DNA of 64,000 nt from NCBI RefSeq assembly GCF_011064595.1, contig NZ_JAALJI010000022.1, positions 62,001 to 126,000 on the forward strand, written 5' to 3'. The DNA comes from Paludisphaera soli (GTDB lineage Bacteria; Planctomycetota; Planctomycetia; Isosphaerales; Isosphaeraceae). A program made the position numbers and the translations under genes. A model generated the notes under the pieces. The model saw only the letters and a list, made by a program, of their open reading frames with translations, had not been told where the DNA came from and searched no databases. This document shows, in pieces, positions 1 through 64,000 of the stretch (its first letter is position 1; every line of letters starts with the position of its first letter).

Positions 1-552
1 GGAGAGCCACTTCGGGCAGATCATCACCGGCAGGCGGTCGGTCAGGGTCTTCACCATGTCGTACGACAGGCTCCCGGGGCCGAGGATCGCCGACGCCCGG
101 AACTCGATCGTCTCGACGCCCGACTTGCGGAGGATCGCGCCGACCTCGTGCCGGCTCTTCAGGTGCGGCGAGAGGCCGGGATCGTCGTCGTCGCCCAGCC
201 CGCCCAGGTAGATGATCCGCCGGACCCCCGCCGCCCTGGCCGCCTCGGCGAAATTGGCCGCGGCGCGGCGGTCTTGCTCCTCGAAGTCCTCGGCGCCCGA
301 CATCAGGTGGACGAGGTAGTACGCCGTCTCGACGCCCGCCAGGGGCGCGTCGAGCGACGGCCGGTCGAGCACGTCGCCGGCCACGGCCTCGCTCGCCGCC
401 CCCAGGCGGCCCCGGAGCGCGTCGAGCTTGCGGGCCAGGGCCCGCACGCGGACGCCCCGGTTCTCCAGGGCCGGGATCAGCCGGCCGCCGATATAACCGC
501 TGGCGCCGGCGACGAGAACGAGCGGCGACGGTTCGGGATTCGCTACAGTCAT
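1..552 (-). CDS. NAD(P)-binding SDR/NmrA-like oxidoreductase, C-terminus cut off by the window edge
   Basis: The reading frame runs open to the left edge, so only the first 184 residues are visible. A Rossmann nucleotide-binding motif (GASGYIGG, residues 16-23) follows a short N-terminus. Further on are YLVHLMSG and then RRIIYLGGLGDD and LKSRHEVGAILR, a pattern typical of atypical short-chain dehydrogenases of the NmrA/NDUFA9 type that often carry a C-terminal DUF2867 domain. That domain would lie outside the window. The family is cytoplasmic and binds NAD(P); substrates are mostly unknown. The gene is divergent from the DUF1990 gene with 46 bp between the starts, so the two probably share a regulatory region. 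The substrate cannot be inferred. Confidence 0.85.
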   Translation of the reverse strand, partial: MTVANPEPSPLVLVAGASGYIGGRLIPALENRGVRVRALARKLDALRGRLGAASEAVAGDVLDRPSLDAPLAGVETAYYLVHLMSGAEDFEEQDRRAAANFAEAARAAGVRRIIYLGGLGDDDDPGLSPHLKSRHEVGAILRKSGVETIEFRASAILGPGSLSYDMVKTLTDRLPVMICPKWLS

Positions 553-598
553 GGGACGTCCCGGGTCCTTCTTGGTTGGCCTTCCACGGTGAAGTCAG

Positions 599-1210
599 AT
601 GTTCACGTTCCGCAAACCGTCTGCCGAAACCGTGCGAAAGTTCCTGGACGGCCAGGCCGGACTCGACCTCACCTACGTTCCCGTCGGCGCGACGGCCCAC
701 TCGGCCCCGGCCGATTACCGCCCGAACCACACTCGCCTGCGCATCGGCAGCGGTCGCGAGACTTTCGCGAAAGCCAGGGCCGCGCTGAGCCGCTGGGACC
801 AGTTTCGCATCGGCTGGGCTGAGGTCCAGCCCCACGACGCCGAAGTGCGCCCCGGCGCCGTAGTGGCGATCGTCGCCCGCCGCCTCGGACTCTGGTGGCT
901 CAACGCCTGCCGGATCGTCTACGTCGTCGACGAGGACGAGCCGGGCGCGACCGCCGCCCGCTACGCCGTGGCCTTCGGCACCCTCCCCGACCACGTCGGC
1001 TCGGGAGAGGAGCGGTTCCAGGTCGAGTGGGACGCCGAGACCGACGCCGTCTGGTACGACGTCGCGTCCTTCTCCCAGCCCCACCTGCTCCTCACCCGCC
1101 TCGGCTATCCTTACATGAAATGGTCCCAGCGCCTGTTTAGCCGCCAGTCCGCCGCCGCGATGCTGAAAGCCATGGGCGAGCCGGAAGCCGCCGCGAACGT
1201 CCGGGACTGA
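599..1210 (+). CDS. DUF1990 family protein
   Basis: A 203-residue protein with the DUF1990 (UPF0548) layout: an N-terminal YRPNHTRLRIG segment, a central CRIVYVVDEDEPG strand pair, then AFGTLPDHVGSGEERF and a late SFSQPHLLLTRLGYPY stretch. The family has a START-like fold prediction in related proteins and no established biochemical role. No signal peptide or membrane segment is visible. It is transcribed away from the truncated NAD(P)-binding oxidoreductase; association of such oxidoreductases with DUF1990 genes is something I recall from other genomes, not something shown here. The start ATG has only a weak purine stretch (GGTGAAG) upstream. Confidence 0.85.
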   Translation: MFTFRKPSAETVRKFLDGQAGLDLTYVPVGATAHSAPADYRPNHTRLRIGSGRETFAKARAALSRWDQFRIGWAEVQPHDAEVRPGAVVAIVARRLGLWWLNACRIVYVVDEDEPGATAARYAVAFGTLPDHVGSGEERFQVEWDAETDAVWYDVASFSQPHLLLTRLGYPYMKWSQRLFSRQSAAAMLKAMGEPEAAANVRD

Positions 1211-1368
1211 GCCGGCCGCGTCGCGCGTTACATACCGTTACCCGGAATCGAGGCAATCCCCCTTTCCCTCCGGGTCGAGACTCCCCTACCCTTGTGTAGT
1301 CCCGGCGGCCCGACGCCGCGGCGGCACGGCCGCGACTCGCCTCCGGTCCCTCCACAAGGAGCCTCGCC

Positions 1369-2079
1369 ATGTCTCTCGACCGATCGACCGATCGCAGGGC
1401 GTTCCTCGGCGCCGTCTCGCTGGGCGCGGCGTTCTTCACCACCCGGGGCCTGTTCGCCGAGGAACTGGCCCGCACCCCGGCGCGGACGGAGGGGCCGTTC
1501 TATCCCGATCACCTGCCGCTGGACACCGACAACGACCTGATCGTCCTGGGCGACTCGCTCACGCCGGCCGTCGGCGAGGTCGCGCACCTGCACGGGCGGA
1601 TCCTCGACGTCACCGGCAGCCCGATCAAGGACGCGGTCATCGAGATCTGGCAGTGCGACGCCAACGCCGTCTACCTGCACTCGGCCGACAGCGGCAAGAA
1701 GAAGGCCCAGCAGGACAAGAACTTCCAGGGCTTCGGCCGGTTCACCACCAATTCCGAGGGCGAGTACCGGTTCCGCACGATCAAGCCGGTCCCCTACCCC
1801 GGCCGTCCCGCGCCCCACATCCACTTCAAGGTCAAGCGCGGCGACCGCACGCTGCTGACCTCGCAGCTCATGATCGCCGGCCACCCCGGCAACAAGGCCG
1901 ACGGCGTCTTCATGCACGGCCTCGACGACGCCGGCCGCGAGCGCTTGACGGCCGATTTCAAGCCGATCCCCGATTCCAAGGCCGGCGAATTCACCGCCGC
2001 ATTCGACGTGATCCTCGGCCGCACCCCCGACGACAACGCCCTCCGCGCGATCCGCGAGGCGCACCGCCGAAACGCCTGA
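1369..2079 (+). CDS. Intradiol ring-cleavage dioxygenase-like protein, exported
   Basis: A 236-residue homologue of the protocatechuate 3,4-dioxygenase / catechol 1,2-dioxygenase superfamily. The N-terminus has a twin-arginine type signal (DRRAFLGAVSLGAAFF, residues 8-23). The beta-sandwich core starts near residue 70 (HLHGRILD). Candidate Fe(III) ligands are Y102 in AVYLHS, Y143 in KPVPYPG and H150/H152 in PHIHF, so the metal site appears complete. Family members open the ring between the two hydroxyls of a catechol. Planctomycete genomes encode many exported versions of unknown substrate, and no other aromatic-degradation gene is nearby. Start ATG is preceded by AAGGAG at good spacing. Confidence 0.9.
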   Translation: MSLDRSTDRRAFLGAVSLGAAFFTTRGLFAEELARTPARTEGPFYPDHLPLDTDNDLIVLGDSLTPAVGEVAHLHGRILDVTGSPIKDAVIEIWQCDANAVYLHSADSGKKKAQQDKNFQGFGRFTTNSEGEYRFRTIKPVPYPGRPAPHIHFKVKRGDRTLLTSQLMIAGHPGNKADGVFMHGLDDAGRERLTADFKPIPDSKAGEFTAAFDVILGRTPDDNALRAIREAHRRNA

Positions 2080-2099
2080 CTTCGGCGTCCCATCCGTAA

Positions 2100-2657
2100 T
2101 CAGGAAGGCGAGTCGTCGTTCAGCGCCTTGTAGTCGCGCAGGACGGCGACGGCCTCGTCGCGCAGCAGCTCGACGTTCGCGAGCTTCCGCTCGGCGGGCG
2201 GCAGGGCGAACTGGCCGTAGAGGAAGGCGTCGCCGAAGCCGTTGATGATCGCGGCGTCGTCGGCGCCGGCCCCGTACACGATGCCGTCGACTCCCGACCA
2301 GTAGGCGGCGGCCAGGCACATCGGGCAGGGCTCCGACGACGTGTAGAGGATGCAGCCCTCCAGGCTGAAGCTCTTGATCGCGGCGCAGGCGGCGCGGATC
2401 GCCTGGACCTCGGCGTGCGCGGTCGGGTCGAAGTTCGCGAAGACGTGGTTGGATCCGTCGCCCAGGACCTGGCCGTCGCGGCCCACGATCACCGCGCCGA
2501 ACGGCCAGCCCGTCTTCTCCTCGATCCCCGCCTTGCGGGCGTTGGCGATAGCCCGACGCATGAACCCACGCGACGCCTCCTCCGAGTACCGTCCCCGGAT
2601 CTCCCCGGCCGTCGCCCAGTTCGCACGGTCCGCCGCGCCGCTTTTCGAATCGCACAT
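2100..2657 (-). CDS. Nucleoside deaminase (guanine/cytosine deaminase-like)
   Basis: A 185-residue cytidine/deoxycytidylate deaminase-fold enzyme. The zinc site is complete: H81-A-E83 and P110-C111-P-M-C114. The order HAExxAI ... EPCPMC, with FANFDPTAHAE before it, matches the guanine deaminase (GuaD)/tRNA-adenosine deaminase branch that hydrolytically removes an amino group from a purine base. The longest frame starts 46 codons earlier, but the ATG at 2657 has an AAGGAGA ribosome binding site and the upstream extension is arginine-rich and unlike the family. The 3' end lies 20 bp from the convergent dioxygenase gene. Exact substrate is not determinable; guanine is the most likely. Confidence 0.9.
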   Translation of the reverse strand: MCDSKSGAADRANWATAGEIRGRYSEEASRGFMRRAIANARKAGIEEKTGWPFGAVIVGRDGQVLGDGSNHVFANFDPTAHAEVQAIRAACAAIKSFSLEGCILYTSSEPCPMCLAAAYWSGVDGIVYGAGADDAAIINGFGDAFLYGQFALPPAERKLANVELLRDEAVAVLRDYKALNDDSPS

Positions 2658-2884
2658 GATTGGTCTCCTTCTCGGTCGGTCAAGCAGCGTCCACGACTTC
2701 GAACTCCTTAAACTCCGACGCCGTCGAGGCTTTCGATATCTCTCAATAAATCCTATAGAACAAGTCGATATTAATCTTGTCGACGATAGGGTCATGACGC
2801 ATAATGCGTCCTAGGTGTGATTTCCGCAACCTTCCCCGGGCCGAGCGCGGGGGGGCCGACTTCGAAGACCTCGGCGAGGTGATC

Positions 2885-3070
2885 ATGGGCGACCGCGTTG
2901 TCTCGAACGGCCACGGCGAGCGGGCGAAGTCGCCCGCCGTGGGGGATGTCCTGGGCCTGGACCAGGTCCGAGAGGCGGTGCGCGGGATCCGCTTCGGCGA
3001 GGTCCGCGTGGTGATCCAGGACGGCCTGATCGTGCAGATCGACCGGCTGGAGAAGCAGCGCTTCCGTTGA
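2885..3070 (+). CDS. DUF2292 (YezD-like) small protein
   Basis: A 61-residue protein whose C-terminal half (VREAVRGIRFGEVRVVIQ, then DGLIVQIDRLEKQRFR) fits DUF2292, a compact alpha-beta family of unknown function whose genes are often found near sulfur or anion-transport genes. I chose the internal ATG at 2885 rather than the ATG at 2804 because GAGGTG lies 5 nt upstream and the family is about 55-65 residues long. It is divergent from the deaminase across about 227 bp. No sulfur gene is visible nearby. Confidence 0.75.
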   Translation: MGDRVVSNGHGERAKSPAVGDVLGLDQVREAVRGIRFGEVRVVIQDGLIVQIDRLEKQRFR

Positions 3071-3452
3071 GCGTCGGAAGCTGTCTCGCCGACTCGACCA
3101 CGAGAGGCGTGTCGAATCTTCCCCGTTGATGCGGGTCGACGACCGGTCGCACCGGAATCGGCCCCCCGGATCCCGGAGGATGGCATGTCTCGTTCCCCGA
3201 CCCCGCCCCCAAGGCCCGCGATCGCCAGGATCTTGAGCGCCCGTCTCGCACCGACGACGACGTCGGCCCGTCGCTGTCCGGGTCACGGACGGCCCTGAGA
3301 CTCGCCCCATCCATCGGCAACGATCCCGTCAGCCCGCTTCGCCGGACGAGTCCGCGCGCCCGAGCTTCCTCCTGCGCGGTCCCCGCCGAGGCGGACGCCC
3401 CCGAATCACGAGCGCCCGAGGTCGGGCGGTTCATCCCCAAGGATACGTTCTC
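3071..3452. other. Gene-free stretch before the DUF1549 gene
   Basis: About 380 bp with no reading frame that shows coding character. A 37-codon frame begins at an ATG near 3185 but has no recognisable motif. The 3' part has CCCCAAGGATACG just ahead of the 3453 ATG, which supplies a plausible ribosome binding site. I see no convincing promoter or hairpin. Confidence 0.5.
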
Positions 3453-6086
3453 ATGTCGATTCGTCATCTACAATTTCCCGCCGCCGCCCTCGCCCTGCTG
3501 GGCGTCGGGGCGGCCCGAGGCGGCGACCCGGCGGCCGCGACGCCGTCGTCCCCCGACGGAGCCAAGGTCGAGTTCTTCGAGAAGAAGATCCGCCCGCTGC
3601 TCGTCGCCGAGTGCTTCAACTGCCACTCGGCGAACACCAAGGCCGCGAGCGGCCTGCGGGTCGACGACCGCAACGGCCTGCTCAACGGCGGAGACCGGGG
3701 CGAGGCTGTCGTGCCGGGCAAGCCCGAGGAGAGCCTGCTCTTGCAGTCGGTGGCCCACCTCGAAGACGCGCCCAAGATGCCGCCCAAGAAAAAGCTCACC
3801 GAGGAGCAGGTCGCCGACCTCACGCGCTGGGTCGCCGATGGCGCCGCCTGGCCGGCCGAGGCCGTGGCCGCCTCGCAAAGCACGCCCGACGAGAAGTACG
3901 CCAAGCTGCGAGCCGAGCACTGGGCCTGGCAGCCGCTGAAGGCCACGGCCGTCCCCGAGGTCCGCGACGCCTCGTGGCCGCGCGGCGACGTCGACCGTCA
4001 CATCCTGGCGAAGCTGGAGCAGCAGGGCCTTACGCCTGTGGGCGATGCCGACAAGACGACGCTGATCCGCCGGGTCACGTTCGACCTGACCGGCCTGCCG
4101 CCGACGCCCGAGCAGATCGCGGCGTTCGCGGCCGACGACGCGGTCGACGCCCTCGCCCGGGTGGTCGACCGCCTGCTGGCCTCGCCCGCCTTCGGCGAGC
4201 ATTGGGGTCGCCACTGGCTGGACGTCGCCCGCTACGCCGACTCGACCGGTGCCTCGCGGAACCTGCCGTATCCCCACGCCTGGCGGTATCGCGACTACGT
4301 CGTCGACGCCTTCAACAAGGACAAGCCGTTCGACCAGTTCATCCGCGAGCAGGTCGCCGGCGACCTGCTGCCGGCGTCGTCGCAGGCCGAGAAGGACGAG
4401 CACGCCGTCGCCACCGGCTTCCTCGCGATCGGCCAGAAGGACGTCAACCAGCGCTTCAAGGTCCGGTTCGTCATGGACAACGTCGACGAGCAGATCGACG
4501 CGGTGACGCGCGGGTTCCTCGGCGTCACGGCGAGCTGCGCCCGCTGCCACGACCACAAGTTCGACCCCATTCCGACGAAGGATTACTACGCCCTCGCCGG
4601 CATCTTCCGCAGCACCGACCTCTGCGCCGGCGTCCGCAACAAGATGGGGGGCGGCGGCCTCGACTACTACGACTCCGCCATGCTCGTCCCCCTGGGCGAG
4701 ACGGCCGAGAAGAAGGACGACCCGGCGCTGGCCGAGAAGGTCGCCGCCGCGACGAAGGCCTTCGAGGAGGCCCGCAAGGAGTTCCAGAAGATTCGCGGCA
4801 CGCCCGAGGGGCTGGAGGTCCAGCCCAACGGCCGGCCTCGGCAGTTCCAGTTCCGCCAGAAGATGGTCAAGCTCCAGAACGAGCTGCTGGAGCTGACCGA
4901 CCCGGCCGTCACGGGCCAGGTCGCGCTCGGCGTCCGCGACTCGAAGGAGATCGCCGACACCGAGGTCCGCATCCGGGGCGAGGCCGAGAAGCTCGGCCCG
5001 GTCGTCCCTCGCGGGGTCCTGGGATTGGTCCCGATCAAGGCCCCGGAGATCCCGTCGAACCAGAGCGGGCGGCTGGAGCTGGCGGAGTGGATCACCAGCC
5101 CGGAGAACCCGCTGACGTCCCGGGTGTTCGTCAATCGCGCGTGGCGGCACCTGTTCGGCCGGGGGATCGTCAAGTCGGTCGACAACTTCGGCGTCAACGG
5201 CGACGTCCCGTCGCATCCCGAGCTGCTCGACCACCTGGCGGCGAAGTTCGTCGCCGACGGCTGGTCGGTGAAGGCTCTGGTGCGGGGCCTCGTCCTCTCG
5301 CGGGCCTACGCCCTCTCGTCCGAGACGCGCGAGCCGAACGTCGAGGCCGACCCGGCCAACCGCCTGGTCTGGCGGCACTCCCCGAGGCGGTTGACCGGCG
5401 AGGAGATCCGCGACGCCACGCTCGCCGCCGCCGGCACGCTCGACCCGGCCCGGCCCGAGGCTTCTCCCGCGAAGGCGCTCAAGGTCATGGAGCTGCCGAA
5501 CAACGGCCCGGTCGCCCGGGAGCTGCTGGAGAAGGCCAACGCCAGCCCCTCGCGAAGCGTCTACCTCCCCCTGCTCCGCGGCCTGACGCCGACCGCGCTG
5601 GAGGTCTTCGATTTCGCCGAGCAAGGGACGGTCACGGGCGACCGCGACACGACGACCGTCGCCACGCAGGCCCTGTATTTCCTCAACGACTCGCTCGTCC
5701 GTCGCGAGTCGCTGAAGCTGGCCGAACGCCTCCTCGCCCGGGCCGATCTGGACGACGCGGCCCGCGTCGACCAGGCCTACCGCCTGACCCTGGGACGATC
5801 GCCCACGCCGGCCGAGGCCGATCGCGGCCGCGACTTCCTGGACGGCTACGAGGCCCTCGCGGCCGCCGAACCGGAACCCGAGGCCGAGTCGGAGCCCACA
5901 CCCGCCCCCGCCGTCGCGGCGACCGACGCCAAGACGCCGGCGCAAGTGATCGACCCGGACCAGGTGATCCCGGTCGACACGCCGCTCCGCGAGGAGGTCA
6001 TCCGTCCCTCCTCCCCCCGCGCCGCCGCCTGGGCCGGCTTCTGCCAGGCCCTGATCGGCTCCGCCGAATTCCGCTACGTGCGCTGA
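3453..6086 (+). CDS. PSCyt1-DUF1549-DUF1553 planctomycete cytochrome c-type protein
   Basis: An 877-residue exported protein with the standard planctomycete architecture. A signal peptide (residues 1-23) precedes a PSCyt1 cytochrome domain with heme motif C54-F-N-C57-H58. DUF1549 covers roughly residues 150-390 and contains a second CxxCH (C362-A-R-C365-H366) followed by DHKFDPIP. DUF1553 runs from about residue 540 to 770 (FVNRAWRHLFGRGIV, LVLSRAYALSS). The C-terminus has an acidic Pro/Glu/Ala linker before the final segment. These proteins are very numerous in planctomycetes and usually paired with DUF1501 proteins, as here. A role in extracellular polysaccharide oxidation or catabolism has been suggested but the function is not established. 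Confidence 0.95.
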   Translation: MSIRHLQFPAAALALLGVGAARGGDPAAATPSSPDGAKVEFFEKKIRPLLVAECFNCHSANTKAASGLRVDDRNGLLNGGDRGEAVVPGKPEESLLLQSVAHLEDAPKMPPKKKLTEEQVADLTRWVADGAAWPAEAVAASQSTPDEKYAKLRAEHWAWQPLKATAVPEVRDASWPRGDVDRHILAKLEQQGLTPVGDADKTTLIRRVTFDLTGLPPTPEQIAAFAADDAVDALARVVDRLLASPAFGEHWGRHWLDVARYADSTGASRNLPYPHAWRYRDYVVDAFNKDKPFDQFIREQVAGDLLPASSQAEKDEHAVATGFLAIGQKDVNQRFKVRFVMDNVDEQIDAVTRGFLGVTASCARCHDHKFDPIPTKDYYALAGIFRSTDLCAGVRNKMGGGGLDYYDSAMLVPLGETAEKKDDPALAEKVAAATKAFEEARKEFQKIRGTPEGLEVQPNGRPRQFQFRQKMVKLQNELLELTDPAVTGQVALGVRDSKEIADTEVRIRGEAEKLGPVVPRGVLGLVPIKAPEIPSNQSGRLELAEWITSPENPLTSRVFVNRAWRHLFGRGIVKSVDNFGVNGDVPSHPELLDHLAAKFVADGWSVKALVRGLVLSRAYALSSETREPNVEADPANRLVWRHSPRRLTGEEIRDATLAAAGTLDPARPEASPAKALKVMELPNNGPVARELLEKANASPSRSVYLPLLRGLTPTALEVFDFAEQGTVTGDRDTTTVATQALYFLNDSLVRRESLKLAERLLARADLDDAARVDQAYRLTLGRSPTPAEADRGRDFLDGYEALAAAEPEPEAESEPTPAPAVAATDAKTPAQVIDPDQVIPVDTPLREEVIRPSSPRAAAWAGFCQALIGSAEFRYVR

Positions 6087-6103
6087 GCCTCAACCCTCGA
6101 CCC

Positions 6104-6345
6104 CTTCCCCCCTCGCGGGGGAAGGCGGCCCGAAGGGCCGGATGAGGGGGAAGACGAGCACGAAAACCGTCCGGAGACATCAGTCGGGCCGGCCGTCGCC
6201 AATCGTCCTTCCCCCCTCGTGGGGGAAGGTGGCCGAAGGCCGGATGAGGGGGGCGCCACCAAAGGCCGTCGCTCTCTCGCGATGTCCGCCTTGATGATCC
6301 CCCTCATCGACAGCTCCGCGGTCCTTCCTCCACCAGGGGTAAGGG
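6104..6345. repeat. Palindromic interspersed repeat, copy 1 (three-module form)
   Basis: Starts 18 bp after the DUF1549 stop. Left arm is CTTCCCCCCTCGCGGGGGAAG followed by GGCGGCCCGAAGGGCCGGA and TGAGGGGG. A second left-arm-like module (CCTCGTGGGGGAAGGTGGCC) begins near 6210. The right end (CCCCCTCATC ... CACCAGGGG) is the reverse complement type of the left arm but is degraded, with the GGCCC core replaced. The spacer holds GACGAGCACGAAAACCGTC and GGCCGTCGCC tracts shared with the other copies at 45708, 52265, 56785 and 61986. The 317 bp gap between 6086 and 6404 is mostly this element. Confidence 0.85.
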
Positions 6346-6403
6346 ATGAGGGCGCGAACGCCGAATTCATTGAGACAACGAAATTATCCACAGGATTTCA
6401 CAA

Positions 6404-7801
6404 ATGCCCAGGTTCCCCGATCTCCCAATCGTCGATTCGCTTTCCCGCCGCCAGGTCCTCAAGAACGCCGGCACCGGCTTCGGGATGCTGGCCCTGGCCG
6501 GCCTGCTGGGCGAGGCCGCCCCGAAGGTCCGCGGCGGCGACGCGGCGGCCCCCGGGCCCGGGCCGCTCGCGCCGAAGGCCCCGCACTTCCCGGCGAAGGC
6601 CAAGCGGATCATCTTCCTGTTCATGAACGGGGCGATGTCGCAGATGGACACCTTCGACTACAAGCCCCAACTCCAGAAGGACGACGGCAAGGTCGGCCCG
6701 GGGGGCGGCACGCTGACCGGATCGAAGTTCAAGTTCGCGCAGCACGGCCAGACCGGGACCTGGGTCTCGGAGCTGTACCCGAACGTCGCCCGCCACGTCG
6801 ACAAGCTCTGCTTCATCCGGGGGCTGCACACCGACACGCCGGCGCACCCGGAGGCCGTCATCCAGCTCCACACCGGCGCGGCGCTGGCGTCCCTGACGCG
6901 GCCGTCGCTCGGCGCGTGGCTGCTCTACGGCCTGGGGACGGAGAATCAGGACGTGCCGGGCTACGTCACGATCAACCCGCCGGCGAACTTCGGCGGCGCG
7001 GTGAACTACGGCAGCTCGTTCCTGCCGGCCCACTTCCAGGGGACGCGGATCAGCGACGTCGGCCACCTGCCCAACATCAAGGCGCACGCCGCCTCGTCGC
7101 TCCAGCGCCGGCAGATCGACCTCGTCCAGGCCATGAACCGCGACCTCGGCGCGACGCCAGGCGCGCCGGACCAGCTCGACGGCGTGATCGCGTCGTACGA
7201 GCTGGCGTTCAAGATGCAGGGGAAGGTCCCCGAGCTGCTCGACTTCTCGGACGAGCCGCAGTCGGTCCTCGACGCCTACGGCGTGCAGCCCGGCCCGGCG
7301 GGGAGCTTCGCCCGCCAGTGCCTCATGGCCCGCCGGCTCAGCGAGGCGGGCGTCCGGTTCGTCGAGGTCGCCCAGCCCGGCTGGGACCACCACACGAACC
7401 TGCACAACGGCCTCATCAACAACGCCAAGGCCACCGACCAGGCCACGGCCGCCCTTCTCGCCGACCTGGAACAGCGCGGGCTCCTGGAAGAGACTCTCGT
7501 CCTGTTCGGCAGCGAGTTCGGCCGCCAGCCGACGAGCCAGGGGGCCGACGGCCGCGACCACAACATCACCGGCTACCCGATGTGGCTCGCCGGCGCGGGG
7601 GTCAAGCCGGGCTTCTCCTACGGCGCGACCGACGAGTACGGTCTCAACGCCGTCGAGGGCCGAATGCACACCAACGACCTGCACGCGACCCTGCTGGCCC
7701 TGATGGGCCTCGACCACACGAAGCTCACCTACCGCTACGCCGGGCGGGACTTCCGCCTGACCGACGTCGCCGGCCAGGTCGCCACCGAGATCTTCGCCTG
7801 A
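6404..7801 (+). CDS. DUF1501 domain protein, Tat-exported
   Basis: A 465-residue DUF1501 (sulfatase/alkaline phosphatase-superfamily-like) protein. A twin-arginine signal (LSRRQVLKNAGTGFGMLALAGLLG) spans residues 13-36. The core shows IIFLFMNGAMSQMDTFDYKP near residues 68-86, a family signature, and late FGSEFGRQPTSQG and GRDHNITGYPMWLAG motifs that correspond to the metal-binding strands of the alkaline phosphatase fold. It follows the DUF1549 protein in the usual pairing, so the two are likely co-expressed despite the intervening repeat. Substrate is unknown. Start ATG sits after CACAGGATTTCACAA, giving AGGA as binding site. Confidence 0.95.
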   Translation: MPRFPDLPIVDSLSRRQVLKNAGTGFGMLALAGLLGEAAPKVRGGDAAAPGPGPLAPKAPHFPAKAKRIIFLFMNGAMSQMDTFDYKPQLQKDDGKVGPGGGTLTGSKFKFAQHGQTGTWVSELYPNVARHVDKLCFIRGLHTDTPAHPEAVIQLHTGAALASLTRPSLGAWLLYGLGTENQDVPGYVTINPPANFGGAVNYGSSFLPAHFQGTRISDVGHLPNIKAHAASSLQRRQIDLVQAMNRDLGATPGAPDQLDGVIASYELAFKMQGKVPELLDFSDEPQSVLDAYGVQPGPAGSFARQCLMARRLSEAGVRFVEVAQPGWDHHTNLHNGLINNAKATDQATAALLADLEQRGLLEETLVLFGSEFGRQPTSQGADGRDHNITGYPMWLAGAGVKPGFSYGATDEYGLNAVEGRMHTNDLHATLLALMGLDHTKLTYRYAGRDFRLTDVAGQVATEIFA

Positions 7802-7849
7802 TCCCGGACCAAGGGGTCCGCCCGCCTCCGATCGGCCGCCGCGCTCGGC

Positions 7850-8719
7850 TCAGCCCGAGCGCCGCAGGAGCAGGCGGACCTCGTCGGTCATGAGGTCTTC
7901 GCGGGGGTGGAGTTCCAGCAGGTCGGCCGGGGGCTGGTGGGGGAGCGTCTGGCGGGTCTCCTCGGCGACGACCGTGAAGCCGGCGTAGCGGAGGTGCTCC
8001 TTGAGCAGCCGGACCGTCAGCATGTTGAGGCTGTCCAGGCAACGCAGCAGGGTCTCGCGGTAGGCCTCGACCGTCTTGCCCTGCCAGATGTCGGTCCGGC
8101 CCTCCTCGACCTCGGCCTTGAGGATGGCCTTGCGGACGCGGTCGAACAGCTCCTCGCGCGAGAGCCGCAGGTGGATCCAGGGCTCCTCAAGGACGTTCCA
8201 GAGGTGGCCGCCCATGGCCGAGTAGTACAGCGGGTTGATGATCAGGAAGAAGGCGCCGCCGGGGCGGAGCACCCGGTGGATCTCGCGGAGCGAGCGGCCC
8301 GGGTCGGCGACGTGCTCGAAGACCGACCAGGCGAACGCGGCGTCGAACGTGGCGTCTTCGTAGGGGAGCGGCTCGAACGGGTCGACCAGCCGGAGGTCCA
8401 CCGGCGGGATGCCGTGGTCGGGGCCGAAGATGGCGTCGATCCGGGCGTCGAGCCCTTCGAACTTGGGCACGATGTCGACGCCCCGGACCTCGCGGCAGAG
8501 CGGGGCGAGGCCCCGGGCCATCAGGCCCTCGCCGCAGCCGAAGTCGAAGACCTTCGCCCCTTCCAGCGGGGCGACGCGCGTGAGCTGCTCGACGATGACG
8601 TCGACCGCCCAGACGTAATGGGTGTAGAACCAGCGGTCGCGATCCGCCAGCGATTCCAGGAAGTCGCGGTCTCGCGCGAGGCCCGCGCCCTGGCTTTCCG
8701 ACGTCGTCGTAATGCTCAT
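7850..8719 (-). CDS. Class I SAM-dependent methyltransferase
   Basis: A 289-residue protein with a classical Rossmann methyltransferase core. Motif I is VFDFGCGEGLMARGL (residues 57-71), the acidic end of strand 2 is VRGVDIVP, and motif IV/post-motif follows in FDAAFAWSVFEHVADP then LREIHRVLRPGG. This is the ubiquinone/menaquinone-biosynthesis-like Methyltransf_11 type with a long C-terminal region after LWNVLEEPWIHL. It lies 45 bp downstream of a Trm112-like gene on the same strand, which suggests that the two products form a methyltransferase-activator pair. The substrate could be a small molecule, glycan or RNA. Start ATG has GGAGGGGGAG just upstream. Confidence 0.9.
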   Translation of the reverse strand: MSITTTSESQGAGLARDRDFLESLADRDRWFYTHYVWAVDVIVEQLTRVAPLEGAKVFDFGCGEGLMARGLAPLCREVRGVDIVPKFEGLDARIDAIFGPDHGIPPVDLRLVDPFEPLPYEDATFDAAFAWSVFEHVADPGRSLREIHRVLRPGGAFFLIINPLYYSAMGGHLWNVLEEPWIHLRLSREELFDRVRKAILKAEVEEGRTDIWQGKTVEAYRETLLRCLDSLNMLTVRLLKEHLRYAGFTVVAEETRQTLPHQPPADLLELHPREDLMTDEVRLLLRRSG

Positions 8720-8764
8720 CCCACTCCCCCTCCTTGGGCCGCGATTCGACGGACGGCCGCGTGG

Positions 8765-8983
8765 TCAGGACGGCTTGACGTCGGCCGTCTTGGCGCACTC
8801 CAGCTCGGCGATCGACTTGACGCCGGGGGGGAGTTCGGCCTCCTCGTACAGCATGTTGGGGATGCCGTCGTTGATCGCGTAGCGGAGCCCGCAGCGGGTG
8901 CAGACGAGGGATTCGCCCTCGAGCCGCAGCGGCGCGCGGCCGAGCGGGCAGACCAGGAGGGCCAGCAGTTCGTCTTTGATCAT
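8765..8983 (-). CDS. Trm112-like small zinc-ribbon protein
   Basis: A 72-residue Trm112/UPF0434 (YcaR-like) protein: LLALLVCPLGRAPL at residues 7-20, then LVCTRCGLRYAINDGIPNML at 27-46. The canonical four-cysteine pattern (CPxC ... CxxC) is incomplete: C12, C28 and C31 are present but the expected second cysteine of CPxC is a glycine. Trm112 proteins bind and stabilise class I methyltransferases in eukaryotes and archaea; bacterial versions are less well understood. The next gene on the strand is a methyltransferase, so a partner role is a reasonable inference. Confidence 0.85.
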   Translation of the reverse strand: MIKDELLALLVCPLGRAPLRLEGESLVCTRCGLRYAINDGIPNMLYEEAELPPGVKSIAELECAKTADVKPS

Positions 8984-9161
8984 GGTCGAGCGTCCTGTCC
9001 TCGGCTTCCTCGACGCCGGCCTCGCCGCGCCGAAATCCCTCTCGCAACGGAGCGGGTATTATGTCGATTCGGGCCGAACCTTAGAAGACGGATCCGCCGC
9101 CCCGGCGATCCGGGGGGTTCTGACCTTTCGTCGCGGTCGGCGGGCGGTCATAATCCGGGGC

Positions 9162-10040
9162 ATGAGCTACGTCGTTCGCTACGGCCGGATGCGGATCCTG
9201 GGCGCGTGCCAAGCCGCGCCGGGGGCGGAGCATCCCCGCGGCCAGCGGGTGGTGGTCCGCAGCGACCGAGGGCTGGAGCTGGGGGAGGTCCTCTGCCCCC
9301 TGACCGACCGCGCGGCCCGGACCCTGGACCGCCGCGAGCCGGCCGAGATCGTCCGCCCGGCCGAGGGGCCCGACCTCGACCACGAGAAGACCCTCCCCCC
9401 GCTGGAGAAGCAGGCCTTCGGCGTCTGCCAGGAGCTGATCGCCAAGCGACGGCTGCAGATGAACCTGGTGGACGTGGAGATCCTCTTCGGCCGCGAGCGG
9501 GTGATCTTCTACTACCTGGCCGAGAAGCGGGTGGACTTCCGCGAGCTGGTGCGCGACCTCGCCCGCGCCTTGCGGGCCCGGATCGAGATGCGCCAGATCG
9601 GCGTCCGCGACGAGGCGAAGCTGCTGGCCGACTACGGCGACTGCGGCAAGCCGGTCTGCTGCAACACGCACCTGACCCAGATGCCCCCCGTCTCCATGAA
9701 GATGGCCAAGCTCCAGAAGACCACGCTCGACCCCTCCAAGATCTCGGGCCGCTGCGGCCGGCTGAAGTGCTGCCTCCGCTACGAGTACGACGCCTACCGC
9801 GAGGCCGAGAAGGAACTCCCCCCCAACGGCTCGCGGGTCGAGACGGCCAAGGGCCGGGGCCGGGTGATGGCCCAGGACGTGCTGGCGGGGAAGCTGGTGG
9901 TCGAGTACGAGGACGGCCGCCGCATCATCATCGGCCGCGACGAGGTCCTCGCCTTCGAACCCCGGTCGCGGGGGGGCCGTCGGCCCGACGGCCCCGGCGA
10001 CGAGGACCCGGACGATTCCGACCCGGGGATCGACGAATGA
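9162..10040 (+). CDS. PSP1 domain protein, RicT/YaaT family
   Basis: A 292-residue PSP1 protein. The N-terminal part (VVRYGRMRILGAC, GQRVVVRSDRGLELGEVL) and the cysteine-rich core match RicT: C161, C166 and C167 in CGKPVCCNTHL and C198, C203, C204 in GRCGRLKCCLRYE, with VSMKMAKLQK between them. In Bacillus subtilis RicT forms an iron-sulfur containing complex with RicA and RicF that affects RNA processing and sporulation; no ricA or ricF is nearby. The start is placed at the ATG at 9162 with GGGGC upstream because the family begins there; the frame extends 88 codons further upstream without homology. An AT-rich CATAAT lies just ahead of the start. Confidence 0.9.
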   Translation: MSYVVRYGRMRILGACQAAPGAEHPRGQRVVVRSDRGLELGEVLCPLTDRAARTLDRREPAEIVRPAEGPDLDHEKTLPPLEKQAFGVCQELIAKRRLQMNLVDVEILFGRERVIFYYLAEKRVDFRELVRDLARALRARIEMRQIGVRDEAKLLADYGDCGKPVCCNTHLTQMPPVSMKMAKLQKTTLDPSKISGRCGRLKCCLRYEYDAYREAEKELPPNGSRVETAKGRGRVMAQDVLAGKLVVEYEDGRRIIIGRDEVLAFEPRSRGGRRPDGPGDEDPDDSDPGIDE

Positions 10041-10077
10041 CCGGCGCGACCCGGCCCCCGCATCCAGGACGACGTCC

Positions 10078-10566
10078 ATGAGCTTCCGCGACGAGATCGG
10101 CCGCGTCATCGCCAGGGACCCGCGCTACTCGCTGGAGGCCTACGCCTTCGTGCTGGAGTCCCTGCACACGGCCCGGAACCGCAAGATCCGCGAGGCCCGC
10201 CGGCTCGACCGCGAACGCGAACGCGAGCGGGCCGCCCGCCCCGCCAAGGGCCGGGGCTCGCGCAAGGCCAGGTCCGAGGCCGCCTCCGGCCACGTCACCG
10301 GCCGGCAGGTCTGCCTCGCGGCCCGCCGCCTGGCGCTCCGCGAATACGGCATGCTCGCCCTCCCCGTCCTCGCCAAGTGGGGCCTGCATTCGACCTCGGA
10401 CATCGGCGAGATCGTCTACAACCTGATCGCCTCCGGCGAGCTCGACAAGACGCCCCACGACCGCCGCGAGGACTTCGACGACGTGTTCGACTTCGAGACC
10501 GATTTCCGCCCCGCCCCGATCGACGACGACGCCGGGCCCGATGCCGCGGAGGACGACCGACCATGA
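10078..10566 (+). CDS. Minf_1886 family conserved protein
   Basis: A 162-residue protein of the Minf_1886 family, shared by Planctomycetes and Verrucomicrobia and without known function. Recognisable parts are RYSLEAYAFVLESLHTAR (residues 15-32), VTGRQVCLAARRLALREYG (about 72-90) and VLAKWGLHSTSDIGEIVYNL (about 96-115). A charged Arg/Glu linker at about 40-65 and an acidic C-terminal tail follow lineage custom. No signal or membrane segment is seen. It starts 37 bp after the RicT-like gene and overlaps the next small gene by ATGA, so the three probably form one transcript. Confidence 0.9.
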   Translation: MSFRDEIGRVIARDPRYSLEAYAFVLESLHTARNRKIREARRLDRERERERAARPAKGRGSRKARSEAASGHVTGRQVCLAARRLALREYGMLALPVLAKWGLHSTSDIGEIVYNLIASGELDKTPHDRREDFDDVFDFETDFRPAPIDDDAGPDAAEDDRP

Positions 10567-10742
10567 CCCCCGAGACCTCCCCCCCCTCGACCCCCTCCGC
10601 TCGGGACCGCCGCAGGTTCCTCGCCGCGCTCGCCCTCTTCTTCACCTGGATCGCCTGCCTCGTGGCCCTCGCCGCGACCGACGCCCACCGCCCCATGGAA
10701 CGCGCCGGGGTCGAGCCCGGCGCCGCCCGCCCCGCCCACTGA
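10563..10742 (+). CDS. 59-residue single-span membrane protein, overlapping the Minf_1886 gene
   Basis: The ATG overlaps the stop codon of the upstream gene (ATGA), a layout typical of translational coupling. The product has a polar N-terminus ending in RDRRRF, one hydrophobic segment (LAALALFFTWIACLVALAAT, residues 20-39) and a short polar tail. The positive residues before the span suggest an N-in orientation. I do not recognise a family. It is too short for many gene finders, but position and membrane segment argue that it is real. Confidence 0.65.
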   Translation: MTPETSPPSTPSARDRRRFLAALALFFTWIACLVALAATDAHRPMERAGVEPGAARPAH

Positions 10743-10994
10743 CCGCCGCCGGTCCCCGCCCCCCCATCACACGACATCGCCCGCGCCGGCTCCCGCGCGA
10801 CCACGCCGGGATGCCCTCAGCCGGAATCCGCGCCTTTTTAATCTACGATATTGTTCGGCCTGATTTGACCGGTTAGCTTCGCCCCCCGTCATCGACCTCG
10901 TACGCATCACCCCCGTCCCGCGATCCACTCCGAGGGTCGCCCGACGCCTTTCGCCCTCGACATCCGCACCATTTCGCAGGGGAGAAACCGACCT

Positions 10995-11234
10995 ATGCAT
11001 CGGGCATTTCGCTTTGCGCGCCTCACCTTCGTCCTGATCGCGCCGGCGCTGGCCGGCTGCGGCGATTCGGACTCGGCGGGGGCCGTCGATCGATCGACGG
11101 AGGCCGTCCAGGCCGACAACCGGGGCCAGGACGCCATGAGGGAGTTCATGCAGTCCAAGAGCAAGAAGCCGGCGAAGGCCGAGAAGGCCGCCAAGGTCGA
11201 GAAGAAGGAAGCCGAGGTGGAGAAGCCGGAGTGA
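10995..11234 (+). CDS. Mini-lipoprotein paired with DUF1559 (copy A)
   Basis: A 79-residue lipoprotein: signal peptide with lipobox LAGC (cysteine near residue 22), followed by an acidic segment and a Lys/Glu/Ala-rich tail ([19 protein letters not shown]) that probably forms an extended helix. After cleavage and lipidation it would be anchored in a membrane. It is 86 bp upstream of a DUF1559 gene, the same arrangement as at 19183/19472 and 39551/38367. GGGGAG precedes the ATG. No family assigned. Confidence 0.8.
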
Positions 11235-11320
11235 ATCGAGGGCGGCGGGGGTCGGCGAAGGTCCCCGCGCCCGCGGCTTTTCTCGTCCCATTCTCATCCC
11301 AACGCGAGGACTCGTCGCCC

Positions 11321-12355
11321 ATGAAGAACGAACGACGCGGGGCTTTCACGCTGATCGAGCTTTTGGTGGTCATCGCCATCATCGCGGTGCTCATCGCCCT
11401 GTTGCTGCCGGCCGTGCAGTCGGCGCGCGAGGCGGCCCGCCGCGCCCAGTGCACCAACAACCTGAAGCAGATGGGCCTGGGGATGCACAACTACCACCAG
11501 GCCGCGGGCTCGTTCCCGATGGGGAACGCCATCGCCTACGCCAACCCCGGCGAGCAGACCGACTGGGGCACCTTCAGCGCCCACTCGATGATGCTGCCGT
11601 ACCTGGAGCAGACGCCGCTCTACAACTCGTGCAACTTCAACTGGAGCGTGTGGTGGGGGACCGGGTCCGAGCTGAACCGCACGGTGTGGAACGCCCGCGT
11701 GGCGGCCTTCCTCTGCCCGTCCGACGGCCAGGCCGGTCGCGACCACCTGAACAACTACCACGGCTCATACGGCACCGGCACCGACCCCTGGTCGACCAAC
11801 ACCAACGGCGCCTTCGCCCCCAGGCGGACCGCCTACTCGGTCGCCGACATCACCGACGGCACCTCGAACACGATCTCGCACGTCGAGGCCCTGGTGGGCG
11901 ACTACAACAACCACCGGCGCAAGTGGCGGCAGTACGTCTCGGGCGTCCCGGGCTCGGTCCCGGGGAACATGCTCGTCCGCGACGCCCGGACGATCATGCC
12001 GCAGGTGATCCAGTACGCCCAGAACTGCATGCAGGCGATCGTCGCAACTCCGGGAACGAACTCGAATCGCGGGATCAGCTGGGCGACCGGCTCGCCCGGG
12101 GCGACGCTCGCCAGCATCATCTTCCCGCCCAACTCCACGCAGTACGCCTTCTCGTCCTGCCGATGGGACTGCGCCGCGGGCTGCGGCACCGACTTCGGCC
12201 ACATCCACATCCCGTCGAGCCTCCACCCCGGCGGCGTGAACGTGCTGTTCCTGGACGGCTCCGTCCGCTTCGCCAAGGACTCGATCAACCAGAACACCTG
12301 GATGTCCCTGGGCTCGCGCGACGGCGAGGAGGTCGTCTCGTCGGACAGCTACTGA
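11321..12355 (+). CDS. DUF1559 prepilin-type protein (H-X9-DG)
   Basis: A 344-residue pseudopilin-like protein. The N-terminus [20 protein letters not shown] (from residue 7) is a type IV prepilin leader with a prepilin peptidase site and a membrane helix, followed by the conserved [20 protein letters not shown] helix. The body carries paired cysteines ([16 protein letters not shown]), and the C-terminus has the H-X9-DG motif ([13 protein letters not shown]) and ends in EEVVSSDSY. The start was moved 30 codons in, to the ATG that immediately precedes the prepilin leader. These proteins are hugely expanded in planctomycetes; function unknown, probably envelope or extracellular assemblies. Confidence 0.95.
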
Positions 12356-12368
12356 GCCCGAGGAGTCG

Positions 12369-12398
12369 CCCGGCGTCGTCGCGAGGCGAGACGCCGGG
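12369..12398. terminator. Hairpin between convergent genes
   Basis: CCCGGCGTC (12369-12377) pairs with GACGCCGGG (12390-12398) over a 12-nt loop. It lies between the end of the DUF1559 gene and the end of the minus-strand gene at 12404, so it could end transcription from either side. No T-run is present on either strand. Confidence 0.4.
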
Positions 12399-12403
12399 AG
12401 CTG

Positions 12404-13141
12404 CTACTCGTCCCCCTCGACGGCCAGGTGATCGGCGACCAGGCCCAGAGGGCAGGCGTCGGGCCGCCGGGCGCCCTGGCCGATCGCGATCCAACCCCGC
12501 TCGATCGCGGGCGCGGCCGGCTCCTCGACCAGGGGGGAAAGGTGGATGAGGAAGCCGACGTGGGCGGGCTTCTCGGCGTCGTAGTCGACCTGCTCGTCCC
12601 GCCATTCTTCCTCGTGGCCCGGGTCGAGCCTCGGGTCGTCGGCGCACAGGTCGCGGAGCCAGAGCGGGAAGGGCTCGCCGGGACGGGTGCGGCGGAAGTA
12701 CGCGGCGATGGGCTCGTCGGGCCCCGCCTCGCGCAGGCAGAATTCGCCGTTGACGCCGTGGTAGTAGGAGTAGACCTCGGCCAGGTAGTCGCCGGGGGGC
12801 ACGTCGAGGGAGGCGGTGAACTCGTCCATCTCCTCGCCCGCCAGGTACTCCTGGCAGCCGCCGACCACGACGAGCCGGCCGTCCGGGACGCGCAGCTTGT
12901 GGCGCGTGCGGCCGACCCACTCGTCCTCCTCGCGGGCCGAGAGCGGCTCGTCGATCACGACGCGGATGATGAAGCCGTCGTCCTGGACCAGTTCGAAGGG
13001 GAGGAAGTCGCCGGCGGCGATCCCGGCGAGCCATTCGGCGTCGCCGTCCACCGCCTCGGAGTAGGCCCCGCCGTGCAGGCTCGCGGAGCCGATCAGGAAA
13101 CCGCAGGCTTCGTTGTAGACGTCGAGATCCGTGCGACTCAT
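12404..13141 (-). CDS. Uncharacterised acidic protein, 245 residues
   Basis: I do not recognise a family. The protein is soluble, rich in Asp/Glu and aromatics, without signal peptide or membrane segment. Notable stretches are EYLAGEEMDEFTASLDVPPG and DYLAEVYSYYHGVNGEFCLR, and late RGWIAIGQGARRPDACPLGL. Its acidity and single-domain size resemble immunity or SMI1-like proteins, but no motif proves this. It is 25 bp upstream, in transcription order, of a LapA-like gene, so the two may be co-transcribed. GGAGGGCCGCTTCTCCC ahead of the ATG supplies a ribosome binding site. Confidence 0.7.
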   Translation of the reverse strand: MSRTDLDVYNEACGFLIGSASLHGGAYSEAVDGDAEWLAGIAAGDFLPFELVQDDGFIIRVVIDEPLSAREEDEWVGRTRHKLRVPDGRLVVVGGCQEYLAGEEMDEFTASLDVPPGDYLAEVYSYYHGVNGEFCLREAGPDEPIAAYFRRTRPGEPFPLWLRDLCADDPRLDPGHEEEWRDEQVDYDAEKPAHVGFLIHLSPLVEEPAAPAIERGWIAIGQGARRPDACPLGLVADHLAVEGDE

Positions 13142-13166
13142 GGGAGAAGCGGCCCTCCTTCGGGCC

Positions 13167-13394
13167 TCACTCGACCGGCCGTTCCGAGACCTTCCGCAGC
13201 GACCGGGTGAAGAACGAGTAGACGGTCCAGCCGCTGAGCATCCCCAGCAGGTAGGAGCCGATCGCCAGCAAGGCCACCGGCCCCGTCGCGCGCCATTGCG
13301 CGAAGTTCACGGTGATCGAATCGGTGTTCTGGACGGCGAAGAGGCCCACCGCCCCGAGGAAGATCAGCAGCAGGATGCCCTGGATGAATCGCAT
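13167..13394 (-). CDS. LapA-domain (DUF1049) small membrane protein
   Basis: A 75-residue protein with two membrane segments (ILLLIFLGAVGLFAVQN at about 5-21 and VALLAIGSYLLGMLSGW at about 39-55) flanking VNFAQWRATGP, the layout of the lipopolysaccharide assembly protein A (LapA/YciS) N-terminal domain. It lacks the long cytoplasmic coiled coil of enterobacterial LapA. The start is the ATG at 13394, where the hydrophobic domain begins; an upstream ATG would add 30 polar residues unlike the family. Confidence 0.75.
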   Translation of the reverse strand: MRFIQGILLLIFLGAVGLFAVQNTDSITVNFAQWRATGPVALLAIGSYLLGMLSGWTVYSFFTRSLRKVSERPVE

Positions 13395-13645
13395 GGGACC
13401 CCCGTTCTTCCGGCCGAGGCCGGTCGCGTGAATGTCGCCTGTTCGGTGATTGGACTCCAACCCCACGACGTAAGCAACAGCCATGCCGGGAATTCCATCG
13501 CCGCAGCGACGCCCGCCACTCGGGCGGGAGTCGATTCTCGCCGCGCCGCGTCAATCCGCTTCGTCCTACATGGTGACAATCGTGATCGCCCTGACTCGAC
13601 CGACACGAGGGCGGGCGAAGTTGATCGACACCCCGGAGGACGACG

Positions 13646-14377
13646 ATGACGGCGAGACGGATGACGGCGGCGGCGTGGGTCGCGGTGATGGCGGCGGGGC
13701 TCCTGGGGGTGGAGGCGAGGGCGGGCCTGGTGCAGGTCCTCTCCCGCGCGGACCTGGCGGGGAACGACCTGATCGACTGGGGGACGCTGGGATCGAACGG
13801 CGACCTCGTGAGCAACCCGGTCGAGGCCACGTCGGCCGGCGGGCTGAGGGCGACGGTCAGCAAGCGGGCCGCGAACGGCGACTTCCAGGTTCTGGTCCAG
13901 GGCGCGACGAACGGCTGGGCGGGCAATTTCAGCCCCGGCGAGACCGTGCTCTGGACGAACAACTACCCCGACGCCGCGCCCAACGCGATCACGATGGACT
14001 TCGCCTCCGGGGTGGCCGGGGTGGGCATGAACTTCCAGCAGGCCAACGCCCTGGCCACCTTCACCGCCGAAATGGCGGCGTTCGACGCGGCCGGCGGCCT
14101 CCTCGGGGTGTTCTCGGCGACGGGGGCCTCGAACGCGAACAACGACGGCTCGGCCGTGTTCCTGGGCCTCAAGAGCACCGAGGCCAATATCCACCGCGTC
14201 GTCTTCTACCTGACGGCGGCTCCGTTCAACTACATCGGCTCCTACGGCGTCAACCAGGTGAGCCTGCTGAGGCCCGCCGCCGCCGTGCCCGAGCCCTCGG
14301 CGATCGTCTCGGCCGCGCTGGGGGCCCTGCTGATAGCCGGGGGCCGACTCGTCGCGCGAGGTCGGCGGGCCGGTTGA
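13646..14377 (+). CDS. PEP-CTERM sorted exoprotein
   Basis: A 243-residue secreted protein. A signal peptide (residues 5-26, ending EARA) is followed by a beta-rich domain of unknown fold. The C-terminus is a clear PEP-CTERM signal: VPEPSAIV, a hydrophobic span (SAALGALLIAGG) and a basic tail (RLVARGRRAG). Such proteins are processed by an exosortase and often delivered to the cell surface or extracellular matrix. The middle contains FSPGETVLWTNNY and GVGMNFQQANALATFTAEM, a pattern shared by PEP-CTERM proteins with a jellyroll-like domain. CCGGAGGACGACG precedes the ATG. Confidence 0.9.
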   Translation: MTARRMTAAAWVAVMAAGLLGVEARAGLVQVLSRADLAGNDLIDWGTLGSNGDLVSNPVEATSAGGLRATVSKRAANGDFQVLVQGATNGWAGNFSPGETVLWTNNYPDAAPNAITMDFASGVAGVGMNFQQANALATFTAEMAAFDAAGGLLGVFSATGASNANNDGSAVFLGLKSTEANIHRVVFYLTAAPFNYIGSYGVNQVSLLRPAAAVPEPSAIVSAALGALLIAGGRLVARGRRAG

Positions 14378-14391
14378 CGCCGCGGCCCTGA

Positions 14392-15966
14392 TCAGGCGAG
14401 CGTCACGTCGAGCCGCGTCACCGACGCCGGGTCGAGCACCAGGCGGAGCGAGGCGCCCTTCAGCCCGGCGTCGGAGGCCGTCGGCGTGACCGCGTCGGGC
14501 CGGTCGAAGGTGTTGTGGGCGTTCAGCTCGGCGTGGGTGAGCACGGTCTTGCGGACGGACGCGGCCTCGGCGCCCTTGAGGCGGATCTCGGCCTCTACGG
14601 GCTCGGTCGCGTGTGAGTGGACCAGGGTGATCGTGACAGCCTTGGCGCCGGCGCGCGAGGCCGAGCCGGCCACGCGGAACAGCTTCGCCTCGCGGTCGCC
14701 GATCTTGAACGCCACCTCGGGCGACTGCGCCTCGACGCGGACGCTGGTCGCGCCGTGGTGGGGGCGGTACATCTCGAAGACGTGGAAGCTCGGCGTGCGG
14801 ACGAAGCGGTCGCCGTCGGCCAGGAACAGCGAGTGGATGTTGTTGATGAGCTGCGCGACGTTCGCCATGTCGACCTTGTCGGCGTGGCGGTTGAAGACGT
14901 CGAGCGTGAGCGCCGCGACGAGGGCGTCGCGGAGGCAGCCCATCTGCTCATAGAGGTGCCGGGGGTTGATCTCGGTCCCGGGCGGGTGCCAGCAGCCCCA
15001 CTCGTCGATGATGAGCTTCACCCGGCGGTCGCGGTCGAACTCCCCCATCGCGGCCCACTGCTCGCGGATCAGGGTCTCCATGAAGTTCGCCTTGTGGAGC
15101 ATCTCGTACCACTGGTCGCCGCTGAAGTTCAGGGCGTGTCCGGTGGTCCCGCAGTAGTAGTGCGCGGCGAACCCCCGGATCGGGGCGCGGGCGCCGTCGA
15201 CCCACTTGGCGAAGAAGCGGCGGGTCCAGTCCAGGTCGTTGCCGTTGGGCCCGGCGGCGATGAGCTGGAGCTTCACGCCGTACTCGGGGACCCACTCGGT
15301 GAACCGGCGGTACTCGCGGCAGTAGTCTTCCGGGGTGAACTTGCCGCCGCAGCCCCAGCTCTCGTTGCCCACCCCCCAGTAGGCGACGCCGAACGGGTCG
15401 CGGTCGCCGTTGGCGACGCGCTCGTCGGCCAGCGTCGTCGCGCCGGCGGGGGCGTTGCAGTACTCGACCCAGTCCTGGAACTCCGAGGGCGAGCCCATCC
15501 CGACGTTGGCGGCGAAGTACGGGGCGGCGTCGCAGAGCCGGCAGAACCGCATGAACTCGTGGGTGCCGAAGGCGTTGGGCTCGGTAGCCTCTCTCCAGCG
15601 GCCGAACCGCCGGGGGCGCCGGGCCGGCGGGCCGATCCCGTCGCGCCAGTGGTAGGCGTCGGCGAAGCAGCCGCCGGGCCAGCGGATCACGACCTTGCCC
15701 AGGCGCTTCATGTGGTCGACGAGCTGCTTGCGGACGCCGCCGACGTTCTCCACCTTCGAGTCGGGCCCCACCCAGATCCCGTCGTAGATCACGCCGCCGA
15801 TGTGCTCGGTGAAGTGCCCGTAGACCTCCGGTCGGATCGTCCCGATCGGCTCGTCCAGCAGCACGTCCACGGTCGCCCCGGCCGCCGCGGCCCGCGACGC
15901 CCCCAGCCCGCCCAGCGCCAGCGCCCCGGTGCCGGCCGCCCCCAGGAACCCTCGACGGTCGATCAC
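14392..15966 (-). CDS. Alpha-L-arabinofuranosidase, GH51 family, exported
   Basis: A 524-residue glycoside hydrolase. The N-terminus is a twin-arginine signal (DRRGFLGAAGTGALALGG, residues 3-20). The (beta/alpha)8 catalytic domain begins at about residue 36 with IGTIRPEVYGHFTEHIGG. Acid/base E202 lies in WGVGNESWGCGG and nucleophile E322 in LIIDEWGCWHPPG, both in typical GH51 context. It would release terminal alpha-L-arabinofuranosyl groups from arabinan or arabinoxylan. The start is GTG at 15966 behind GAGGAGG. It is the last gene of a three-gene minus-strand operon after a sugar porter and a PfkB kinase, which suggests use of the released sugar. Confidence 0.92.
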   Translation of the reverse strand: MIDRRGFLGAAGTGALALGGLGASRAAAAGATVDVLLDEPIGTIRPEVYGHFTEHIGGVIYDGIWVGPDSKVENVGGVRKQLVDHMKRLGKVVIRWPGGCFADAYHWRDGIGPPARRPRRFGRWREATEPNAFGTHEFMRFCRLCDAAPYFAANVGMGSPSEFQDWVEYCNAPAGATTLADERVANGDRDPFGVAYWGVGNESWGCGGKFTPEDYCREYRRFTEWVPEYGVKLQLIAAGPNGNDLDWTRRFFAKWVDGARAPIRGFAAHYYCGTTGHALNFSGDQWYEMLHKANFMETLIREQWAAMGEFDRDRRVKLIIDEWGCWHPPGTEINPRHLYEQMGCLRDALVAALTLDVFNRHADKVDMANVAQLINNIHSLFLADGDRFVRTPSFHVFEMYRPHHGATSVRVEAQSPEVAFKIGDREAKLFRVAGSASRAGAKAVTITLVHSHATEPVEAEIRLKGAEAASVRKTVLTHAELNAHNTFDRPDAVTPTASDAGLKGASLRLVLDPASVTRLDVTLA

Positions 15967-15986
15967 GACGGCGGCCTCCTCGTGGT

Positions 15987-17390
15987 TCAGGATAGGCCCA
16001 ACTGCTTCTGGAGCCGTTCGAGCGGCACGCCCTTGGTCTCGGGCATGGAGGTCAGGACCCAGATGAGCTGGAGGACCATCATCGCCGCGTAGAAGGCGAA
16101 AGCGTGCCCGCCCGACTTCTCGGCGATCATCGGGAACGTCTGGGTGATGGCCAGAGCCCCGACCCAGTGCACGGCGCTCCCCAGCGCCTGGCCCTTGGCC
16201 CGGACGCGATTGGGGAAGACCTCGCTGATGTAGACCCAGATCACCGCCCCCTGGCCGAACGCGTGCGAGGCGATGAACACCATCAGGCTGGCCAGCACGA
16301 CCCAGCCGCCGAAGGTCGTGAACTCCGTGCCGTAGGTGTAGAACGCCCAGGCCGTCGCCGAGAGGCTCAGGATGTAGCCGATCGACCCGACGAGCATCAG
16401 CACGCGGCGGCCGAAGCGGTCGATGATCGACATCGCCAGCATCGTGAAGATCAGGTTCGTCCCGCCGACCAGCACCGCCTGCAAAAGCGCGGCGTCCTTG
16501 CCCGCGCCGGTCATGGCGAAGACCGTGGGGGCGTAGAAGAGGACCGCGTTGATCCCCGAGAGCTGGTTGAACGCCGCGATCGCCACGGCCAGCATGATCG
16601 GCTTGAGGTAGGCCCGCTGGAACAGCGCGTCGTCGTCGGCCAGGCCGGTGTTCTGGAGCGACGCCTCGATCTCGGCGATCTCGTCGTCGACCCCCTCGTC
16701 GGCGCCGATCCTCGTCAGGACGCGGCGGGCCTCGTCGATCCGCCCTTGCCCCACCAGCCATCGCGGGCTCTCGGGGATCATCAGGGCCAGCACGAAGAAC
16801 AGGGCCGAGGGGATCACCTGGACCCCCAGCATCCATCGCCAGTCGTCCTCGCCCAGGCCCATCTGGGAGATGATGTAGTTGGACAGGAAGGCGAGCTGGA
16901 TCCCGAATACGATGTTGAACTGCACGGTGGCCACCAGCCGGCCCCGGAACCGGGCCGGGGCGATCTCGGCGATGTACAAGGGCGCGATCACCGACGCCGC
17001 GCCGACCGCCACGCCCCCCAGGATCCGGAAGACCAGGAGCGAGCCCCAGTCCCACGCCAAGGCGCAGCCCAGGGCCGAGACCAGGTAGCCGATCGCCAGG
17101 ACCGCCAGCAGGGGCCGTCGGCCCCAGACGTCGGCCGGCTTGCCCGCGATCAGGGAGCCCAGCACCGTCCCCAGCGGGCCGCTGGCGATGGTGAAGCCCA
17201 GCGTCATCCCGGTCAGGCCGAAGACCTTCGTGAGCGCGTCGGTCGTCCCCGACATGATGGCCACGTCGAACCCGAACAGCAGGCCCCCGAGGCTGGCGAC
17301 GAACGTGGCGAAGATCAAAGGGCCCGAGAGCGAGCGAGCCCCGGAGGCGGCCGACTCGTCGGCCGACGAACGATCGAAGGGGACTTCCAC
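15987..17390 (-). CDS. MFS sugar porter family transporter
   Basis: A 467-residue twelve-span transporter of the sugar porter family. Signatures seen are GLLFGFDVAIMSG (helix 1), ADVWGRRPLL, IAEIAPARFRGRL, PESPRWLVGQGR at the end of helix 6, FNQLSGINAVLFYAP (helix 7), DRFGRRVLM and the terminal PETKGVPLE. Family members take up pentoses or hexoses by proton symport. GTG at 17390 is preceded by GGAGG with 5-nt spacing and the upstream in-frame extension is not homologous. The gene lies between PfkB kinase and arabinofuranosidase genes with 20-26 bp gaps, indicating an operon for sugar uptake; arabinose is a reasonable but unproven substrate. Confidence 0.93.
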   Translation of the reverse strand: MEVPFDRSSADESAASGARSLSGPLIFATFVASLGGLLFGFDVAIMSGTTDALTKVFGLTGMTLGFTIASGPLGTVLGSLIAGKPADVWGRRPLLAVLAIGYLVSALGCALAWDWGSLLVFRILGGVAVGAASVIAPLYIAEIAPARFRGRLVATVQFNIVFGIQLAFLSNYIISQMGLGEDDWRWMLGVQVIPSALFFVLALMIPESPRWLVGQGRIDEARRVLTRIGADEGVDDEIAEIEASLQNTGLADDDALFQRAYLKPIMLAVAIAAFNQLSGINAVLFYAPTVFAMTGAGKDAALLQAVLVGGTNLIFTMLAMSIIDRFGRRVLMLVGSIGYILSLSATAWAFYTYGTEFTTFGGWVVLASLMVFIASHAFGQGAVIWVYISEVFPNRVRAKGQALGSAVHWVGALAITQTFPMIAEKSGGHAFAFYAAMMVLQLIWVLTSMPETKGVPLERLQKQLGLS

Positions 17391-17416
17391 GCAAACCTCC
17401 CGAAGGGGCGACCGAT

Positions 17417-18295
17417 TCAGAGCCCGCCGCGGAGCGACTCGGGGAGCGCGGGCGTCCCCCCCGGCCGTGTGCACACGAAGGCGGCGATCTCGTCGGCCCG
17501 CCGGTTGACGTCGACGAGCGGCCGGCCCGCCAGCAGGCCCAGCGTCATGGCCGCCGTGAAGGCGTCGCCGGCCCCGATCGCGTCGACGACCTCGACGGCC
17601 CTCCCCGGGCTGTCGGACCACCGACCTTCCGCGAAGAGGAGGCTGCCGGCCGATCCCCGCGTGACCGCCACCACTCGCAGGCCGAACCGCTCGGAGAGGG
17701 CCTCGACCGACGACTCGACCGGGCCGGGGACGCCGAACATGTCGGCCAGGACGACCAGCTCCTGATCGTTCAGCTTCAGGACGTTCGCCATGCCGAGCGA
17801 CCGCTCGATCACGCCGCGGTCGACGAACGGGGGCCGCAGGTTGACGTCGAGGATCCGCAGGGCGTCCGGCCTCGCCGCGGCGACGATCCGCGCGATCGCC
17901 TCGCGCGACGCCTCCGCCCGCTGCGCCAGGCTGCCGAAGCAGATCGCGTCGGCCTCGGCCGCGTGGGCCAGGGCCGCCGGGCCGGCCTCGATCCGATCCC
18001 AGGCGACGTCCTCGTGGATCGTGTAGCGGGGCTGGCCCGCGGCGTCGACCTCCACGCCGACGGTCCCGGTGGGCGCATCGGGGTCGATCTCCACCGTGTC
18101 GGTCGGCAGGCCCAGGCCGCGGAACCTCTCCAGGACCTCGCGCCCCAAATCGTCGTCGCCGATCCGGGTGACGATCCGCGCGTCGGCCCCGAGCGCCCGG
18201 CAGTGGTAGGCGAAGTTCGCCGGCGCGCCGCCGAGCTGCTTGCCGCCGGGCAGCAGATCCCACAGCACCTCGCCGACGGCCAGGATCTTGTACAT
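17417..18295 (-). CDS. PfkB family carbohydrate kinase (fructokinase-like)
   Basis: A 292-residue ribokinase-fold kinase. N-terminal ILAVGEVLWDLLPGGKQLGG, GGAPANFAYHCRALG and the ATP-site signature DAIGAGDAFTAAM with catalytic base D244 are present. The GEVLWDLLP start and the NLRPPF motif resemble bacterial fructokinases and related sugar kinases. It phosphorylates a sugar with ATP in the cytoplasm. The start at 18295 begins directly at the first family strand; an alternative start 25 codons upstream is possible. It is first in the operon with the sugar porter and arabinofuranosidase, so the natural substrate may be a ketose derived from the imported sugar. Confidence 0.9.
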   Translation of the reverse strand: MYKILAVGEVLWDLLPGGKQLGGAPANFAYHCRALGADARIVTRIGDDDLGREVLERFRGLGLPTDTVEIDPDAPTGTVGVEVDAAGQPRYTIHEDVAWDRIEAGPAALAHAAEADAICFGSLAQRAEASREAIARIVAAARPDALRILDVNLRPPFVDRGVIERSLGMANVLKLNDQELVVLADMFGVPGPVESSVEALSERFGLRVVAVTRGSAGSLLFAEGRWSDSPGRAVEVVDAIGAGDAFTAAMTLGLLAGRPLVDVNRRADEIAAFVCTRPGGTPALPESLRGGL

Positions 18296-18430
18296 CTCGT
18301 CGACTCCGGACGCGATCGGGGGATCGCCGGCCGTGGCGGCTCGCATCCGCCGGGCCTCGCACCAACCCAAGGGAGGCTAACACAGCCCGAAAGTCGAGTC
18401 GAGCGGCCGGCCCCGCTCCCCCGCAAATCG

Positions 18431-18814
18431 TCAGGGACGCGGGGTGGACTCGACCAGGATCAGCCGGTTGCCGTCCGGGTCGTAGGCGTAGGCCTCGCGG
18501 CCGTGCGAGGTGGCGAACGCCGACGTCGCCGAGCCCCCCGCCCCCTCCACCTCGGCCAGCGCCCGATCGAGGCTCGCGACCCGGAAGACCAGGTTCAGCC
18601 CCGCGCGACGGCCCGGCGGATTCGCGAAGTCGGCCGCCCCGCCCCGCTTCGGGCGGAAGATCCCCAGCCGCAGGCCCGGCAGCCGGAAGGCCGCGTAGCC
18701 GTCGCCCAGGCGCTCGTCCGGCTCCCGCCCCAGGATCGCGGAGTAGAAGGCCAGCGCTCGCCCGAAGTCCTCGGATCCGATCGCCGCGAAGGTCTCGTCG
18801 AACTCGATCGCCAT
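18431..18814 (-). CDS. VOC (glyoxalase/bleomycin resistance) family protein
   Basis: A 127-residue vicinal oxygen chelate protein with two beta-alpha-beta-beta-beta modules. Segments AIGSEDFGRALAFYSAILGR (near residues 9-28) and YAYDPDGNRLILVEST at the C-terminus are characteristic. Functions in the family range from glyoxalase to dioxygenase and drug binding, so the role is not predictable. Start at 18814 is favoured by GAGG 4 nt upstream; an ATG ten codons earlier is possible. It stands alone upstream of the sugar kinase operon. Confidence 0.8.
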   Translation of the reverse strand: MAIEFDETFAAIGSEDFGRALAFYSAILGREPDERLGDGYAAFRLPGLRLGIFRPKRGGAADFANPPGRRAGLNLVFRVASLDRALAEVEGAGGSATSAFATSHGREAYAYDPDGNRLILVESTPRP

Positions 18815-18980
18815 CGCCTCTGCCCCCGCTCGCGACCCGGCCACGCCCTCCCGCCAGCGTATCCTCCGGCCCGGGACGACGTCGAGACGCGGGCCCCACC
18901 GCCGGACCGGGCGCCGCCCGAACTATCCATTCAAACGCATCTCTTCGGGCGATCGGCGGCGGAAATTCGCCGACGCCCGC

Positions 18981-19009
18981 TTGACACCGGCGGAGAATCG
19001 GAGATAACC
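18981..19009 (+). promoter_or_regulatory. Candidate promoter upstream of lipoprotein/DUF1559 pair B
   Basis: A consensus TTGACA (18981-18986) is followed after 17 bp by the A/T-rich TAACCA (19004-19009) and then TACTAT (19011-19016). The -35 is perfect; the -10 is poor at 17 bp, and TACTAT would need an unusual 24-bp spacer. The site lies in a 368-bp gene-free stretch before the 19183 gene and is the only A/T island there. Confidence 0.35.
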
Positions 19010-19182
19010 ATACTATCCTTTCGGTCTTTACCGTCAGGACGGACAAAAAAAGCAACGACACTCCGTCGCGCCCGCTTCGACCCTCGCGTGGGGTCGACAT
19101 CCTGCCCTGGCCTCCGGCCTTCGCCCTCGTCGGCCCGGGGGCCCGCCCTCGGCGCGCGACGCCCGAGGAGATTGATCCAGCG

Positions 19183-19401
19183 ATGAACAAGATTCGATTC
19201 GCACTCGCCTGCGCCGCGGCGTTGACGGCGGTCGCGATCCCGATCGGCTGCCTGGGGGACGACCCCGACCGCACGGGAGACGACGTCGCCGGGATCGGCG
19301 CGCCGGGGGTCAACGCCCCGAACGCCCCCCAGACTCAGGAGGAGATGCGCAAGCAGCAGATGGAGCAGGAAGCGGCCTTCCGGAAGGCCCAGAGCAAATG
19401 A
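19183..19401 (+). CDS. Mini-lipoprotein paired with DUF1559 (copy B)
   Basis: A 72-residue lipoprotein. The signal peptide ends in lipobox PIGC (cysteine at residue 23). The mature part is acidic, then Pro/Asn-rich, and ends in a helical Gln/Glu/Lys segment ([20 protein letters not shown]). The NAPQTQEE stretch resembles DAPQTSEE in the lipoprotein at 39551. It sits 70 bp upstream of a DUF1559 gene in the same orientation. GAGGAG lies before the ATG. No known family. Confidence 0.8.
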
Positions 19402-19471
19402 CCCCGGCGGCCGCGCCCGGTACGACGCGCCTCCCATTCCTCGATCGACCTCCCCCGAAGGAGCCCCTCTC

Positions 19472-20500
19472 ATGCCTTGCCAGAGACGACGCGGTTTCAC
19501 CCTGATCGAACTTTTGGTCGTGATCGCCATCATCGCCGTTTTGATCGCGCTGCTGCTGCCGGCCGTCCAGTCGGCGCGCGAGGCCGCGCGACGCTCGCAG
19601 TGCGTCAACAACCTGAAGCAGATCGGCCTGGCGGTGCTGAACTACGAGAGCAGCAACGGCGCCCTCGCCCCGACCGGCCTCAGCCCGTGGCCCGGGTCGG
19701 ACGCCCGCGACTCGCACTTCTCCATGAAGCTCCGGATCCTCCCCTTCATGGAGCAGCAGTCGCTCTACAGCGCGTGCAACATGAACCTGGCCGCCTATGT
19801 GGACGGCAACCGGATGGAGAACTGGACCGTCGGCCACACCCGCGTCGCGGGCCTCCTCTGCCCGTCCGACCAGAACGACGGCTGGGACGACCAGGTCGCG
19901 GCCAGCTACGCCAACAACCTCGGGACCAACCGCTATTACAACGACTGGGCGTCCGACGGCCCCTCGTGGTGGCTGGGGACCGACGGCGGCCTGAACAAGA
20001 TGGTCACGCTCTCGAAGATCGTCGACGGCACGAGCAACACGGCCATCTTCAGCGAGGTCCTCAAGGGGACCGGCAAGGGCATCGGCTCCGGCAGCAAGGA
20101 CGGCCGCCACATGCTCTACCAGGCGCCGAACCTGGGCATCCGCAACTTCGCGGGCGAGGTCGACGCCAACTTCAAGCTCTTCCAGGCCTGCCGCAGCCAG
20201 GGCACCGTCCGGATCTGGGACTACAAGGGCGAGCGCTGGATCCAGGGCGACGCCGCCCGGGGCGGCGGCTACCACCACATCGCCACGCCGAACCAGAAGT
20301 CCTGCGCCCTCGACGGCAACACCGGCCCCAACCGCAACGCCGACTCGATCATCGCCCCGTCGTCCAACCACGCCGGCGGCGTGAACATGCTCTTCCTCGA
20401 CGGCTCGGTCCGGTTCGTCAAGGACTCGATCAACTACCAGACCTGGACCGCCCTGGGCACCCGCGACGGCGGCGAGGTCGTCAGCTCCGACAGCCTCTGA
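19472..20500 (+). CDS. DUF1559 prepilin-type protein (H-X9-DG)
   Basis: A 342-residue pseudopilin-like protein. The prepilin leader is [19 protein letters not shown] starting at residue 8, after a short basic PCQRRR stretch that would be cut off by a prepilin peptidase. The helix [20 protein letters not shown] and the LLCPSDQND motif follow. H-X9-DG is [13 protein letters not shown], and the protein ends [17 protein letters not shown] precedes the ATG. It lies 70 bp after mini-lipoprotein B. Role unknown, presumed envelope or extracellular structure. Confidence 0.95.
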
Positions 20501-20525
20501 CCCCCTTCGCCCCCGCTCGCGAAAC

Positions 20526-20562
20526 GGACGGGACCGCCGGCAACGCCCGGGCGGCCCCGTCC
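20526..20562. terminator. Hairpin between convergent DUF1559 and BSP-like genes
   Basis: Arms 20526-20538 (GGACGGGACCGCC) and 20550-20562 (GGCGGCCCCGTCC) pair over 13 positions with one A-C mismatch and an 11-nt loop. The hairpin lies 26 bp after the DUF1559 stop and 11 bp from the end of the convergent gene, so it could serve both. No T-run. Confidence 0.45.
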
Positions 20563-20572
20563 CCGCGTCGCC

Positions 20573-21634
20573 TCACTTCTTGAGCGACGCCTTCCACTCC
20601 GCGCCCAGCTCCTCCTTGGGCTTGCCGGTCGCCTGCTTGAAGAGGTCGTCGGAGTACGTCCCCTCGCGCATGGCCCGGTTCACCTTGAGGACGAAGTCCG
20701 GGTCGTACTTCTTGACGACGTAGTCGAGGAAGCGGGCGGTGACGCGGTAGCTGTCGTCGTACTTGGCCCGCTCGGGGTTGAGGCCGCCGATGTTCTCCGG
20801 CTCGTAGAGGACGAACCGCACGTAGTCGGCGACCCCCTCGACGAGCCAGCCGGGGTTGGGATTGCGCCGGCCTCGGTAGCGTTGGACGATGTGGGCCGTC
20901 TCGTGGATCATCGCGCCGACGTCGTCGGGATGGTCCTTGAACCACTTGACCGAGCCGGTGATCCGGCCCCCGCCGGCGTAGGCCGGGACGTCGATGTCGT
21001 TTTTCAGCGACATCCGGATCACCCGCGCGGGCCGGTAGCCGTCGCTCTTCAGGGCCTCGTTGATGCGGTCGTAGAACCGCTCGCACTCGCGGGCCGCCTT
21101 CTCGGCCCAGCCGCGCATGCCGGGGGCGTCCAGCTCGTCGACGACGATCTCGACCGGATAGGCGAACCGCCGCACTTCCGGCTCCGAGTCGACGAGGAAC
21201 TCGCGGACGACCAGCGGCCCTTTCGCGTCCTTCCCCGGGACGACGCGGACGGCCTTGAGCTTGCGCCCGGGCTCGGCCTTCGCCGCCCCTTCCCGGAAGT
21301 CGGCAAGCTTCTCGAACGCCTTGCCGTCCGCCGAACCTTCGAGCGAGCCGACGTCGAGCCGGCCGGCGCCGCCGTCGTCGCCGGTACGGACCTCGACCGA
21401 GCCGACCTGCACGGGCGCGTCGAAGGTCAGGGCGACCGCGTGGTCGCCCTCGCCGGCCGCCTCCGTCTCGTACGACGTCGCGTCGTCGCCGTCGAACGCG
21501 AACTGGCGGATCCGCTCGCCGGCCGTGGCGAGGGTCGATTCCACGACCGCCCCCACCGGGGCCTCGGCGCGCGCGACGGCCTGCGAGGCGACGACGATCA
21601 TCGGAAAGGCGAAGACGAAGGCGAAGCGGGGCAT
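20573..21634 (-). CDS. Basic secretory protein (BSP) family metallopeptidase-like protein
   Basis: A 353-residue secreted protein. The signal peptide (residues 1-23) ends in AVARA. An N-terminal region of about 130 residues resembles a discoidin/F5-8C-type jellyroll (DGDDATSYETEA, ALTFDAPVQVGSVEVR). The C-terminal domain matches the BSP family: MIHETAHIVQRYRG near residue 240 gives an HExxH zinc site, followed by PGWLVEGVADYVRF with a likely third ligand. Plant homologues are defence proteins; bacterial ones are presumed peptidases. It converges on the DUF1559 gene at 19472. Confidence 0.85.
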   Translation of the reverse strand: MPRFAFVFAFPMIVVASQAVARAEAPVGAVVESTLATAGERIRQFAFDGDDATSYETEAAGEGDHAVALTFDAPVQVGSVEVRTGDDGGAGRLDVGSLEGSADGKAFEKLADFREGAAKAEPGRKLKAVRVVPGKDAKGPLVVREFLVDSEPEVRRFAYPVEIVVDELDAPGMRGWAEKAARECERFYDRINEALKSDGYRPARVIRMSLKNDIDVPAYAGGGRITGSVKWFKDHPDDVGAMIHETAHIVQRYRGRRNPNPGWLVEGVADYVRFVLYEPENIGGLNPERAKYDDSYRVTARFLDYVVKKYDPDFVLKVNRAMREGTYSDDLFKQATGKPKEELGAEWKASLKK

Positions 21635-21783
21635 GGGCGATACCTCGGGCGTTCGGGCCGGACCGGGCCGGTTGACGAATGCGGCTCCAATCCGATCGCC
21701 TTAGGATATCCGGAGCGACTCCGCCACGAAAACAACCGACCCCCGCCGGACCGCGCCAATCGTTTCAACCGCCGGAACCATCC

Positions 21784-21812
21784 TTGTCTTTCCGGAGTCG
21801 ACATGATAGAAT
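21784..21812 (+). promoter_or_regulatory. Candidate promoter for DUF1559 gene at 22068
   Basis: TTGTCT (21784-21789), a 17-bp spacer and TAGAAT (21807-21812) match the sigma-70 pattern at about 9 of 12 positions. It lies in the 433-bp gap between the divergent BSP-like gene and the DUF1559 gene and would give a leader of roughly 250 nt. The rest of the gap contains no convincing reading frame. Confidence 0.45.
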
Positions 21813-22067
21813 AAGCTTACTCCACTTGAACTGATGCCAAGCCCGCCCCCCGGTCGAGACTTCCTACCATCGGTTCGATCACTCTCGGCACCTCGCCGCT
21901 CTGCTCCCCGGCCATCGGGGACGAGCCGGGTCCGCGCCGCCTCGCGGCCCCGACGGCCGCGCGTCGCCCGACGTGATATCTTTCGGATCGGAGTCCGGCT
22001 TCGCGTCATGTGGGCGGCCTTCCGCCGGATCCTCTCCACTCCACCGCCTTCGTTGGGAGTCCTGTCC

Positions 22068-23081
22068 ATGTCGCGCCGACGGGGTTTCACGCTGATCGAG
22101 CTTCTCGTGGTGATCGCGATCATCGCGGTCCTGATCGCCCTGTTGCTGCCCGCCGTGCAGTCGGCCCGCGAGGCGGCCCGCCGCGCCCAGTGCGTCAACA
22201 ACCTGAAGCAGATGGGCCTGGGCCTGGCCAACTATGAAAGCGCGATCGGCAAGTTCCCGCTCGGCTCGATCTTCGTCGACACCAACAACTGCGCCCGCAC
22301 CTACAATCCGTACTACAACGTGTTCGTGATGATCATGCCGTACATCGAGCAGACGGCCGCCTACAACGCCCTGAACTTCCACAGCGCCTCGGGCTACAAC
22401 TCGGCGTTCAACACGACGGGCTACAGCACCAAGATCGCGGCCTACGTCTGCCCGTCGGACCTGCCGAACTCCCCGCTGAACCCCGCCGCGGGCCAGTTCC
22501 CCACGCCCCAGCTCAGCTACGCCTACTGCGTGGGGCTGGAGGACACCCAGAACTACTCGCTGGACACGCCGGCCATGTGCGGGCTGATCGAGCCCGACGG
22601 CGTGTTCGGCTACAATTTCTGCTACGGCGTCAGCGGAGTGCCCGACGGGCTCAGCAACACGATCTTCCTCGGCGAGTCCTCGCGGTTCCGGGGCGAGCCG
22701 GGCGCGGTCGGGTCGACCCCGAACTACGTGCCGGCCTACCCGCTCGCCGGCATCATCTACCAGCCCGGGTTCATGAACGACACCCGCCCCGTCGGTTGGG
22801 CGACCACCGCGACGAAGATCAACGCCCCGGCGCAACGGTTCCCGCTCCTGGGCTCCAGCTTCTACAGCCCGGCCAACTCCAACGACCTGGCGAACTGGTA
22901 CAAGATCCCCCAGGTGCAGACCTACGGCCAGTTCGGCTTCCACAGCCAGCATTCCGCCGGCGCGAACGTCCTGCTCGGCGACGGCTCGGTGCGGTTCCTC
23001 AAGGAGTCCACCAGCCTGGCCGTCCTGAACGGCCTCGGCACCCGTAACCGCGGCGAGGTGATCTCGGCCGACGGCTACTGA
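22068..23081 (+). CDS. DUF1559 prepilin-type protein (H-X9-DG)
   Basis: A 337-residue pseudopilin-like protein. It begins [20 protein letters not shown], so the leader peptide is only a few residues before the processing site. [20 protein letters not shown] follows. The body is Tyr/Asn-rich with [10 protein letters not shown]; the H-X9-DG motif is [13 protein letters not shown], with LLGDGS in place of the usual LFLDGS. The start at 22068 has GGGAGTCCTGTCC upstream, whereas the open frame extends 78 codons further with no homology. A mini-lipoprotein gene follows after 49 bp. Confidence 0.95.
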
Positions 23082-23130
23082 GCGGACCCTCGCCGACGCC
23101 GCACCACGACCGACCTCTCCGAGAACCCTC

Positions 23131-23331
23131 ATGAACCGCCTGCGAAACGCCGCGATCGTGCTGCTGACCCTGGCCGGCCTGGCCGGCTGCGACCCCGGCG
23201 GCGGTGCCGTCGTCGCCCCGGCCCCCGACGAGGAGGTCGCCGAGGGGCCGGACCGCGTCGCCAAGAAAGGCCGAAAGGCCCCCAAGGCCCCAACCACCCG
23301 CCAGCCCTCGACGGGCCTCGGGGCCGATTGA
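23131..23331 (+). CDS. Mini-lipoprotein paired with DUF1559 (copy C)
   Basis: A 66-residue lipoprotein with lipobox LAGC (cysteine at residue 20). The mature part is short: a Pro/Ala/Glu segment, then a strongly basic stretch (RVAKKGRKAPKAPTTR). It follows the DUF1559 gene by 49 bp, the reverse of the order in copies A and B. TCCGAGAACCCTC gives a weak binding site. No known family. Confidence 0.75.
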   Translation: MNRLRNAAIVLLTLAGLAGCDPGGGAVVAPAPDEEVAEGPDRVAKKGRKAPKAPTTRQPSTGLGAD

Positions 23332-23397
23332 CCCGACCTTCGGCGTCGTCGATGAAGCAGCGTTGAAGCCACGGCCCTCCGCCGGGGTCGTTCGCGT

Positions 23398-23877
23398 TCA
23401 GGCCAGTTCGAGCTGGGGCTTCTCCGATTCGAGCCGGGCGACGATCCGCGAGGTGTAGCGCTCCAGCTCCGGCTCGATCACGCAGGCGACCACCTTCCAC
23501 ATCTTGAAGTCCTGCGGGCTGATGCGGTGGTCCGTCGAACGGTTCATGATGACCAGGTTGGCCATCTCGACCGCGCCGAAGTGCGAGATCCCGTGGCTCT
23601 TGAGGCACTCGATCGTCGCCGAGAGCCGATCCTTCTGCATGACGGCCCGCTGCTTGTCGCGGTAGTCCTTCACCGCCTGCGCGCCGATCACCGCCGGCGG
23701 GGCGAGGAACGTGGCCGCCCCCGCGCCGATCGCCCCGGCCACCGCCTTCGCGCGGTTCGTGCCGCGGAACTTGGCCGAGTCGTAGCTCTGCGCCACGGTG
23801 TTGTTGCGGAGCTGGTAGTCGGCGATCTTCTTGTAGTTCTTAACGCCCTGGACGAGGGAATTCAGCATGCTCGGCAT
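23398..23877 (-). CDS. Uncharacterised 159-residue protein with small hydrophobic segment
   Basis: I do not recognise a family. The N-terminus is helical and polar (LNSLVQGVKNYKKIADYQLR). A Gly/Ala-rich segment (AVAGAIGAGAATFLAPPAVI, about residues 45-64) could insert into a membrane or act as a glycine-zipper. The C-terminal half (ATIECLKSHGISHFGAVEMA, HRISPQDFKMWKVVACVIEP) is helical. The start at 23877 has GGGAGG 8 nt upstream; an upstream in-frame ATG gives an unlikely extension. It is convergent with mini-lipoprotein C. Confidence 0.7.
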   Translation of the reverse strand: MPSMLNSLVQGVKNYKKIADYQLRNNTVAQSYDSAKFRGTNRAKAVAGAIGAGAATFLAPPAVIGAQAVKDYRDKQRAVMQKDRLSATIECLKSHGISHFGAVEMANLVIMNRSTDHRISPQDFKMWKVVACVIEPELERYTSRIVARLESEKPQLELA

Positions 23878-24099
23878 CGTCGAGACCTCCCGGGGTGAGG
23901 GGACGCGGAATCGGGCCTGAAATCGCCCGACCCCTCCTGAACGTCCGGGGCGTGACAGCATCTGGCTCGGCCCACTTCGGGCGAACTCCTACGGATTTCA
24001 CTTGTCCTTCGCCCCGGGAGGGCCGTATCCTCCGTCCGCGTCGCGTGGCGCCATGCAAGACGGCAAGTTTACGGATCGAGACGGATCGGGGGTCGGTTC

Positions 24100-26556
24100 A
24101 TGGGTCGCGAGCGAAGGATCGAGCGTGGGCGTCCGGGAAGCCGGTTGGCATGGGCGGCGGCGCTCGCGTGCCTGATCGGGATGGGCCTGGCCTCGGGATG
24201 GGCGGAAGCCGAGGAGGCGCGGACCTCGCCGGCCAGGTCCGTGCCGGCCGACGGGCTCCTGGCCTATTTCGCGTTCGACGGCCTGAAGGCCCACGAGGCG
24301 GCCTGGAAGAAGACCGCCGCGTGGAAGGCGCTCCACGAGACGTCCCTCGGCGCGCTGCTCGACGACCTCGCGAGCCAGGGCCTCGACCTGCTCGGCGAGA
24401 ACGAGCCCCGCTTCCGCGAGTTCCGCGGGCCTTTGAAGCTGGCCTTCGAGCATCTCAAGGACGAGGGCTTCGCCCTGGGGATCTTCGGCGATCCCAGGAA
24501 CGTCCCGCTGCGCGTCCTGGTCCTCCCCCGGGCGAACGGCCCGGAGCTGGTGAAGGCCCTGGAGGAGGGGCTCCCCAGGCTCGACGGCCCCGCCGCGAAG
24601 ACCATCGAACGGGATGGCCGGACCATCCACGCGCTGAACGAGTTCTCGTGGTGGGTTGAGAAGGACGACCTGATCTTCGCCGACGCCGACGGGGTGGACG
24701 CCGTCCTGGCGACGCTCGACGGCAAGGCCCCGAGCGCGCTCGACCACCCGCTCCGCGGGGCGTTGACGAAGGCCGACGGCGACTTCGAGCCCGTCGCCCA
24801 CGGCTTCGTCGACATGGCCGCCCTGCCGCCGCCGCCGCCCGACGTCGCGAAGCTCGGCCTCGACGGCATCAAGCGGATGGACTTCCGCTGGGGCTTCCAG
24901 GGCGAGGCCCTGGTGACGATCGGCCGGATCGCCGCGCCGGCCCCGCGCCGGGGCGTCCTGGCGATGCTGGACCAGCCGGAGTTCTCGATCGGCTCCCTGC
25001 CGCCGATCCCGGCCGACCTGAACTCGTTCGGCGCCTTCTCGATCGACCTGGCGAAATCCTACGACCGCTTCGCGGCGCTCCTGAAGGAGAACGACCCCGA
25101 GGGCGCGGGGCAGATCGCCCGGTTCGAGGCGGCGGCCCGCCAGGTCCTCGGCCTGGACCTCCGCGCCGACCTGCTCAAGCTGCTGGGCCCCAAGACCGCG
25201 GTCTACCTGCTGCCGGTCGAGCTTCCCGAGCAAGGCTTCCCCGACCCCCGCATGGCCGGCCTGTTCGTGTATACCGGGCTGGTCCTCTCGATGGAGACGA
25301 CCGACGAGGCCGCGCTGCCGGCGCAGGTCGACAAGATCGCGAAGCAGCTCAACGCGCTGATCGCCGCCCAGGTGAAGGGGATGCCGCGGACGCCGAAGTT
25401 CGTCCGCTCGGCCGGGCCGAAGGTCGAGTACACGATGGAGGTGAAGGGGCTGGGGCTGCCGCCGTTCCTCGAAGACGCCCTGTCGCCGACGATCGCCGTG
25501 GGCGGAGGCCAGCTCGTCGTCGCGTTCAGCCGCGACGGGGCCCGGAAGGCGATCGAGACCGCCTCGAATCCCGACAAGCGCTGGAAGCCGACCGGGGCCT
25601 TCGTCCCCCTGGCCGAGCGGCTGCCGAACGGCCTGCTCCTGCTGGAGGTCGCCGACGTCCGCGACACCATCCCGGACCTGATCGAGGGGCTGCCTCAGAT
25701 CGCCGAGATGGCCAACGCCGCGATCGCCGAGCGCATGGGGAAGGAGAACGTGATCGAGGTCGACCCCGAGAAGGTCCCGACCGCCGACCAACTCCGGGCC
25801 TTGCTCTTCCCCGCGTCGACGGCCGTCGCCGTGGACGACGAGGGGATCGTGTACCACCAGCGCGAGTCGCTCCCCCGCTTCACCTCGCCCCAGGCCTCGG
25901 CCGTGGCGGTCGCGCTCCTGCTCCCCGCCGTGCAGGCGGCGCGCGAGGCCGCCCGCCGCGCCCAGTGCGTCAATGAGTTGAAGCAGATCGGCCTGGCCGC
26001 GCACAACTATCACGACGCCCACGGGGCGTTCCCCGCCGACATCGTCGACAAGGACGGCAAGCCCCTATTGAGCTGGCGGGTGGCGATCCTCCCCTACCTC
26101 GACCGGCAAGAGCTGTACGAGAAGTTCAAGCTCGACGAGCCGTGGGACTCGGACCACAACAAGCCGCTGCTGGAGGAGATGCCCGGCTTCCTCCTCTGCC
26201 CCAGCCGCCCCTCGGGCGACAAGACCCGGACGCCCTACCAGGGCTTCGCCGGCCCCGGCGCGATCTTCGAGCCCGGCCGCAAGGCCCGGATCGCCGACAT
26301 CACCGACGGCACGTCCTTCACGCTCCTCGCGGTCGAAGGCGAGGCGGACGTCCCCTGGACCAAGCCCGCCGACCTGCCGTTCGACCCCGAGGCCCGGCCG
26401 TCCTTCTACGGGGCCGGTTCCAGGCATCCCGGCGGCTTCAACGCCCTGTTCGCCGACGGCTCGGTGCATTTCCTGAAGCGGACGATCAACGCCCTGACGC
26501 TCAAGGCGCTCATCACCCGCGACGGCGGCGAGGTCGTCGCGACCGACGCATTCTGA
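24100..26556 (+). CDS. Secreted 818-residue protein with C-terminal DUF1559 domain (no prepilin leader)
   Basis: The protein starts with a signal-like segment ([20 protein letters not shown], residues 16-35), not a prepilin leader. A large N-terminal region (about residues 45-600) has repeated [24 protein letters not shown] features and resembles DUF3352-type surface proteins. From about residue 607 the sequence becomes DUF1559: [49 protein letters not shown] and H-X9-DG ([13 protein letters not shown]), ending [10 protein letters not shown]. The pilin-like helix therefore lies inside the chain. Similar long DUF1559 fusions are known in planctomycetes; function is unknown. Confidence 0.9.
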
Positions 26557-27039
26557 GTCGCCGTCTCAATCAGAACGCGGTCGATGAGGCGAGCCCGGTC
26601 GCCCGTCCTCGCGTATCCCGGACGAAATCCGCCGGGAAACGGCGCCCGGCCCCCGTTCTTCCTCACCAACGCGATCGTCACCACGGCCCCGAGTCCCTCG
26701 CGCCGATCTCGGTCGAGGGCTCGGGGCCGGTCGTTTCGACCCCCGCCCGCCTCGACGCGATCGGCTCCACCAGCTCCCGGCGGACGTCGGCCCTTGAGCC
26801 GTGCCCGACCACGTCCCCGCACGCCCCCCCCCGGAGATCAGACCGACTTCCCTGCCGGGCGCACCTCCGGGACCGAAATCGACCGATGGGCACCGGTCAC
26901 GGATTGACGGGGGCGAGCGGGCCTGAGCATACTTTAAGAATCGAATTGAGACTGGATCCCAATGTTAATCCTGCATCCGTCGCGAGCGGTCCGCGTCTCA
27001 GCGGCCACTTCGCGGAGAATCGAGAGGCTCGTCCCGCCC
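26557..27039 (+). other. Gene-free stretch ahead of a DUF1559 gene
   Basis: About 480 bp with no convincing coding frame. Its only A/T-rich part is near 26925-26960 (GCATACTTTAAGAATCG). TTGACG at 26904-26909 is followed 20 bp later by TACTTT, a weak promoter match. No mini-lipoprotein gene is found here, unlike at the other prepilin-type DUF1559 loci. Confidence 0.4.
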
Positions 27040-28065
27040 ATGCCCCGCACCGCGTCCCGAGGTTTCACGCTGATCGAGTTGCTCGTCGTCATCGCGATCA
27101 TCGCCGTGCTCATCGCGCTCTTGCTGCCGGCCGTTCAGTCGGCGCGCGAGGCCGCTCGGCGGATCCAGTGCACGAACAACCTGAAGCAACTTGGCCTGGC
27201 GCTGCACAACTACGAGGGGGTCGCCGCGGCCCTGCCGCCGTCGATGTGCATGAAGGGGAGCGGCGCGACGATCTCCTGGAACAACGGCTGGAGCGTGCAC
27301 GGGCGGATCCTGCCGTTCCTGGAGCAGGGTTCGGCGTTCAACGCCATCAATTTCACCCTGCGTTACAACGTGCCTGAGAACACGACGATCGGCGCCCAGG
27401 TGATCGCGGGCTTCCTCTGCCCGAGCGAGATCAACACCCAGCCCCGGGCCACGGCGACGGCCCGGTACGGGGTGAACAACTACGGCTGGAACATGGGCGA
27501 CTGGTACGTCTGGGGCGGGTTCGGTGGGCCCTCGAACGCCGCCCCCTTCGAGCTGAACCAGAGCCGGACCCTGGCCGCGTTCAGCGACGGCCTGAGCAAC
27601 ACCCTGGTCGCGGCCGAGGTGAAGACCTACCAGCCGAACCTGGCGAACTGCGGCAGCGGCCTGGCCAACGTCGGCAACCCTGCCGCCTTGCCGTCGCCAG
27701 CCTCCGACCCCTACACGGTCGCCCCCGAGTACAACGCCGGCTGCACCCTGGCGACGACCGGGCACACCGAATGGGTGGACGGCGCGGTGCACGAGACCGG
27801 GTTCACCACCGCCTGGACGCCCAACAAGCGGATCGTCCGATCCGGAGGCGACCCGCGCCAGGACCTCGACCTCGTCGGCCGTCGCGAGAGCACGGGAGGC
27901 CCGACCTTCGCGGCGGTCACGTCGCGCAGCCATCACCCCGGCGGGGTCAACGCCTTGCTGGCGGACGGTTCGGTCCGGTTCGTCAAGGATTCGATCAACG
28001 GCGACGCCTGGCGGGCCCTCGGAACCCTCCGCGGCGGCGAGGTCGTCAGCGGCGACGCCTATTGA
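27040..28065 (+). CDS. DUF1559 prepilin-type protein (H-X9-DG)
   Basis: A 341-residue pseudopilin-like protein starting [40 protein letters not shown] follows. The body has FLCPSEINT and a Trp-rich NNYGWNMGDWYVWGGFGG stretch. Near the C-terminus, RSHHPGGVNALLADGSVRF gives H-X9-DG, with ADGS in place of the usual LDGS; it ends GEVVSGDAY. The ATG at 27040 was chosen because the prepilin leader begins there. This is the only one of the five prepilin-type paralogues here without an adjacent small lipoprotein gene. Confidence 0.95.
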   Translation: MPRTASRGFTLIELLVVIAIIAVLIALLLPAVQSAREAARRIQCTNNLKQLGLALHNYEGVAAALPPSMCMKGSGATISWNNGWSVHGRILPFLEQGSAFNAINFTLRYNVPENTTIGAQVIAGFLCPSEINTQPRATATARYGVNNYGWNMGDWYVWGGFGGPSNAAPFELNQSRTLAAFSDGLSNTLVAAEVKTYQPNLANCGSGLANVGNPAALPSPASDPYTVAPEYNAGCTLATTGHTEWVDGAVHETGFTTAWTPNKRIVRSGGDPRQDLDLVGRRESTGGPTFAAVTSRSHHPGGVNALLADGSVRFVKDSINGDAWRALGTLRGGEVVSGDAY

Positions 28066-28139
28066 GCCGCGGGCCGCGAGGTCCCGGCGGCGGACCTTGC
28101 CGGTCGCACAGCCTCGTCAGGGAGAAACTTCGAGGGCGA

Positions 28140-28169
28140 TTGGCGAGGGCGGGGATCGAGGGGTATATT
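28140..28169 (+). promoter_or_regulatory. Candidate promoter for the coiled-coil gene at 28274
   Basis: TTGGCG (28140-28145), an 18-bp spacer and TATATT (28164-28169) match the sigma-70 pattern at about 9 of 12 positions. TATATT is an isolated A/T island in G/C-rich DNA about 105 bp before the next start codon. Confidence 0.4.
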
Positions 28170-28273
28170 GAAGAGTGCCATCGACTTCCCATCCCCGCGT
28201 GCGCCTCGGGCTGTCCGCCCGCCGGGCTTCGTCGGCGGTTGTCTTATAAGGGCCTAGTGGCAGGAGACGTCCG

Positions 28274-28804
28274 ATGTCGACCGCGGGCAAGGTGCTCGTC
28301 GCAATGATCCTCTTGGTCACCGTGGCCTGGCTGTTCCTGGGGGCGGGCGTCGCCCAGCTGAACCGCAACGGCAACGCGGCCCTCGCCAAGCTCCAGGCCG
28401 ACCTGGCCAAGGCCGAGGAAGGCCTCCATCAGGCGCAGGTCGACCTGGTCAAGATCAAGGACGACACGACGGTGTTCCAGGAGAACATGGACACCCAGGT
28501 CGCCGTCATCCGCGCCCGGGTGACCGACGTGGAGGCCTCCGGCTCGCGTCTCAAGGCCGTCCTGAACAATATGCAGCATCAGCTCGAGACGGTGCAGAGC
28601 ACCGTGGAACAGGCCCAGCACGACCTGGACGTCCGCAAGCAGGAGCGGGCCGACGAGACCAAGTCCCTGGCCGACGCTCGCGCCCAGGTCCGCTCGCTCC
28701 GCGACCGGGACGCCGAGCTGACCGATCGTCTGAAGAAGCTCCGCGAAGAGTTCCAGATGACGTACGCGAAGAACGTCGAGTCGCTCGGCACCTCCTCGCG
28801 CTGA
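28274..28804 (+). CDS. Membrane-anchored coiled-coil protein, 176 residues
   Basis: One N-terminal membrane segment (VLVAMILLVTVAWLFLGAGV, residues 7-26) is followed by about 140 residues of nearly uninterrupted heptad-like coiled coil (LQADLAKAEEGLHQAQVDLV; VQSTVEQAQHDLDVRKQERA). The protein would be anchored in the inner membrane with the helix outside. It has no enzymatic motif; a structural or spacer role is likely. The next gene, a lipid-kinase-like protein, begins 61 bp later on the same strand. AGGAGACGTCCG precedes the ATG. Confidence 0.75.
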   Translation: MSTAGKVLVAMILLVTVAWLFLGAGVAQLNRNGNAALAKLQADLAKAEEGLHQAQVDLVKIKDDTTVFQENMDTQVAVIRARVTDVEASGSRLKAVLNNMQHQLETVQSTVEQAQHDLDVRKQERADETKSLADARAQVRSLRDRDAELTDRLKKLREEFQMTYAKNVESLGTSSR

Positions 28805-28865
28805 CGCCGAGCCTCCGGACGGATTCGACCGCGACGGGACCGAACGTCGCGGCCCCAGGGCTTCC

Positions 28866-29921
28866 ATGACATCGACATCGACAGACGGCTCGCCTCAGGA
28901 GCACGGATCGCCCCACACCCCGCCGGCCCCCGGGGGCTGGGTCGGCGTGGTGGCCAACCCCGGCTCCGGCGCCGGGGCCAGCCGCCGCCAGGCCGGCCGG
29001 CTCATGGCGGCGCTGGAGGGCCTGGGCTTCGCTTCGCAGGTCGCCTGGACGCCGGCCGAACGGGCGGCGCTCGTGGCCCGCGCCGACGCCGACCCTGCGT
29101 GCCGCTGCCTGGTCGCCGTCGGGGGCGACGGCACCGTCTCGGCCCTCATCAACGAGGAGCCGAGCACGCCGATCACCGTCCTCCGCACCGGGACCGAGAA
29201 CCTCGCCGCCCGCCATTTCCAGCTCCGGGCCGACGCCGACTGGCTGGCCCGGACGATCGCCGTCGGCAAGGTCGTGCCGGTCGACGTGGGGCTCGCCAAC
29301 GGCCGCCGGTTCCTGCTGATGGCCGGCTTCGGCTTCGACGGCGACGTCGTCACCCGCCACCACCGCACCCGGACGGCCGCCGGCGTGGTCCGCACCACCC
29401 ACCGCGCCGCGTACGTCGAGCCGATCCTGCGGTCGAGCTTCACGTACCGATTCCCCAGCATCGCCGTCCACATCGAGGACCCCGGCGCGGAGGAGACGCT
29501 GATCGGCACCACGGTCTTCGCGTTCAACCTCCCTCGCTACGCCCTCAACCTCCCCTTCGCCCCCGCCGCCCGCCAGGACGACGGGCTGCTCGACCTCGTC
29601 GTCTTCCGCGACCCCGGGCCGTTCCAGGCCCTGTATTACCTCTGGCGGGTCGTCCTGGGGAACCACCTGAAGCTCGCCGGGGTCCACCACCGCCGGGTCC
29701 GGCGGATCTCGCTCTCGTCGCGCGGGACCGTGCCCATCCAGATCGACGGCGACCCCGCCGGCCAGCTCGCCCCGGGCGGGGCCGAAGACCCCGCGGCCGC
29801 CGGGTGCTCCGACCTGTGGACGATCGAGGTGCTGCCGAGGGCCCTCCGCGTGCTGGTCGACCCCGCCTGGACGCCCACGCCCCGGCGGACCGCCCTCGTC
29901 GGCGGCGGGCTGTTCCGCTAA
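28866..29921 (+). CDS. Diacylglycerol kinase-catalytic-domain protein (lipid kinase-like)
   Basis: A 351-residue protein with the DAGK_cat fold: [17 protein letters not shown] (about 30-46) for the first nucleotide-binding loop and [14 protein letters not shown] with G86-G87-D88-G89-T90. The third motif is a variant ([14 protein letters not shown] in place of GTxNDFAR), which is common in YegS/BmrU-like lipid kinases. The C-terminal beta-sandwich contains QIDGDPAG. Members phosphorylate diacylglycerol, sphingoid bases or related lipids. The actual lipid substrate cannot be predicted. kdsA follows after 68 bp. Confidence 0.88.
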
Positions 29922-29989
29922 GATCCGGGCCGCCGGCCCCCACGAGGGGGGCGGGCGCGATCGGTCGAAAGCCCAAGGAGTCGAACACG

Positions 29990-30826
29990 GTGAACGTCGT
30001 CCCCAACCCGGTGACGGTCGGCCCGGTGAAGATCGGGTACGGACAGCCCCTGGCCCTGATCGCCGGCCCCTGCGTGATGGAGCCGGGCGACCTGACGCGT
30101 CGGATCGCCGCGCGGCTGGTGGAGATCTGCGGCGAGCTGGGAGTTCCGCTGATCTTCAAGGCGTCGTTCGACAAGGCCAACCGCACGTCGGGATCGAGCT
30201 TCCGCGGGCCCGGATTGCAAGGGGGCATGGAGGTCTTCCGCCAGGTCAAGGCCGAGACCGGCCTGCCGGTGACCACCGACGTCCACGAGACGATCCAGGC
30301 CGCCCCCATCGCCGAAGTCGTCGACCTGCTCCAGGTGCCGGCGTTCCTCGCCCGCCAGACCGACCTGCTGGAGGCCGTGGCGGCGACCGGCCGGGCGGTG
30401 AACGTCAAGAAGGGGCAGTTCATGGCCCCCTGGGACATGAAGAACGTCGTCGCCAAGCTCCAGGACTTCGGCGCGGCCGGCACCCTGCTCACCGAGCGCG
30501 GGACCACCTTCGGCTACGGCCGGCTCGTCAACGACATGCGCGCCATCCCCCAGATGCAGGAGACCGGCGCCCCGGTCGTCTTCGACGCCACCCACTCGGT
30601 CCAGCTCCCCGGCGGCGGCGAGGGGGGCAAGACCACCGCCGGCCAGCGCGAGATGATTCCGACCCTGGCGAAGGCCGCCGTCGCCGCCGGCTGCGACGCC
30701 GTCTTCCTGGAAGTCCACCCCGACCCCGACAAGGCCCTCTCCGACGGCCCCAACTCCCTGCGGCTCGACGACCTAGCCGGGCTGCTTCGCACCCTCCTGC
30801 GGGTCCGCGAGGCCGTCGCCGGCTGA
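29990..30826 (+). CDS. kdsA: 3-deoxy-8-phosphooctulonate synthase
   Basis: A 278-residue KdsA: condenses phosphoenolpyruvate with D-arabinose 5-phosphate to give KDO 8-phosphate, the first committed step of KDO for lipopolysaccharide. Family motifs are [10 protein letters not shown] (residues 24-33), [64 protein letters not shown] and [19 protein letters not shown]. The GTG at 29990 has AAGGAGTCG upstream and gives the usual family length; the longer open frame is a shadow of the preceding gene. Its presence supports a lipopolysaccharide-type outer membrane in this lineage. Confidence 0.96.
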
Positions 30827-31092
30827 ACGCCCGGCCGATTACCGGCGGCGGGGACGAACCGGAATCGCCCCGCCGACGTATTTTCCCGCGAGGGATCCCC
30901 GGAAAGGGCTCGCGGGCCTCGCCGCCCGTCGACACAATAAGACGACAGTCGATCGAATCGAGGGCCGACCTCGCCCCCGCCGGCGACCCACCGCATCCCC
31001 CGCGCCCGGATCCGAAGTCGTAGAATCCGTCATCCGAACTCGATCCCCCCCGGGACGCGGCCCGAGCATCTCACCAGGAGCGACCGACTTTG

Positions 31093-32970
31093 ATGGGGTC
31101 CATTCGTTGCGCAGGCGCCGCCCGGGCCGTCCTGCTCGGGTTCACGTCCGCGGCCATCCTCTCGGGCTGCAACTACACGCCTCCCAGCCGCACCACGTCC
31201 GCCACCGGCACCTTCCGCCCCGGCGCGGCCGCGATCAAGTCGAAGGCCAAGGCGGGGGCCGCCGGCCGCCGCGACTCCGTGGAGCGGGCCGCCATCCTGG
31301 AGAGCTCGATCCAGCTCATCCAGAGCGCCGCCCTGAAGCCCGGCGGCGACAACTTCCGGCTGGCGACCCAGAAGCTCAACCAGTACTTCGAAGGCACGCC
31401 GGCGATCGAGTACATCCTCCGGCCCGACGTCCTCCGGTTCCTCGGCCGCCAGCTCCCCACGAAGATGATGGGCGAGCTGCAGGCGTCGGAATGGTCCGAG
31501 AGCCGCGACGCCCGGCACATCGAAGACTGCATGATGTACAGCGACATCGCCGGCCGCGTCGGCGGCACCGGCGACGACCTCTCGCGGGTCCGCCGGGTCT
31601 TCGACTGGACCGTCGAGCAGGTCCAGCTCGTCCCCGCCGGCAGCATGGGGACGCCCCAGCTCCCGCAGGTCTACGCCCGCCCGTATGACCTCCTCCTGCG
31701 CGGGATGGCCACGGAATCCCAGGGCTTCTGGGCCGAGCGCTCCTGGATGTTCATGGCCCTCTGCCGCCAGCTCGGCGTGGACGTGGGGCTCCTGAACTAC
31801 TCCAAGGGGAACACCGTCGAGCCCTCGATCCCCAAGTCGGGCGACCCCATGTCCCCCTTCGGCCAGCCCCAGGCCGACCGCCCGCCGGTCGTCTGGATCT
31901 GCGCCGCCCTGATCGACGGCGAGGCCTACCTGTTCGACGCCCGCGTCGGCCTCCCCGTGCCCGGCCCCGGCGGCGAAGGTGTCGCCACCCTCCGCCAGGC
32001 CCTGGCCGACCCCTCGATCCTGGAGGCCATGAACCTCCCCGGGCTCTCCCCCTACGAGACCAGCCGCGCCACCCTGGTCGCCAGCCCGACCAAGATCGGC
32101 GTCCTGATCGACTCCAGCAAGGGCTACTACACGCCCAAGATGAAGCTGCTGCAGGGCGAGCTGGCGGGCACCAACCGGACGATCCTCTACCACGAGCCGA
32201 CGGCGATCGAGGCCCACTTCGCCGAGGTCCTGGGGGACCGCCTGGGCGAGGTCGCCCTCTGGACGCTCCCCCTGGAGGTCGAGACCCGGCTGTTCACCGA
32301 CCCCAACTTCGTCGCCGCCACCCAGCAGTCGCTCCTGTTCTTCCGGGGCGAGATGCCCCTGCTCTACGCCCGCATCAAGCACCTCCGCGGCGACCTGGCC
32401 GAGGCCGTCTCCGACTACGTCTCGTTCCGGTTCTCCGAGAACGAGACCTTCGTCACCAACAAGAACCAGGTCATCCCGGGCGCGATCCAGCAAGGGCTCG
32501 ACGTCTACGCCAGCTATTACCTGGCCCTTGCCCACCTGGAGCGGAAGAACCTGGACCAGGCCGAGCTGATGTTCCGCAAGGTCCTGGAGATGCTCCCCGA
32601 GCCGACCGCGAACGACCCGCCGTACTTCATGTTCCGCTGGGGCGCCCACGCCAACCTCGGCCGCATCTACGAGTCCCAGGGCGACCCCCGTCGCGCCATC
32701 GCCCACTACACGGCGATGGACCCGACCATGCAGTCCCACGGCAACCTCCTGCGGGCCCGCGACCTCGTCTGGCAAGACCCGACCCAGGACGCCCCGGACC
32801 CGCTGCCGGCCGCCCCCAAGGAGTTCGCCCGCATCGCCGCGCCGGCCGCCGCCCCCCAGCCCGCCGAGCCCCCGAAGGCCGAGGAAGCCCCCAGGCCCGA
32901 CGAGGCCCCGGGAAATCCCGAGCCGGCGCAAGCGGAGCCGCCGGCCCAGGCCCCCGGTGTGGTAGAATGA
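31093..32970 (+). CDS. Lipoprotein with transglutaminase-like and TPR-like regions
   Basis: A 625-residue lipoprotein with lipobox LSGC (cysteine near residue 26). The region at about 150-290 (RRVFDWTVEQVQ, FWAERSWMFMALCRQLGVDV, VWICAALIDGEAYLFDAR) resembles a transglutaminase-like domain, though the usual catalytic Cys-His-Asp order is not certain. The region at about 410-560 is helical with TPR-like repeats (YYLALAHLERKNLDQAELMF; ANLGRIYESQGDPRRAIAHY). The C-terminus is Pro/Ala/Glu-rich. A TTG lies just ahead of the ATG at 31093, which I take as the start, with ACCAGGAGCGACC upstream. Likely envelope-located; precise role unknown. Confidence 0.8.
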   Translation: MGSIRCAGAARAVLLGFTSAAILSGCNYTPPSRTTSATGTFRPGAAAIKSKAKAGAAGRRDSVERAAILESSIQLIQSAALKPGGDNFRLATQKLNQYFEGTPAIEYILRPDVLRFLGRQLPTKMMGELQASEWSESRDARHIEDCMMYSDIAGRVGGTGDDLSRVRRVFDWTVEQVQLVPAGSMGTPQLPQVYARPYDLLLRGMATESQGFWAERSWMFMALCRQLGVDVGLLNYSKGNTVEPSIPKSGDPMSPFGQPQADRPPVVWICAALIDGEAYLFDARVGLPVPGPGGEGVATLRQALADPSILEAMNLPGLSPYETSRATLVASPTKIGVLIDSSKGYYTPKMKLLQGELAGTNRTILYHEPTAIEAHFAEVLGDRLGEVALWTLPLEVETRLFTDPNFVAATQQSLLFFRGEMPLLYARIKHLRGDLAEAVSDYVSFRFSENETFVTNKNQVIPGAIQQGLDVYASYYLALAHLERKNLDQAELMFRKVLEMLPEPTANDPPYFMFRWGAHANLGRIYESQGDPRRAIAHYTAMDPTMQSHGNLLRARDLVWQDPTQDAPDPLPAAPKEFARIAAPAAAPQPAEPPKAEEAPRPDEAPGNPEPAQAEPPAQAPGVVE

Positions 32971-33044
32971 CCGTGTGACGGGGCGAGGTTCGCCGAGGGA
33001 TCCGCCCCCCTACGCACCACGACGCGGCCCCGCACGAGACCCCC

Positions 33045-33836
33045 ATGCCGGACGATTTCGCTGAGCCTGGAACGCCTCGCCCAGGGTCGCCGCGCGCGGC
33101 GAACGGCTCCGCGCCGAACGGGGTCTCCGTCGCGGCCCGCAAGGCCGAGGGGGATGACCCCGGCTGGGTCGTGGAGACCGTGTTCAGCCCGTTCCACTGC
33201 CTGTATCAGGACGCGCTCCACTTCCACACCCAGAGCCGCCTGGCCTATTCCGAGGCCGAGGCGTCGCGGCTGGCCCGCGCGGCGTTGATGCTCTACGTCG
33301 CGTCGGCCGAGGCACTCGTGCGGCAGGCGGCCGTGGAGCTGGGCCGTCCCGAGCTTCGCGGGCTCCTGGCCGACCCGAGCCGGCCCCTGCCGCTGGCCGA
33401 GGCCTGGCGGCTGCTGCCGGCGATCGTCGCCGAGCCGGGCGTCCCCACGCCGTCGTTCAGCCCCGAGGCCCCCCCCTGGCCCCAGTTCGCCGAGCTGCTG
33501 ATGCTGGAGACCTCCTGGGTCTACCCCGGCCCCCCGTCCACCCGCCGGGCCTACTACCACTCCGCCCGCCGCGACGGCGACTACGAGCCGATGCAGCCCC
33601 ATCAGGTCCCCGCCTCGCTGCGACGGGCCGTGAAGGCCGAATCCCTGACCTTCCCCCGCACGGGCCTCCCGCGCGACCCCTACGCCCTCCGCCCCCGCCA
33701 CCTGGACACCGCCCGGGGCGTGCTCGACGCCGCCATCGAGGCCCTGGACCGCCGCACCGGGGGCGTGCTCTGCCAGGACAAGCGCCACCGTCGCGAGCCC
33801 ACGCGGATGATCGCCCCGCCCGCCGACGGCGGCTGA
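33045..33836 (+). CDS. Uncharacterised 263-residue protein
   Basis: No family recognised. The middle is helical and aromatic: VFSPFHCLYQDALHFHTQSR, then RLARAALMLYVASAEALVRQ. Cysteines are few (FHCLYQ and VLCQDK) and no signal peptide or membrane segment is visible. The helical segment resembles DUF4145- or HEPN-like proteins, but this is a guess. It starts 74 bp after the transglutaminase-like lipoprotein gene in the same orientation and may be co-transcribed. The start ATG has only a weak binding site (CGAGACCCCC). Confidence 0.65.
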   Translation: MPDDFAEPGTPRPGSPRAANGSAPNGVSVAARKAEGDDPGWVVETVFSPFHCLYQDALHFHTQSRLAYSEAEASRLARAALMLYVASAEALVRQAAVELGRPELRGLLADPSRPLPLAEAWRLLPAIVAEPGVPTPSFSPEAPPWPQFAELLMLETSWVYPGPPSTRRAYYHSARRDGDYEPMQPHQVPASLRRAVKAESLTFPRTGLPRDPYALRPRHLDTARGVLDAAIEALDRRTGGVLCQDKRHRREPTRMIAPPADGG

Positions 33837-33946
33837 GCCGGCCCGCCGTCGAGTCGCGGCGGTACCGGGTTCGCGCCCGCGTCGCCAGCCACTATCCTTG
33901 AAGCCCCTCGGACCAGGAAGACCGGGGTCAAGGAGGAGCTGCTTCG

Positions 33947-35113
33947 ATGCGCGTTCTGATGGTGACCTCGTTCCCGATCCCGGGCGAATACGACGGCACG
34001 GCGATGCTGCCGATCAAGATCCTCAGGGCTCTCAAGCCGCGCGGGGTCGACGTCGTCGTCGCCCACCTGCGGCTGCGGCCCCCCGGGGGGCTCGCCGCCG
34101 AGCGGGCCGACTTCGAGGGGACGCCCGTCTTCACCGTGCCGCCGGCCGCCTGGCTCGTCGGCCGAGGGCTGGAGCGGATCGCCCGCGAGTTCCCGTTCGA
34201 CGTCGTGCACGCCCAGCATTACGGCGGCGCGACCCGCGCCTCGTTCGCCTGCCGGCGCAACGGCTGGCCCATGGTCTACGAGATCCACTCCCTGCTCGGC
34301 GAGGAAGTCGAACGCGACCGGCTCGGCCGCGGGCCCGTCTTCCGGGCCTATCAGGCCCTCGAACGCAAGGTCGTGGACCGCGCCGCGCAGGTGATCGCCC
34401 TGGGCGAGCCGGTGAAGGACGTGGTCGTCCGCGAGAAGAACGTCCCGGCCGACCGCGTGACCGTCATCTATCCGGGCATCGACCTGGGCGAGTACGAGCG
34501 GCCCGTCCCGGACACGCCGATCCCGGGCGTGGGGCCGGAGCACAAGGTCGTCATGTACATCGGCAGCATCGTGCACCCGAACCAGGGGGTGCCGATCCTG
34601 ATCGACGCCCTGCCGAAGATCTTCGCCGCCCGCCCCGACGCCCGCTGCGTGCTGGTCGGCGGCCCGGCCGAGGCCGGCGAGGAATACCGCCGCCAGCTCG
34701 GCGAGTACGGCGACCGCCTGGTCGTCATCACCGGCACCACCCCCGAGCAGGTCGTCGCCCTCAGCCGACGGGCCGACGTGCTGGTCCACCCCCGCCTGGC
34801 CTGCCGCGAGAACTTCTCGGTGCAGAGCAAGCTGGCCGTCTACCTCGCCGCCGGCCGGCCGATCGTCGCCACCGACTTCGGCGACTACAAGCCGCTGCTG
34901 GGCGACACGGGCGCCGGCGTTCTGACCGAGGTCGCCCCCGGGCCCCTGGCCGACGGCGTCCTCAAGGTCCTGGACGACCCCGAGCTGGCCGCGAGCCTCG
35001 CCGCCGCCGGCCGCCCCGTCGCCGAGGAATACTTCGGGATGGACCGCAACGTCGACCGCTACCTGGACGTCTACCGCCGCGCCATCGAACTCGGCCCCCG
35101 CGCGGGATCTTGA
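33947..35113 (+). CDS. Glycosyltransferase family 4 protein
   Basis: A 388-residue GT-B fold glycosyltransferase. The N-terminal domain contains HAQHYGGATRASFACRR and a VYEIHSLLGEE acceptor-side loop. The C-terminal donor domain has VMYIGSIVHPNQGVPILIDA, VLVGGPAEAG and the E-x7-E type signature around RENFSVQSKLAVYLAAGRPI with VATDFGDYKPLL. It probably transfers a sugar from a nucleotide sugar during surface polysaccharide or glycan synthesis. AAGGAGGAG precedes the ATG. Its stop codon overlaps the -35 box of the tRNA promoter. Confidence 0.92.
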   Translation: MRVLMVTSFPIPGEYDGTAMLPIKILRALKPRGVDVVVAHLRLRPPGGLAAERADFEGTPVFTVPPAAWLVGRGLERIAREFPFDVVHAQHYGGATRASFACRRNGWPMVYEIHSLLGEEVERDRLGRGPVFRAYQALERKVVDRAAQVIALGEPVKDVVVREKNVPADRVTVIYPGIDLGEYERPVPDTPIPGVGPEHKVVMYIGSIVHPNQGVPILIDALPKIFAARPDARCVLVGGPAEAGEEYRRQLGEYGDRLVVITGTTPEQVVALSRRADVLVHPRLACRENFSVQSKLAVYLAAGRPIVATDFGDYKPLLGDTGAGVLTEVAPGPLADGVLKVLDDPELAASLAAAGRPVAEEYFGMDRNVDRYLDVYRRAIELGPRAGS

Positions 35114-35137
35114 CAGCCCGAGGCCTCCCCTTATAAT
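35110..35137 (+). promoter_or_regulatory. Consensus sigma-70 promoter of tRNA-Thr
   Basis: TTGACA (35110-35115), a 16-bp spacer and TATAAT (35132-35137): both hexamers are perfect. The expected start of transcription is near 35144, about 45 bp before the tRNA. The -35 contains the TGA stop of the glycosyltransferase gene. Confidence 0.9.
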
Positions 35138-35188
35138 CTGAATCCTCGCGTGCAAGCCCGTCGCCCTCGATCGACGCCGCACGCCGTC

Positions 35189-35261
35189 GCCACCTTAGCT
35201 CAGTTGGTAGAGCGCAGCTTTCGTAAAGCTGAAGTCCAGGGTTCGAGTCCCTGAGGTGGCT
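35189..35261 (+). tRNA. tRNA-Thr (anticodon CGT)
   Basis: A 73-nt cloverleaf with a perfect 7-bp acceptor stem (GCCACCT/AGGTGGC), D stem GCTC/GAGC, anticodon stem CAGCT/AGCTG around loop TTCGTAA, T stem CAGGG/CCCTG with loop TTCGAGT and discriminator T. The anticodon CGT reads ACG (threonine). CCA is not encoded. No nearby tRNA genes, so it is a single-gene transcription unit driven by the promoter just upstream. Confidence 0.97.
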
Positions 35262-35444
35262 CTCGCTTCTCCCCCCTCCCGGCTCATTCGAGTCGGCTCA
35301 TCGCCGGGCCAACTACGGCTCCCGACGACAAGATCATCGCTCACGCGCCTGGCGCACCGCCCGGTTGCGGGAGGCTCGCCGTCGCCTTAAGCTGCAAGTC
35401 TTGAGGAACCGCATCCCCACCCGTTCCCCTGGGAGGCGTCGACG

Positions 35445-35621
35445 ATGAAGTTCGTGATGTATCGCGACTCGAAAGGCGAGTTCCGATGGCGGCTGATCGC
35501 CACCAACGGCAAGACCCTCGCCGACAGCGGCGAGGGCTACAAGAACAAGGCCGACTGCGCGGCCACCATCGACTCCATCAAGAAGCTCGCCCCGAACGCC
35601 TCGGTCGAAGAAGAAGCCTGA
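35445..35621 (+). CDS. DUF1508 (YegP-like) protein, 58 residues
   Basis: A one-repeat DUF1508 protein: MKFVMYRDSKGEFRWRLIA, then NGKTLADSGEGYKNKADCAA and SIKKLAPNA. The YegP family is found widely in bacteria as small alpha-beta proteins with no settled role. Most members have one or two copies of the repeat; this one has a single copy and an acidic tail. GGGAGGCGTCGACG precedes the ATG. A hairpin typical of a terminator follows 32 bp after the stop. Confidence 0.9.
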   Translation: MKFVMYRDSKGEFRWRLIATNGKTLADSGEGYKNKADCAATIDSIKKLAPNASVEEEA

Positions 35622-35652
35622 CCCGCCGACGCGTCCCGCCAGATCTGACTCG

Positions 35653-35687
35653 ACTTGCGCGCGACGGTCCCGTCGCGCGCAAGTTTC
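35653..35687 (+). terminator. Strong hairpin, likely Rho-independent terminator of the DUF1508 gene
   Basis: ACTTGCGCGCGACGG (35653-35667) pairs perfectly with CCGTCGCGCGCAAGT (35670-35684), a 15-bp stem with a very small loop. TTTC follows on the plus strand. It lies between the DUF1508 gene and the next gene at 35787. Confidence 0.7.
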
Positions 35688-35786
35688 GCCCCGTCTCCGC
35701 GCGGCGATCTCGGTCCATACTCTAGGAAGACCACCGACCGCACCGACGTCGCGGCCGGGCCCTTCCACCAGGAGCGGAGCGGACCG

Positions 35787-35984
35787 ATGAAGCTCGAAGA
35801 GAAGTTGCAGCAGGTGTCCGAGGCGACGGCCCAGGTCGAGGCGAAGATCGGCCGCCTCATCGCGGAGCGCGAGGACCTCCGGAGTCGGCTCGCCGGGCTC
35901 GAGCCCAGCCTGGGGGAGCTGACCTCGGAGCAGGAGGCGGAGCTGGACCAGGCCATCGAGCGCCTGAAGATGCTCGCGGCCTGA
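35787..35984 (+). CDS. Short coiled-coil protein, 65 residues
   Basis: Nearly the whole chain is helical with heptads (LEEKLQQVSEATAQVEAKIG; LIAEREDLRSRLAGLEPSLG), no cysteines, no signal or membrane segment. The start at 35787 is the first ATG after ACCAGGAGCGGAGCGG; an upstream ATG would add a basic, unrelated segment. It is followed 38 bp later by a proline-rich membrane protein gene. Function unknown; it probably oligomerises. Confidence 0.7.
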   Translation: MKLEEKLQQVSEATAQVEAKIGRLIAEREDLRSRLAGLEPSLGELTSEQEAELDQAIERLKMLAA

Positions 35985-36022
35985 CGCCGGACGAGTCCCC
36001 CCGCCCGACGAAAGGCTCCCCG

Positions 36023-36538
36023 ATGGCCTCCGACCCCAACATCCTGGAGATCCCGCCCGGGGAGTACTCGATCCCGGGCGTGGACCGCATCCTCGTCGTC
36101 CAGGGTGCCGCCTTCTGGCGGCTCCCCTCGCAGCTCACCAACCTCGCCGACCTGGCCCGGCCCCAGGTCGCCCCCTCGTCGCCGGTCCTCCCCCCGCCGG
36201 CGACGCCGCCGGCCGCCCCCACGCCGATCGCCCCGGCGGGCCCCTCGATGGCCTTCTACATCCTCCTGGCCCTGGTCGGCACCGGGTTCGGAGCCTGGGC
36301 CCTGCCGAAGCTCGACGCTCGGAGCCACCCCGACTCTCCCTCGCCCATCGCCCCCATCGACCCCGCCCCCAGGCCCGCGCCGCCGGATCCCCCCCAGCCC
36401 CGGCCCCGGCCCGACTGGCTCCCGCAGCTCGAAGCCCTGGACTCGCGGCTGGACCACCTGGAACGCTCCGTCTCGGGGCCGCCGACGCCGCCGACGCTCC
36501 CGATCCGCCAGGCCTCGCCCCAGCTCCCGCCGGGCTGA
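36023..36538 (+). CDS. Proline-rich single-span membrane protein, 171 residues
   Basis: No family recognised. Residues 1-50 form a small domain (LEIPPGEYSIPGVDRILVVQ, then WRLPSQLTNLADL). A Pro/Ala linker leads to one membrane segment (MAFYILLALVGTGFGAWALP, about residues 76-95). The rest is Pro/Arg-rich with one short helix (LEALDSRLDHLERSV). The layout suggests a cytoplasmic domain linked through one span to an extended tail. It follows the coiled-coil gene by 38 bp and is closed by a strong terminator. Confidence 0.7.
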   Translation: MASDPNILEIPPGEYSIPGVDRILVVQGAAFWRLPSQLTNLADLARPQVAPSSPVLPPPATPPAAPTPIAPAGPSMAFYILLALVGTGFGAWALPKLDARSHPDSPSPIAPIDPAPRPAPPDPPQPRPRPDWLPQLEALDSRLDHLERSVSGPPTPPTLPIRQASPQLPPG

Positions 36539-36573
36539 TCGGATCGCCCCCGACCCCTCGCCCCACCTCTCCC

Positions 36574-36618
36574 AACGGCCCGCGCCCCTCGTCACGAGGG
36601 CGCGGGCCGTTTTCGTTT
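36574..36618 (+). terminator. Rho-independent terminator
   Basis: A long G/C-rich stem (left arm 36574-36591, right arm 36595-36611, one bulged C, loop TCA) is followed directly by GTTTTCGTTT. This is the clearest intrinsic terminator in the window and closes the 35787-36538 transcription unit. Confidence 0.9.
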
Positions 36619-36725
36619 GCGCCTCGGCCCCGCCGACCGCCGCAAGCCTCGGCCGGCGAACGATTTCCAGGGAAAATCCGGACGTTCGTCGAGAACCTTC
36701 CGGGCTCTGGAATCGTACTATTCTT

Positions 36726-37073
36726 ATGAACACAACCCTCGATCGACCGAGCACGAAATCGCCCGTGGCGCTGGCCCGGGCGGCCCTGACCGTCGCGGCC
36801 GAGACGCTGCCGGCGTACTCGTCCAAGTTCTCCCGCAAGGACTTCACCCAGCATCAGCTCTTCGCCATGCTGGCGGTCCGGAAGTTCCTGAAGCTCGACT
36901 ACCGCGGCCTGGAGGTCCTCCTCCGCGAATGGGCCGAGCTTCGCGAGGTCCTCGGCCTGCGCAAGGTGCCGGACCACTCCACGATCCAGAAGGCGGCCCG
37001 CCGGTTGATGGCTTCGCGCGCCCCGGTCCTCTCCTGGTTCGGCCCCCACGGGTCGCCCCGCCGCGTGGCCTGA
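36726..37073 (+). pseudogene. Truncated DDE transposase, N-terminal remnant (IS4/IS5-like)
   Basis: 115 residues, of which about the first 95 look like the N-terminal region of an IS4/IS5-type transposase (FSRKDFTQHQLFAMLAVRKF, LGLRKVPDHSTIQKAARRL). The catalytic DDE domain is absent: after KAARRLM the frame continues with 20 unrelated residues and stops. No terminal inverted repeats were seen around it. The fragment lies between a terminator and the end of the TfoX-like gene, so it is a dead insertion remnant. Confidence 0.75.
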
Positions 37074-37083
37074 TCGGGTCGCG

Positions 37084-37416
37084 TCACCCGCGTCGCGCCG
37101 ACCGCCGCGACGCCAGCACCGCCTCGGCGGCCCAGGCGAGGAGCGCCTCCTGGTCGCCGAGGACGTCCGCCGGGACCTCATGGTAGGACCGCAAGGTCTG
37201 CCGCTCGCTCGGGCGGAAAGGCCCCATCCCCCGGGCCTCGTACTCCCCCCTCGACTCCCCGTCGACCTTGAAATACAGCCGCCCGGCGAAGGCCAGCGCG
37301 AAGATCGTCCCGGCCTGGTAGATCGCCCGGCCGCCGAACATCGAACGCGTCGACACGTCCCCCAGCGCCAAGAGCCGGGCGGCGAACTCGTCCTCCCAGG
37401 GGTGAGCGGCCTTCAC
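37084..37416 (-). CDS. TfoX N-terminal domain protein
   Basis: A 110-residue TfoX/Sxy N-terminal domain protein. The signature is VSTRSMFGGRAIYQAGTIFA with RLYFKVDGESRGEYEARGM and a late LRSYHEVPADVLGDQE. In gamma-proteobacteria TfoX/Sxy regulates competence together with CRP; isolated N-terminal domain proteins are common elsewhere and of unknown role. The start is GTG at 37416 with AAGGAGG 6 nt upstream. It is 28 bp downstream of the metallophosphatase start-to-stop unit on the same strand. Confidence 0.85.
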   Translation of the reverse strand: MKAAHPWEDEFAARLLALGDVSTRSMFGGRAIYQAGTIFALAFAGRLYFKVDGESRGEYEARGMGPFRPSERQTLRSYHEVPADVLGDQEALLAWAAEAVLASRRSARRG

Positions 37417-37444
37417 GTCGGGCCTCCTTCGAGTCGATCCGCCC

Positions 37445-38266
37445 TCACCCCCGGATGAACACCGGCGGGGCGTCGGCGGCGGTGAGCAGGCAGGCGGTCG
37501 GCTCGCCGAAGCCGCCGCTGGTGTCCAGGCGGATGCGCACGGCGTCGGCCGAGGGCTCGGCGACCCGGTCGTGGCCGGTGACCTGCACCTTGCCCGGATA
37601 GGCGAGGGGTCGGTCCGAGAGGGTCCGATCCGCCCCCAGCCAGACGGGGTACTCGTCCTCCCAGAGCATCGCCGTGATCGAGCCTTCCCGAGGCCGCAGC
37701 GTCGAGCGGTCCCAGCGACGGGCGCGCAGGGCGGCCACCTGCTCGACCGGGCCGGCCCCCAGCTCGGGCGAGAGTCCGCAATGGAGGAAGAGGTGTCCCG
37801 GCGCCTCGACGACCCACCGGAGCCCGGCCAGGAACGCCCGATGCTCGTCCGGGATCGCGGCGCGGAAGGCGTCCAGGTCGTCCTGGAAGCCGACGTCGCC
37901 GGGCCGCGCGGGACGGCCCAGGTACGATTCGAAGGTCGGGCCGCCGTCGTAGACGTCCTGATAACGCGAGGGCCAGTAGGGCGAAGGCGGGCCGCCGTCG
38001 AGCCGGGCGGAGCGGATCAACGCCAGGTCGTGATTGCCCATCACGGCCGAGCCGCCGGTGGGTCGCCGGAGCAACTCCAGGACGAGGTCGATCGTCCCGC
38101 GCGAGTCGGGCCCCCGGTCGACGAAGTCGCCGAGGAACACGAGGGCGCAATCGGCCCACTCGGGCCGGCGTTCGAGGGCCCCGACGAGCCGTTGCAGCTC
38201 CTCGCGACGGCCGTGGAGGTCGCCTATGGCGATGATCGGATAGTCGAGTTCGTCGGGGAGAGGCAT
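37445..38266 (-). CDS. Calcineurin-like metallophosphatase
   Basis: A 273-residue phosphoesterase of the serine/threonine protein phosphatase / ApaH type. The metal-site motifs are present in order: AIGDLHGR (about residues 12-19), FLGDFVDRGPDS (about 44-55), VMGNHD (about 75-80) and, near the C-terminus, VTGHD. It could dephosphorylate proteins or hydrolyse diadenosine tetraphosphate. The start at 38266 is the ATG directly before LDYPIIAIGDLHG; the longer frame adds an Arg/Pro-rich segment that overlaps the upstream terminator hairpin. Confidence 0.88.
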   Translation of the reverse strand: MPLPDELDYPIIAIGDLHGRREELQRLVGALERRPEWADCALVFLGDFVDRGPDSRGTIDLVLELLRRPTGGSAVMGNHDLALIRSARLDGGPPSPYWPSRYQDVYDGGPTFESYLGRPARPGDVGFQDDLDAFRAAIPDEHRAFLAGLRWVVEAPGHLFLHCGLSPELGAGPVEQVAALRARRWDRSTLRPREGSITAMLWEDEYPVWLGADRTLSDRPLAYPGKVQVTGHDRVAEPSADAVRIRLDTSGGFGEPTACLLTAADAPPVFIRG

Positions 38267-38287
38267 CGGGCCCCGTCCAAATGGCGG

Positions 38288-38330
38288 CGGCCCCGGCCGA
38301 CGCCCGCGCGTGGGGCGTCGGCCGGGGCCG
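38288..38330 (-). terminator. 18-bp perfect hairpin after the DUF1559 gene
   Basis: CGGCCCCGGCCGACGCCC (38288-38305) pairs perfectly with 38313-38330 over a 7-nt loop. On the minus strand it lies 37 nt after the DUF1559 stop and is followed by CCGCCATTTGG, a weak T-run. Likely terminator. Confidence 0.65.
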
Positions 38331-38366
38331 GGTGGTCTTCCCAAGCTTAGTCGATCGGCGATCCGA

Positions 38367-39440
38367 TCAATAGGCGTCGGAGCTGATGACCTCGCCGCCG
38401 GCCATGGTGCCGAGGGCGCGCCAGGTCTCGCGGTCGACCGAGTTCCGGATGAACCGGACGGAGCCGTCGCAGAAGGCGGCGTTCACCCCGCCCGAGTGGA
38501 ACGAGCTGGCCGAGACGAGCCAGCCGGCGTTCCAGCCGTCCGGGAACGAGGTGCCGGCCCGGCAAGACTTCGAGTTCGGCGGGCTGGTGTGGTGGTAGCC
38601 GCCGCCCCGGCCGACGTCGCCGGACATCCAGTACTCGCCCTTGAAGTCCCAGGGGTTCGTGGTGTTGGCGGCCTGACAGGCCTGGTAGTCCCCCTCGTTG
38701 TTGACCGAGGCCCCGATGGGCACCGAATAGTACACCAGGTTGAGCCCGGGCCTGCGGGAGCCGCTGCTCCCCTTGACCCATTCGCTGAAGATCACGGTGT
38801 TGCTCAGGCCGTCGGTGACGCTGGAGACGGTGACCGTCGCGCCGACGTCGGCCGGGAAGTCCGACGCGGCCAGCGAGTGGGCGCTGCCGCCGATGTAATA
38901 GCCGGGGCCGTTGATCCGGCCGCCGGTGTAGGCGCGGTTCGTGCCCACGTTGTTCGGGTAGTTGGAGACCCCCACGGCGAAGCTGATCGTGCTGCCGCTG
39001 GCCTGGTTCAGCCCGGTGTTGCCCGGGTTGGGGTCGGACGGGCAGAGGAAGCTGGAGATCTGGATCGCCCCCGCCGTGCCGTTGATGAGCCGGCCCACCG
39101 GATAGCCGACGCCCGTGCTCGGCTTGACCGGCGAGACGTCGAAGTTGATGGCGTTCATGGCCGCGTTCTGCTCCATGTAGGGCAGGATCCGCGTCTTCAT
39201 GGAGTGCCGCTGCCAGACCTGGTTCGCCGCCGTGTAGTACCCGCCGGTCGGCGGCACGGACTCGTTCGACGAGATGTAGTTGTGGATGGCCAGGCCGATC
39301 TGCTTCATGTTGTTCGTGCACTGCACCCGGCGGGCGGCCTCCCGCGCGGACTGCACGGCCGGCAGCAAGAGCGCGATCAGGACCGCGATGATGGCGATGA
39401 CCACCAAAAGCTCGATGAGCGTAAATCCACGTCGCTTCAC
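38367..39440 (-). CDS. DUF1559 prepilin-type protein (H-X9-DG)
   Basis: A 357-residue pseudopilin-like protein. It starts with GTG at 39440 ([20 protein letters not shown]) with GAGGAATCGTCATC upstream; the open frame to 39749 has no homologous content. [20 protein letters not shown] follows, then [12 protein letters not shown]9-DG is [13 protein letters not shown], and the end is GEVISSDAY. An A/T-rich leader (GTTTATGTTTAAATTG) of about 110 bp separates it from the mini-lipoprotein gene upstream. Terminated by an 18-bp hairpin. Confidence 0.95.
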
Positions 39441-39550
39441 GATGACGATTCCTCGATGAAAATCAATGAAACAATTTAAACATAAACAGGAAACCCCGAT
39501 CCGGGCTCGCCGGGGAGGCTTGCCGCCAGTGCGATGCCGTCCGGCCCGGC

Positions 39551-39763
39551 TCAGCGGGGCTTCCGCTTGTACTCGATCGGCGGCGGCTCCGACTGGGCGG
39601 CGGCCTCCTCGGAAGTCTGGGGGGCGTCGTCGGTGACGATCGGCTTCTCGATGTCGTGGGCGTTGGGGTTGGCCGGCTGGCACCCCGCGGGCGTGAGCAG
39701 CAGAACCCCCGTCGCGATCGCCAGCAGCGACCACGAGAGCGTCTTCCAATTCCGAGATTCCAT
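39551..39763 (-). CDS. Mini-lipoprotein paired with DUF1559 (copy D)
   Basis: A 70-residue lipoprotein with lipobox PAGC (cysteine near residue 28) after a hydrophobic signal ([17 protein letters not shown]). The mature part is acidic ([20 protein letters not shown]) and ends in a basic EYKRKPR tail. It shares the APQT-x-EE motif with copy B at 19183. It is upstream of the DUF1559 gene on the same strand and behind a good promoter candidate at 39897-39926. Function unknown. Confidence 0.8.
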
Positions 39764-39896
39764 GGGCCGGGCCTGATCCTTCCGTTCGGGGCCTGTCGGT
39801 CGCATCCGGACGAGTACGGCGAAACCCAAACCGCCCGGCGAGTCTTCGCGGGCGGCCGAGTTCCGAACCGTGGTATTGGATGCGGGGCGGGTCCGT

Positions 39897-39926
39897 ATTC
39901 TATAGGACTCAGGACCCAGATGTCGA
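39897..39926 (-). promoter_or_regulatory. Candidate promoter for lipoprotein/DUF1559 pair D
   Basis: On the minus strand: TCGACA (39926-39921), an 18-bp spacer, TAGAAT (39902-39897). It would start transcription about 130 nt before the mini-lipoprotein ATG. The -10 hexamer is identical to the one proposed at 21807. Confidence 0.5.
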
Positions 39927-40039
39927 CACATGTCGGCCGGATGGTCCGTCCGACGGCCGCGATCGGCCCGCCATGACATCTTACGCGGGCGATCGCCGGG
40001 AGTCCGTGAAGGTTTCGAGGAGGTCGTCCCGGGGGCCGG

Positions 40040-40486
40040 TCAGGGCCCGGCCAGGATCTCCAGGCCGTACCTCGGCGCGGCCGCCAGCAGCCGCTCGACG
40101 TCCGCGTGCGAGGGCGGGATCGGGTCGGCCTCGGGACCGTCCAGGCGGGTGCCGACCTCGGCGAAGAAATCTTCCAGCCCGGCCGGCGTGACGGCGATGA
40201 TCAGCTTCCCCGGCGCGGCACCGACGTTCCGGAAATTGTGCGGCACGCCCCGACGCCCGAACAGCGACCCACCGGCCGCGAGCCGGATCGGCGAGCCGTC
40301 GACCACGAACTCGAACTCCCCCTCGACGACGTAGAACAGCTCGTCCTCGCGCGAGTGCACGTGCGGGGGCGACCCGCCCCCCGGCGGCACCCACGCTTCG
40401 AAGATGAAGCAGGCCCCCGCCGTCTCCGCGCCCGTGGTCAGATAAACGTAACGGTCGCCGACGACCGAATAGACCGGGTTCGCCAT
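40040..40486 (-). CDS. Cupin domain protein
   Basis: A 148-residue single-domain cupin. Motif 1 is PPHVHSREDELFYVVEGEFE (about residues 40-59) with two His, one Glu and a later Glu; motif 2 is FGRRGVPHNFRN with the final metal His. The metal site therefore looks complete. Cupins of this size are dioxygenases, isomerases or sensors, and the substrate cannot be predicted. CAGGAGAGACAGGACG precedes the ATG. It is downstream of the decayed ISAzo13-type transposase. Confidence 0.85.
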   Translation of the reverse strand: MANPVYSVVGDRYVYLTTGAETAGACFIFEAWVPPGGGSPPHVHSREDELFYVVEGEFEFVVDGSPIRLAAGGSLFGRRGVPHNFRNVGAAPGKLIIAVTPAGLEDFFAEVGTRLDGPEADPIPPSHADVERLLAAAPRYGLEILAGP

Positions 40487-40599
40487 CGTCCTGTCTCTCC
40501 TGCCTGGTGGAACGCCGGCCCCCGGACTCCCATGGTCGAGGGCTCCCCCGCGTTCCTGTCCTATTCGAGACGCCGATTCGCCGTCCTGCGCCGACCGAT

Positions 40600-41210
40600 T
40601 TCATCAAGCTCTCGGCAGCCGGCCGGGGGCTTCGGGGGCCGGTATTCTCGGCCCCCGTTCTTGATGCGCCCGACCAACTCCTTCTTCTTGGGGTCCACCG
40701 AGATCGCCGGCTGGCGGCGCTTCAGCGATCTCCCACCCGCTTGTTGATGGACTCGGACCGGGCGTCACGATCCGGGTGCGAGCCGCCCTCGCGGGTCTTG
40801 CGATTGGACCGGAGGCCGACCCCCGCCCGCTCCAGCAGCGTAGGCATCGTGGCGTGGCTAACGGGGTGATTTTGCGGCCCGATTTCGCGGGCGTTCTCGA
40901 TCGTCCACCGCAACGGCGACTCGAGGTCGCCACGGGTGGCCGGTTCTACGAGCGTCTCCAAGGCGGGCACCAGGTCATGGTCCCGCTCGCCTACGGGCTT
41001 CCGGTCCCCGCTGGGGCGGCGGACCCGCATCCTTCCCGCGGCTCCCCGACGTGTCGCCGCTTCGCAATTCGGCGACGCCCGCCTTGATCGTCGTCGGGGG
41101 CAGTCCCGTCGCTGTAGGGACTGCCGTGATGCCGCAAATCCGCTCGATGACAGTGTCGTCCCCCATCCCGTTGCCCTTGCTGATGGCTCCGAGCCGGAGA
41201 AAGCCGGATA
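40600..41210 (-). pseudogene. Decayed ISAzo13-family transposase
   Basis: Fragments of one transposase lie in different frames. The N-terminal helix-turn-helix part reads GITAVPTATGLPPTTIKAGV near 41050-41140. A shifted frame continues as LVPALETLVEPATRGDLESP, then SNRKTREGGSHPDRDARSES near 40750. A third frame near 40640-40720 gives QPAISVDPKKKELVGRIKNG. These are family signatures in the right order, but at least two frameshifts and missing C-terminal sequence make the gene inactive. No inverted repeats were identified. It explains the 746-bp gap between 40486 and 41233. Confidence 0.8.
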
Positions 41211-41232
41211 CCAGGTCGCGTCCCGATCGACT

Positions 41233-41676
41233 TCAAGGCCGGCCCGAGGCGTCCTCCTTCGGGCCCGGGTCTCGAGGGCCACCGTCCGCTCCCGCCTCCT
41301 GCTCATGCTCCCAGGCGTAGAGGTATTCGGCGATGGCATCCATCCCAGCAACCGTAAGGAGGAACCCACACAACTCCCGGCCCTCGTCGCCCGAGACCCG
41401 GACGCAGAGCACCTCCGCGCGGAAAGAAGAGGCGCCGACGTGGGGCATCTCCCCGGCGACATTCGCAATCTCGATCTGAACCTTCACGGCGGCGTAGACA
41501 TTATGCCGGTGGTATTCGAAGTCCTCCCCGAATGCGGACCTCAAGTCCTCATGTGCAGAGGCCAAGAGAGTCACCTGTGAGGGCGGTTCGCAAGGGGAGG
41601 CGCGGACCGTGACTTCGGCGAAATGCTCTCGACCGTCTCGCCGGATCGCCTTACGGCTGGTGTAAGTCGATTCCAT
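41233..41676 (-). CDS. Uncharacterised 147-residue protein
   Basis: No family recognised. The sequence has a mixed alpha-beta look (REHFAEVTVRASPCEPPSQV, NVYAAVKVQIEIANVAGEMP, RVSGDEGRELCGFLLTVAGM) and no signal peptide or membrane segment. The C-terminus is acidic and Gly/Pro-rich. It directly abuts the 5' side of the transposase remnant, so its C-terminal end may have been changed by that insertion. Upstream sequence shows no strong ribosome binding site. Confidence 0.5.
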   Translation of the reverse strand: MESTYTSRKAIRRDGREHFAEVTVRASPCEPPSQVTLLASAHEDLRSAFGEDFEYHRHNVYAAVKVQIEIANVAGEMPHVGASSFRAEVLCVRVSGDEGRELCGFLLTVAGMDAIAEYLYAWEHEQEAGADGGPRDPGPKEDASGRP

Positions 41677-41971
41677 GCGCCCGATCTCCCACGACGACCG
41701 CCGAGGCTCCCCTACGCCATCGTCCTCGCAAATCGCTCAGGATCGGGGAAGATCGATTTCACCAGGTTGGTTTTGACAGGCCCCTGGCTCGAAACGGCCT
41801 CGGCCGCCGCTCGGAATCGTCACGCCGAGCTCATGCGGGTGGTCGATCCGGGGTCGCGTCGCGGCCCAGGCCTTCGGTCCCTGAAGAGCCTCCGCATCCG
41901 ACCTTCCAGGAGGCTGATAGGACGAGGCGTGGCGGAATCCGCCATCACGCCACGGCAGCCGCCGAATCCCC

Positions 41972-42562
41972 TCACCGGCGGGAAATCAGCCCGGTCTTGA
42001 TGGCGTCGCCCAGATTGTTCGGGCCGAGGTAAACGTCCCACACCGCCCGCGCGAACTCGCCGTTCGGCAGGGTCAAGGCCGGGGCGTCGCGCAGCTGACA
42101 GCGGAAGCCGACGACGGGATCGGAGGTGAGCCAGAGGCTCTTGCCCTTGCTGACGGGATGCGCCTCGAAGTATCCGGCCAGCGCGTCCAACTCGGCCTTG
42201 AAGGCGGGCGCCGGATGGTTCATCGCGACGGCCTCGCGGAACGACTTGGCGAGATCGGCGCTGGCGATCGAGCGCTCGAAGAAGAGACAGAGCATCTTCG
42301 GGACGGCCGCGCCCGCCAGCTCCTCGGGGGTGCGAACGACGGCCTCGTCGTGCACGTAGCTCGCGATGGAGTAGACGTTGAACGTCCACTTCGTCCGCAT
42401 CGCGGTCCCCGTGAGCTTGAGCCGGATGGGCGTGTCGCCCGACTGTCCCGCGACCGACGTGGGGTAGCGAGTGCTCCCGATGGTCACCGTCGAGTCGGCC
42501 GCGAACGCGGCCCCGCACAGGCCAAGCAGGGCCGCCGCCAGCATTCCTTTCCCGTGCTTCAT
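41972..42562 (-). CDS. Chalcone isomerase-like exported protein
   Basis: A 196-residue protein with a signal peptide (residues 1-20, LAAALLGLCGAAFAA) and the Chalcone_3 type fold: TPIRLKLTGTAMRTKWTFNV, YSIASYVHDEAVVR, CLFFERSIASADLAKSFREA, then LSRR end with FARAVWDVYLGPNNLG. Bacterial members of this superfamily are periplasmic and have no known isomerase activity; some bind fatty acids in plants. The start at 42562 has GAGGGGGGAG just before it; a longer frame to 42727 is unlikely. Confidence 0.85.
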   Translation of the reverse strand: MKHGKGMLAAALLGLCGAAFAADSTVTIGSTRYPTSVAGQSGDTPIRLKLTGTAMRTKWTFNVYSIASYVHDEAVVRTPEELAGAAVPKMLCLFFERSIASADLAKSFREAVAMNHPAPAFKAELDALAGYFEAHPVSKGKSLWLTSDPVVGFRCQLRDAPALTLPNGEFARAVWDVYLGPNNLGDAIKTGLISRR

Positions 42563-42710
42563 CTCCCCCCCTCTCACGTCACCTGGGCCGCGGAACGGTG
42601 GCGGGAAATACGGAGGCCGCCCCGGCGCGCAAACATGCCGGAAGTGCGGGAATCGTGCAAGGCTGAACCAACTCCGCCGAGGGGCGGCGCAGGCCGCCGA
42701 CATCCCGGCC

Positions 42711-43082
42711 TCAAGCAGCGAGGGCAAAAGGAACCAGGCGGCGAGATGATGGCCGAGCGAAGTCGCCGAGGGCGGGCGCTCGAAAACACCGAGGCTGGGC
42801 AGGGGTCGCCTGCCCAGCCTCGGTCGTGGGTGCCTCGCCTGCCGCTCGCGGCGGTGTGCAATACCGGGCGGTCGAGCCGCCGGGTAGCAGGAGTTTCAGG
42901 CGCGGAGCACTGGCGAAGCACACCGGTGTTATCGGCCTGCGGTCGGCTTGTCTTGAGCGACGTGACCATCGAGAAGGCTCGCCGTTCGTCGGGTCGAGCC
43001 GCATCCGAATCCCCCGCCCGTCGACCGGGACCTCGATCAGGTCGTCGGGCCCGGCCTCGAGCTCCGGGTGGAGGCAATTCAT
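42711..43082 (-). CDS. Doubtful or degenerate small gene
   Basis: A 123-codon frame begins MNCLHPELEAGPDDLIEVPV and continues DGRGIRMRLDPTNGEPSRW, which reads like a genuine protein start; GAGGATCCG precedes the ATG. After about 45 residues the composition becomes basic and Pro/Ala-rich and runs through a perfect hairpin (42788-42824). I read this as the 5' part of a gene whose 3' part has been lost or frameshifted. The rest of the 42563-43183 gap shows nothing else. Confidence 0.3.
   Translation of the reverse strand: MNCLHPELEAGPDDLIEVPVDGRGIRMRLDPTNGEPSRWSRRSRQADRRPITPVCFASAPRLKLLLPGGSTARYCTPPRAAGEAPTTEAGQATPAQPRCFRAPALGDFARPSSRRLVPFALAA
42788..42824 (-). terminator. 15-bp perfect hairpin, possible terminator for minus-strand genes
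   Basis: ACCGAGGCTGGGCAG (42788-42802) pairs perfectly with CTGCCCAGCCTCGGT (42810-42824), loop GGGTCGC. On the minus strand GTTTTCG follows, so it could terminate transcripts from the 43184 or 42711 genes. Confidence 0.5.
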
Positions 43083-43183
43083 CGGATCCTCGCGATCCCG
43101 GGATCGTCGGCGGGAGGCTCCGGCCAGACCTCGCCCTCGTCTCGGAGGATGGGTCGGAAATCGATTCACCCGCCGACGCACCT

Positions 43184-43624
43184 TCAATCGAGGTGGATGG
43201 ACCGCTCCGCGTCGTCCGACCCGCCAAAGGCGTCCAGCGGCGCGAGCGCGGTCCCCACGGCCGACCCGATCAATGCGCCCACCAGGGCCCCCGCCGCCGC
43301 CCCGATCAGCATGTGCATGAACAGGAACAGGAGGGGGGCGAGGACGACGACGGCGGGCCTGGCGAGCATCTCGCTCCGAAGGCCGATCCACAAGCCCGCG
43401 ACGCCCCCGAGCGCGGTGTAGCTGACGACCCCGCCGACCACGCTCCCCGCGACGATCCGGTCGGGCCCCCACCGCCCGGCGATCCAACCGCCGGCGATTG
43501 GCCCGCCGAGGAAGAGCGAGAGATAGACGAAGGGGACCGCCAAGAGGGGTGAAGCCAAGAACACCGCGACGACGGCTACGACGACCATCATCGATTTCAG
43601 GCTCCAGCGAACCGGCAGAGACAT
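43184..43624 (-). CDS. Small polytopic membrane protein, paralogue 1
   Basis: A 146-residue protein with about four membrane segments and glycine-rich loops (GGPIAGGWIAGRWGPDRIVA; GAAAGALVGALIGSAVGTAL). It starts MSLPVRWSLKSMMVVVAVVAV, closely matching the start of the next upstream gene (MSWRFRWSLKEMMVLVAIVAV). The shared RWSLK-x-MM start before a first span is found in many small planctomycete membrane proteins. Function unknown. Confidence 0.75.
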   Translation of the reverse strand: MSLPVRWSLKSMMVVVAVVAVFLASPLLAVPFVYLSLFLGGPIAGGWIAGRWGPDRIVAGSVVGGVVSYTALGGVAGLWIGLRSEMLARPAVVVLAPLLFLFMHMLIGAAAGALVGALIGSAVGTALAPLDAFGGSDDAERSIHLD

Positions 43625-43687
43625 GAACTTCCTCCAAGACCGCGACGTCGACGATCACCCCGCCCGCGGAAACCGCGTGGCCTCAAA

Positions 43688-44236
43688 TCACACCTCTCCA
43701 CCCCCCGCATCGTGTTCGGCCCGTAGGCACGAGCGTCGGCCTCCATGGCGAAAGCCCTTCGCCCACATGGTCCAGGCCCCTGCGATCGGGCCAATTCCGC
43801 CGTCGGTCCCGCGCCCTCCGCCGCGCCCCGGGCTTTCACGCCCCTCTCGACGGCCCATCCTCTTCCCTCGGAGGCTTGGGACGCAGGCCAGGAGCCACCC
43901 CCCGACCAGGGTGCCGCTCGCCCCTCCCGTGATTCCGTAGATGCAAAGACATACGAATACCACCCTGTAATTCGGGTGACGTGATCGAACGATTGACCCT
44001 TCCATCAGGCAGAAGACGACTCCCAACAAGAGGTGCGCGATAACGCCCCCCGTGATGCTCCCCCTCAAGACCGGCCCCGCCCCCTTCCCCCTCTCGAACC
44101 AGACGCCGAGAAGCGATCCGACGCAGCAAAGCAGCAAGCAACCGGCGATTGCCACGACGGGCCAGCGCACGCACACTGCGACGATGGCCACGAGGACCAT
44201 CATCTCCTTCAGGCTCCAGCGGAAGCGCCAGCTCAC
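43688..44236 (-). CDS. Small polytopic membrane protein, paralogue 2
   Basis: A 182-residue protein with GTG start (44236). Membrane segments are at about residues 11-27, 31-46, 60-77 and 88-115, with RWSLKEMMVLVAIVAV at the start. The C-terminal 60 residues are soluble and Gly/Arg-rich, a region absent from paralogue 1; this may be true sequence or 3' readthrough after a frameshift. The AGGGGGGCGATC stretch provides a binding site. Together with paralogue 1 it forms a tandem pair. Confidence 0.7.
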   Translation of the reverse strand: MSWRFRWSLKEMMVLVAIVAVCVRWPVVAIAGCLLLCCVGSLLGVWFERGKGAGPVLRGSITGGVIAHLLLGVVFCLMEGSIVRSRHPNYRVVFVCLCIYGITGGASGTLVGGWLLACVPSLRGKRMGRREGRESPGRGGGRGTDGGIGPIAGAWTMWAKGFRHGGRRSCLRAEHDAGGGEV

Positions 44237-44269
44237 GATCGCCCCCCTCCCGGATGGGAACCCCGCCCA

Positions 44270-44578
44270 TCACCCCAGCCGGGCCTGCACCTCGCCGTCG
44301 GCCACGCGGCTCTCGACGACGTGCGCGGAGTGTCCCGGCATGGTGGTGCAGCGGCCGTCGCGGAGGCGGAAGCGCCAGCGGTGGAGCGGGCAGAGGACCT
44401 CGCCCTCCTCGATCCAGCCCGAGCCGAGCGAGCCGCCGGCGTGCGGGCAGCGGTCGAAGAGGACGACGACCGAGCCGCCGTCGCGCAGGACCGCCAGGCG
44501 CGTCCCGTCGACCTCGACCGTCCGCCCGGCCCCATCCGGCACCTCGTCCGCCCGGCACAACGACCGCCACTCGCCCAT
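44270..44578 (-). CDS. Rieske-type [2Fe-2S] ferredoxin
   Basis: A 102-residue single-domain Rieske protein. Cluster ligands are C44/H46 in DRCPHAGGSL and C63/H66 in LCPLHRWRF, both complete. It resembles NirD-like and dioxygenase ferredoxin components and would carry electrons to a partner oxygenase or reductase; none is adjacent. The start at 44578 is the ATG after a GGCGGG stretch; a GTG six codons earlier is also possible. Divergent from the NHL-repeat lipoprotein gene. Confidence 0.9.
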   Translation of the reverse strand: MGEWRSLCRADEVPDGAGRTVEVDGTRLAVLRDGGSVVVLFDRCPHAGGSLGSGWIEEGEVLCPLHRWRFRLRDGRCTTMPGHSAHVVESRVADGEVQARLG

Positions 44579-44630
44579 CCGACCCGCCCCCGCCACGCCG
44601 CGATTCCGGCCCGAGGCGAGAACCTAGGAC

Positions 44631-44660
44631 TTGCGTCCGAGGCCTCGCCGCCAGTAGATT
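44631..44660 (+). promoter_or_regulatory. Candidate promoter for the NHL-repeat lipoprotein gene
   Basis: TTGCGT (44631-44636), 18-bp spacer and TAGATT (44655-44660), in the 133-bp region between divergent genes. It would give a leader of about 45 nt before the GTG at 44712. Confidence 0.35.
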
Positions 44661-44711
44661 CTAGCAGGCGTGCGGCGTCGGCGTGACGACTCGGCGAGGA
44701 AGGGCGGGCGC

Positions 44712-45662
44712 GTGAAGCGGCGGTCGGGACCGGATCGAGGCTGGGGCCTGCGGCTGTCATGCGTCGCGATCGCCTGCGCGGTCGCGTGCGTCGCGGCCGG
44801 CTGCGACGCCGATGAGGCCCCGGCGCCCGACCTGGTCTGGGGGGTCCACGGCCGCAACCCCGGGCACCTGCAGAAGCCCCGCGTGGCGGCCTTCGACGCC
44901 GAGGACCACCTCTACGTCGCCGACCTGACCGACCGCATCCAGGTCTTCGACCGCGACGGAAAATACCTGCGCGGGTGGCACACGCCCGACTTCAACGTCG
45001 ACGGCCCCAGCGGCCTGACCGTCGACCGTTACGGCCGGCTGCTCGTGGCCGACACGCACTTCTACCGCATCCTGGTGTACGACGCCGAGGGGAAGCTGCT
45101 GTTCCAGATCGGCGACGGCGTGCAGGGGACCGAGCCCGGCCGGTTCGGCTACCCGACCGACGTGGTGATCGACCGGGCGGGCAACTTCTACGTCTCGGAG
45201 TACGGCGAGAACGACCGCATCCAGGTCTTCTCGCCGGAGGGGAAGTGGCTCCGGCAGTGGGGGGGCCACGGCTACGAGCCCGGCGAGTTCCTCCGCCCCC
45301 GCGCGATGGCGATCGACGAGGCCGACCGGATCTACGTCGCCGACAGCTGCAACCACCGCATCCAGGTCTTCGACGTGGAGGGAAACCTCCTGCGGGCCTG
45401 GGGGACGCGGGGCGCGGGGCCCGGCCAGATGAGCTATCCTTACGACCTGTCGCTGACCCCGGACGGGAATCTGATCGTCTGCGAGTACGGCAACAGCCGC
45501 GTCCAGAAGTTCACCCGCGAAGGCGAGCCCCTGGCCATCTGGGGCCGCGCCGGCCGCGGCCACGGCGAGCTGAACAACCCCTGGGCCCTGGCCGTCGACT
45601 CCCAGGGCGAGGTCTCGGTGATCGACTCGAACAACCATCGCGTGCAGAGATTCCGGATGTGA
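44712..45662 (+). CDS. NHL-repeat beta-propeller lipoprotein
   Basis: A 316-residue lipoprotein with lipobox VAAGC (cysteine near residue 31) followed by about six NHL repeats: YVADLTDRIQVFDRDGKYLR, LLVADTHFYRILVYDAEGKL, YVADSCNHRIQVFDVEGNLL and others, ending DSNNHRVQRF. The repeats fold as a beta-propeller that binds proteins, RNA or polysaccharide. Start is GTG at 44712 with AGGAAGG upstream; GTG at 44670 is an alternative. The palindromic repeat copy 2 follows the stop by 45 bp. Confidence 0.92.
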   Translation: MKRRSGPDRGWGLRLSCVAIACAVACVAAGCDADEAPAPDLVWGVHGRNPGHLQKPRVAAFDAEDHLYVADLTDRIQVFDRDGKYLRGWHTPDFNVDGPSGLTVDRYGRLLVADTHFYRILVYDAEGKLLFQIGDGVQGTEPGRFGYPTDVVIDRAGNFYVSEYGENDRIQVFSPEGKWLRQWGGHGYEPGEFLRPRAMAIDEADRIYVADSCNHRIQVFDVEGNLLRAWGTRGAGPGQMSYPYDLSLTPDGNLIVCEYGNSRVQKFTREGEPLAIWGRAGRGHGELNNPWALAVDSQGEVSVIDSNNHRVQRFRM

Positions 45663-45707
45663 ACGGCGGAGGAGGACGAACGACCGCTCGATGAGGGTCT
45701 CAAAGTC

Positions 45708-45947
45708 CTTCCCCCCCTGGCGGGGGAAGGTGGCCGAAGGCCGGATGAGGGGGAAGACGAGCAAGAGCGCCGCCGGAGAATCAGCCGGGAAGGCCGTCGC
45801 CAATCGTCCTTCTCCCCTCGTGGGAGAAGGTAGCCGAAGGCCGGATGAGGGGGGCGTCTCGAAAACCGTCGCTGCCTCGCCTCGTCCGCCTGGATGGTCC
45901 CCCTCATCCGGCCCTGCGGGCCACCTTCCCCCACCAGGGGTGAAGGA
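45708..45947. repeat. Palindromic interspersed repeat, copy 2 (three-module form)
   Basis: Begins with the left arm (CTTCCCCCCCTGGCGGGGGA, then GGTGGCCGAAGGCCGGATGA), contains a second left-arm module near 45810 (CCTCGTGGGAGAAGGTAGCC) and ends with the right arm (CCCCCTCATCCGGCCCTGCG, then CACCTTCCCCCACCAGGGG). Spacer tracts GACGAGCAAGAGCGCC and GGCCGTCGCC match copy 1. It fills most of the 345-bp gap between the NHL gene and the vWA gene, and an open frame runs from it into the next gene. Confidence 0.9.
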
Positions 45948-46007
45948 GAGAAAGAATCGGCTTCGAGCGACGCGGGGTCTCGGGGTTCAACGGAGGGCGC
46001 GCGGAGG

Positions 46008-49000
46008 ATGCTGGGAAACCTCTCGATCAGCTTCGGCCGGCCGATCTGGCTGGTCCTGATCCCGCTGATCCTGGTCCCCTTGATCGCGATGGGCCGGGGC
46101 GGCCTGTCGGGCATGGGCCGGGGGCGACGGGCGCTGGCCATCCTGCTACGCGCGGCGGTCGTCACGCTGATCGTGCTGGCGCTGGCCGAGCTCCAGTCGG
46201 TGCGGCGGTCGGACCGGCTGACGACGATGTTCCTGATCGACGCCTCGCAGAGCATCCCCCGCGAGCAGGAGCGCGCCGCGCTCGAGTACGCGGCCGAGGC
46301 CTCGAAGAGGCGCCGGAAGGACGACCTGGCGGGGGTGGTCGTCTTCGGCGCGAGCCCGCGCGTGGAGGTCCCGCCGGCCCCCAGCGAGCTGAACCTGCTG
46401 GGGATCGAGTCGACGATCGACGCCGAGAACACCGACGTCGCCGCCGCCCTCAAGCTCGCCCTGGCCTCGTTCCCCGAGGACACGGCGCGGCGGGTGGTGG
46501 TCCTCTCGGACGGCAACGAGAACCGGGGGAGCCTGCTGGAGCAGGCGCTCGCCGCCAAGGCGCTAAACGTCCAGGTGGACGTGGTGCCGATCGAGTACAG
46601 CTACGACCGCGAGGTGCTCGTCGAGAAGGTGTCGATCCCCCCCGACGTGAAGAAGGGGGAGACGGTCAACATCAACGTCGTCGTCCGCGCCAGCGAGCCC
46701 ACCACCGGCTCGCTGCAGATCTTCCAGAAGGCCGACGGCCACACCGGCGTCGCCGTCGGCAACGAGAAGCCGACGCCCGTGGAGCTGAAGCGCGGGATCA
46801 ACGTCTTCACGCTCAAGCAGCTGATCACGGAACCGAACTTCTACACGTTCACCGCCGAGTTCACCCCCGACGCCGGTTCGGGCGACCGTCGCGCGATCAA
46901 CAACGTGGCCGAGGGCTTCACCCACGCCCGGGGCAAGGCCCAGGTGCTCCTGATCGAGGGGACCGCCGGCGAGCACGCCGAGCTGGTGCAGGCCCTCCGC
47001 GAGAAGGAGATCGAGGTCCGCACGCTGACCGCCCCCCGGATCGACGGCTCCGGCGGCGTCGGCGGCGACGCCCTGCCGACCGACGTGGCCCAGCTCCGCC
47101 CGTACGACTGCGTGATCCTCGGCAACGTCCCCAAGGAGGCGTTCACCGAGACCCAGCACGAGCTGCTGGCCTCCAACTGCCACGACCTGGGCGCGGGCCT
47201 GATCATGCTGGGGGGCCGCGACAGCTTCGGCGCCGGCGGCTGGATGAACACGCCCGTCGAGAAGGCCCTGCCGGTCGACATGCAGATCAAGGCGCTCAAG
47301 GTCCAGGGCCTGGGGGCGATGGTCCTGATCATGCACGCCAGCGAGATCCCCGAGGGAAACTACTGGCAGAAGGTCGTCGCCAAGGCCGCCATCAACGCCC
47401 TGTCCAGCTACGACTACGCCGGCATGCTCCACTGGGAGGGCCAGGAGGCCTGGCTGTTCACCCTGCGGCCGATCGGGACCGGGCGGCCCAGCATGCTCCG
47501 CGCCATCGACCGCATGACCCCCGGCGACATGCCCGACTTCGACCCCTCGCTCGTCAAGGCGATGACCGGCCTGAACGCCGTGCGCGACGCCATGTCCAAG
47601 CACATCGTCATCATCAGCGACGGCGACCCCACCCCCCCCACGCCGGGCGTCCTCAACCAGCTCGCGGCCAGCAAGATCACCGTGACCTCGGTCCTCACCG
47701 CCGCGCACGGCAACGACCCCGGGGCGACCTCGACCATGCAGAACATCGCCCGCCGCACCAAGGGGCGGTTCTACAACGTCACCAACCCCCGCGCCCTGCC
47801 GCAGATCTATCAGAAGGAGGCGCGGACGATCTCGCGCCCCCTGATCTTCGAGCGCGAGGCCCCCTGGCTCCCCGCGATGCAGAGCCCCGTCACCGAGCCC
47901 GTCATGGGCCTGGAGGGCGAACTCCCCGGGATCTCCGGCCTGGTGCTGACGTCCCTCAAGGAGAACGAGCTGGTCGAGGCCCCGATCCTCTCCCCCCTGC
48001 CCACCGGGCAGGTCAACCCGATCCTCGCCCACTGGACCTACGGCCTGGGCCGGTCGGTGGCGTTCACCTCCGACGCCGGCCGCCGCTGGGCGCGGTCGTG
48101 GCCGGAGTGGGAGGGCTACGCCGCGTTCTGGTCGCAGGTGGTGCGCTGGGCCATGCGGCCCGCCGACCAGGGCGAGCTGACCCTGACCGTCCGCCGCGAG
48201 GAAGGCCGGATCAAGGTCGTCGTCGACGCGCTCGACAAGGAGGACCAGTTCCTCAACTTCCTCCAGATCCAGGGCAACATCGTCGACCCCGACCTGAAGG
48301 CCGCGCCGATCACCCTCAGCCAGACGGCCCCCGGGCGATATGAAGCGACCGTCGAGGGCGCCGACCGCCGGGGCAACTACTTCGTGAACCTCGGCTACCG
48401 GGGGGCGGGCCAGACCCAGGGGGTGATCTCCAGCGGCGTCTCCGTCCCCTACTCCGACGAGTACCGCGAGCTGCGGTCGAACCCGACGACCCTCCAGACC
48501 GCCGCAAGCCTGACCGACGGCGTCGAGGTGACGTGGAAGACCACGCCCGACGGCCGGATCGACCTGGCGCGCACCCTCGACGGCGTCGACCACTTCCGCC
48601 GCGACCCGGGCCTGACCATCCCCCGGGCCTTCCGCCCGCTCTGGCCGGTTCTCCTCTGGTCGGCCGCCCTGCTCTTCCTGGGCGACGTCGCCGTGCGCCG
48701 GATCGCCGTCGACTTCGGCCGCGTCCGCCGCCGGATCGCCGAGGGCTGGCGGCAACTCCGCGGCGAGGAGGTCGAGGTCCGCGGCGACTACCTCGACAAG
48801 CTCAAGTCCCGCAAGGCCGAGGTCGGCGAGCAGATCGACCGCTCCCGCTTCGCCAACCAGTTCCAGGAGTCCGACGCCCCTCCGCCCGCCGAGGGCGCCG
48901 CCGCCCCCCCGACCACCGGCCCCGCGTTCGACCGCCCCCGCCCCGAGCGCCCCGCCGCCCAGCCCGGCCCCGGCCTCGCCCCCGAGGCCGCCAAGCCCGA

Positions 49001-49097
49001 CGAGGCCGGCTACACCAGCCGGCTCCTCAAGGCCAAGAAGAAGGTCTGGGAGGAGCGGGAGAAAGAAGACGGTAAAGACCAGGGCGGTAAGCCATGA
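46008..49097 (+). CDS. Large membrane protein with vWA and glutamine amidotransferase-like regions
   Basis: A 1029-residue protein. Two membrane spans at the N-terminus (residues about 12-28 and 42-62) precede a vWA domain with MIDAS motif DASQS (FLIDASQSIPREQERAAL). The region around residues 330-420 contains VLLIEGTAGEHAELVQAL, NVPKEAFTETQHELLAS and MLGGRDSFGAGGW, typical of class I glutamine-amidotransferase-like proteins of this architecture. A second span near residue 880 (PVLLWSAALLFLGDVAV) is followed by a charged, Pro-rich cytoplasmic tail with KLKSRKAEVGEQIDR. The ATG at 46008 was chosen over a start in the repeat. Likely part of the MoxR operon; overlaps the next gene by ATGA. Confidence 0.9.
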   Translation: MLGNLSISFGRPIWLVLIPLILVPLIAMGRGGLSGMGRGRRALAILLRAAVVTLIVLALAELQSVRRSDRLTTMFLIDASQSIPREQERAALEYAAEASKRRRKDDLAGVVVFGASPRVEVPPAPSELNLLGIESTIDAENTDVAAALKLALASFPEDTARRVVVLSDGNENRGSLLEQALAAKALNVQVDVVPIEYSYDREVLVEKVSIPPDVKKGETVNINVVVRASEPTTGSLQIFQKADGHTGVAVGNEKPTPVELKRGINVFTLKQLITEPNFYTFTAEFTPDAGSGDRRAINNVAEGFTHARGKAQVLLIEGTAGEHAELVQALREKEIEVRTLTAPRIDGSGGVGGDALPTDVAQLRPYDCVILGNVPKEAFTETQHELLASNCHDLGAGLIMLGGRDSFGAGGWMNTPVEKALPVDMQIKALKVQGLGAMVLIMHASEIPEGNYWQKVVAKAAINALSSYDYAGMLHWEGQEAWLFTLRPIGTGRPSMLRAIDRMTPGDMPDFDPSLVKAMTGLNAVRDAMSKHIVIISDGDPTPPTPGVLNQLAASKITVTSVLTAAHGNDPGATSTMQNIARRTKGRFYNVTNPRALPQIYQKEARTISRPLIFEREAPWLPAMQSPVTEPVMGLEGELPGISGLVLTSLKENELVEAPILSPLPTGQVNPILAHWTYGLGRSVAFTSDAGRRWARSWPEWEGYAAFWSQVVRWAMRPADQGELTLTVRREEGRIKVVVDALDKEDQFLNFLQIQGNIVDPDLKAAPITLSQTAPGRYEATVEGADRRGNYFVNLGYRGAGQTQGVISSGVSVPYSDEYRELRSNPTTLQTAASLTDGVEVTWKTTPDGRIDLARTLDGVDHFRRDPGLTIPRAFRPLWPVLLWSAALLFLGDVAVRRIAVDFGRVRRRIAEGWRQLRGEEVEVRGDYLDKLKSRKAEVGEQIDRSRFANQFQESDAPPPAEGAAAPPTTGPAFDRPRPERPAAQPGPGLAPEAAKPDEAGYTSRLLKAKKKVWEEREKEDGKDQGGKP

Positions 49098-49645
49098 CGA
49101 CCCAAGCCGGCACGTCTCCGCTGCCGATGGATTGCGAATCGCTGATCCATCGGCTCGATTCGAGCGACCCGAAGCTCGTCGGCCAGGCCGCGTTCGCCCT
49201 GGCCGACTCGGGGTGCATCGAGGCCGCCCCCCGACTGCTCCAGATGCTTCACGAGGACGACCCCGCCACGATGGGCTCCCTCGCCTACGCCCTGGGAGAG
49301 CTTCACGTCCAGGAGGCCACACCTCGGCTGCTGGAACTCATGAAGGACCCCAGGACCAGGGGCTCGCGAGGGAGCCTCATGTACGCCTTGATGAACCTGG
49401 ACTGCAACGACGACTACGAGGACATCCTCGACTTCACTCGCGACGACTTCTGGGAGGTGCGGCAGAAAGCCCTGATCATCCTCGACGCGATCGCACCCTT
49501 CCAGAGCACGGATGCCTTGATCTCGGGTCGGGCGCGGCTGCTCGGTCGGCTTGAAGACGCTTCGCTCCACGACGAGATCAAGTCGCATCTCGCGGAGGCC
49601 GTCGAGGCGCACGACTTCGAATTGAGCAGGCGTGAGTTTGGGTAG
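49094..49645 (+). CDS. HEAT-repeat protein, 183 residues
   Basis: The protein is built from alpha-alpha repeats: LVGQAAFALADSGCIEAAPR, TMGSLAYALGELHVQEATPR, GSLMYALMNLDCNDDYEDIL and WEVRQKALIILDAIAPFQS. HEAT repeats mediate protein contacts, so it may act as an adaptor. The ATG overlaps the stop of the vWA gene (ATGA), so it is translationally coupled. The stop codon TAG lies inside the left arm of the palindrome at 49639-49702, which suggests that the 3' end of the gene has been reshaped by that element. Confidence 0.85.
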   Translation: MTTQAGTSPLPMDCESLIHRLDSSDPKLVGQAAFALADSGCIEAAPRLLQMLHEDDPATMGSLAYALGELHVQEATPRLLELMKDPRTRGSRGSLMYALMNLDCNDDYEDILDFTRDDFWEVRQKALIILDAIAPFQSTDALISGRARLLGRLEDASLHDEIKSHLAEAVEAHDFELSRREFG

Positions 49646-49702
49646 GGTGGGCACCGCCCACCTCTTCGAGCCGGACGCGGTGGGCGGTGCCCACCCTACC
49701 CA
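49639..49702. repeat. Long palindrome (24-bp stem) overlapping the HEAT gene stop
   Basis: The arms 49639-49662 and 49679-49702 are perfect reverse complements, GGGTAGGGTGGGCACCGCCC type, with a 16-bp loop. Each arm also contains a short palindrome (GGTGGGC ACC GCCCACC), so two smaller hairpins or one large one can form. The HEAT gene stop TAG is within the left arm. It could serve as a terminator or be a REP-like element. Confidence 0.85.
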
Positions 49703-49751
49703 GGTTTGAGAGACGAGATGTCTGGGCCCGCGAGGAAAGGTGGAGGGAGAG

Positions 49752-50573
49752 ATGACGGCAGCGATCGGGGGAGCCTGGCTCTACGACGTCATCGGCCGGC
49801 CGCGGGCCTTCGGGAGCTTCGTCTTCATACCGACCCCGATGGAAATCGAGGAGCCTTGCGGGATGGTCGAGTTCTTCCTGGACGACCGCATAGCCGAGGA
49901 TCGACCCGCCGCCTTCGACGGACTCGACGCCCCCAACTGGGTCGCTCTCTGGGCCCGGTCGCGGATCCCGGCCGCGTTCGGCTGCTGGCCCGCGCTCGCG
50001 TACGATCAGCTGGACTTCCACGAGCGGATCTTCGTCGAGGGGACGACGACTCGACTCGTCGACGCGACGTTCCTCGCCGTCGGAGGCCGCGGCGATCGGG
50101 GTTTCTTCCAGGCCTATCCGTTCGCGCTGACGGACGTGGCAGGCCATGAAGACGGGTTCGGCGACCCGGACTACGATTGGCTCAACTGCTGCGATGGGGG
50201 AACGCTACGCAAGGTCGGGTTGCAATTCGGCGCAGCCGTGACCGACCGGGACGTCAGGGCGAGGATCGCCGCCGACTTCTGGAGCCTGCTCCTCGACGAA
50301 CCGGGCGACCTGCGAGGCTTCAGCTACTGGTACACCGACGACGCCTGTGACTACGTCGTGTTCCGGAAAGCGGGATGCGAACGCGGCGCCTTCTACGACG
50401 TCGCCGCCTATCAAGCAGGTTACGATTCGCCCGAACTCGACGAATGGGACGACCACCTCGGCGACCCGACACGCGAAGGCGAAGCCGAATGTGAAGAATG
50501 CGGTGGCAGCGGCGAAGAGAGCTTCTGCCCCGCGGGCGGACCTTGCCCGGCATGCGACGGCCGCGGCCGGTAG
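49752..50573 (+). CDS. Uncharacterised protein with C-terminal CxxCxGxG zinc-finger
   Basis: A 273-residue protein. The first 245 residues are acidic and aromatic (GFFQAYPFALTDVAGHEDGF, FSYWYTDDACDYVVFRKAGC) and match no family I know. The last 30 residues (CEECGGSGEESFCP, then PCPACDGRGR) carry two CxxCxGxG repeats like the zinc centre of DnaJ. The two motifs could bind one zinc ion. No signal or membrane segment. Start ATG at 49752 has GGAGGGAGAG upstream. It lies inside the vWA-MoxR operon region and may have been inserted there. Confidence 0.75.
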   Translation: MTAAIGGAWLYDVIGRPRAFGSFVFIPTPMEIEEPCGMVEFFLDDRIAEDRPAAFDGLDAPNWVALWARSRIPAAFGCWPALAYDQLDFHERIFVEGTTTRLVDATFLAVGGRGDRGFFQAYPFALTDVAGHEDGFGDPDYDWLNCCDGGTLRKVGLQFGAAVTDRDVRARIAADFWSLLLDEPGDLRGFSYWYTDDACDYVVFRKAGCERGAFYDVAAYQAGYDSPELDEWDDHLGDPTREGEAECEECGGSGEESFCPAGGPCPACDGRGR

Positions 50574-50617
50574 GCCAAATTACGACACGAAGATCCCGCC
50601 GAACCTGGAACCGCCCG

Positions 50618-51212
50618 ATGTCCCCGACGAACGGAAGCCCGAAATTGACGAGGGAAGAGCTGATCGCGATCGTCCGGAAGCTCCAGGCCGGGGAGGAAAC
50701 CTCCGAGGCCGCGCAGGCCGCGGACCTGGAGGCCCTGGCCGAGAACTTCGAGCACCCCGCCCCGTCGGACCTCCTGTACTGGCCGGACGACGTGCCGGGC
50801 TTCGGCAAGGAGGAGCCGACCGCCGAGGAGATCGTGGACTTCGGGCTCTCGTATCAGCGTCGATTGATACCACGCGAGGACCTGGTCAAGCTCGTGCAGG
50901 CGAATATGGACAGCTACAAGGCGTGGACGACCAAGCTGGACGCCGACCAGTTCTACCTGATGAGCGAGAACCTCAAGGGCTACGAGGTCAACCACCTCTG
51001 CCTCTGGGGCCGCCGGCGCGGCCTGGGCGCGGCCGAGCTGGTCGACCTGGCGCTGGGGGGCGGCCTCCGCGACGACCCCGACTTCCAGGCGAGCCTGGCG
51101 GCGACCCGGCCCGACGAGGACGACGCGGAGGAGCCGCCGGATCGAGACGGACTCGCGAGATTGCCGGACGAACACCTTGATCCCCAGGGAAACGACGAGA
51201 GGAGCCCCGCCG

Positions 51213-51220
<8 letters not shown>
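50618..51220 (+). CDS. Uncharacterised soluble protein, 200 residues
   Basis: No family assigned. It begins MSPTNGSPKLTREELIAIVR followed by a helical segment and then SDLLYWPDDVPGFGKEEPTA and QRRLIPREDLVKLVQANMDS. These resemble small immunity-like or e-set regulatory proteins, which I state as a guess. No signal or membrane segment. Its stop overlaps the start of the MoxR gene by 8 bp, so it is coupled to the operon. Upstream of the ATG, GGAACCGCCCG gives a weak binding site. Confidence 0.7.
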
Positions 51221-52247
<1,027 letters not shown>

Positions 52248-52264
52248 GTGGAGGGCTTGAAATC

Positions 52265-52440
52265 CTTCCCCCCTGGCGGGGGAAGGTGGCCCGAAGGGCC
52301 GGATGAGGGGGTGGACGAGCACGAAAGCCGCCTGGAGGATCGCGCGGTCTCGAACGCCGTCGCTTCTTGGAGTCGTCAGCCTGGATGGTCCCCCTCATCC
52401 GCCCCTCCGGGGCACCTTCCCCCACCAGGGGGGAAGGGGA
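52265..52440. repeat. Palindromic interspersed repeat, copy 3 (two-arm form)
   Basis: Left arm (CTTCCCCCCTGGCGGGGGAA, then GGTGGCCCGAAGGGCCGGAT) begins 17 bp after the MoxR stop. The right arm (CCCCCTCATCCGCCCCTCCG, then CACCTTCCCCCACCAGGGG) ends at 52440. The middle module of copies 1 and 2 is absent. It lies within the operon between MoxR and the next membrane protein gene. Confidence 0.9.
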
Positions 52441-52476
52441 GACAAGAACCAAAGACGAACACTGAAAGCCACCGCG

Positions 52477-52848
52477 ATGCACGACGTCTACGACCCGCCG
52501 CCGATGCCGGAGATCGACTGGGAGAAGCCCGGGCGCGAGCCTTTGATCATCTCGCGTGGGGACGTGGTCTGCCTGGCGACGCTCTGCCTGGGGCTGTTCG
52601 CGGCCGGCGCGTTCTTCTGGAGGACGGAGCCGATCCTGGCGATCGTCGCGGCCGGCGCGGGGTCGCTGATCGTGCTGGAGAGCTGGCTCACGGCCCTGGC
52701 CTTCTTCCACCGCAGCCCGCCGCTCAGCCTGAGGGCCCGGTGGACCGTCTTCCTCGCCGCGATCCTCCCCTGGATCGTGGGCGTGACGGCGGCCGTCGCG
52801 TTCATACTCGGCCTGTTCTGGGCCTCGGACCGGTTCCTCTCGCTCTGA
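52477..52848 (+). CDS. Two- to three-span membrane protein, 123 residues
   Basis: A polar N-terminus (HDVYDPPPMPEIDWEKPG) is followed by hydrophobic segments at about 34-51, 56-78 and 90-115. It has no known domain. Position between MoxR and DUF58 genes suggests a partner of the MoxR module. The ATG at 52477 was chosen because the longer frame runs through repeat copy 3. Confidence 0.75.
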   Translation: MHDVYDPPPMPEIDWEKPGREPLIISRGDVVCLATLCLGLFAAGAFFWRTEPILAIVAAGAGSLIVLESWLTALAFFHRSPPLSLRARWTVFLAAILPWIVGVTAAVAFILGLFWASDRFLSL

Positions 52849-52875
52849 TCGAAGATCGCCACCGGGAGCCCGACC

Positions 52876-53787
52876 ATGCCCGCCGAAGCCGGCCCGACCA
52901 CCTCGACCCAGACGCCCCTGCTGGACCCGGAGTTCCTCCACAAGCTGGAGCAGCTGGAGCTGGTCAGCCGGAAGATCATCGTCGGGCGGCTGAAGGGGGA
53001 ACGCAAGAGCCGGCGCAAGGGGACCTCGGTGGAGTTCGCCGAGCACCGCCAGTACGCCTCGGGCGACGACCTGCGGCACATCGACTGGAACGCCTTCGGC
53101 CGGCTCGACAAGCTCTTCCTCAAGCTGTTCCTGGAAGAGGAAGACCTGCACGTCCACACGCTCGTCGATTCGAGCCTGTCGATGGGCTTCGGCGAGCCGA
53201 CCAAGCTGCACTACGCCAAGCAGGTCGCCGCGGCGTTGGCGTTCGTGGGCCTGGTGAACAACGACCGGATCATCCTGGAGACGTTCGCCTCGCGCCTCCA
53301 GGCCGGCATCCCGAACATCCGGGGCCGGTCGCAGATGTGGCGGATCGTCCAGTACCTGGAACGCCTGCGCCCCTCCGGCGAGAGCGACCTCACCGCCGCC
53401 GCCCGCGACTTCGCCCTCCGCCAGGGGGGCAAGGGCGTGGTCGTCGTCATCTCCGACTTCCTCGACAAGCGCGGCTATGAAGACGCCCTGCGATACCTAT
53501 TGGCCCGCAAGATGGACGTCTTCGTCATCCACGTTTTGAGCCGAGAGGAGGTCGAGCCCGAGCTGGTCGGCGACCTCCGCCTGGTCGATTGCGAGGACGA
53601 CGAAGAGGCCGACGTCACCATCAGCGCCCCGCTCCTGAAGCGGTACAAGGAGAACCTCGACGCCTTCGTCGGCGGCCTCCGCGACTACTGCACCAGGCGC
53701 GGGATCACTTACGTCTTCACCACGAACCAGTACCCCTTCGACAAGCTCGTGCTCAACTACCTGCGCGAGCGTGGGCTCCTCAAATGA
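52876..53787 (+). CDS. DUF58 domain protein (vWA-like, MoxR partner)
   Basis: A 303-residue DUF58 protein. Features are KIIVGRLKGERKSRRKGTSV, VEFAEHRQYASGDDLRHIDW, NAFGRLDKLFLKLFLEEEDL and a degenerate vWA core with DSSLSMGF (MIDAS-like D-S-S-L-S), then GGKGVVVVISDFLDKRGYED. DUF58 proteins accompany MoxR ATPases and probably act as adaptors. It overlaps the next small gene by ATGA. Confidence 0.95.
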   Translation: MPAEAGPTTSTQTPLLDPEFLHKLEQLELVSRKIIVGRLKGERKSRRKGTSVEFAEHRQYASGDDLRHIDWNAFGRLDKLFLKLFLEEEDLHVHTLVDSSLSMGFGEPTKLHYAKQVAAALAFVGLVNNDRIILETFASRLQAGIPNIRGRSQMWRIVQYLERLRPSGESDLTAAARDFALRQGGKGVVVVISDFLDKRGYEDALRYLLARKMDVFVIHVLSREEVEPELVGDLRLVDCEDDEEADVTISAPLLKRYKENLDAFVGGLRDYCTRRGITYVFTTNQYPFDKLVLNYLRERGLLK

Positions 53788-53921
53788 ACCGCTTCTGGAT
53801 CACGAACCCGGCCGTCTTCTACACCCTCGGCGGCCTGCTCGTCGCCTACGTCCTCTACATGATGATCGCCCGCCGCAAGGGGGAACGCCCCGAGCACGCG
53901 GGACGCGAGCCGGAGCTGTGA
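53784..53921 (+). CDS. 45-residue single-span membrane protein
   Basis: A single hydrophobic segment (AVFYTLGGLLVAYVLYMMIA, residues 9-28) is followed by a basic tail (RRKGERPEHAGREPEL), so the C-terminus is probably cytoplasmic. The ATG overlaps the DUF58 stop and the stop overlaps the next GTG, so all three genes are coupled. No family recognised. Confidence 0.7.
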   Translation: MNRFWITNPAVFYTLGGLLVAYVLYMMIARRKGERPEHAGREPEL

Positions 53922-54103
53922 AGGTGGAAACCGTCTGGGTCTTCATGGGCGAAGGCGCGAGCCATCCGGCCGGGGTCTTCGCCGACGAAGGCTCGGCGCG
54001 GCTCTGGATCCGCAATCACGGCCTGACGGGGATCCTGACCGAATACCCGCTCGGACGAGGCGTTTACGACTATGCGATCGAGCGGGGATGGTTCCGTCCG
54101 TAG
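53918..54103 (+). CDS. DUF7710-like small protein, 61 residues
   Basis: GTG start overlaps the TGA of the previous gene (GTGA). The sequence VKVETVWVFMGEGASHPAGV FADEGSARLWIRNHG is followed by LTGILTEYPLGRGVYDYAIE and RGWFRP, which resembles the DUF7710 family of small alpha-beta proteins, frequently in toxin/immunity neighbourhoods; I am reasonably but not fully sure of that assignment. It is soluble and has no catalytic motif. Its location in the MoxR operon is unusual. Confidence 0.7.
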   Translation: MKVETVWVFMGEGASHPAGVFADEGSARLWIRNHGLTGILTEYPLGRGVYDYAIERGWFRP

Positions 54104-54258
54104 TCCCCCTCGCACGGCGAGGCCAGCTTCATCGGTCGGTTCTCGAGCGCGTATCTGAGCCATATCCATTTCGAGGGGGGCCTCGACGAGACAGGCCTCG
54201 ACCCGGACGCCTGATCCATCGGCCGCTTGGATGTCTCGTCTTCCCCAGGAGCCTTGCC

Positions 54259-54627
54259 GTGGATCCGCGAGAATTCGTAGCCTCGCTCAAGACGTCCATC
54301 CAGGAGGTGGTCGATTCGGAAGTGTCGCAGATGGGGAGCCGGATCCCGTCCGAGATCCCCGACGGGCCGAGCCGGTTCGCGTACCTGGATCGGTTCGCCG
54401 CGTGGTTCCAGAAGCTGGCCGACGCCGACAAGGAGACGGCGCGCGACCTCCTCCGCTTCACGGCCGAGGGGGGCCTGTTCGCGACGCTGACCTACCTCGA
54501 CAACCTCGCGACCCTGGTCCCCGGCCAGGGCCGATTCGAACTCTGGCACGTCGCCGACGGCGACCGACGGCTCCTCAACGATCCGGACGGCGACCTGCTC
54601 ATCGACCTCTTCAACGACTTGCCCTAG
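54259..54627 (+). CDS. Uncharacterised small soluble protein, 122 residues
   Basis: GTG start (54259) after CCAGGAGCCTTGCC. The protein is mixed alpha-beta (REFVASLKTSIQEVVDSEVS, YLDRFAAWFQKLADADKETA, GRFELWHVADGDRRLLNDPD) and acidic at its end. No signal peptide, membrane segment or known family. It resembles small immunity-type proteins. It begins 156 bp after the DUF7710-like gene and 16 bp before the vWA gene. Confidence 0.7.
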   Translation: MDPREFVASLKTSIQEVVDSEVSQMGSRIPSEIPDGPSRFAYLDRFAAWFQKLADADKETARDLLRFTAEGGLFATLTYLDNLATLVPGQGRFELWHVADGDRRLLNDPDGDLLIDLFNDLP

Positions 54628-54642
54628 CACGGGAGGGCGTCC

Positions 54643-56769
54643 ATGCCCGGGAACTTCTTCAGCCGACTCGGCTCGCTCCAGTTCAACCCGCCGCTCGGCT
54701 GGCCGGCGTGGGGGCTTCTGGCGCTGGTCCCGGCCGGGATCGTCGCGCTGTACTTCCTCAAGCTGCGGCGGCGGCCGGTGCAGGTCGCCAGCACCTTGCT
54801 CTGGCGGAAGAGCCTGGAGGACCTGCACGTCAACAGCCTGTTCCAGCGGCTGCGACGGAACCTGCTTTTGTTCCTGCAGCTCCTGGTCGCGGCGCTGGCG
54901 ATGCTCGCGCTGGCGGGGCCGCAGATGAAGGGGGCGGCGGGCCAGGGGCGGCGGTTCGTCCTGATGGTGGACGCCTCGGCGAGCATGTCGGCCGTCGACG
55001 ATCCGGGGGGCCCCAGCCGGCTCGACAAGGCCAAGGAAGAGGCCCGCAAGGTCGTCCGCGACATGCAGGGGGACGACCTGGCGATGGTCGTCTCGTTCGC
55101 CGACACCGCCCGCGTCGTCTCCAACTACAGCGGCGACCGCGGCCTGCTGCTGCGCCGGATCGACTCCATCGGGCCCACGCAGGGGACGACCTCGCTCCGC
55201 GAGGCGCTCCAGGTCGCGGCCGGGCTGGCGAACCCGTCCAAGCAGATCGGCGAGGGGGTCGTCGCGACGACGGCCCTGATGACCCCCAAGCTGTTCATCT
55301 ACACCGACGGCGGCTTCCCCGACGTCGAAGGCTTCAGCCTCGGCAACCTGGAGCCCGAGGTCGTCGTCATCGGCCCGCCGCCCCCGCCCTACTCGCCCCC
55401 CGCCGACGGCGCCCCGCCGGCCGACCGCGCCGGGGCCGGCTCGGGCGACCCCTCGAACAACGTCGCGATCCTCGCGCTGCAGGCCCGGCGCGTCGAGGAG
55501 AAGGCCGACCTCCACCAGGTCTTCGGCCGGGTCCGCAACTACCGCGACGAGCCCGTGACGACCGAGGCGCAGCTCGTCCGCAAGCGGCTGGATCGGCCGG
55601 GCGAGGACGGGGGGCTCGTGGACGCCGTGGCGCTCGAGATCCCCGCCCGGGGCGAGCAGGCCTTCCAGTTCGACGTGCCCGAGCCGGGCGTCGCCTCGTT
55701 CGAGGTCCGGCTGACGGGCCAGGACGCCCAACCGCTCGACGACCGCGCCTACGTCGTCGTCGGCGACGCCCGCAAGGCCCGCGTGCTCGTCGTCTCGGCG
55801 AACGACCGCTACCTGATCGACGCCTTCAACACGCCGACGCTCGTCGAGAAGGCCGAGGCGGCCGTCGTCACGCCCGAGGAGGCGAAGGGGGAGGCCGTCG
55901 CCCGCGACCTGAAGGGCGGGCGTTACGACCTCGTCGTCTTCGACGGCTGGCGGCCCGACGAGCCCCCCGAATCCAACGCCCTCTACCTCGGCGTCTTCCC
56001 CCCCGGCCCCGAGTACGCCTCGCCCCGAGACGTCGAGAGCCCGGCGATCCTGGACTGGAACGTCGGCCACCCGATCATGCAGTACGTCCGCGACCTCTCG
56101 CTGGTGTACGTCGCCAAGGCTAAAGTGGTCGACCCGCTGCCGCCCGCCGCCGTCCCGCTGATCGAGGGCGATTCCGGCGCCCTGGCCTTCGTCGTCCCGC
56201 GCGGGGGTTTCCTCGACGCGGTGGTCGCGTTCCCGCTCATCGACGGCCAGACGCCCAACACCACCTGGTTCCGCTACATCAGCTTCCCGCTCTTCCTGTT
56301 CAACGCCGTGCAGACGCTGGGCGGGGCCCGGACCGGCGAGGACCCCGCGCTCGCCGCCCCCAACCGGCCGATCGTCGTCCGCGCCGAGACGTCCGACCCG
56401 ACGATCCAGGTCGCCCCGCCCGACGGCTCCGCCCCCCGGACCCTCGCCCGAAACGCCCAGGGCGCCTTCGTGGACGACGCCGCGACGACGACCGGCCTGT
56501 ACGAGGCCCGCTGGACCGGCGGCGCGGCCCCGTTCGCCGTCAACCTGTTCGACCCCCGCGAGAGCGACCTCGCCACCCGAGGCCTCGTCCCCGCCGGGAC
56601 CCCCGAGAACCGCGCCGAGGCCTACAAGATCAAGATCGGCTACAACCCCGTCGAGGGCGCCCGCACCGCCCCCGACGCCCGACGCGACTGGTGGAAGCTC
56701 GCCGCCCTCGCCGCCCTCGCCGTGCTGGCGGTCGAGTGGTACATCTACAACCGGCGAATCTACATTTGA
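54643..56769 (+). CDS. BatA-like membrane protein with vWA domain
   Basis: A 708-residue protein with BatA N-terminal region: spans at about 19-38 (PAWGLLALVPAGIVALYFLK) and 73-92, joined by LRRRPVQVASTLLWRKSLED. The vWA domain begins near residue 102 with MIDAS motif DASAS (VLMVDASASMSAVDD). A long extracytoplasmic part with Pro-rich linker follows, including a GATase-like segment (LVVFDGWRPDEPPESNALYL), and a final span (LAALAALAVLAVEWYIYN) near the C-terminus. It closes the MoxR operon. ATG has GGGAGGGCGTCC upstream. Confidence 0.93.
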   Translation: MPGNFFSRLGSLQFNPPLGWPAWGLLALVPAGIVALYFLKLRRRPVQVASTLLWRKSLEDLHVNSLFQRLRRNLLLFLQLLVAALAMLALAGPQMKGAAGQGRRFVLMVDASASMSAVDDPGGPSRLDKAKEEARKVVRDMQGDDLAMVVSFADTARVVSNYSGDRGLLLRRIDSIGPTQGTTSLREALQVAAGLANPSKQIGEGVVATTALMTPKLFIYTDGGFPDVEGFSLGNLEPEVVVIGPPPPPYSPPADGAPPADRAGAGSGDPSNNVAILALQARRVEEKADLHQVFGRVRNYRDEPVTTEAQLVRKRLDRPGEDGGLVDAVALEIPARGEQAFQFDVPEPGVASFEVRLTGQDAQPLDDRAYVVVGDARKARVLVVSANDRYLIDAFNTPTLVEKAEAAVVTPEEAKGEAVARDLKGGRYDLVVFDGWRPDEPPESNALYLGVFPPGPEYASPRDVESPAILDWNVGHPIMQYVRDLSLVYVAKAKVVDPLPPAAVPLIEGDSGALAFVVPRGGFLDAVVAFPLIDGQTPNTTWFRYISFPLFLFNAVQTLGGARTGEDPALAAPNRPIVVRAETSDPTIQVAPPDGSAPRTLARNAQGAFVDDAATTTGLYEARWTGGAAPFAVNLFDPRESDLATRGLVPAGTPENRAEAYKIKIGYNPVEGARTAPDARRDWWKLAALAALAVLAVEWYIYNRRIYI

Positions 56770-56784
56770 TTGGATCTAATCATC

Positions 56785-56979
56785 CTTCCCCCCTGGCGGG
56801 GGAAGGTGGCCCGAAGGGCCGGATGAGGGGGAAGACCAGCAAGAAAACCGACGGAGAATCCTTCGGGCCGGATGAGGAGGCGACGAGCAGGAAGGCCGTC
56901 GCGTCCTCGCAAAGTCCGCCTTGATGGTCCCCCTCATCCGGCCCTGCGGGCCACCTTCCCCCACCTGGGGAGAAGGGGA
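56785..56979. repeat. Palindromic interspersed repeat, copy 4 (partial middle module)
   Basis: Left arm starts 15 bp after the vWA stop (CTTCCCCCCTGGCGGGGGAA, then GGTGGCCCGAAGGGCCGGAT). The middle module is reduced to CTTCGGGCCGGATGAGG near 56862. Right arm is CCCCCTCATCCGGCCCTGCG, then CACCTTCCCCCACCTGGGG. It lies between convergent genes and could act as a bidirectional terminator. Confidence 0.9.
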
Positions 56980-57010
56980 GACATGCGGATCCCACGCCGT
57001 TGAACAGCGA

Positions 57011-58780
57011 TCAGTCGGATCCGTCGAGCGGCGGGGGCGGCGTCGGGTCGGCGGGCTTGGGGACGCCGTCGACCTCGGGGCGATCGCCGCGCTGGGTGTG
57101 GAGGGCCTGCTCGACGGCCTCCATCAGGCGGTCGGAGCGGAATGGCTTGTAGAGGACGGTCTGCAGGCCCTCCTGGCGGGCCTTGACGATGGAGTGGGTC
57201 GGGTCGTAGCCGAAGCCGGTCATGAGGATGACCGGGGTGTCGGGCTGGACCTCGCGGAGCCTCTTGAAGATGGCGTAGCCGTCCAGGTCGGGGAGGCGAA
57301 TGTCGGCCAGGGCGGCGGAATAGGCCTCCTGGCGGGCGAGGGCGACGGCCTCGCGGGCGTCGCGCGCGGTCTCGACGACGGCGCCCTGCATGCCCAAAAG
57401 CTGGTGGGCGGAGCGTCGGATGGCCTCGTCGGCGTCGACCACCAGGATCCTCGCCCCGGCGAGCCGCGCGGCCGGGGGCGGCGTGATCCGGTTGGTCGGC
57501 GGCGGGGCGATCGTCGAGCCCACCTTCTGGATGATGCCGCGGATCTCGCGGGCCCGGTAGAGCAGGTGCCGGAGCCGCGCGATGACGTCCTCGTCGTGGC
57601 CGGCGTAGCGGTCGAGGACCGTCACGGCGTCGGTGATCACGTCGTCGAGCGGCAGGGCGACCTCGCGGCTGATCGCCTGGACCGAGGCGTTGGCGGTGCT
57701 CGCCTTCTCGGCCTGGAGCAGCTCCAGCGTGTTCAGAGCCGAGGCGACGTTGCGGCCGTAGATCTCCAGGAACTGGCGGTCGCGGTCGTCGAAGGAGTCG
57801 GTGTGGGGGCTCTCGACGTTCAGCGTGCCGATGACGTTGCCGTGGTAGATCAGCGGGACGGTCAGCGAGCTTCGCGCGTTCTCGGCGCCCTCGATGTAAT
57901 AAGGGTCCTTGGTGGTGTCCGGGCAGAGGTAGCTCTGGCCGGTGGCCGCGACCAGGCCGGTCACCCCCTGCCCCTCCTTGGCGACCGACAGCTCGCGGCT
58001 GGCGGCCAGCGGGGTCATCCCCTCGGTCAGCAGCGGGACCAGGCGGTTGCTCGCGCGGTCGACCAGGCGGATCTCGATGAAGTCCAGGCCCATCAGGTCC
58101 TTCATGTGCCGCGCGATGTTGTACTTGAGGAGGTCGGTGCGCTCCTCCGCCCCCATCTGCGACAGCTCGTCGGGCGTGAGGTCGGCCAGCTCGTCGCCCG
58201 CCTGGGCGATGGCGTTGACCTTGAGCTGCTGCTGGGTCTCGTCGGTGATCTCGCGGGTCAGGGCGATCAGGTGGGTCAGCACGTGGCGGGCGTCGAAGAC
58301 CGGCGTGACCGTGACCTTCAGGTAGCGGTTGTTGCGGACCTTCAGCACCGTGCTCGACGGCCCGCGCGAGGCCACCGAGGTCGTGAACGGGCAGGGCTCG
58401 GGGCCGAGGATCTCGGCCTCGGCGAAGGCCTGGTAGAACCGCGTCCCCACGGCCTTGTCGGCGTCGCCGGCGAACGACAGGAACTCGGGGTTCGCCCAGA
58501 TGATCCGCAGGTCCGGGTCCACCACCGCCACGCCGTCGGCGATCGCGTCGAGGATCTCCTCCGCCTGGATGATCATCCCCACCCAGCGCGCCGCGGCGAG
58601 CTGCGAGGCGTCGACGTAGACCCCCTCGAACCGGCCGTCGCGCAGGAGCGAGAGCGCCCGGGAGATCGACCGGACCGAGACCAGCTCCACGGAGTCGCCC
58701 AGGCCGTCGAGGATCGCCTGGCCGTGCGCCGCTTCCCGCTCGATGACAAGAACGCGAGGCTTCTCGGCCACGTTGGTCAA
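57011..58780 (-). CDS. PAS-GAF-receiver signalling protein without a kinase domain
   Basis: A 589-residue cytoplasmic protein. An N-terminal receiver-like segment (PRVLVIEREAAHGQAILDGL) has no clear phospho-Asp. A PAS domain (about residues 75-185, GVAVVDPDLRIIWANPEFLS) and a GAF domain (about 235-365, GVTGLVAATGQSYLCPDTTK) follow. A helical HisKA-like stretch comes next, but no HATPase_c motifs (N, G1, G2 boxes) are present. The C-terminal receiver is complete: D in ALADIRLPDLDGY, T in MTGFG, K in LYKPF. It probably acts as a sensor-type response regulator. The start is TTG at 58780; GTG at 58771 is also possible. Confidence 0.88.
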   Translation of the reverse strand: MTNVAEKPRVLVIEREAAHGQAILDGLGDSVELVSVRSISRALSLLRDGRFEGVYVDASQLAAARWVGMIIQAEEILDAIADGVAVVDPDLRIIWANPEFLSFAGDADKAVGTRFYQAFAEAEILGPEPCPFTTSVASRGPSSTVLKVRNNRYLKVTVTPVFDARHVLTHLIALTREITDETQQQLKVNAIAQAGDELADLTPDELSQMGAEERTDLLKYNIARHMKDLMGLDFIEIRLVDRASNRLVPLLTEGMTPLAASRELSVAKEGQGVTGLVAATGQSYLCPDTTKDPYYIEGAENARSSLTVPLIYHGNVIGTLNVESPHTDSFDDRDRQFLEIYGRNVASALNTLELLQAEKASTANASVQAISREVALPLDDVITDAVTVLDRYAGHDEDVIARLRHLLYRAREIRGIIQKVGSTIAPPPTNRITPPPAARLAGARILVVDADEAIRRSAHQLLGMQGAVVETARDAREAVALARQEAYSAALADIRLPDLDGYAIFKRLREVQPDTPVILMTGFGYDPTHSIVKARQEGLQTVLYKPFRSDRLMEAVEQALHTQRGDRPEVDGVPKPADPTPPPPLDGSD

Positions 58781-58965
58781 CCCAATGCTTCTAATTACGG
58801 AGGCGGCGGAGAGGTCCGGCGGATGCGGCGACGAGACCGGGAGAAGGGTGTCCGTGCGGGCGATCCTCAGTCATCCTAATCCCGCGTCCTCCCGCGAGCA
58901 AGCCGCAGCCGCTAGACTGGACGACGTCCGCCGCACCCCTGACGAAGCCGACAGGAGCCCCTCCC

Positions 58966-59523
58966 ATGCGCGCCACCCAACGCCTCACCGCCCCCCACGG
59001 AGCCCTGCTCGTCGTCGACGTCCAGGAGAAGCTGGTCGCCGCCGTCGCCGACGGCCCGAAGGTCGTCGCCAACGTCGTCCGGCTGGTCCGCGGCGCGCGG
59101 CTTTTGGACGTCGCCGTCCAGGCCACCGAGCAGTATCCGAAGGGCCTCGGCCCGACCGTCCCGACGCTGGCCGAGCTGATCCCCGAGCGGCCCTCCAAGC
59201 TGACCTTCGCCTGCTGCTCCGCGCCGCAGGTCCTGGAGCAATTCTACGGCCGACTCGTCCGCCACGTGACCCTCGCCGGCCTGGAGGCCCACGTCTGCGT
59301 CGCCCAGACCGCGCTCGACCTGCTCGACCTGGGCTTCCGCGTCCAGGTCCCCGCCGACGCCGTCGCCAGCCGCAACCCGTTCGACCGCGACGTCGCCCTC
59401 CGCCGCCTGGAGTCTGCCGGCGCCACGATCACCACCACCGAAGCCGCCCTCTTCGAATGGTGCGCCACCGCCGACCGCCCCGAGTTCAAGGCCCTCAGCG
59501 CCCTGGTGAAAGGGCCGATCTGA
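58966..59523 (+). CDS. Isochorismatase-like cysteine hydrolase
   Basis: A 185-residue isochorismatase-fold hydrolase. Catalytic triad residues are D18 in LVVDVQE, K78 in PSKLTF and C111 in HVCVAQTALDLL. The protein is in the YcaC/nicotinamidase-related group and acts in the cytoplasm on an unknown amide or ester. ACAGGAGCCCCTCCC precedes the ATG. It lies convergent to the beta-helix exoprotein gene. Confidence 0.92.
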   Translation: MRATQRLTAPHGALLVVDVQEKLVAAVADGPKVVANVVRLVRGARLLDVAVQATEQYPKGLGPTVPTLAELIPERPSKLTFACCSAPQVLEQFYGRLVRHVTLAGLEAHVCVAQTALDLLDLGFRVQVPADAVASRNPFDRDVALRRLESAGATITTTEAALFEWCATADRPEFKALSALVKGPI

Positions 59524-59571
59524 GCCGGACGCGACCCTGCTTCGCCCCGGCCCCCCGCGAGTCGCCGGCCG

Positions 59572-61713
59572 TCAAAGCGCCCTCCCCCGCTCGACCTTCA
59601 TCCAACGGTCGGTCGTCAGGTTCAGGGCGCCGCCGCTGTCCTGGTAGGCGTACACGGCGATGTAGGCGTCGGCCGCGACCTCCGCCGCGGTGAACTCGAT
59701 CTCCACGTCGAAGTCGCGGGTGGCCGCAAATCCGACGGGAGGCTTGAGGGTCAGGACCTTCTGGATCGTCTCGTTCTTCCGCACCTGGATGTAGCGGTCG
59801 CCGGCACCGTCGGCTGCCCATGCGACCATGCCCCGCACCCGATACACGCCGGGACGCCTGGGATAGACTCGTTCCTCGTCGGAGGAGGCGTCGTGCATCG
59901 CCATCGTGTCTTCGACTTCGCCGTTGAACTCGACGGCGACGGTCGCGCCGGAGGCCGCCGACGGGGCGTCGTCCGCCGTGACGTGGCACACGTCCCGGTG
60001 GAAGCCGAACTCCCGCGCGGCCAGGTGGCCGATGCTCTCGCAATCGTCATGGAGCGTGAGCGGACGACGGGACGTCGGATTGAACGCGAAGCTCGTCCCG
60101 TCCTCCTTGTGGGCGAGGAAGCCGTATTGCATCTTCGGGGGTAGGGAGACGAACGGGCGGGTGATGCGCCTGGGAAGGCCGCCGGACCACGTGACGGAGG
60201 TCGAGCCGTTGGTCAGCGTGATCGTCCTGACCTCTTTCGAGGTCGTGTGCCATTCGTCCGCGTAATCGCCGCTCGCGTCCCCTTCCGGGCGGCCGCTGGC
60301 CGCCGTCGCGGAGTCGTCGTTGTTGTCGGCGGAGAACGTCGCGGTGTAGGTCCCCGTGTAGCCGGTCCACGGGAACTGCATCGTCGCCCCGGTGGCGCCC
60401 GGCCCCGGCCAGGCCGGCGAGGCGTCCGGGTTCTTCGGATCGTACATGTCGTCGCCGAGCAGGTAGAAACCCTGCCGGTCGATGGCGCGGCAGGCGTCGA
60501 GCGTCACGCCCTCCAGGCCGTCGTCGTTGTTGGCGAACAGCAGCCAGCCGGCGTGGGCGTCTTGTTTATAGTGGGGACCGGGGTCGCCGGCGTCGATGTG
60601 GATGTCGTTGTAGCCGGGGTTGATCGCCGTGCAGCCGACGAACAGACAATCCCCGTGCTTCCACAGGTCGCTGTGCCCGCCCACGATGAAGCCGCTCATG
60701 CCGCAATTCTCGGCCGTCACGCCGACCACCTTATAGTCTTGCCCGGCCCCGGCGAGCTTGAGGCCCACGCTCCCGCAGTTGAAGATATGCCCGCCGAGGA
60801 AAGTGACCTTCTTGTTGCTCCAGTTCCCCCCGCCGCCGCTGAAATCGACGCCCTGATCCACGTTGGAGACCCGGGGGTTGATGAGGGTCACGGCGTCGTT
60901 GCCGCCTCCGGCGATCCCGCGCGTCCGCATGTTCGGATAGGCTTTAACCGTCGATCCGTGATAGTCGCGAGGTTTGAAGCCCGACGCGGTGTAATAAGTG
61001 CCGTTGCCGAGCAGGTCGCGGACGACGAGGTTGGAGAAGGTGCAGTTGAAGCAATCCTGGATGCGGACGCCTTCCACCACGTCGTCGACCACGAGAAAGC
61101 GGGGATCGACCGGATCGACGCTGGAGTCGTGGAATAGGCCGTCGTGGACGTAGACGTCCTCGAAAACGCTGTCCTTGCAGCCGAGGAAGTTGGCGTAGGC
61201 CAGCATGCCCTGGCCGGTCAGCTCGACGTTCCTGACCCGGTGGCCCGACCCGCCCTGAATGTTGAGCCCTCGCGAACCTTCGCGGGAGCCGACGTTCGGG
61301 CTGTCGCCGGTGTGGATGTAGAGGCCGTCGATGCGGACCTGCTCGCAGTCCCGGAAGCGGAGGGTCTGGCTGTCCGGGGCCGGCGCGATGTTCTTGAGAC
61401 GCAGGCGCCTGATCCAGGGGCGCTTGACGCCGGTGTACTGGATGTCGTCACCGGAGCCGTAAAGCCTGTCGCCGCCGTCGACATATCCGCCGGCGGCGAT
61501 GGCCGCGTCGATCGCGGCCATGACGGCGGCGCGATCATTGGCGACGCCGTCGCCGGTCGCGCCATAGTTCATCGGGCTGAAGGCCGAGCCGGCGCCGAGA
61601 TCGGAAGCGGCCGCGTCCGGTACCCTGGCCGCGGCCTGCGGGGCCTGCGCCTGGAGCAGGGTCAGCGACACGGCGAGGCAGGCGAACAGCGTCGCGACAG
61701 CAAAGGCGCGCAT
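59572..61713 (-). CDS. Secreted right-handed beta-helix protein (pectate-lyase-3 like)
   Basis: A 713-residue exoprotein. Signal peptide at residues 1-24 (FAVATLFACLAVSLTLLQAQ). The motif SPMNYGATGDGVANDRAAVM near residues 47-66 is the pectate_lyase_3 (GA-x-GDG) start of a parallel beta-helix. Repeated short strands with Gly/Asn turns follow (CFNCTFSNLVVRDLLGNGTY; CTAINPGYNDIHIDAGDPGP). The C-terminal part contains beta-sandwich-like regions (TGTYTATFSADNNDDSATAA). Likely a polysaccharide-binding or lyase-like surface protein. The start at 61713 is the ATG directly before the signal peptide, with GGAG upstream. Confidence 0.85.
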   Translation of the reverse strand: MRAFAVATLFACLAVSLTLLQAQAPQAAARVPDAAASDLGAGSAFSPMNYGATGDGVANDRAAVMAAIDAAIAAGGYVDGGDRLYGSGDDIQYTGVKRPWIRRLRLKNIAPAPDSQTLRFRDCEQVRIDGLYIHTGDSPNVGSREGSRGLNIQGGSGHRVRNVELTGQGMLAYANFLGCKDSVFEDVYVHDGLFHDSSVDPVDPRFLVVDDVVEGVRIQDCFNCTFSNLVVRDLLGNGTYYTASGFKPRDYHGSTVKAYPNMRTRGIAGGGNDAVTLINPRVSNVDQGVDFSGGGGNWSNKKVTFLGGHIFNCGSVGLKLAGAGQDYKVVGVTAENCGMSGFIVGGHSDLWKHGDCLFVGCTAINPGYNDIHIDAGDPGPHYKQDAHAGWLLFANNDDGLEGVTLDACRAIDRQGFYLLGDDMYDPKNPDASPAWPGPGATGATMQFPWTGYTGTYTATFSADNNDDSATAASGRPEGDASGDYADEWHTTSKEVRTITLTNGSTSVTWSGGLPRRITRPFVSLPPKMQYGFLAHKEDGTSFAFNPTSRRPLTLHDDCESIGHLAAREFGFHRDVCHVTADDAPSAASGATVAVEFNGEVEDTMAMHDASSDEERVYPRRPGVYRVRGMVAWAADGAGDRYIQVRKNETIQKVLTLKPPVGFAATRDFDVEIEFTAAEVAADAYIAVYAYQDSGGALNLTTDRWMKVERGRAL

Positions 61714-61985
61714 GGCACTCCAACCTTTCCAGCAGTGACCCATCCGTCCAGGATGCCCCATCGGCAGAGCGGTGCCAGCGAAAGAGCTTGATGTCACGAA
61801 TCGAGACGGCGTTCGCCTCGCGTGCGACGCCGGTTACGGCATTTCCCGGATGGCTGTCGGCCTCGCCCCGGTCTCAGAACGCTGTATTGCACACGTGCCG
61901 AATCCCCCCTGTCCAGTGGGTAAGCGGAGAAACGGGCGCGTCCGGCTGGCCGGGGAAGTGGCAAGTCGGTCCGTCGCCGATCGTC

Positions 61986-62157
61986 CTTCCCCCCTCGTGT
62001 GACAAGGTGGCCGAAGGCCGGCTGAGGGGGCGACGAGCACGAAAGCCGTCGGAGAAATCAGAGTCTGGGAAGGCCGTCGGGTCCTCGCGCCGTCCGCCTC
62101 GATGGTCCCCCTCATCCGCCCCTGCGGGGCACCTTCCCCCACCGAGGGGGAAGGGAA
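61986..62157. repeat. Palindromic interspersed repeat, copy 5 (two-arm, degraded left arm)
   Basis: Left arm CTTCCCCCCTCGTGTGACAA has lost part of its palindrome, followed by GGTGGCCGAAGGCCGGCTGA. The right arm is CCCCCTCATCCGCCCCTGCG then CACCTTCCCCCACCGAGGG. Spacer tracts GACGAGCACGAAAGCCGTCG and GGCCGTCGGGTCC match the other copies. It lies 21 bp after the stop of the sigma factor gene, in a 464-bp gap where nothing else was seen. Confidence 0.9.
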
Positions 62158-62177
62158 GACGGGCCGTGGCATCCCGA

Positions 62178-63944
62178 TCACCTCGCGGCCGGCGCGTCGG
62201 CGTCGTCGATCGTCAGCATGACGCCCGGGAAATGCTCCCGGGCCCAGGTGATCAGCCTGCGGACGGCGGCGAGCCGATGCTTCGATTGCAGGACGCCCGG
62301 AGCTGTCGCCTCTTTCAGTCGTTGCATCTCGGCCTGCTCCTTCTCGGCCTCCAAAAGTTGCCGCCGAGATTCGAAATACAGTTGACTTTCGATTGATAGA
62401 CCGGCCGATGCAGCCGATTCACCGTTGCGATCGAGCCACTGGTCGAGCGCCCTGAAATACTTTTCCTTCTCCACCTCCTTCTGGCCTCGAAGTTCAGCGC
62501 TCTCCGCGACCTTCCCCCTGCTCTCTCGATAAGGAGGTCTCAGGAGTTCGCTTCGCTTCAAGGCCTCCCCATGCCGGTGCTCGGCGTCGTCGAGCACCTT
62601 CTGCCCCGCGGTGCTCCGCTCCGAAGCCTCGTCCTCCATCTCCCGCAGCCGGGCCACCAGCACGCGGGCCGGGGCGATGGCGTCCTCGCGGAGGCTCTGG
62701 GCCTGGAGTTCGGAGACCATGTCATGGTCCTTGCCCAGGTAGTCCTCGATGATCCGGAACTTCCGGTACGCGCTCACCAGCTGCGCCTCGATCTCGCGCA
62801 GGCTCCGGGCATCGGTCAATGCGAGGGCGGACGGCTTGAGGCCGATCGCCTCGCCGACGCCCTTCACGGAGGAGTCCGGGGGCGACGACGAAGACGACGC
62901 GGCGGGAGCGGCGGCGGCCGGCTTCGCCACCTGGTCGAGGAGTCGATCGAGCTTCTGCTCGACATCGGCCAGGCGGCCCTCGACATCGGCGGCCGGCGCG
63001 GCGGGCTTCTCGGGCTCGGGCGGGGCCTGCGCCGGGGGCTGGGGCCTGGGCGGGTCGTCCTGGACCCCGGGGGCGTCGAACGACCCGGCGACGGCCAGGG
63101 CCCCGGCGGTCAGGCCGAGGCAGGCGAAGGCGAACCCGAGCGGCTTCCACGGCGAACTCGACATGGCGATGACTCCCTGGGCCAGGGCCGCGGCGGGCCA
63201 CTGGGTGGTGGACGAGGACCAGAAGGCCGAAAGCCAGCCCGACAGCCCGGCGAACCGGCCGGCGGCGACCGTCGCCGCGACGAGCGACGGCGGGATGGAT
63301 GCGACCGTCAGATCCGCCCGCAGCAAGGCGAAGGCCGCGGAGGCGTCGAGCCCCCGGCGCGACAGGCGGTCGTGCAGGATCGAGCGCGCCCGGGCCATCC
63401 GGCTCCGCACCGTGCCGACCGGCCAGCCCAGCTCGGCCGCCGCCTGGTCGTGCGTCCGACCCTTCAGGTAGCAGAGGACGAGCGGGGCGCGGTACTTCTC
63501 GGGCAGTCGGGCCAGCTCCCGGTCCAGCGTCTCGATGGCGTCGTCGGGAGCGGGGGGCTCGACGGCCGCCACCGAGACGCCCTCGCGATCCCCCTCGCGG
63601 GCCCGGCGCTTGAGGAGGTCGGAGCGGGCCCGCATCGCGACGCGGTAGGCCACGCCGTAGAGCCAGCTCGCAAGGGCGTCGCCGTCGCGGAGGTCCCCCC
63701 CTTTGCGGACGAGGACCAGGAACGTCGCCTGGAACGCGTCCTCCACGTCGGCCGGGTCGCGCAGGTAGCGTCGGCAGAGGGCCAGCACGGGCGGGCCGTG
63801 ACGGTCCACGAGGGCCTCGAACGCCGACTCGTCCCGCTCGGCCCGATACCGATGCAGGAGCCGCGCATCCCCTCCCGGCGCGTCCACCCCGTCGCGGAGC
63901 AGCCGCTCGACCTCCCGACCCGCGCCTCGGTTTCCCCTCCTCAT
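62178..63944 (-). CDS. ECF RNA polymerase sigma factor with long C-terminal membrane/coiled-coil extension
   Basis: A 588-residue protein. The N-terminal 180 residues are an ECF sigma factor: region 2 (CRRYLRDPADVEDAFQATFL, SWLYGVAYRVAMRARSDLLK) and region 4 (LPEKYRAPLVLCYLKGRTHD, GWPVGTVRSRMARARSILHD). After a hydrophobic region there is one membrane segment (PLGFAFACLGLTAGALAVAG, about residues 268-287), a Pro-rich linker and about 250 residues of coiled-coil-like sequence (ERSTAGQKVLDDAEHRHGEA, FESRRQLLEAEKEQAEMQRL). The architecture fits planctomycete ECF groups whose extension replaces a separate anti-sigma factor. Start at 63944 has GGAGG upstream. Confidence 0.93.
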   Translation of the reverse strand: MRRGNRGAGREVERLLRDGVDAPGGDARLLHRYRAERDESAFEALVDRHGPPVLALCRRYLRDPADVEDAFQATFLVLVRKGGDLRDGDALASWLYGVAYRVAMRARSDLLKRRAREGDREGVSVAAVEPPAPDDAIETLDRELARLPEKYRAPLVLCYLKGRTHDQAAAELGWPVGTVRSRMARARSILHDRLSRRGLDASAAFALLRADLTVASIPPSLVAATVAAGRFAGLSGWLSAFWSSSTTQWPAAALAQGVIAMSSSPWKPLGFAFACLGLTAGALAVAGSFDAPGVQDDPPRPQPPAQAPPEPEKPAAPAADVEGRLADVEQKLDRLLDQVAKPAAAAPAASSSSSPPDSSVKGVGEAIGLKPSALALTDARSLREIEAQLVSAYRKFRIIEDYLGKDHDMVSELQAQSLREDAIAPARVLVARLREMEDEASERSTAGQKVLDDAEHRHGEALKRSELLRPPYRESRGKVAESAELRGQKEVEKEKYFRALDQWLDRNGESAASAGLSIESQLYFESRRQLLEAEKEQAEMQRLKEATAPGVLQSKHRLAAVRRLITWAREHFPGVMLTIDDADAPAAR

Positions 63945-64000
63945 CACCGCCCCTCCCCTTCCCTTCCCGGAGGTTACTGCAACGAGCCCCGCCCCCAATC

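Follow-up and report, generated by a model that had tools for sequence, protein, structure and literature searches.

A conserved putative internal start site in the gene of a predicted membrane-tethered ECF sigma factor from a planctomycete

We propose that an ECF sigma factor gene in the window, the 64,000-nucleotide stretch of Paludisphaera soli DNA analyzed here, encodes a membrane-tethered one-component sigma factor and most likely makes two proteins from a single reading frame. One would be the tethered sigma factor itself, and the other a sigma-less product that would begin at Met261 and carry the exported or membrane-anchored C-terminal domain. We put the probability of this reading at about 0.6. 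It builds on the computed order of the domains, on a hydrophobic segment conserved within a paralogue family, and on selection detected by computation at the internal start site. If the reading is true, the annotation of one protein per gene is incomplete for these sigma genes, and a conserved second start could account for the control of such switches where no partner gene exists.

The gene starts with ATG and encodes a protein of 588 residues (Table 1). An earlier note on this DNA had described it as an ECF sigma factor with a long extension after region 4, and that description is borne out. Pfam recognizes both sigma regions (r2 and r4_2), the protein scores above the cut-off of the NCBIfam sigma70-ECF superfamily model, E. 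coli sigmaE and other sigma factors are the best PDB matches in a Foldseek search with the AlphaFold2 model, and nearly 400 residues follow region 4. Sigma-family matches number 35 in the window genome, 54 in a second genome of the same family (G014), and 65 in a genome of another family (G047). From the 35 matches of the window genome, we took as its own set the 21 members found at E <1e-33 (L001-L021, the window protein included). Cys57 of region 2 and Cys158 of region 4 are each kept in 20 of these 21 members; by eye, no matching pair of cysteines is present in the nine short ECFs of the same genome (L022-L030), L023 having the first cysteine alone. The rows dropped were L059 and L061, which duplicate L032 and L051, and L056, which the sigma pattern failed to recover. 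Between region 4 and the predicted membrane segment, residues 196-262 share 49-67% identity with ten relatives of the window clade. The AlphaFold2 pLDDT is below 50 across residues 210-302, the linker included, and the model therefore gives nothing on auto-inhibition.

Table 1. Features of the sigma factor gene and its product, with coordinates in the window
Feature	Position	Strand	Basis or detail
Full-length ECF sigma factor ORF	62178..63944	-	588 aa
Sigma region 2, residues 45-107, conserved Cys57	63624..63812	-	Pfam PF04542 Sigma70_r2
Sigma region 4, residues 139-188, conserved Cys158	63381..63530	-	Pfam PF08281 Sigma70_r4_2
Juxtamembrane linker, residues 196-260	63165..63359	-	Relatives' identity and model pLDDT
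Putative internal Shine-Dalgarno AGGGAG, 8 nt before internal ATG	63173..63178	-	
Putative in-frame ORF inside the gene, 328 aa beginning at Met261, with an N terminus resembling a signal peptide or anchor, then the C-terminal domain	62178..63164	-	
Predicted membrane segment, residues 269-287	63084..63140	-	Kyte-Doolittle peak 1.89
Short amphipathic helix, residues 321-340, coiled-coil-like, after Pro/Ala-rich linker	62925..62984	-	
Helical C-terminal domain, residues 372-571	62232..62831	-	AlphaFold2, tail searches
ECF-like promoter block of the sigma gene, GAAACC...CTCGTTGCAGTAAC	63973..64000, past window edge (G000:C113:125973-126008)	-	

A recurring arrangement stands immediately before the membrane segment in these genes: the Shine-Dalgarno (SD)-like sequence gaAGGAGt, a gap of usually 11 nt, an in-frame ATG, a basic residue, and a hydrophobic stretch. 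The window gene has its own version of it at Met261, with AGGGAG and a gap of 8 nt. Codon choice is one sign that the nucleotides themselves are conserved. The glycine of the motif is encoded by GGA in 44 of 49 genes, compared with 300 of 2489 glycine codons (12%) at other positions of these genes (Fisher p 5e-34, a value computed over related genes that are not independent), and in 16 other glycine columns GGA accounts for 0-29%. The glutamate that precedes the motif glycine (Glu256) is encoded by GAA in 15 of 16. Within the window genome alone, the motif glycine is GGA in 15 of 16 cases against 6.6% (p 3e-17); the one deviation comes from L016, where the wrong site was picked and the membrane-proximal site does have GGA.

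The SD-like sequence and the ATG also occur together far beyond what the protein sequence would produce. We scored a GGAG located 4-13 nt before an in-frame ATG within residues 206-300 and used synonymous shuffles as the null. The combination is present in 49 of 55 genes, against a null of 10.0 (sd 2.8) and a maximum of 18 among 500 shuffle sets, and in 18 of 21 genes of the window genome, against 3.4. Three members (L004, L008, and L012) have lost the peptide motif, yet another SD lies 7-8 nt before an ATG in each. The mRNA around the internal ATG is less folded than synonymous variants of it (z +0.70 and p 2e-7, SD codons excluded), whereas a control window gives z +0.14, which is not significant. 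The anti-SD pairing energy differs weakly from that of synonymous shuffles (mean z -0.44), in our view because GGG codons also pair, and codon identity was therefore used as the test. L013 and L021 are without an internal site, and that of L010 is weak. Judged by codon choice, joint occurrence, substitution, and mRNA folding, the putative internal SD and its ATG are selected as nucleotides. A product initiated at Met261 would begin like a signal peptide or membrane anchor and would lack the sigma part. Judged by titles and the openings of abstracts in the open-licence literature searched, we found no description of a conserved internal start in such sigma genes.

The 55 genes are the set in which the motif was discovered, and G014 is the only held-out genome within the same family. 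There, GGAG with an in-frame ATG occurs in 16 of 27 genes, against a null of 5.4 (sd 1.9) and a maximum of 11 among 500 shuffle sets, these being 27 of 28 candidates after two of the 30 loci were set aside as belonging to the discovery set; the one left out, L191, is short. When G014 sites were chosen by the peptide motif alone, the glycine codon was GGA in 15 of 19 and GGG in the others, with no GGC or GGT. In G047, the combination is found in 16 of 30 genes (null 4.8, sd 1.7), and EV sometimes takes the place of GV, GGAGT becoming GAGGT. A mixed set from two other families, which partly overlaps the G047 set, gives 11 of 22 (null 3.9), no ORF having been recovered at 8 of its 30 loci. GGAG is absent from 11 of the 27 G014 genes and from 14 of the 30 G047 genes. 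Overall, the internal site is commonest near the window gene and is present in roughly half of the more distant members. A control stretch in the sigma part (residues 26-200) scores 9 of 55 against a null of 4.6 (sd 1.8), a mild excess.

An SD-like sequence within a gene may also act without initiating translation. Only the full-length tethered sigma factor would then be made, and the element would slow the ribosome before the membrane segment and so aid targeting or insertion, an alternative that we consider unlikely while giving it a real share of the probability. The spacing speaks for it. GGAG lies 11 nt before the ATG in 39 of 49 genes and 8 or 11 nt before it in 45 of 49, as measured by a picker that took the first qualifying ATG, which in L016, L040, and L047 is not the membrane-adjacent one. 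The usual optimum for the distance between an SD sequence and its ATG is shorter than 11 nt, which counts against use of the internal start, and where these genes are guessed to truly begin the GGAG spacing is mostly 5-14 nt, most often 5-9. One account of E. coli membrane-protein genes ties SD-like elements to pauses and, in its scoring, looks for them 8-11 nt before the codon at which the ribosome pauses (PMC4359368). A pause, however, needs no ATG, yet a methionine stands at the aligned column in 48 of 54 relatives. Nor would pausing explain the signal-peptide-like start, in which the last basic residue falls at position 7 counted from the methionine in 34 of 53 sequences. The element is also missing from kinase genes of the same genome that encode a membrane segment (0 of 16 against a null of 1.6; of 30 loci, four yielded no ORF and 10 no transmembrane segment), and the G014 genes keep a hydrophobic segment at a peak of at least 1.5 in 27 of 27, including the members that lack GGAG.

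The domain that both products would share is mostly helical in the window clade according to AlphaFold2. Its identity to ten clade relatives is 28-72% at residues 556-580 and 21-47% at residues 371-555. Searches of the domain against PDB folds gave no match at E <=0.001 (best 0.12), and searches against PDB sequences gave none at E up to 1. Relatives of the tail are present in 5 of the 30 genomes searched, all of them within the genus and all in sigma-fused frames as judged by coordinates; no stand-alone gene for the domain was found in those 30 genomes. The coiled coil previously proposed for this extension holds in part: the pattern fits the helix at residues 321-340 (P 0.006 for the heptad moment) as well as a few further stretches, but not the domain as a whole. 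By eye, L006, L009, L015, and L018, which carry unrelated domains, have a helix of the same kind (EEKLDRLL type) at their C-terminal ends or close to them, and it is possibly a shared assembly helix.

The tails of the other members of the window genome are diverse. Pfam identifies DUF1559 in L006, L009, and L011, AhpC-TSA in L008, Poly_export in L012, and CarboxypepD_reg in L014, L016, and L017; STN matches in the tails of L003 and L005 are weak and below the cut-off, and the remaining tails have no clear Pfam match. DUF1559, AhpC-TSA, Poly_export, and CarboxypepD_reg are typical of the envelope or the outside of the cell, and these export-type domains therefore lend support to an inside-to-outside topology. 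In L007 (G000:C13:47282-51178), the frame changes after the membrane segment and the other frame continues, by eye, as an HlyD-like adaptor, which may reflect a sequencing error or a broken gene. The joining of unrelated domains at the same point, with signal-peptide-like starts, would suit a history in which a separate secreted-protein gene was fused to the sigma gene and the internal ATG is the disused remnant of its start; the lack of the internal site in part of the distant members would suit it as well. A disused site should decay, however, and the SD wobble bases are kept across genera and families, so we regard such a remnant as improbable.

The extension has one strong hydrophobic peak after region 4, at residues 269-287. 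A single membrane span and hence a probable tether had been read from the window sequence in the earlier note. The tether stands on the family, in which the segment is kept, but the window peak alone is near chance, since 283 of 5000 shuffles of the same Ala/Pro-rich tail reach its value of 1.89. A peak of at least 1.6 follows region 4 in 50 of 54 relatives, and one of at least 1.5 in all 21 members of the window genome, that of L021 beginning at residue 193, directly at the end of region 4. The segment is absent from eight of the nine short ECFs of this genome, the exception being L028. We therefore take it as a probable anchor because it is shared across the paralogue family and not because of the window peak. 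Charge gives a divided picture of the orientation: in 41 of 54 relatives the side before the segment carries the higher net charge, and counts of K and R agree with the predicted orientation in 13, point the other way in 29, and tie in 12. The placement of the sigma factor inside and the C-terminal domain outside is one that we infer. In a study of Tuwongella, Triton or SDS fractions contained five named ECFs, for which the account gives no membrane segments (PMC8567305), a result consistent with membrane association. Membrane tethering with an outward-facing domain, in a setting without a recognizable anti-sigma gene, is supported by the paralogue family.

The same data could be read as a hydrophobic segment that packs on the sigma core, with the extension serving as a cytoplasmic regulatory domain as in ECF41 and ECF42. 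The segment is rich in alanine and glycine and its hydrophobicity is marginal, so that shuffled tails can match the window peak, and the K/R counts oppose the predicted orientation in the 29 relatives noted above. Set against these points are the export-type domains in several extensions and the fractionation of ECFs of another planctomycete with Triton or SDS extracts (PMC8567305), and we give this arrangement little credence. Programmed +1 frameshifting, in which the internal SD would produce a truncated soluble sigma factor, was rejected as very improbable: 40 of 52 genes have a stop in the +1 frame somewhere from -4 to +14 codons relative to the ATG, but synonymous shuffles give 36.2 (sd 2.4), placing such stops near chance, and no conserved slippery site is evident in the internal sites inspected.

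Under the preferred reading, of a tethered sigma factor made together with a product from Met261, sigma regions 2 and 4 would lie in the cytoplasm, a single segment would cross the membrane, and the helical domain would be outside, so that its own tail would keep the sigma part at the membrane. Release or activation of the sigma part would follow a signal from outside, probably through intramembrane proteolysis as reported for IutY (PMC8999054). Matches to the M50 site-2-protease family occupy nine stretches of the window genome. The second product would be sigma-less, exported or membrane-anchored, and would have its C terminus in common with the long form. It may mix with the long form, as in one two-form endolysin (PMC9430671), or compete with it, and would in this way determine the amount of sigma held in each complex.

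The neighbours of the sigma gene are a divergent gene, a SUKH gene, a beta-helix gene, and an isochorismatase gene. That no anti-sigma gene is adjacent, as had been stated previously, agrees with the neighbours scanned (SUKH, beta-helix, and isochorismatase), in which Pfam recognizes no anti-sigma domain, but the divergent neighbour is conserved and cannot be typed. This gene (L074:5728-7425, + strand, past the window end) encodes a protein of ~550 residues that matches no Pfam family and has a hydrophobic stretch at its N terminus, and it keeps its place beside the sigma gene in G001, G005, G003, and the window genome, all of the genus. It does not stand beside the clade members L002, L032, and L034 and is therefore not an obligate partner. 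Of the two zf-HC2 sites in the window genome, one is next to the short ECF L030 and the other next to a kinase match. The former (G000:C13:73356-74105) is the sole zf-HC2 anti-sigma-like site found near an ECF gene, and in adjoining a short ECF it is unlike the tethered class. In G003, two clade sigma genes lie in tandem (L079, G003:C1:6270000-6280000, 3066-7264) where the window genome has one.

Upstream of the sigma gene is an ECF-like promoter block, GAAACC...CTCGTTGCAG. A corresponding block, GAAAYC followed by CTCGNTGCAGTARCCTC, is recognizable upstream of 11 of the 11 clade genes compared, altered in several of them (for example, to CTTGG in L035 and L055). With up to three mismatches allowed, the long block occurs at exactly two sites in the 7.97 Mb of the window genome, before both of its clade sigma genes. 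The presence of the block before the clade sigma genes therefore suggests that they are autoregulated. A shorter exact block gave four sites in three of six genomes of the genus; one of these matches, G005:C1:415031-415064, has no gene assigned and is a possible target or a chance occurrence.

The earlier note had further proposed that the factor is probably sensed or released directly and that the beta-helix exoprotein gene downstream may be its target. The tether and the outward domain are upheld by the paralogue family, but the beta-helix gene was rejected as a target. It is absent from between the sigma and isochorismatase genes in G001, G005, and G003, and the long promoter block occurs only before the two clade sigma genes; the block was not found before the beta-helix gene, although a shorter core could still exist elsewhere. 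Among the four syntenic loci, only that of the window genome has this gene (59572-61797, - strand) in that place, where it was either gained in the window genome or lost in the others.

We give an even chance to the broader view that planctomycete membrane sigma receptors form a large class in which many genes encode both the tethered factor and, from a conserved internal start, the sensor domain in free form, the relative amounts of these products tuning the sigma available and replacing a separate anti-sigma gene. In each of the planctomycete genomes searched, such sigma genes number in the tens. The regulation of fused ECFs of this kind is described as a largely open question (PMC8103513, PMC8999054), and a conserved internal start offers a concrete and easily tested handle on it.

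Fused, tethered ECF sigma factors are already a known kind. The ECF57 group is rich in planctomycete members. Similar to the window protein, ECF57 factors have a long C-terminal extension and a conserved cysteine in each of sigma2 and sigma4 (PMC8999054). Their extensions differ in the prevalence of WD40-like repeats, for which neither the window protein nor L002-L021 gives a Pfam match, and the passages on ECF57 in that account refer to no membrane segment and to no internal start (PMC8999054). The two cysteines match but WD40 was not found, and we therefore place the window sigma factor near, and not inside, ECF57. IutY of Pseudomonas putida (ECF243) is likewise a sigma factor fused to a membrane-bound C-terminal part, and it is given as the sole such ECF for which proteolytic release, by Prc and RseP, has been shown (PMC8999054). 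Its extension is a fused anti-sigma factor, however, whereas the window protein has no Pfam match to an anti-sigma domain at E up to 0.1. In Actinobacteria, the extensions of ECF48, ECF52, and ECF53 can reach 400 residues and include one to two membrane helices, and SCO4117, an example of these groups, combines a Pro-rich stretch with an outside domain in the manner of the window protein (PMC8999054). These groups belong to another phylum and carry a zinc-finger domain in the extension, unlike the window protein, whose extension has no Pfam match to a zinc finger. For the second product, the nearest parallel that we cite comes from phage endolysins, which are unrelated proteins and in which, in contrast to the sequence-based prediction made here, the second product has been shown by experiment: a single gene yields two polypeptides through an in-frame internal start and a common stop codon, and one such two-form endolysin assembles 1:5 (PMC9430671).
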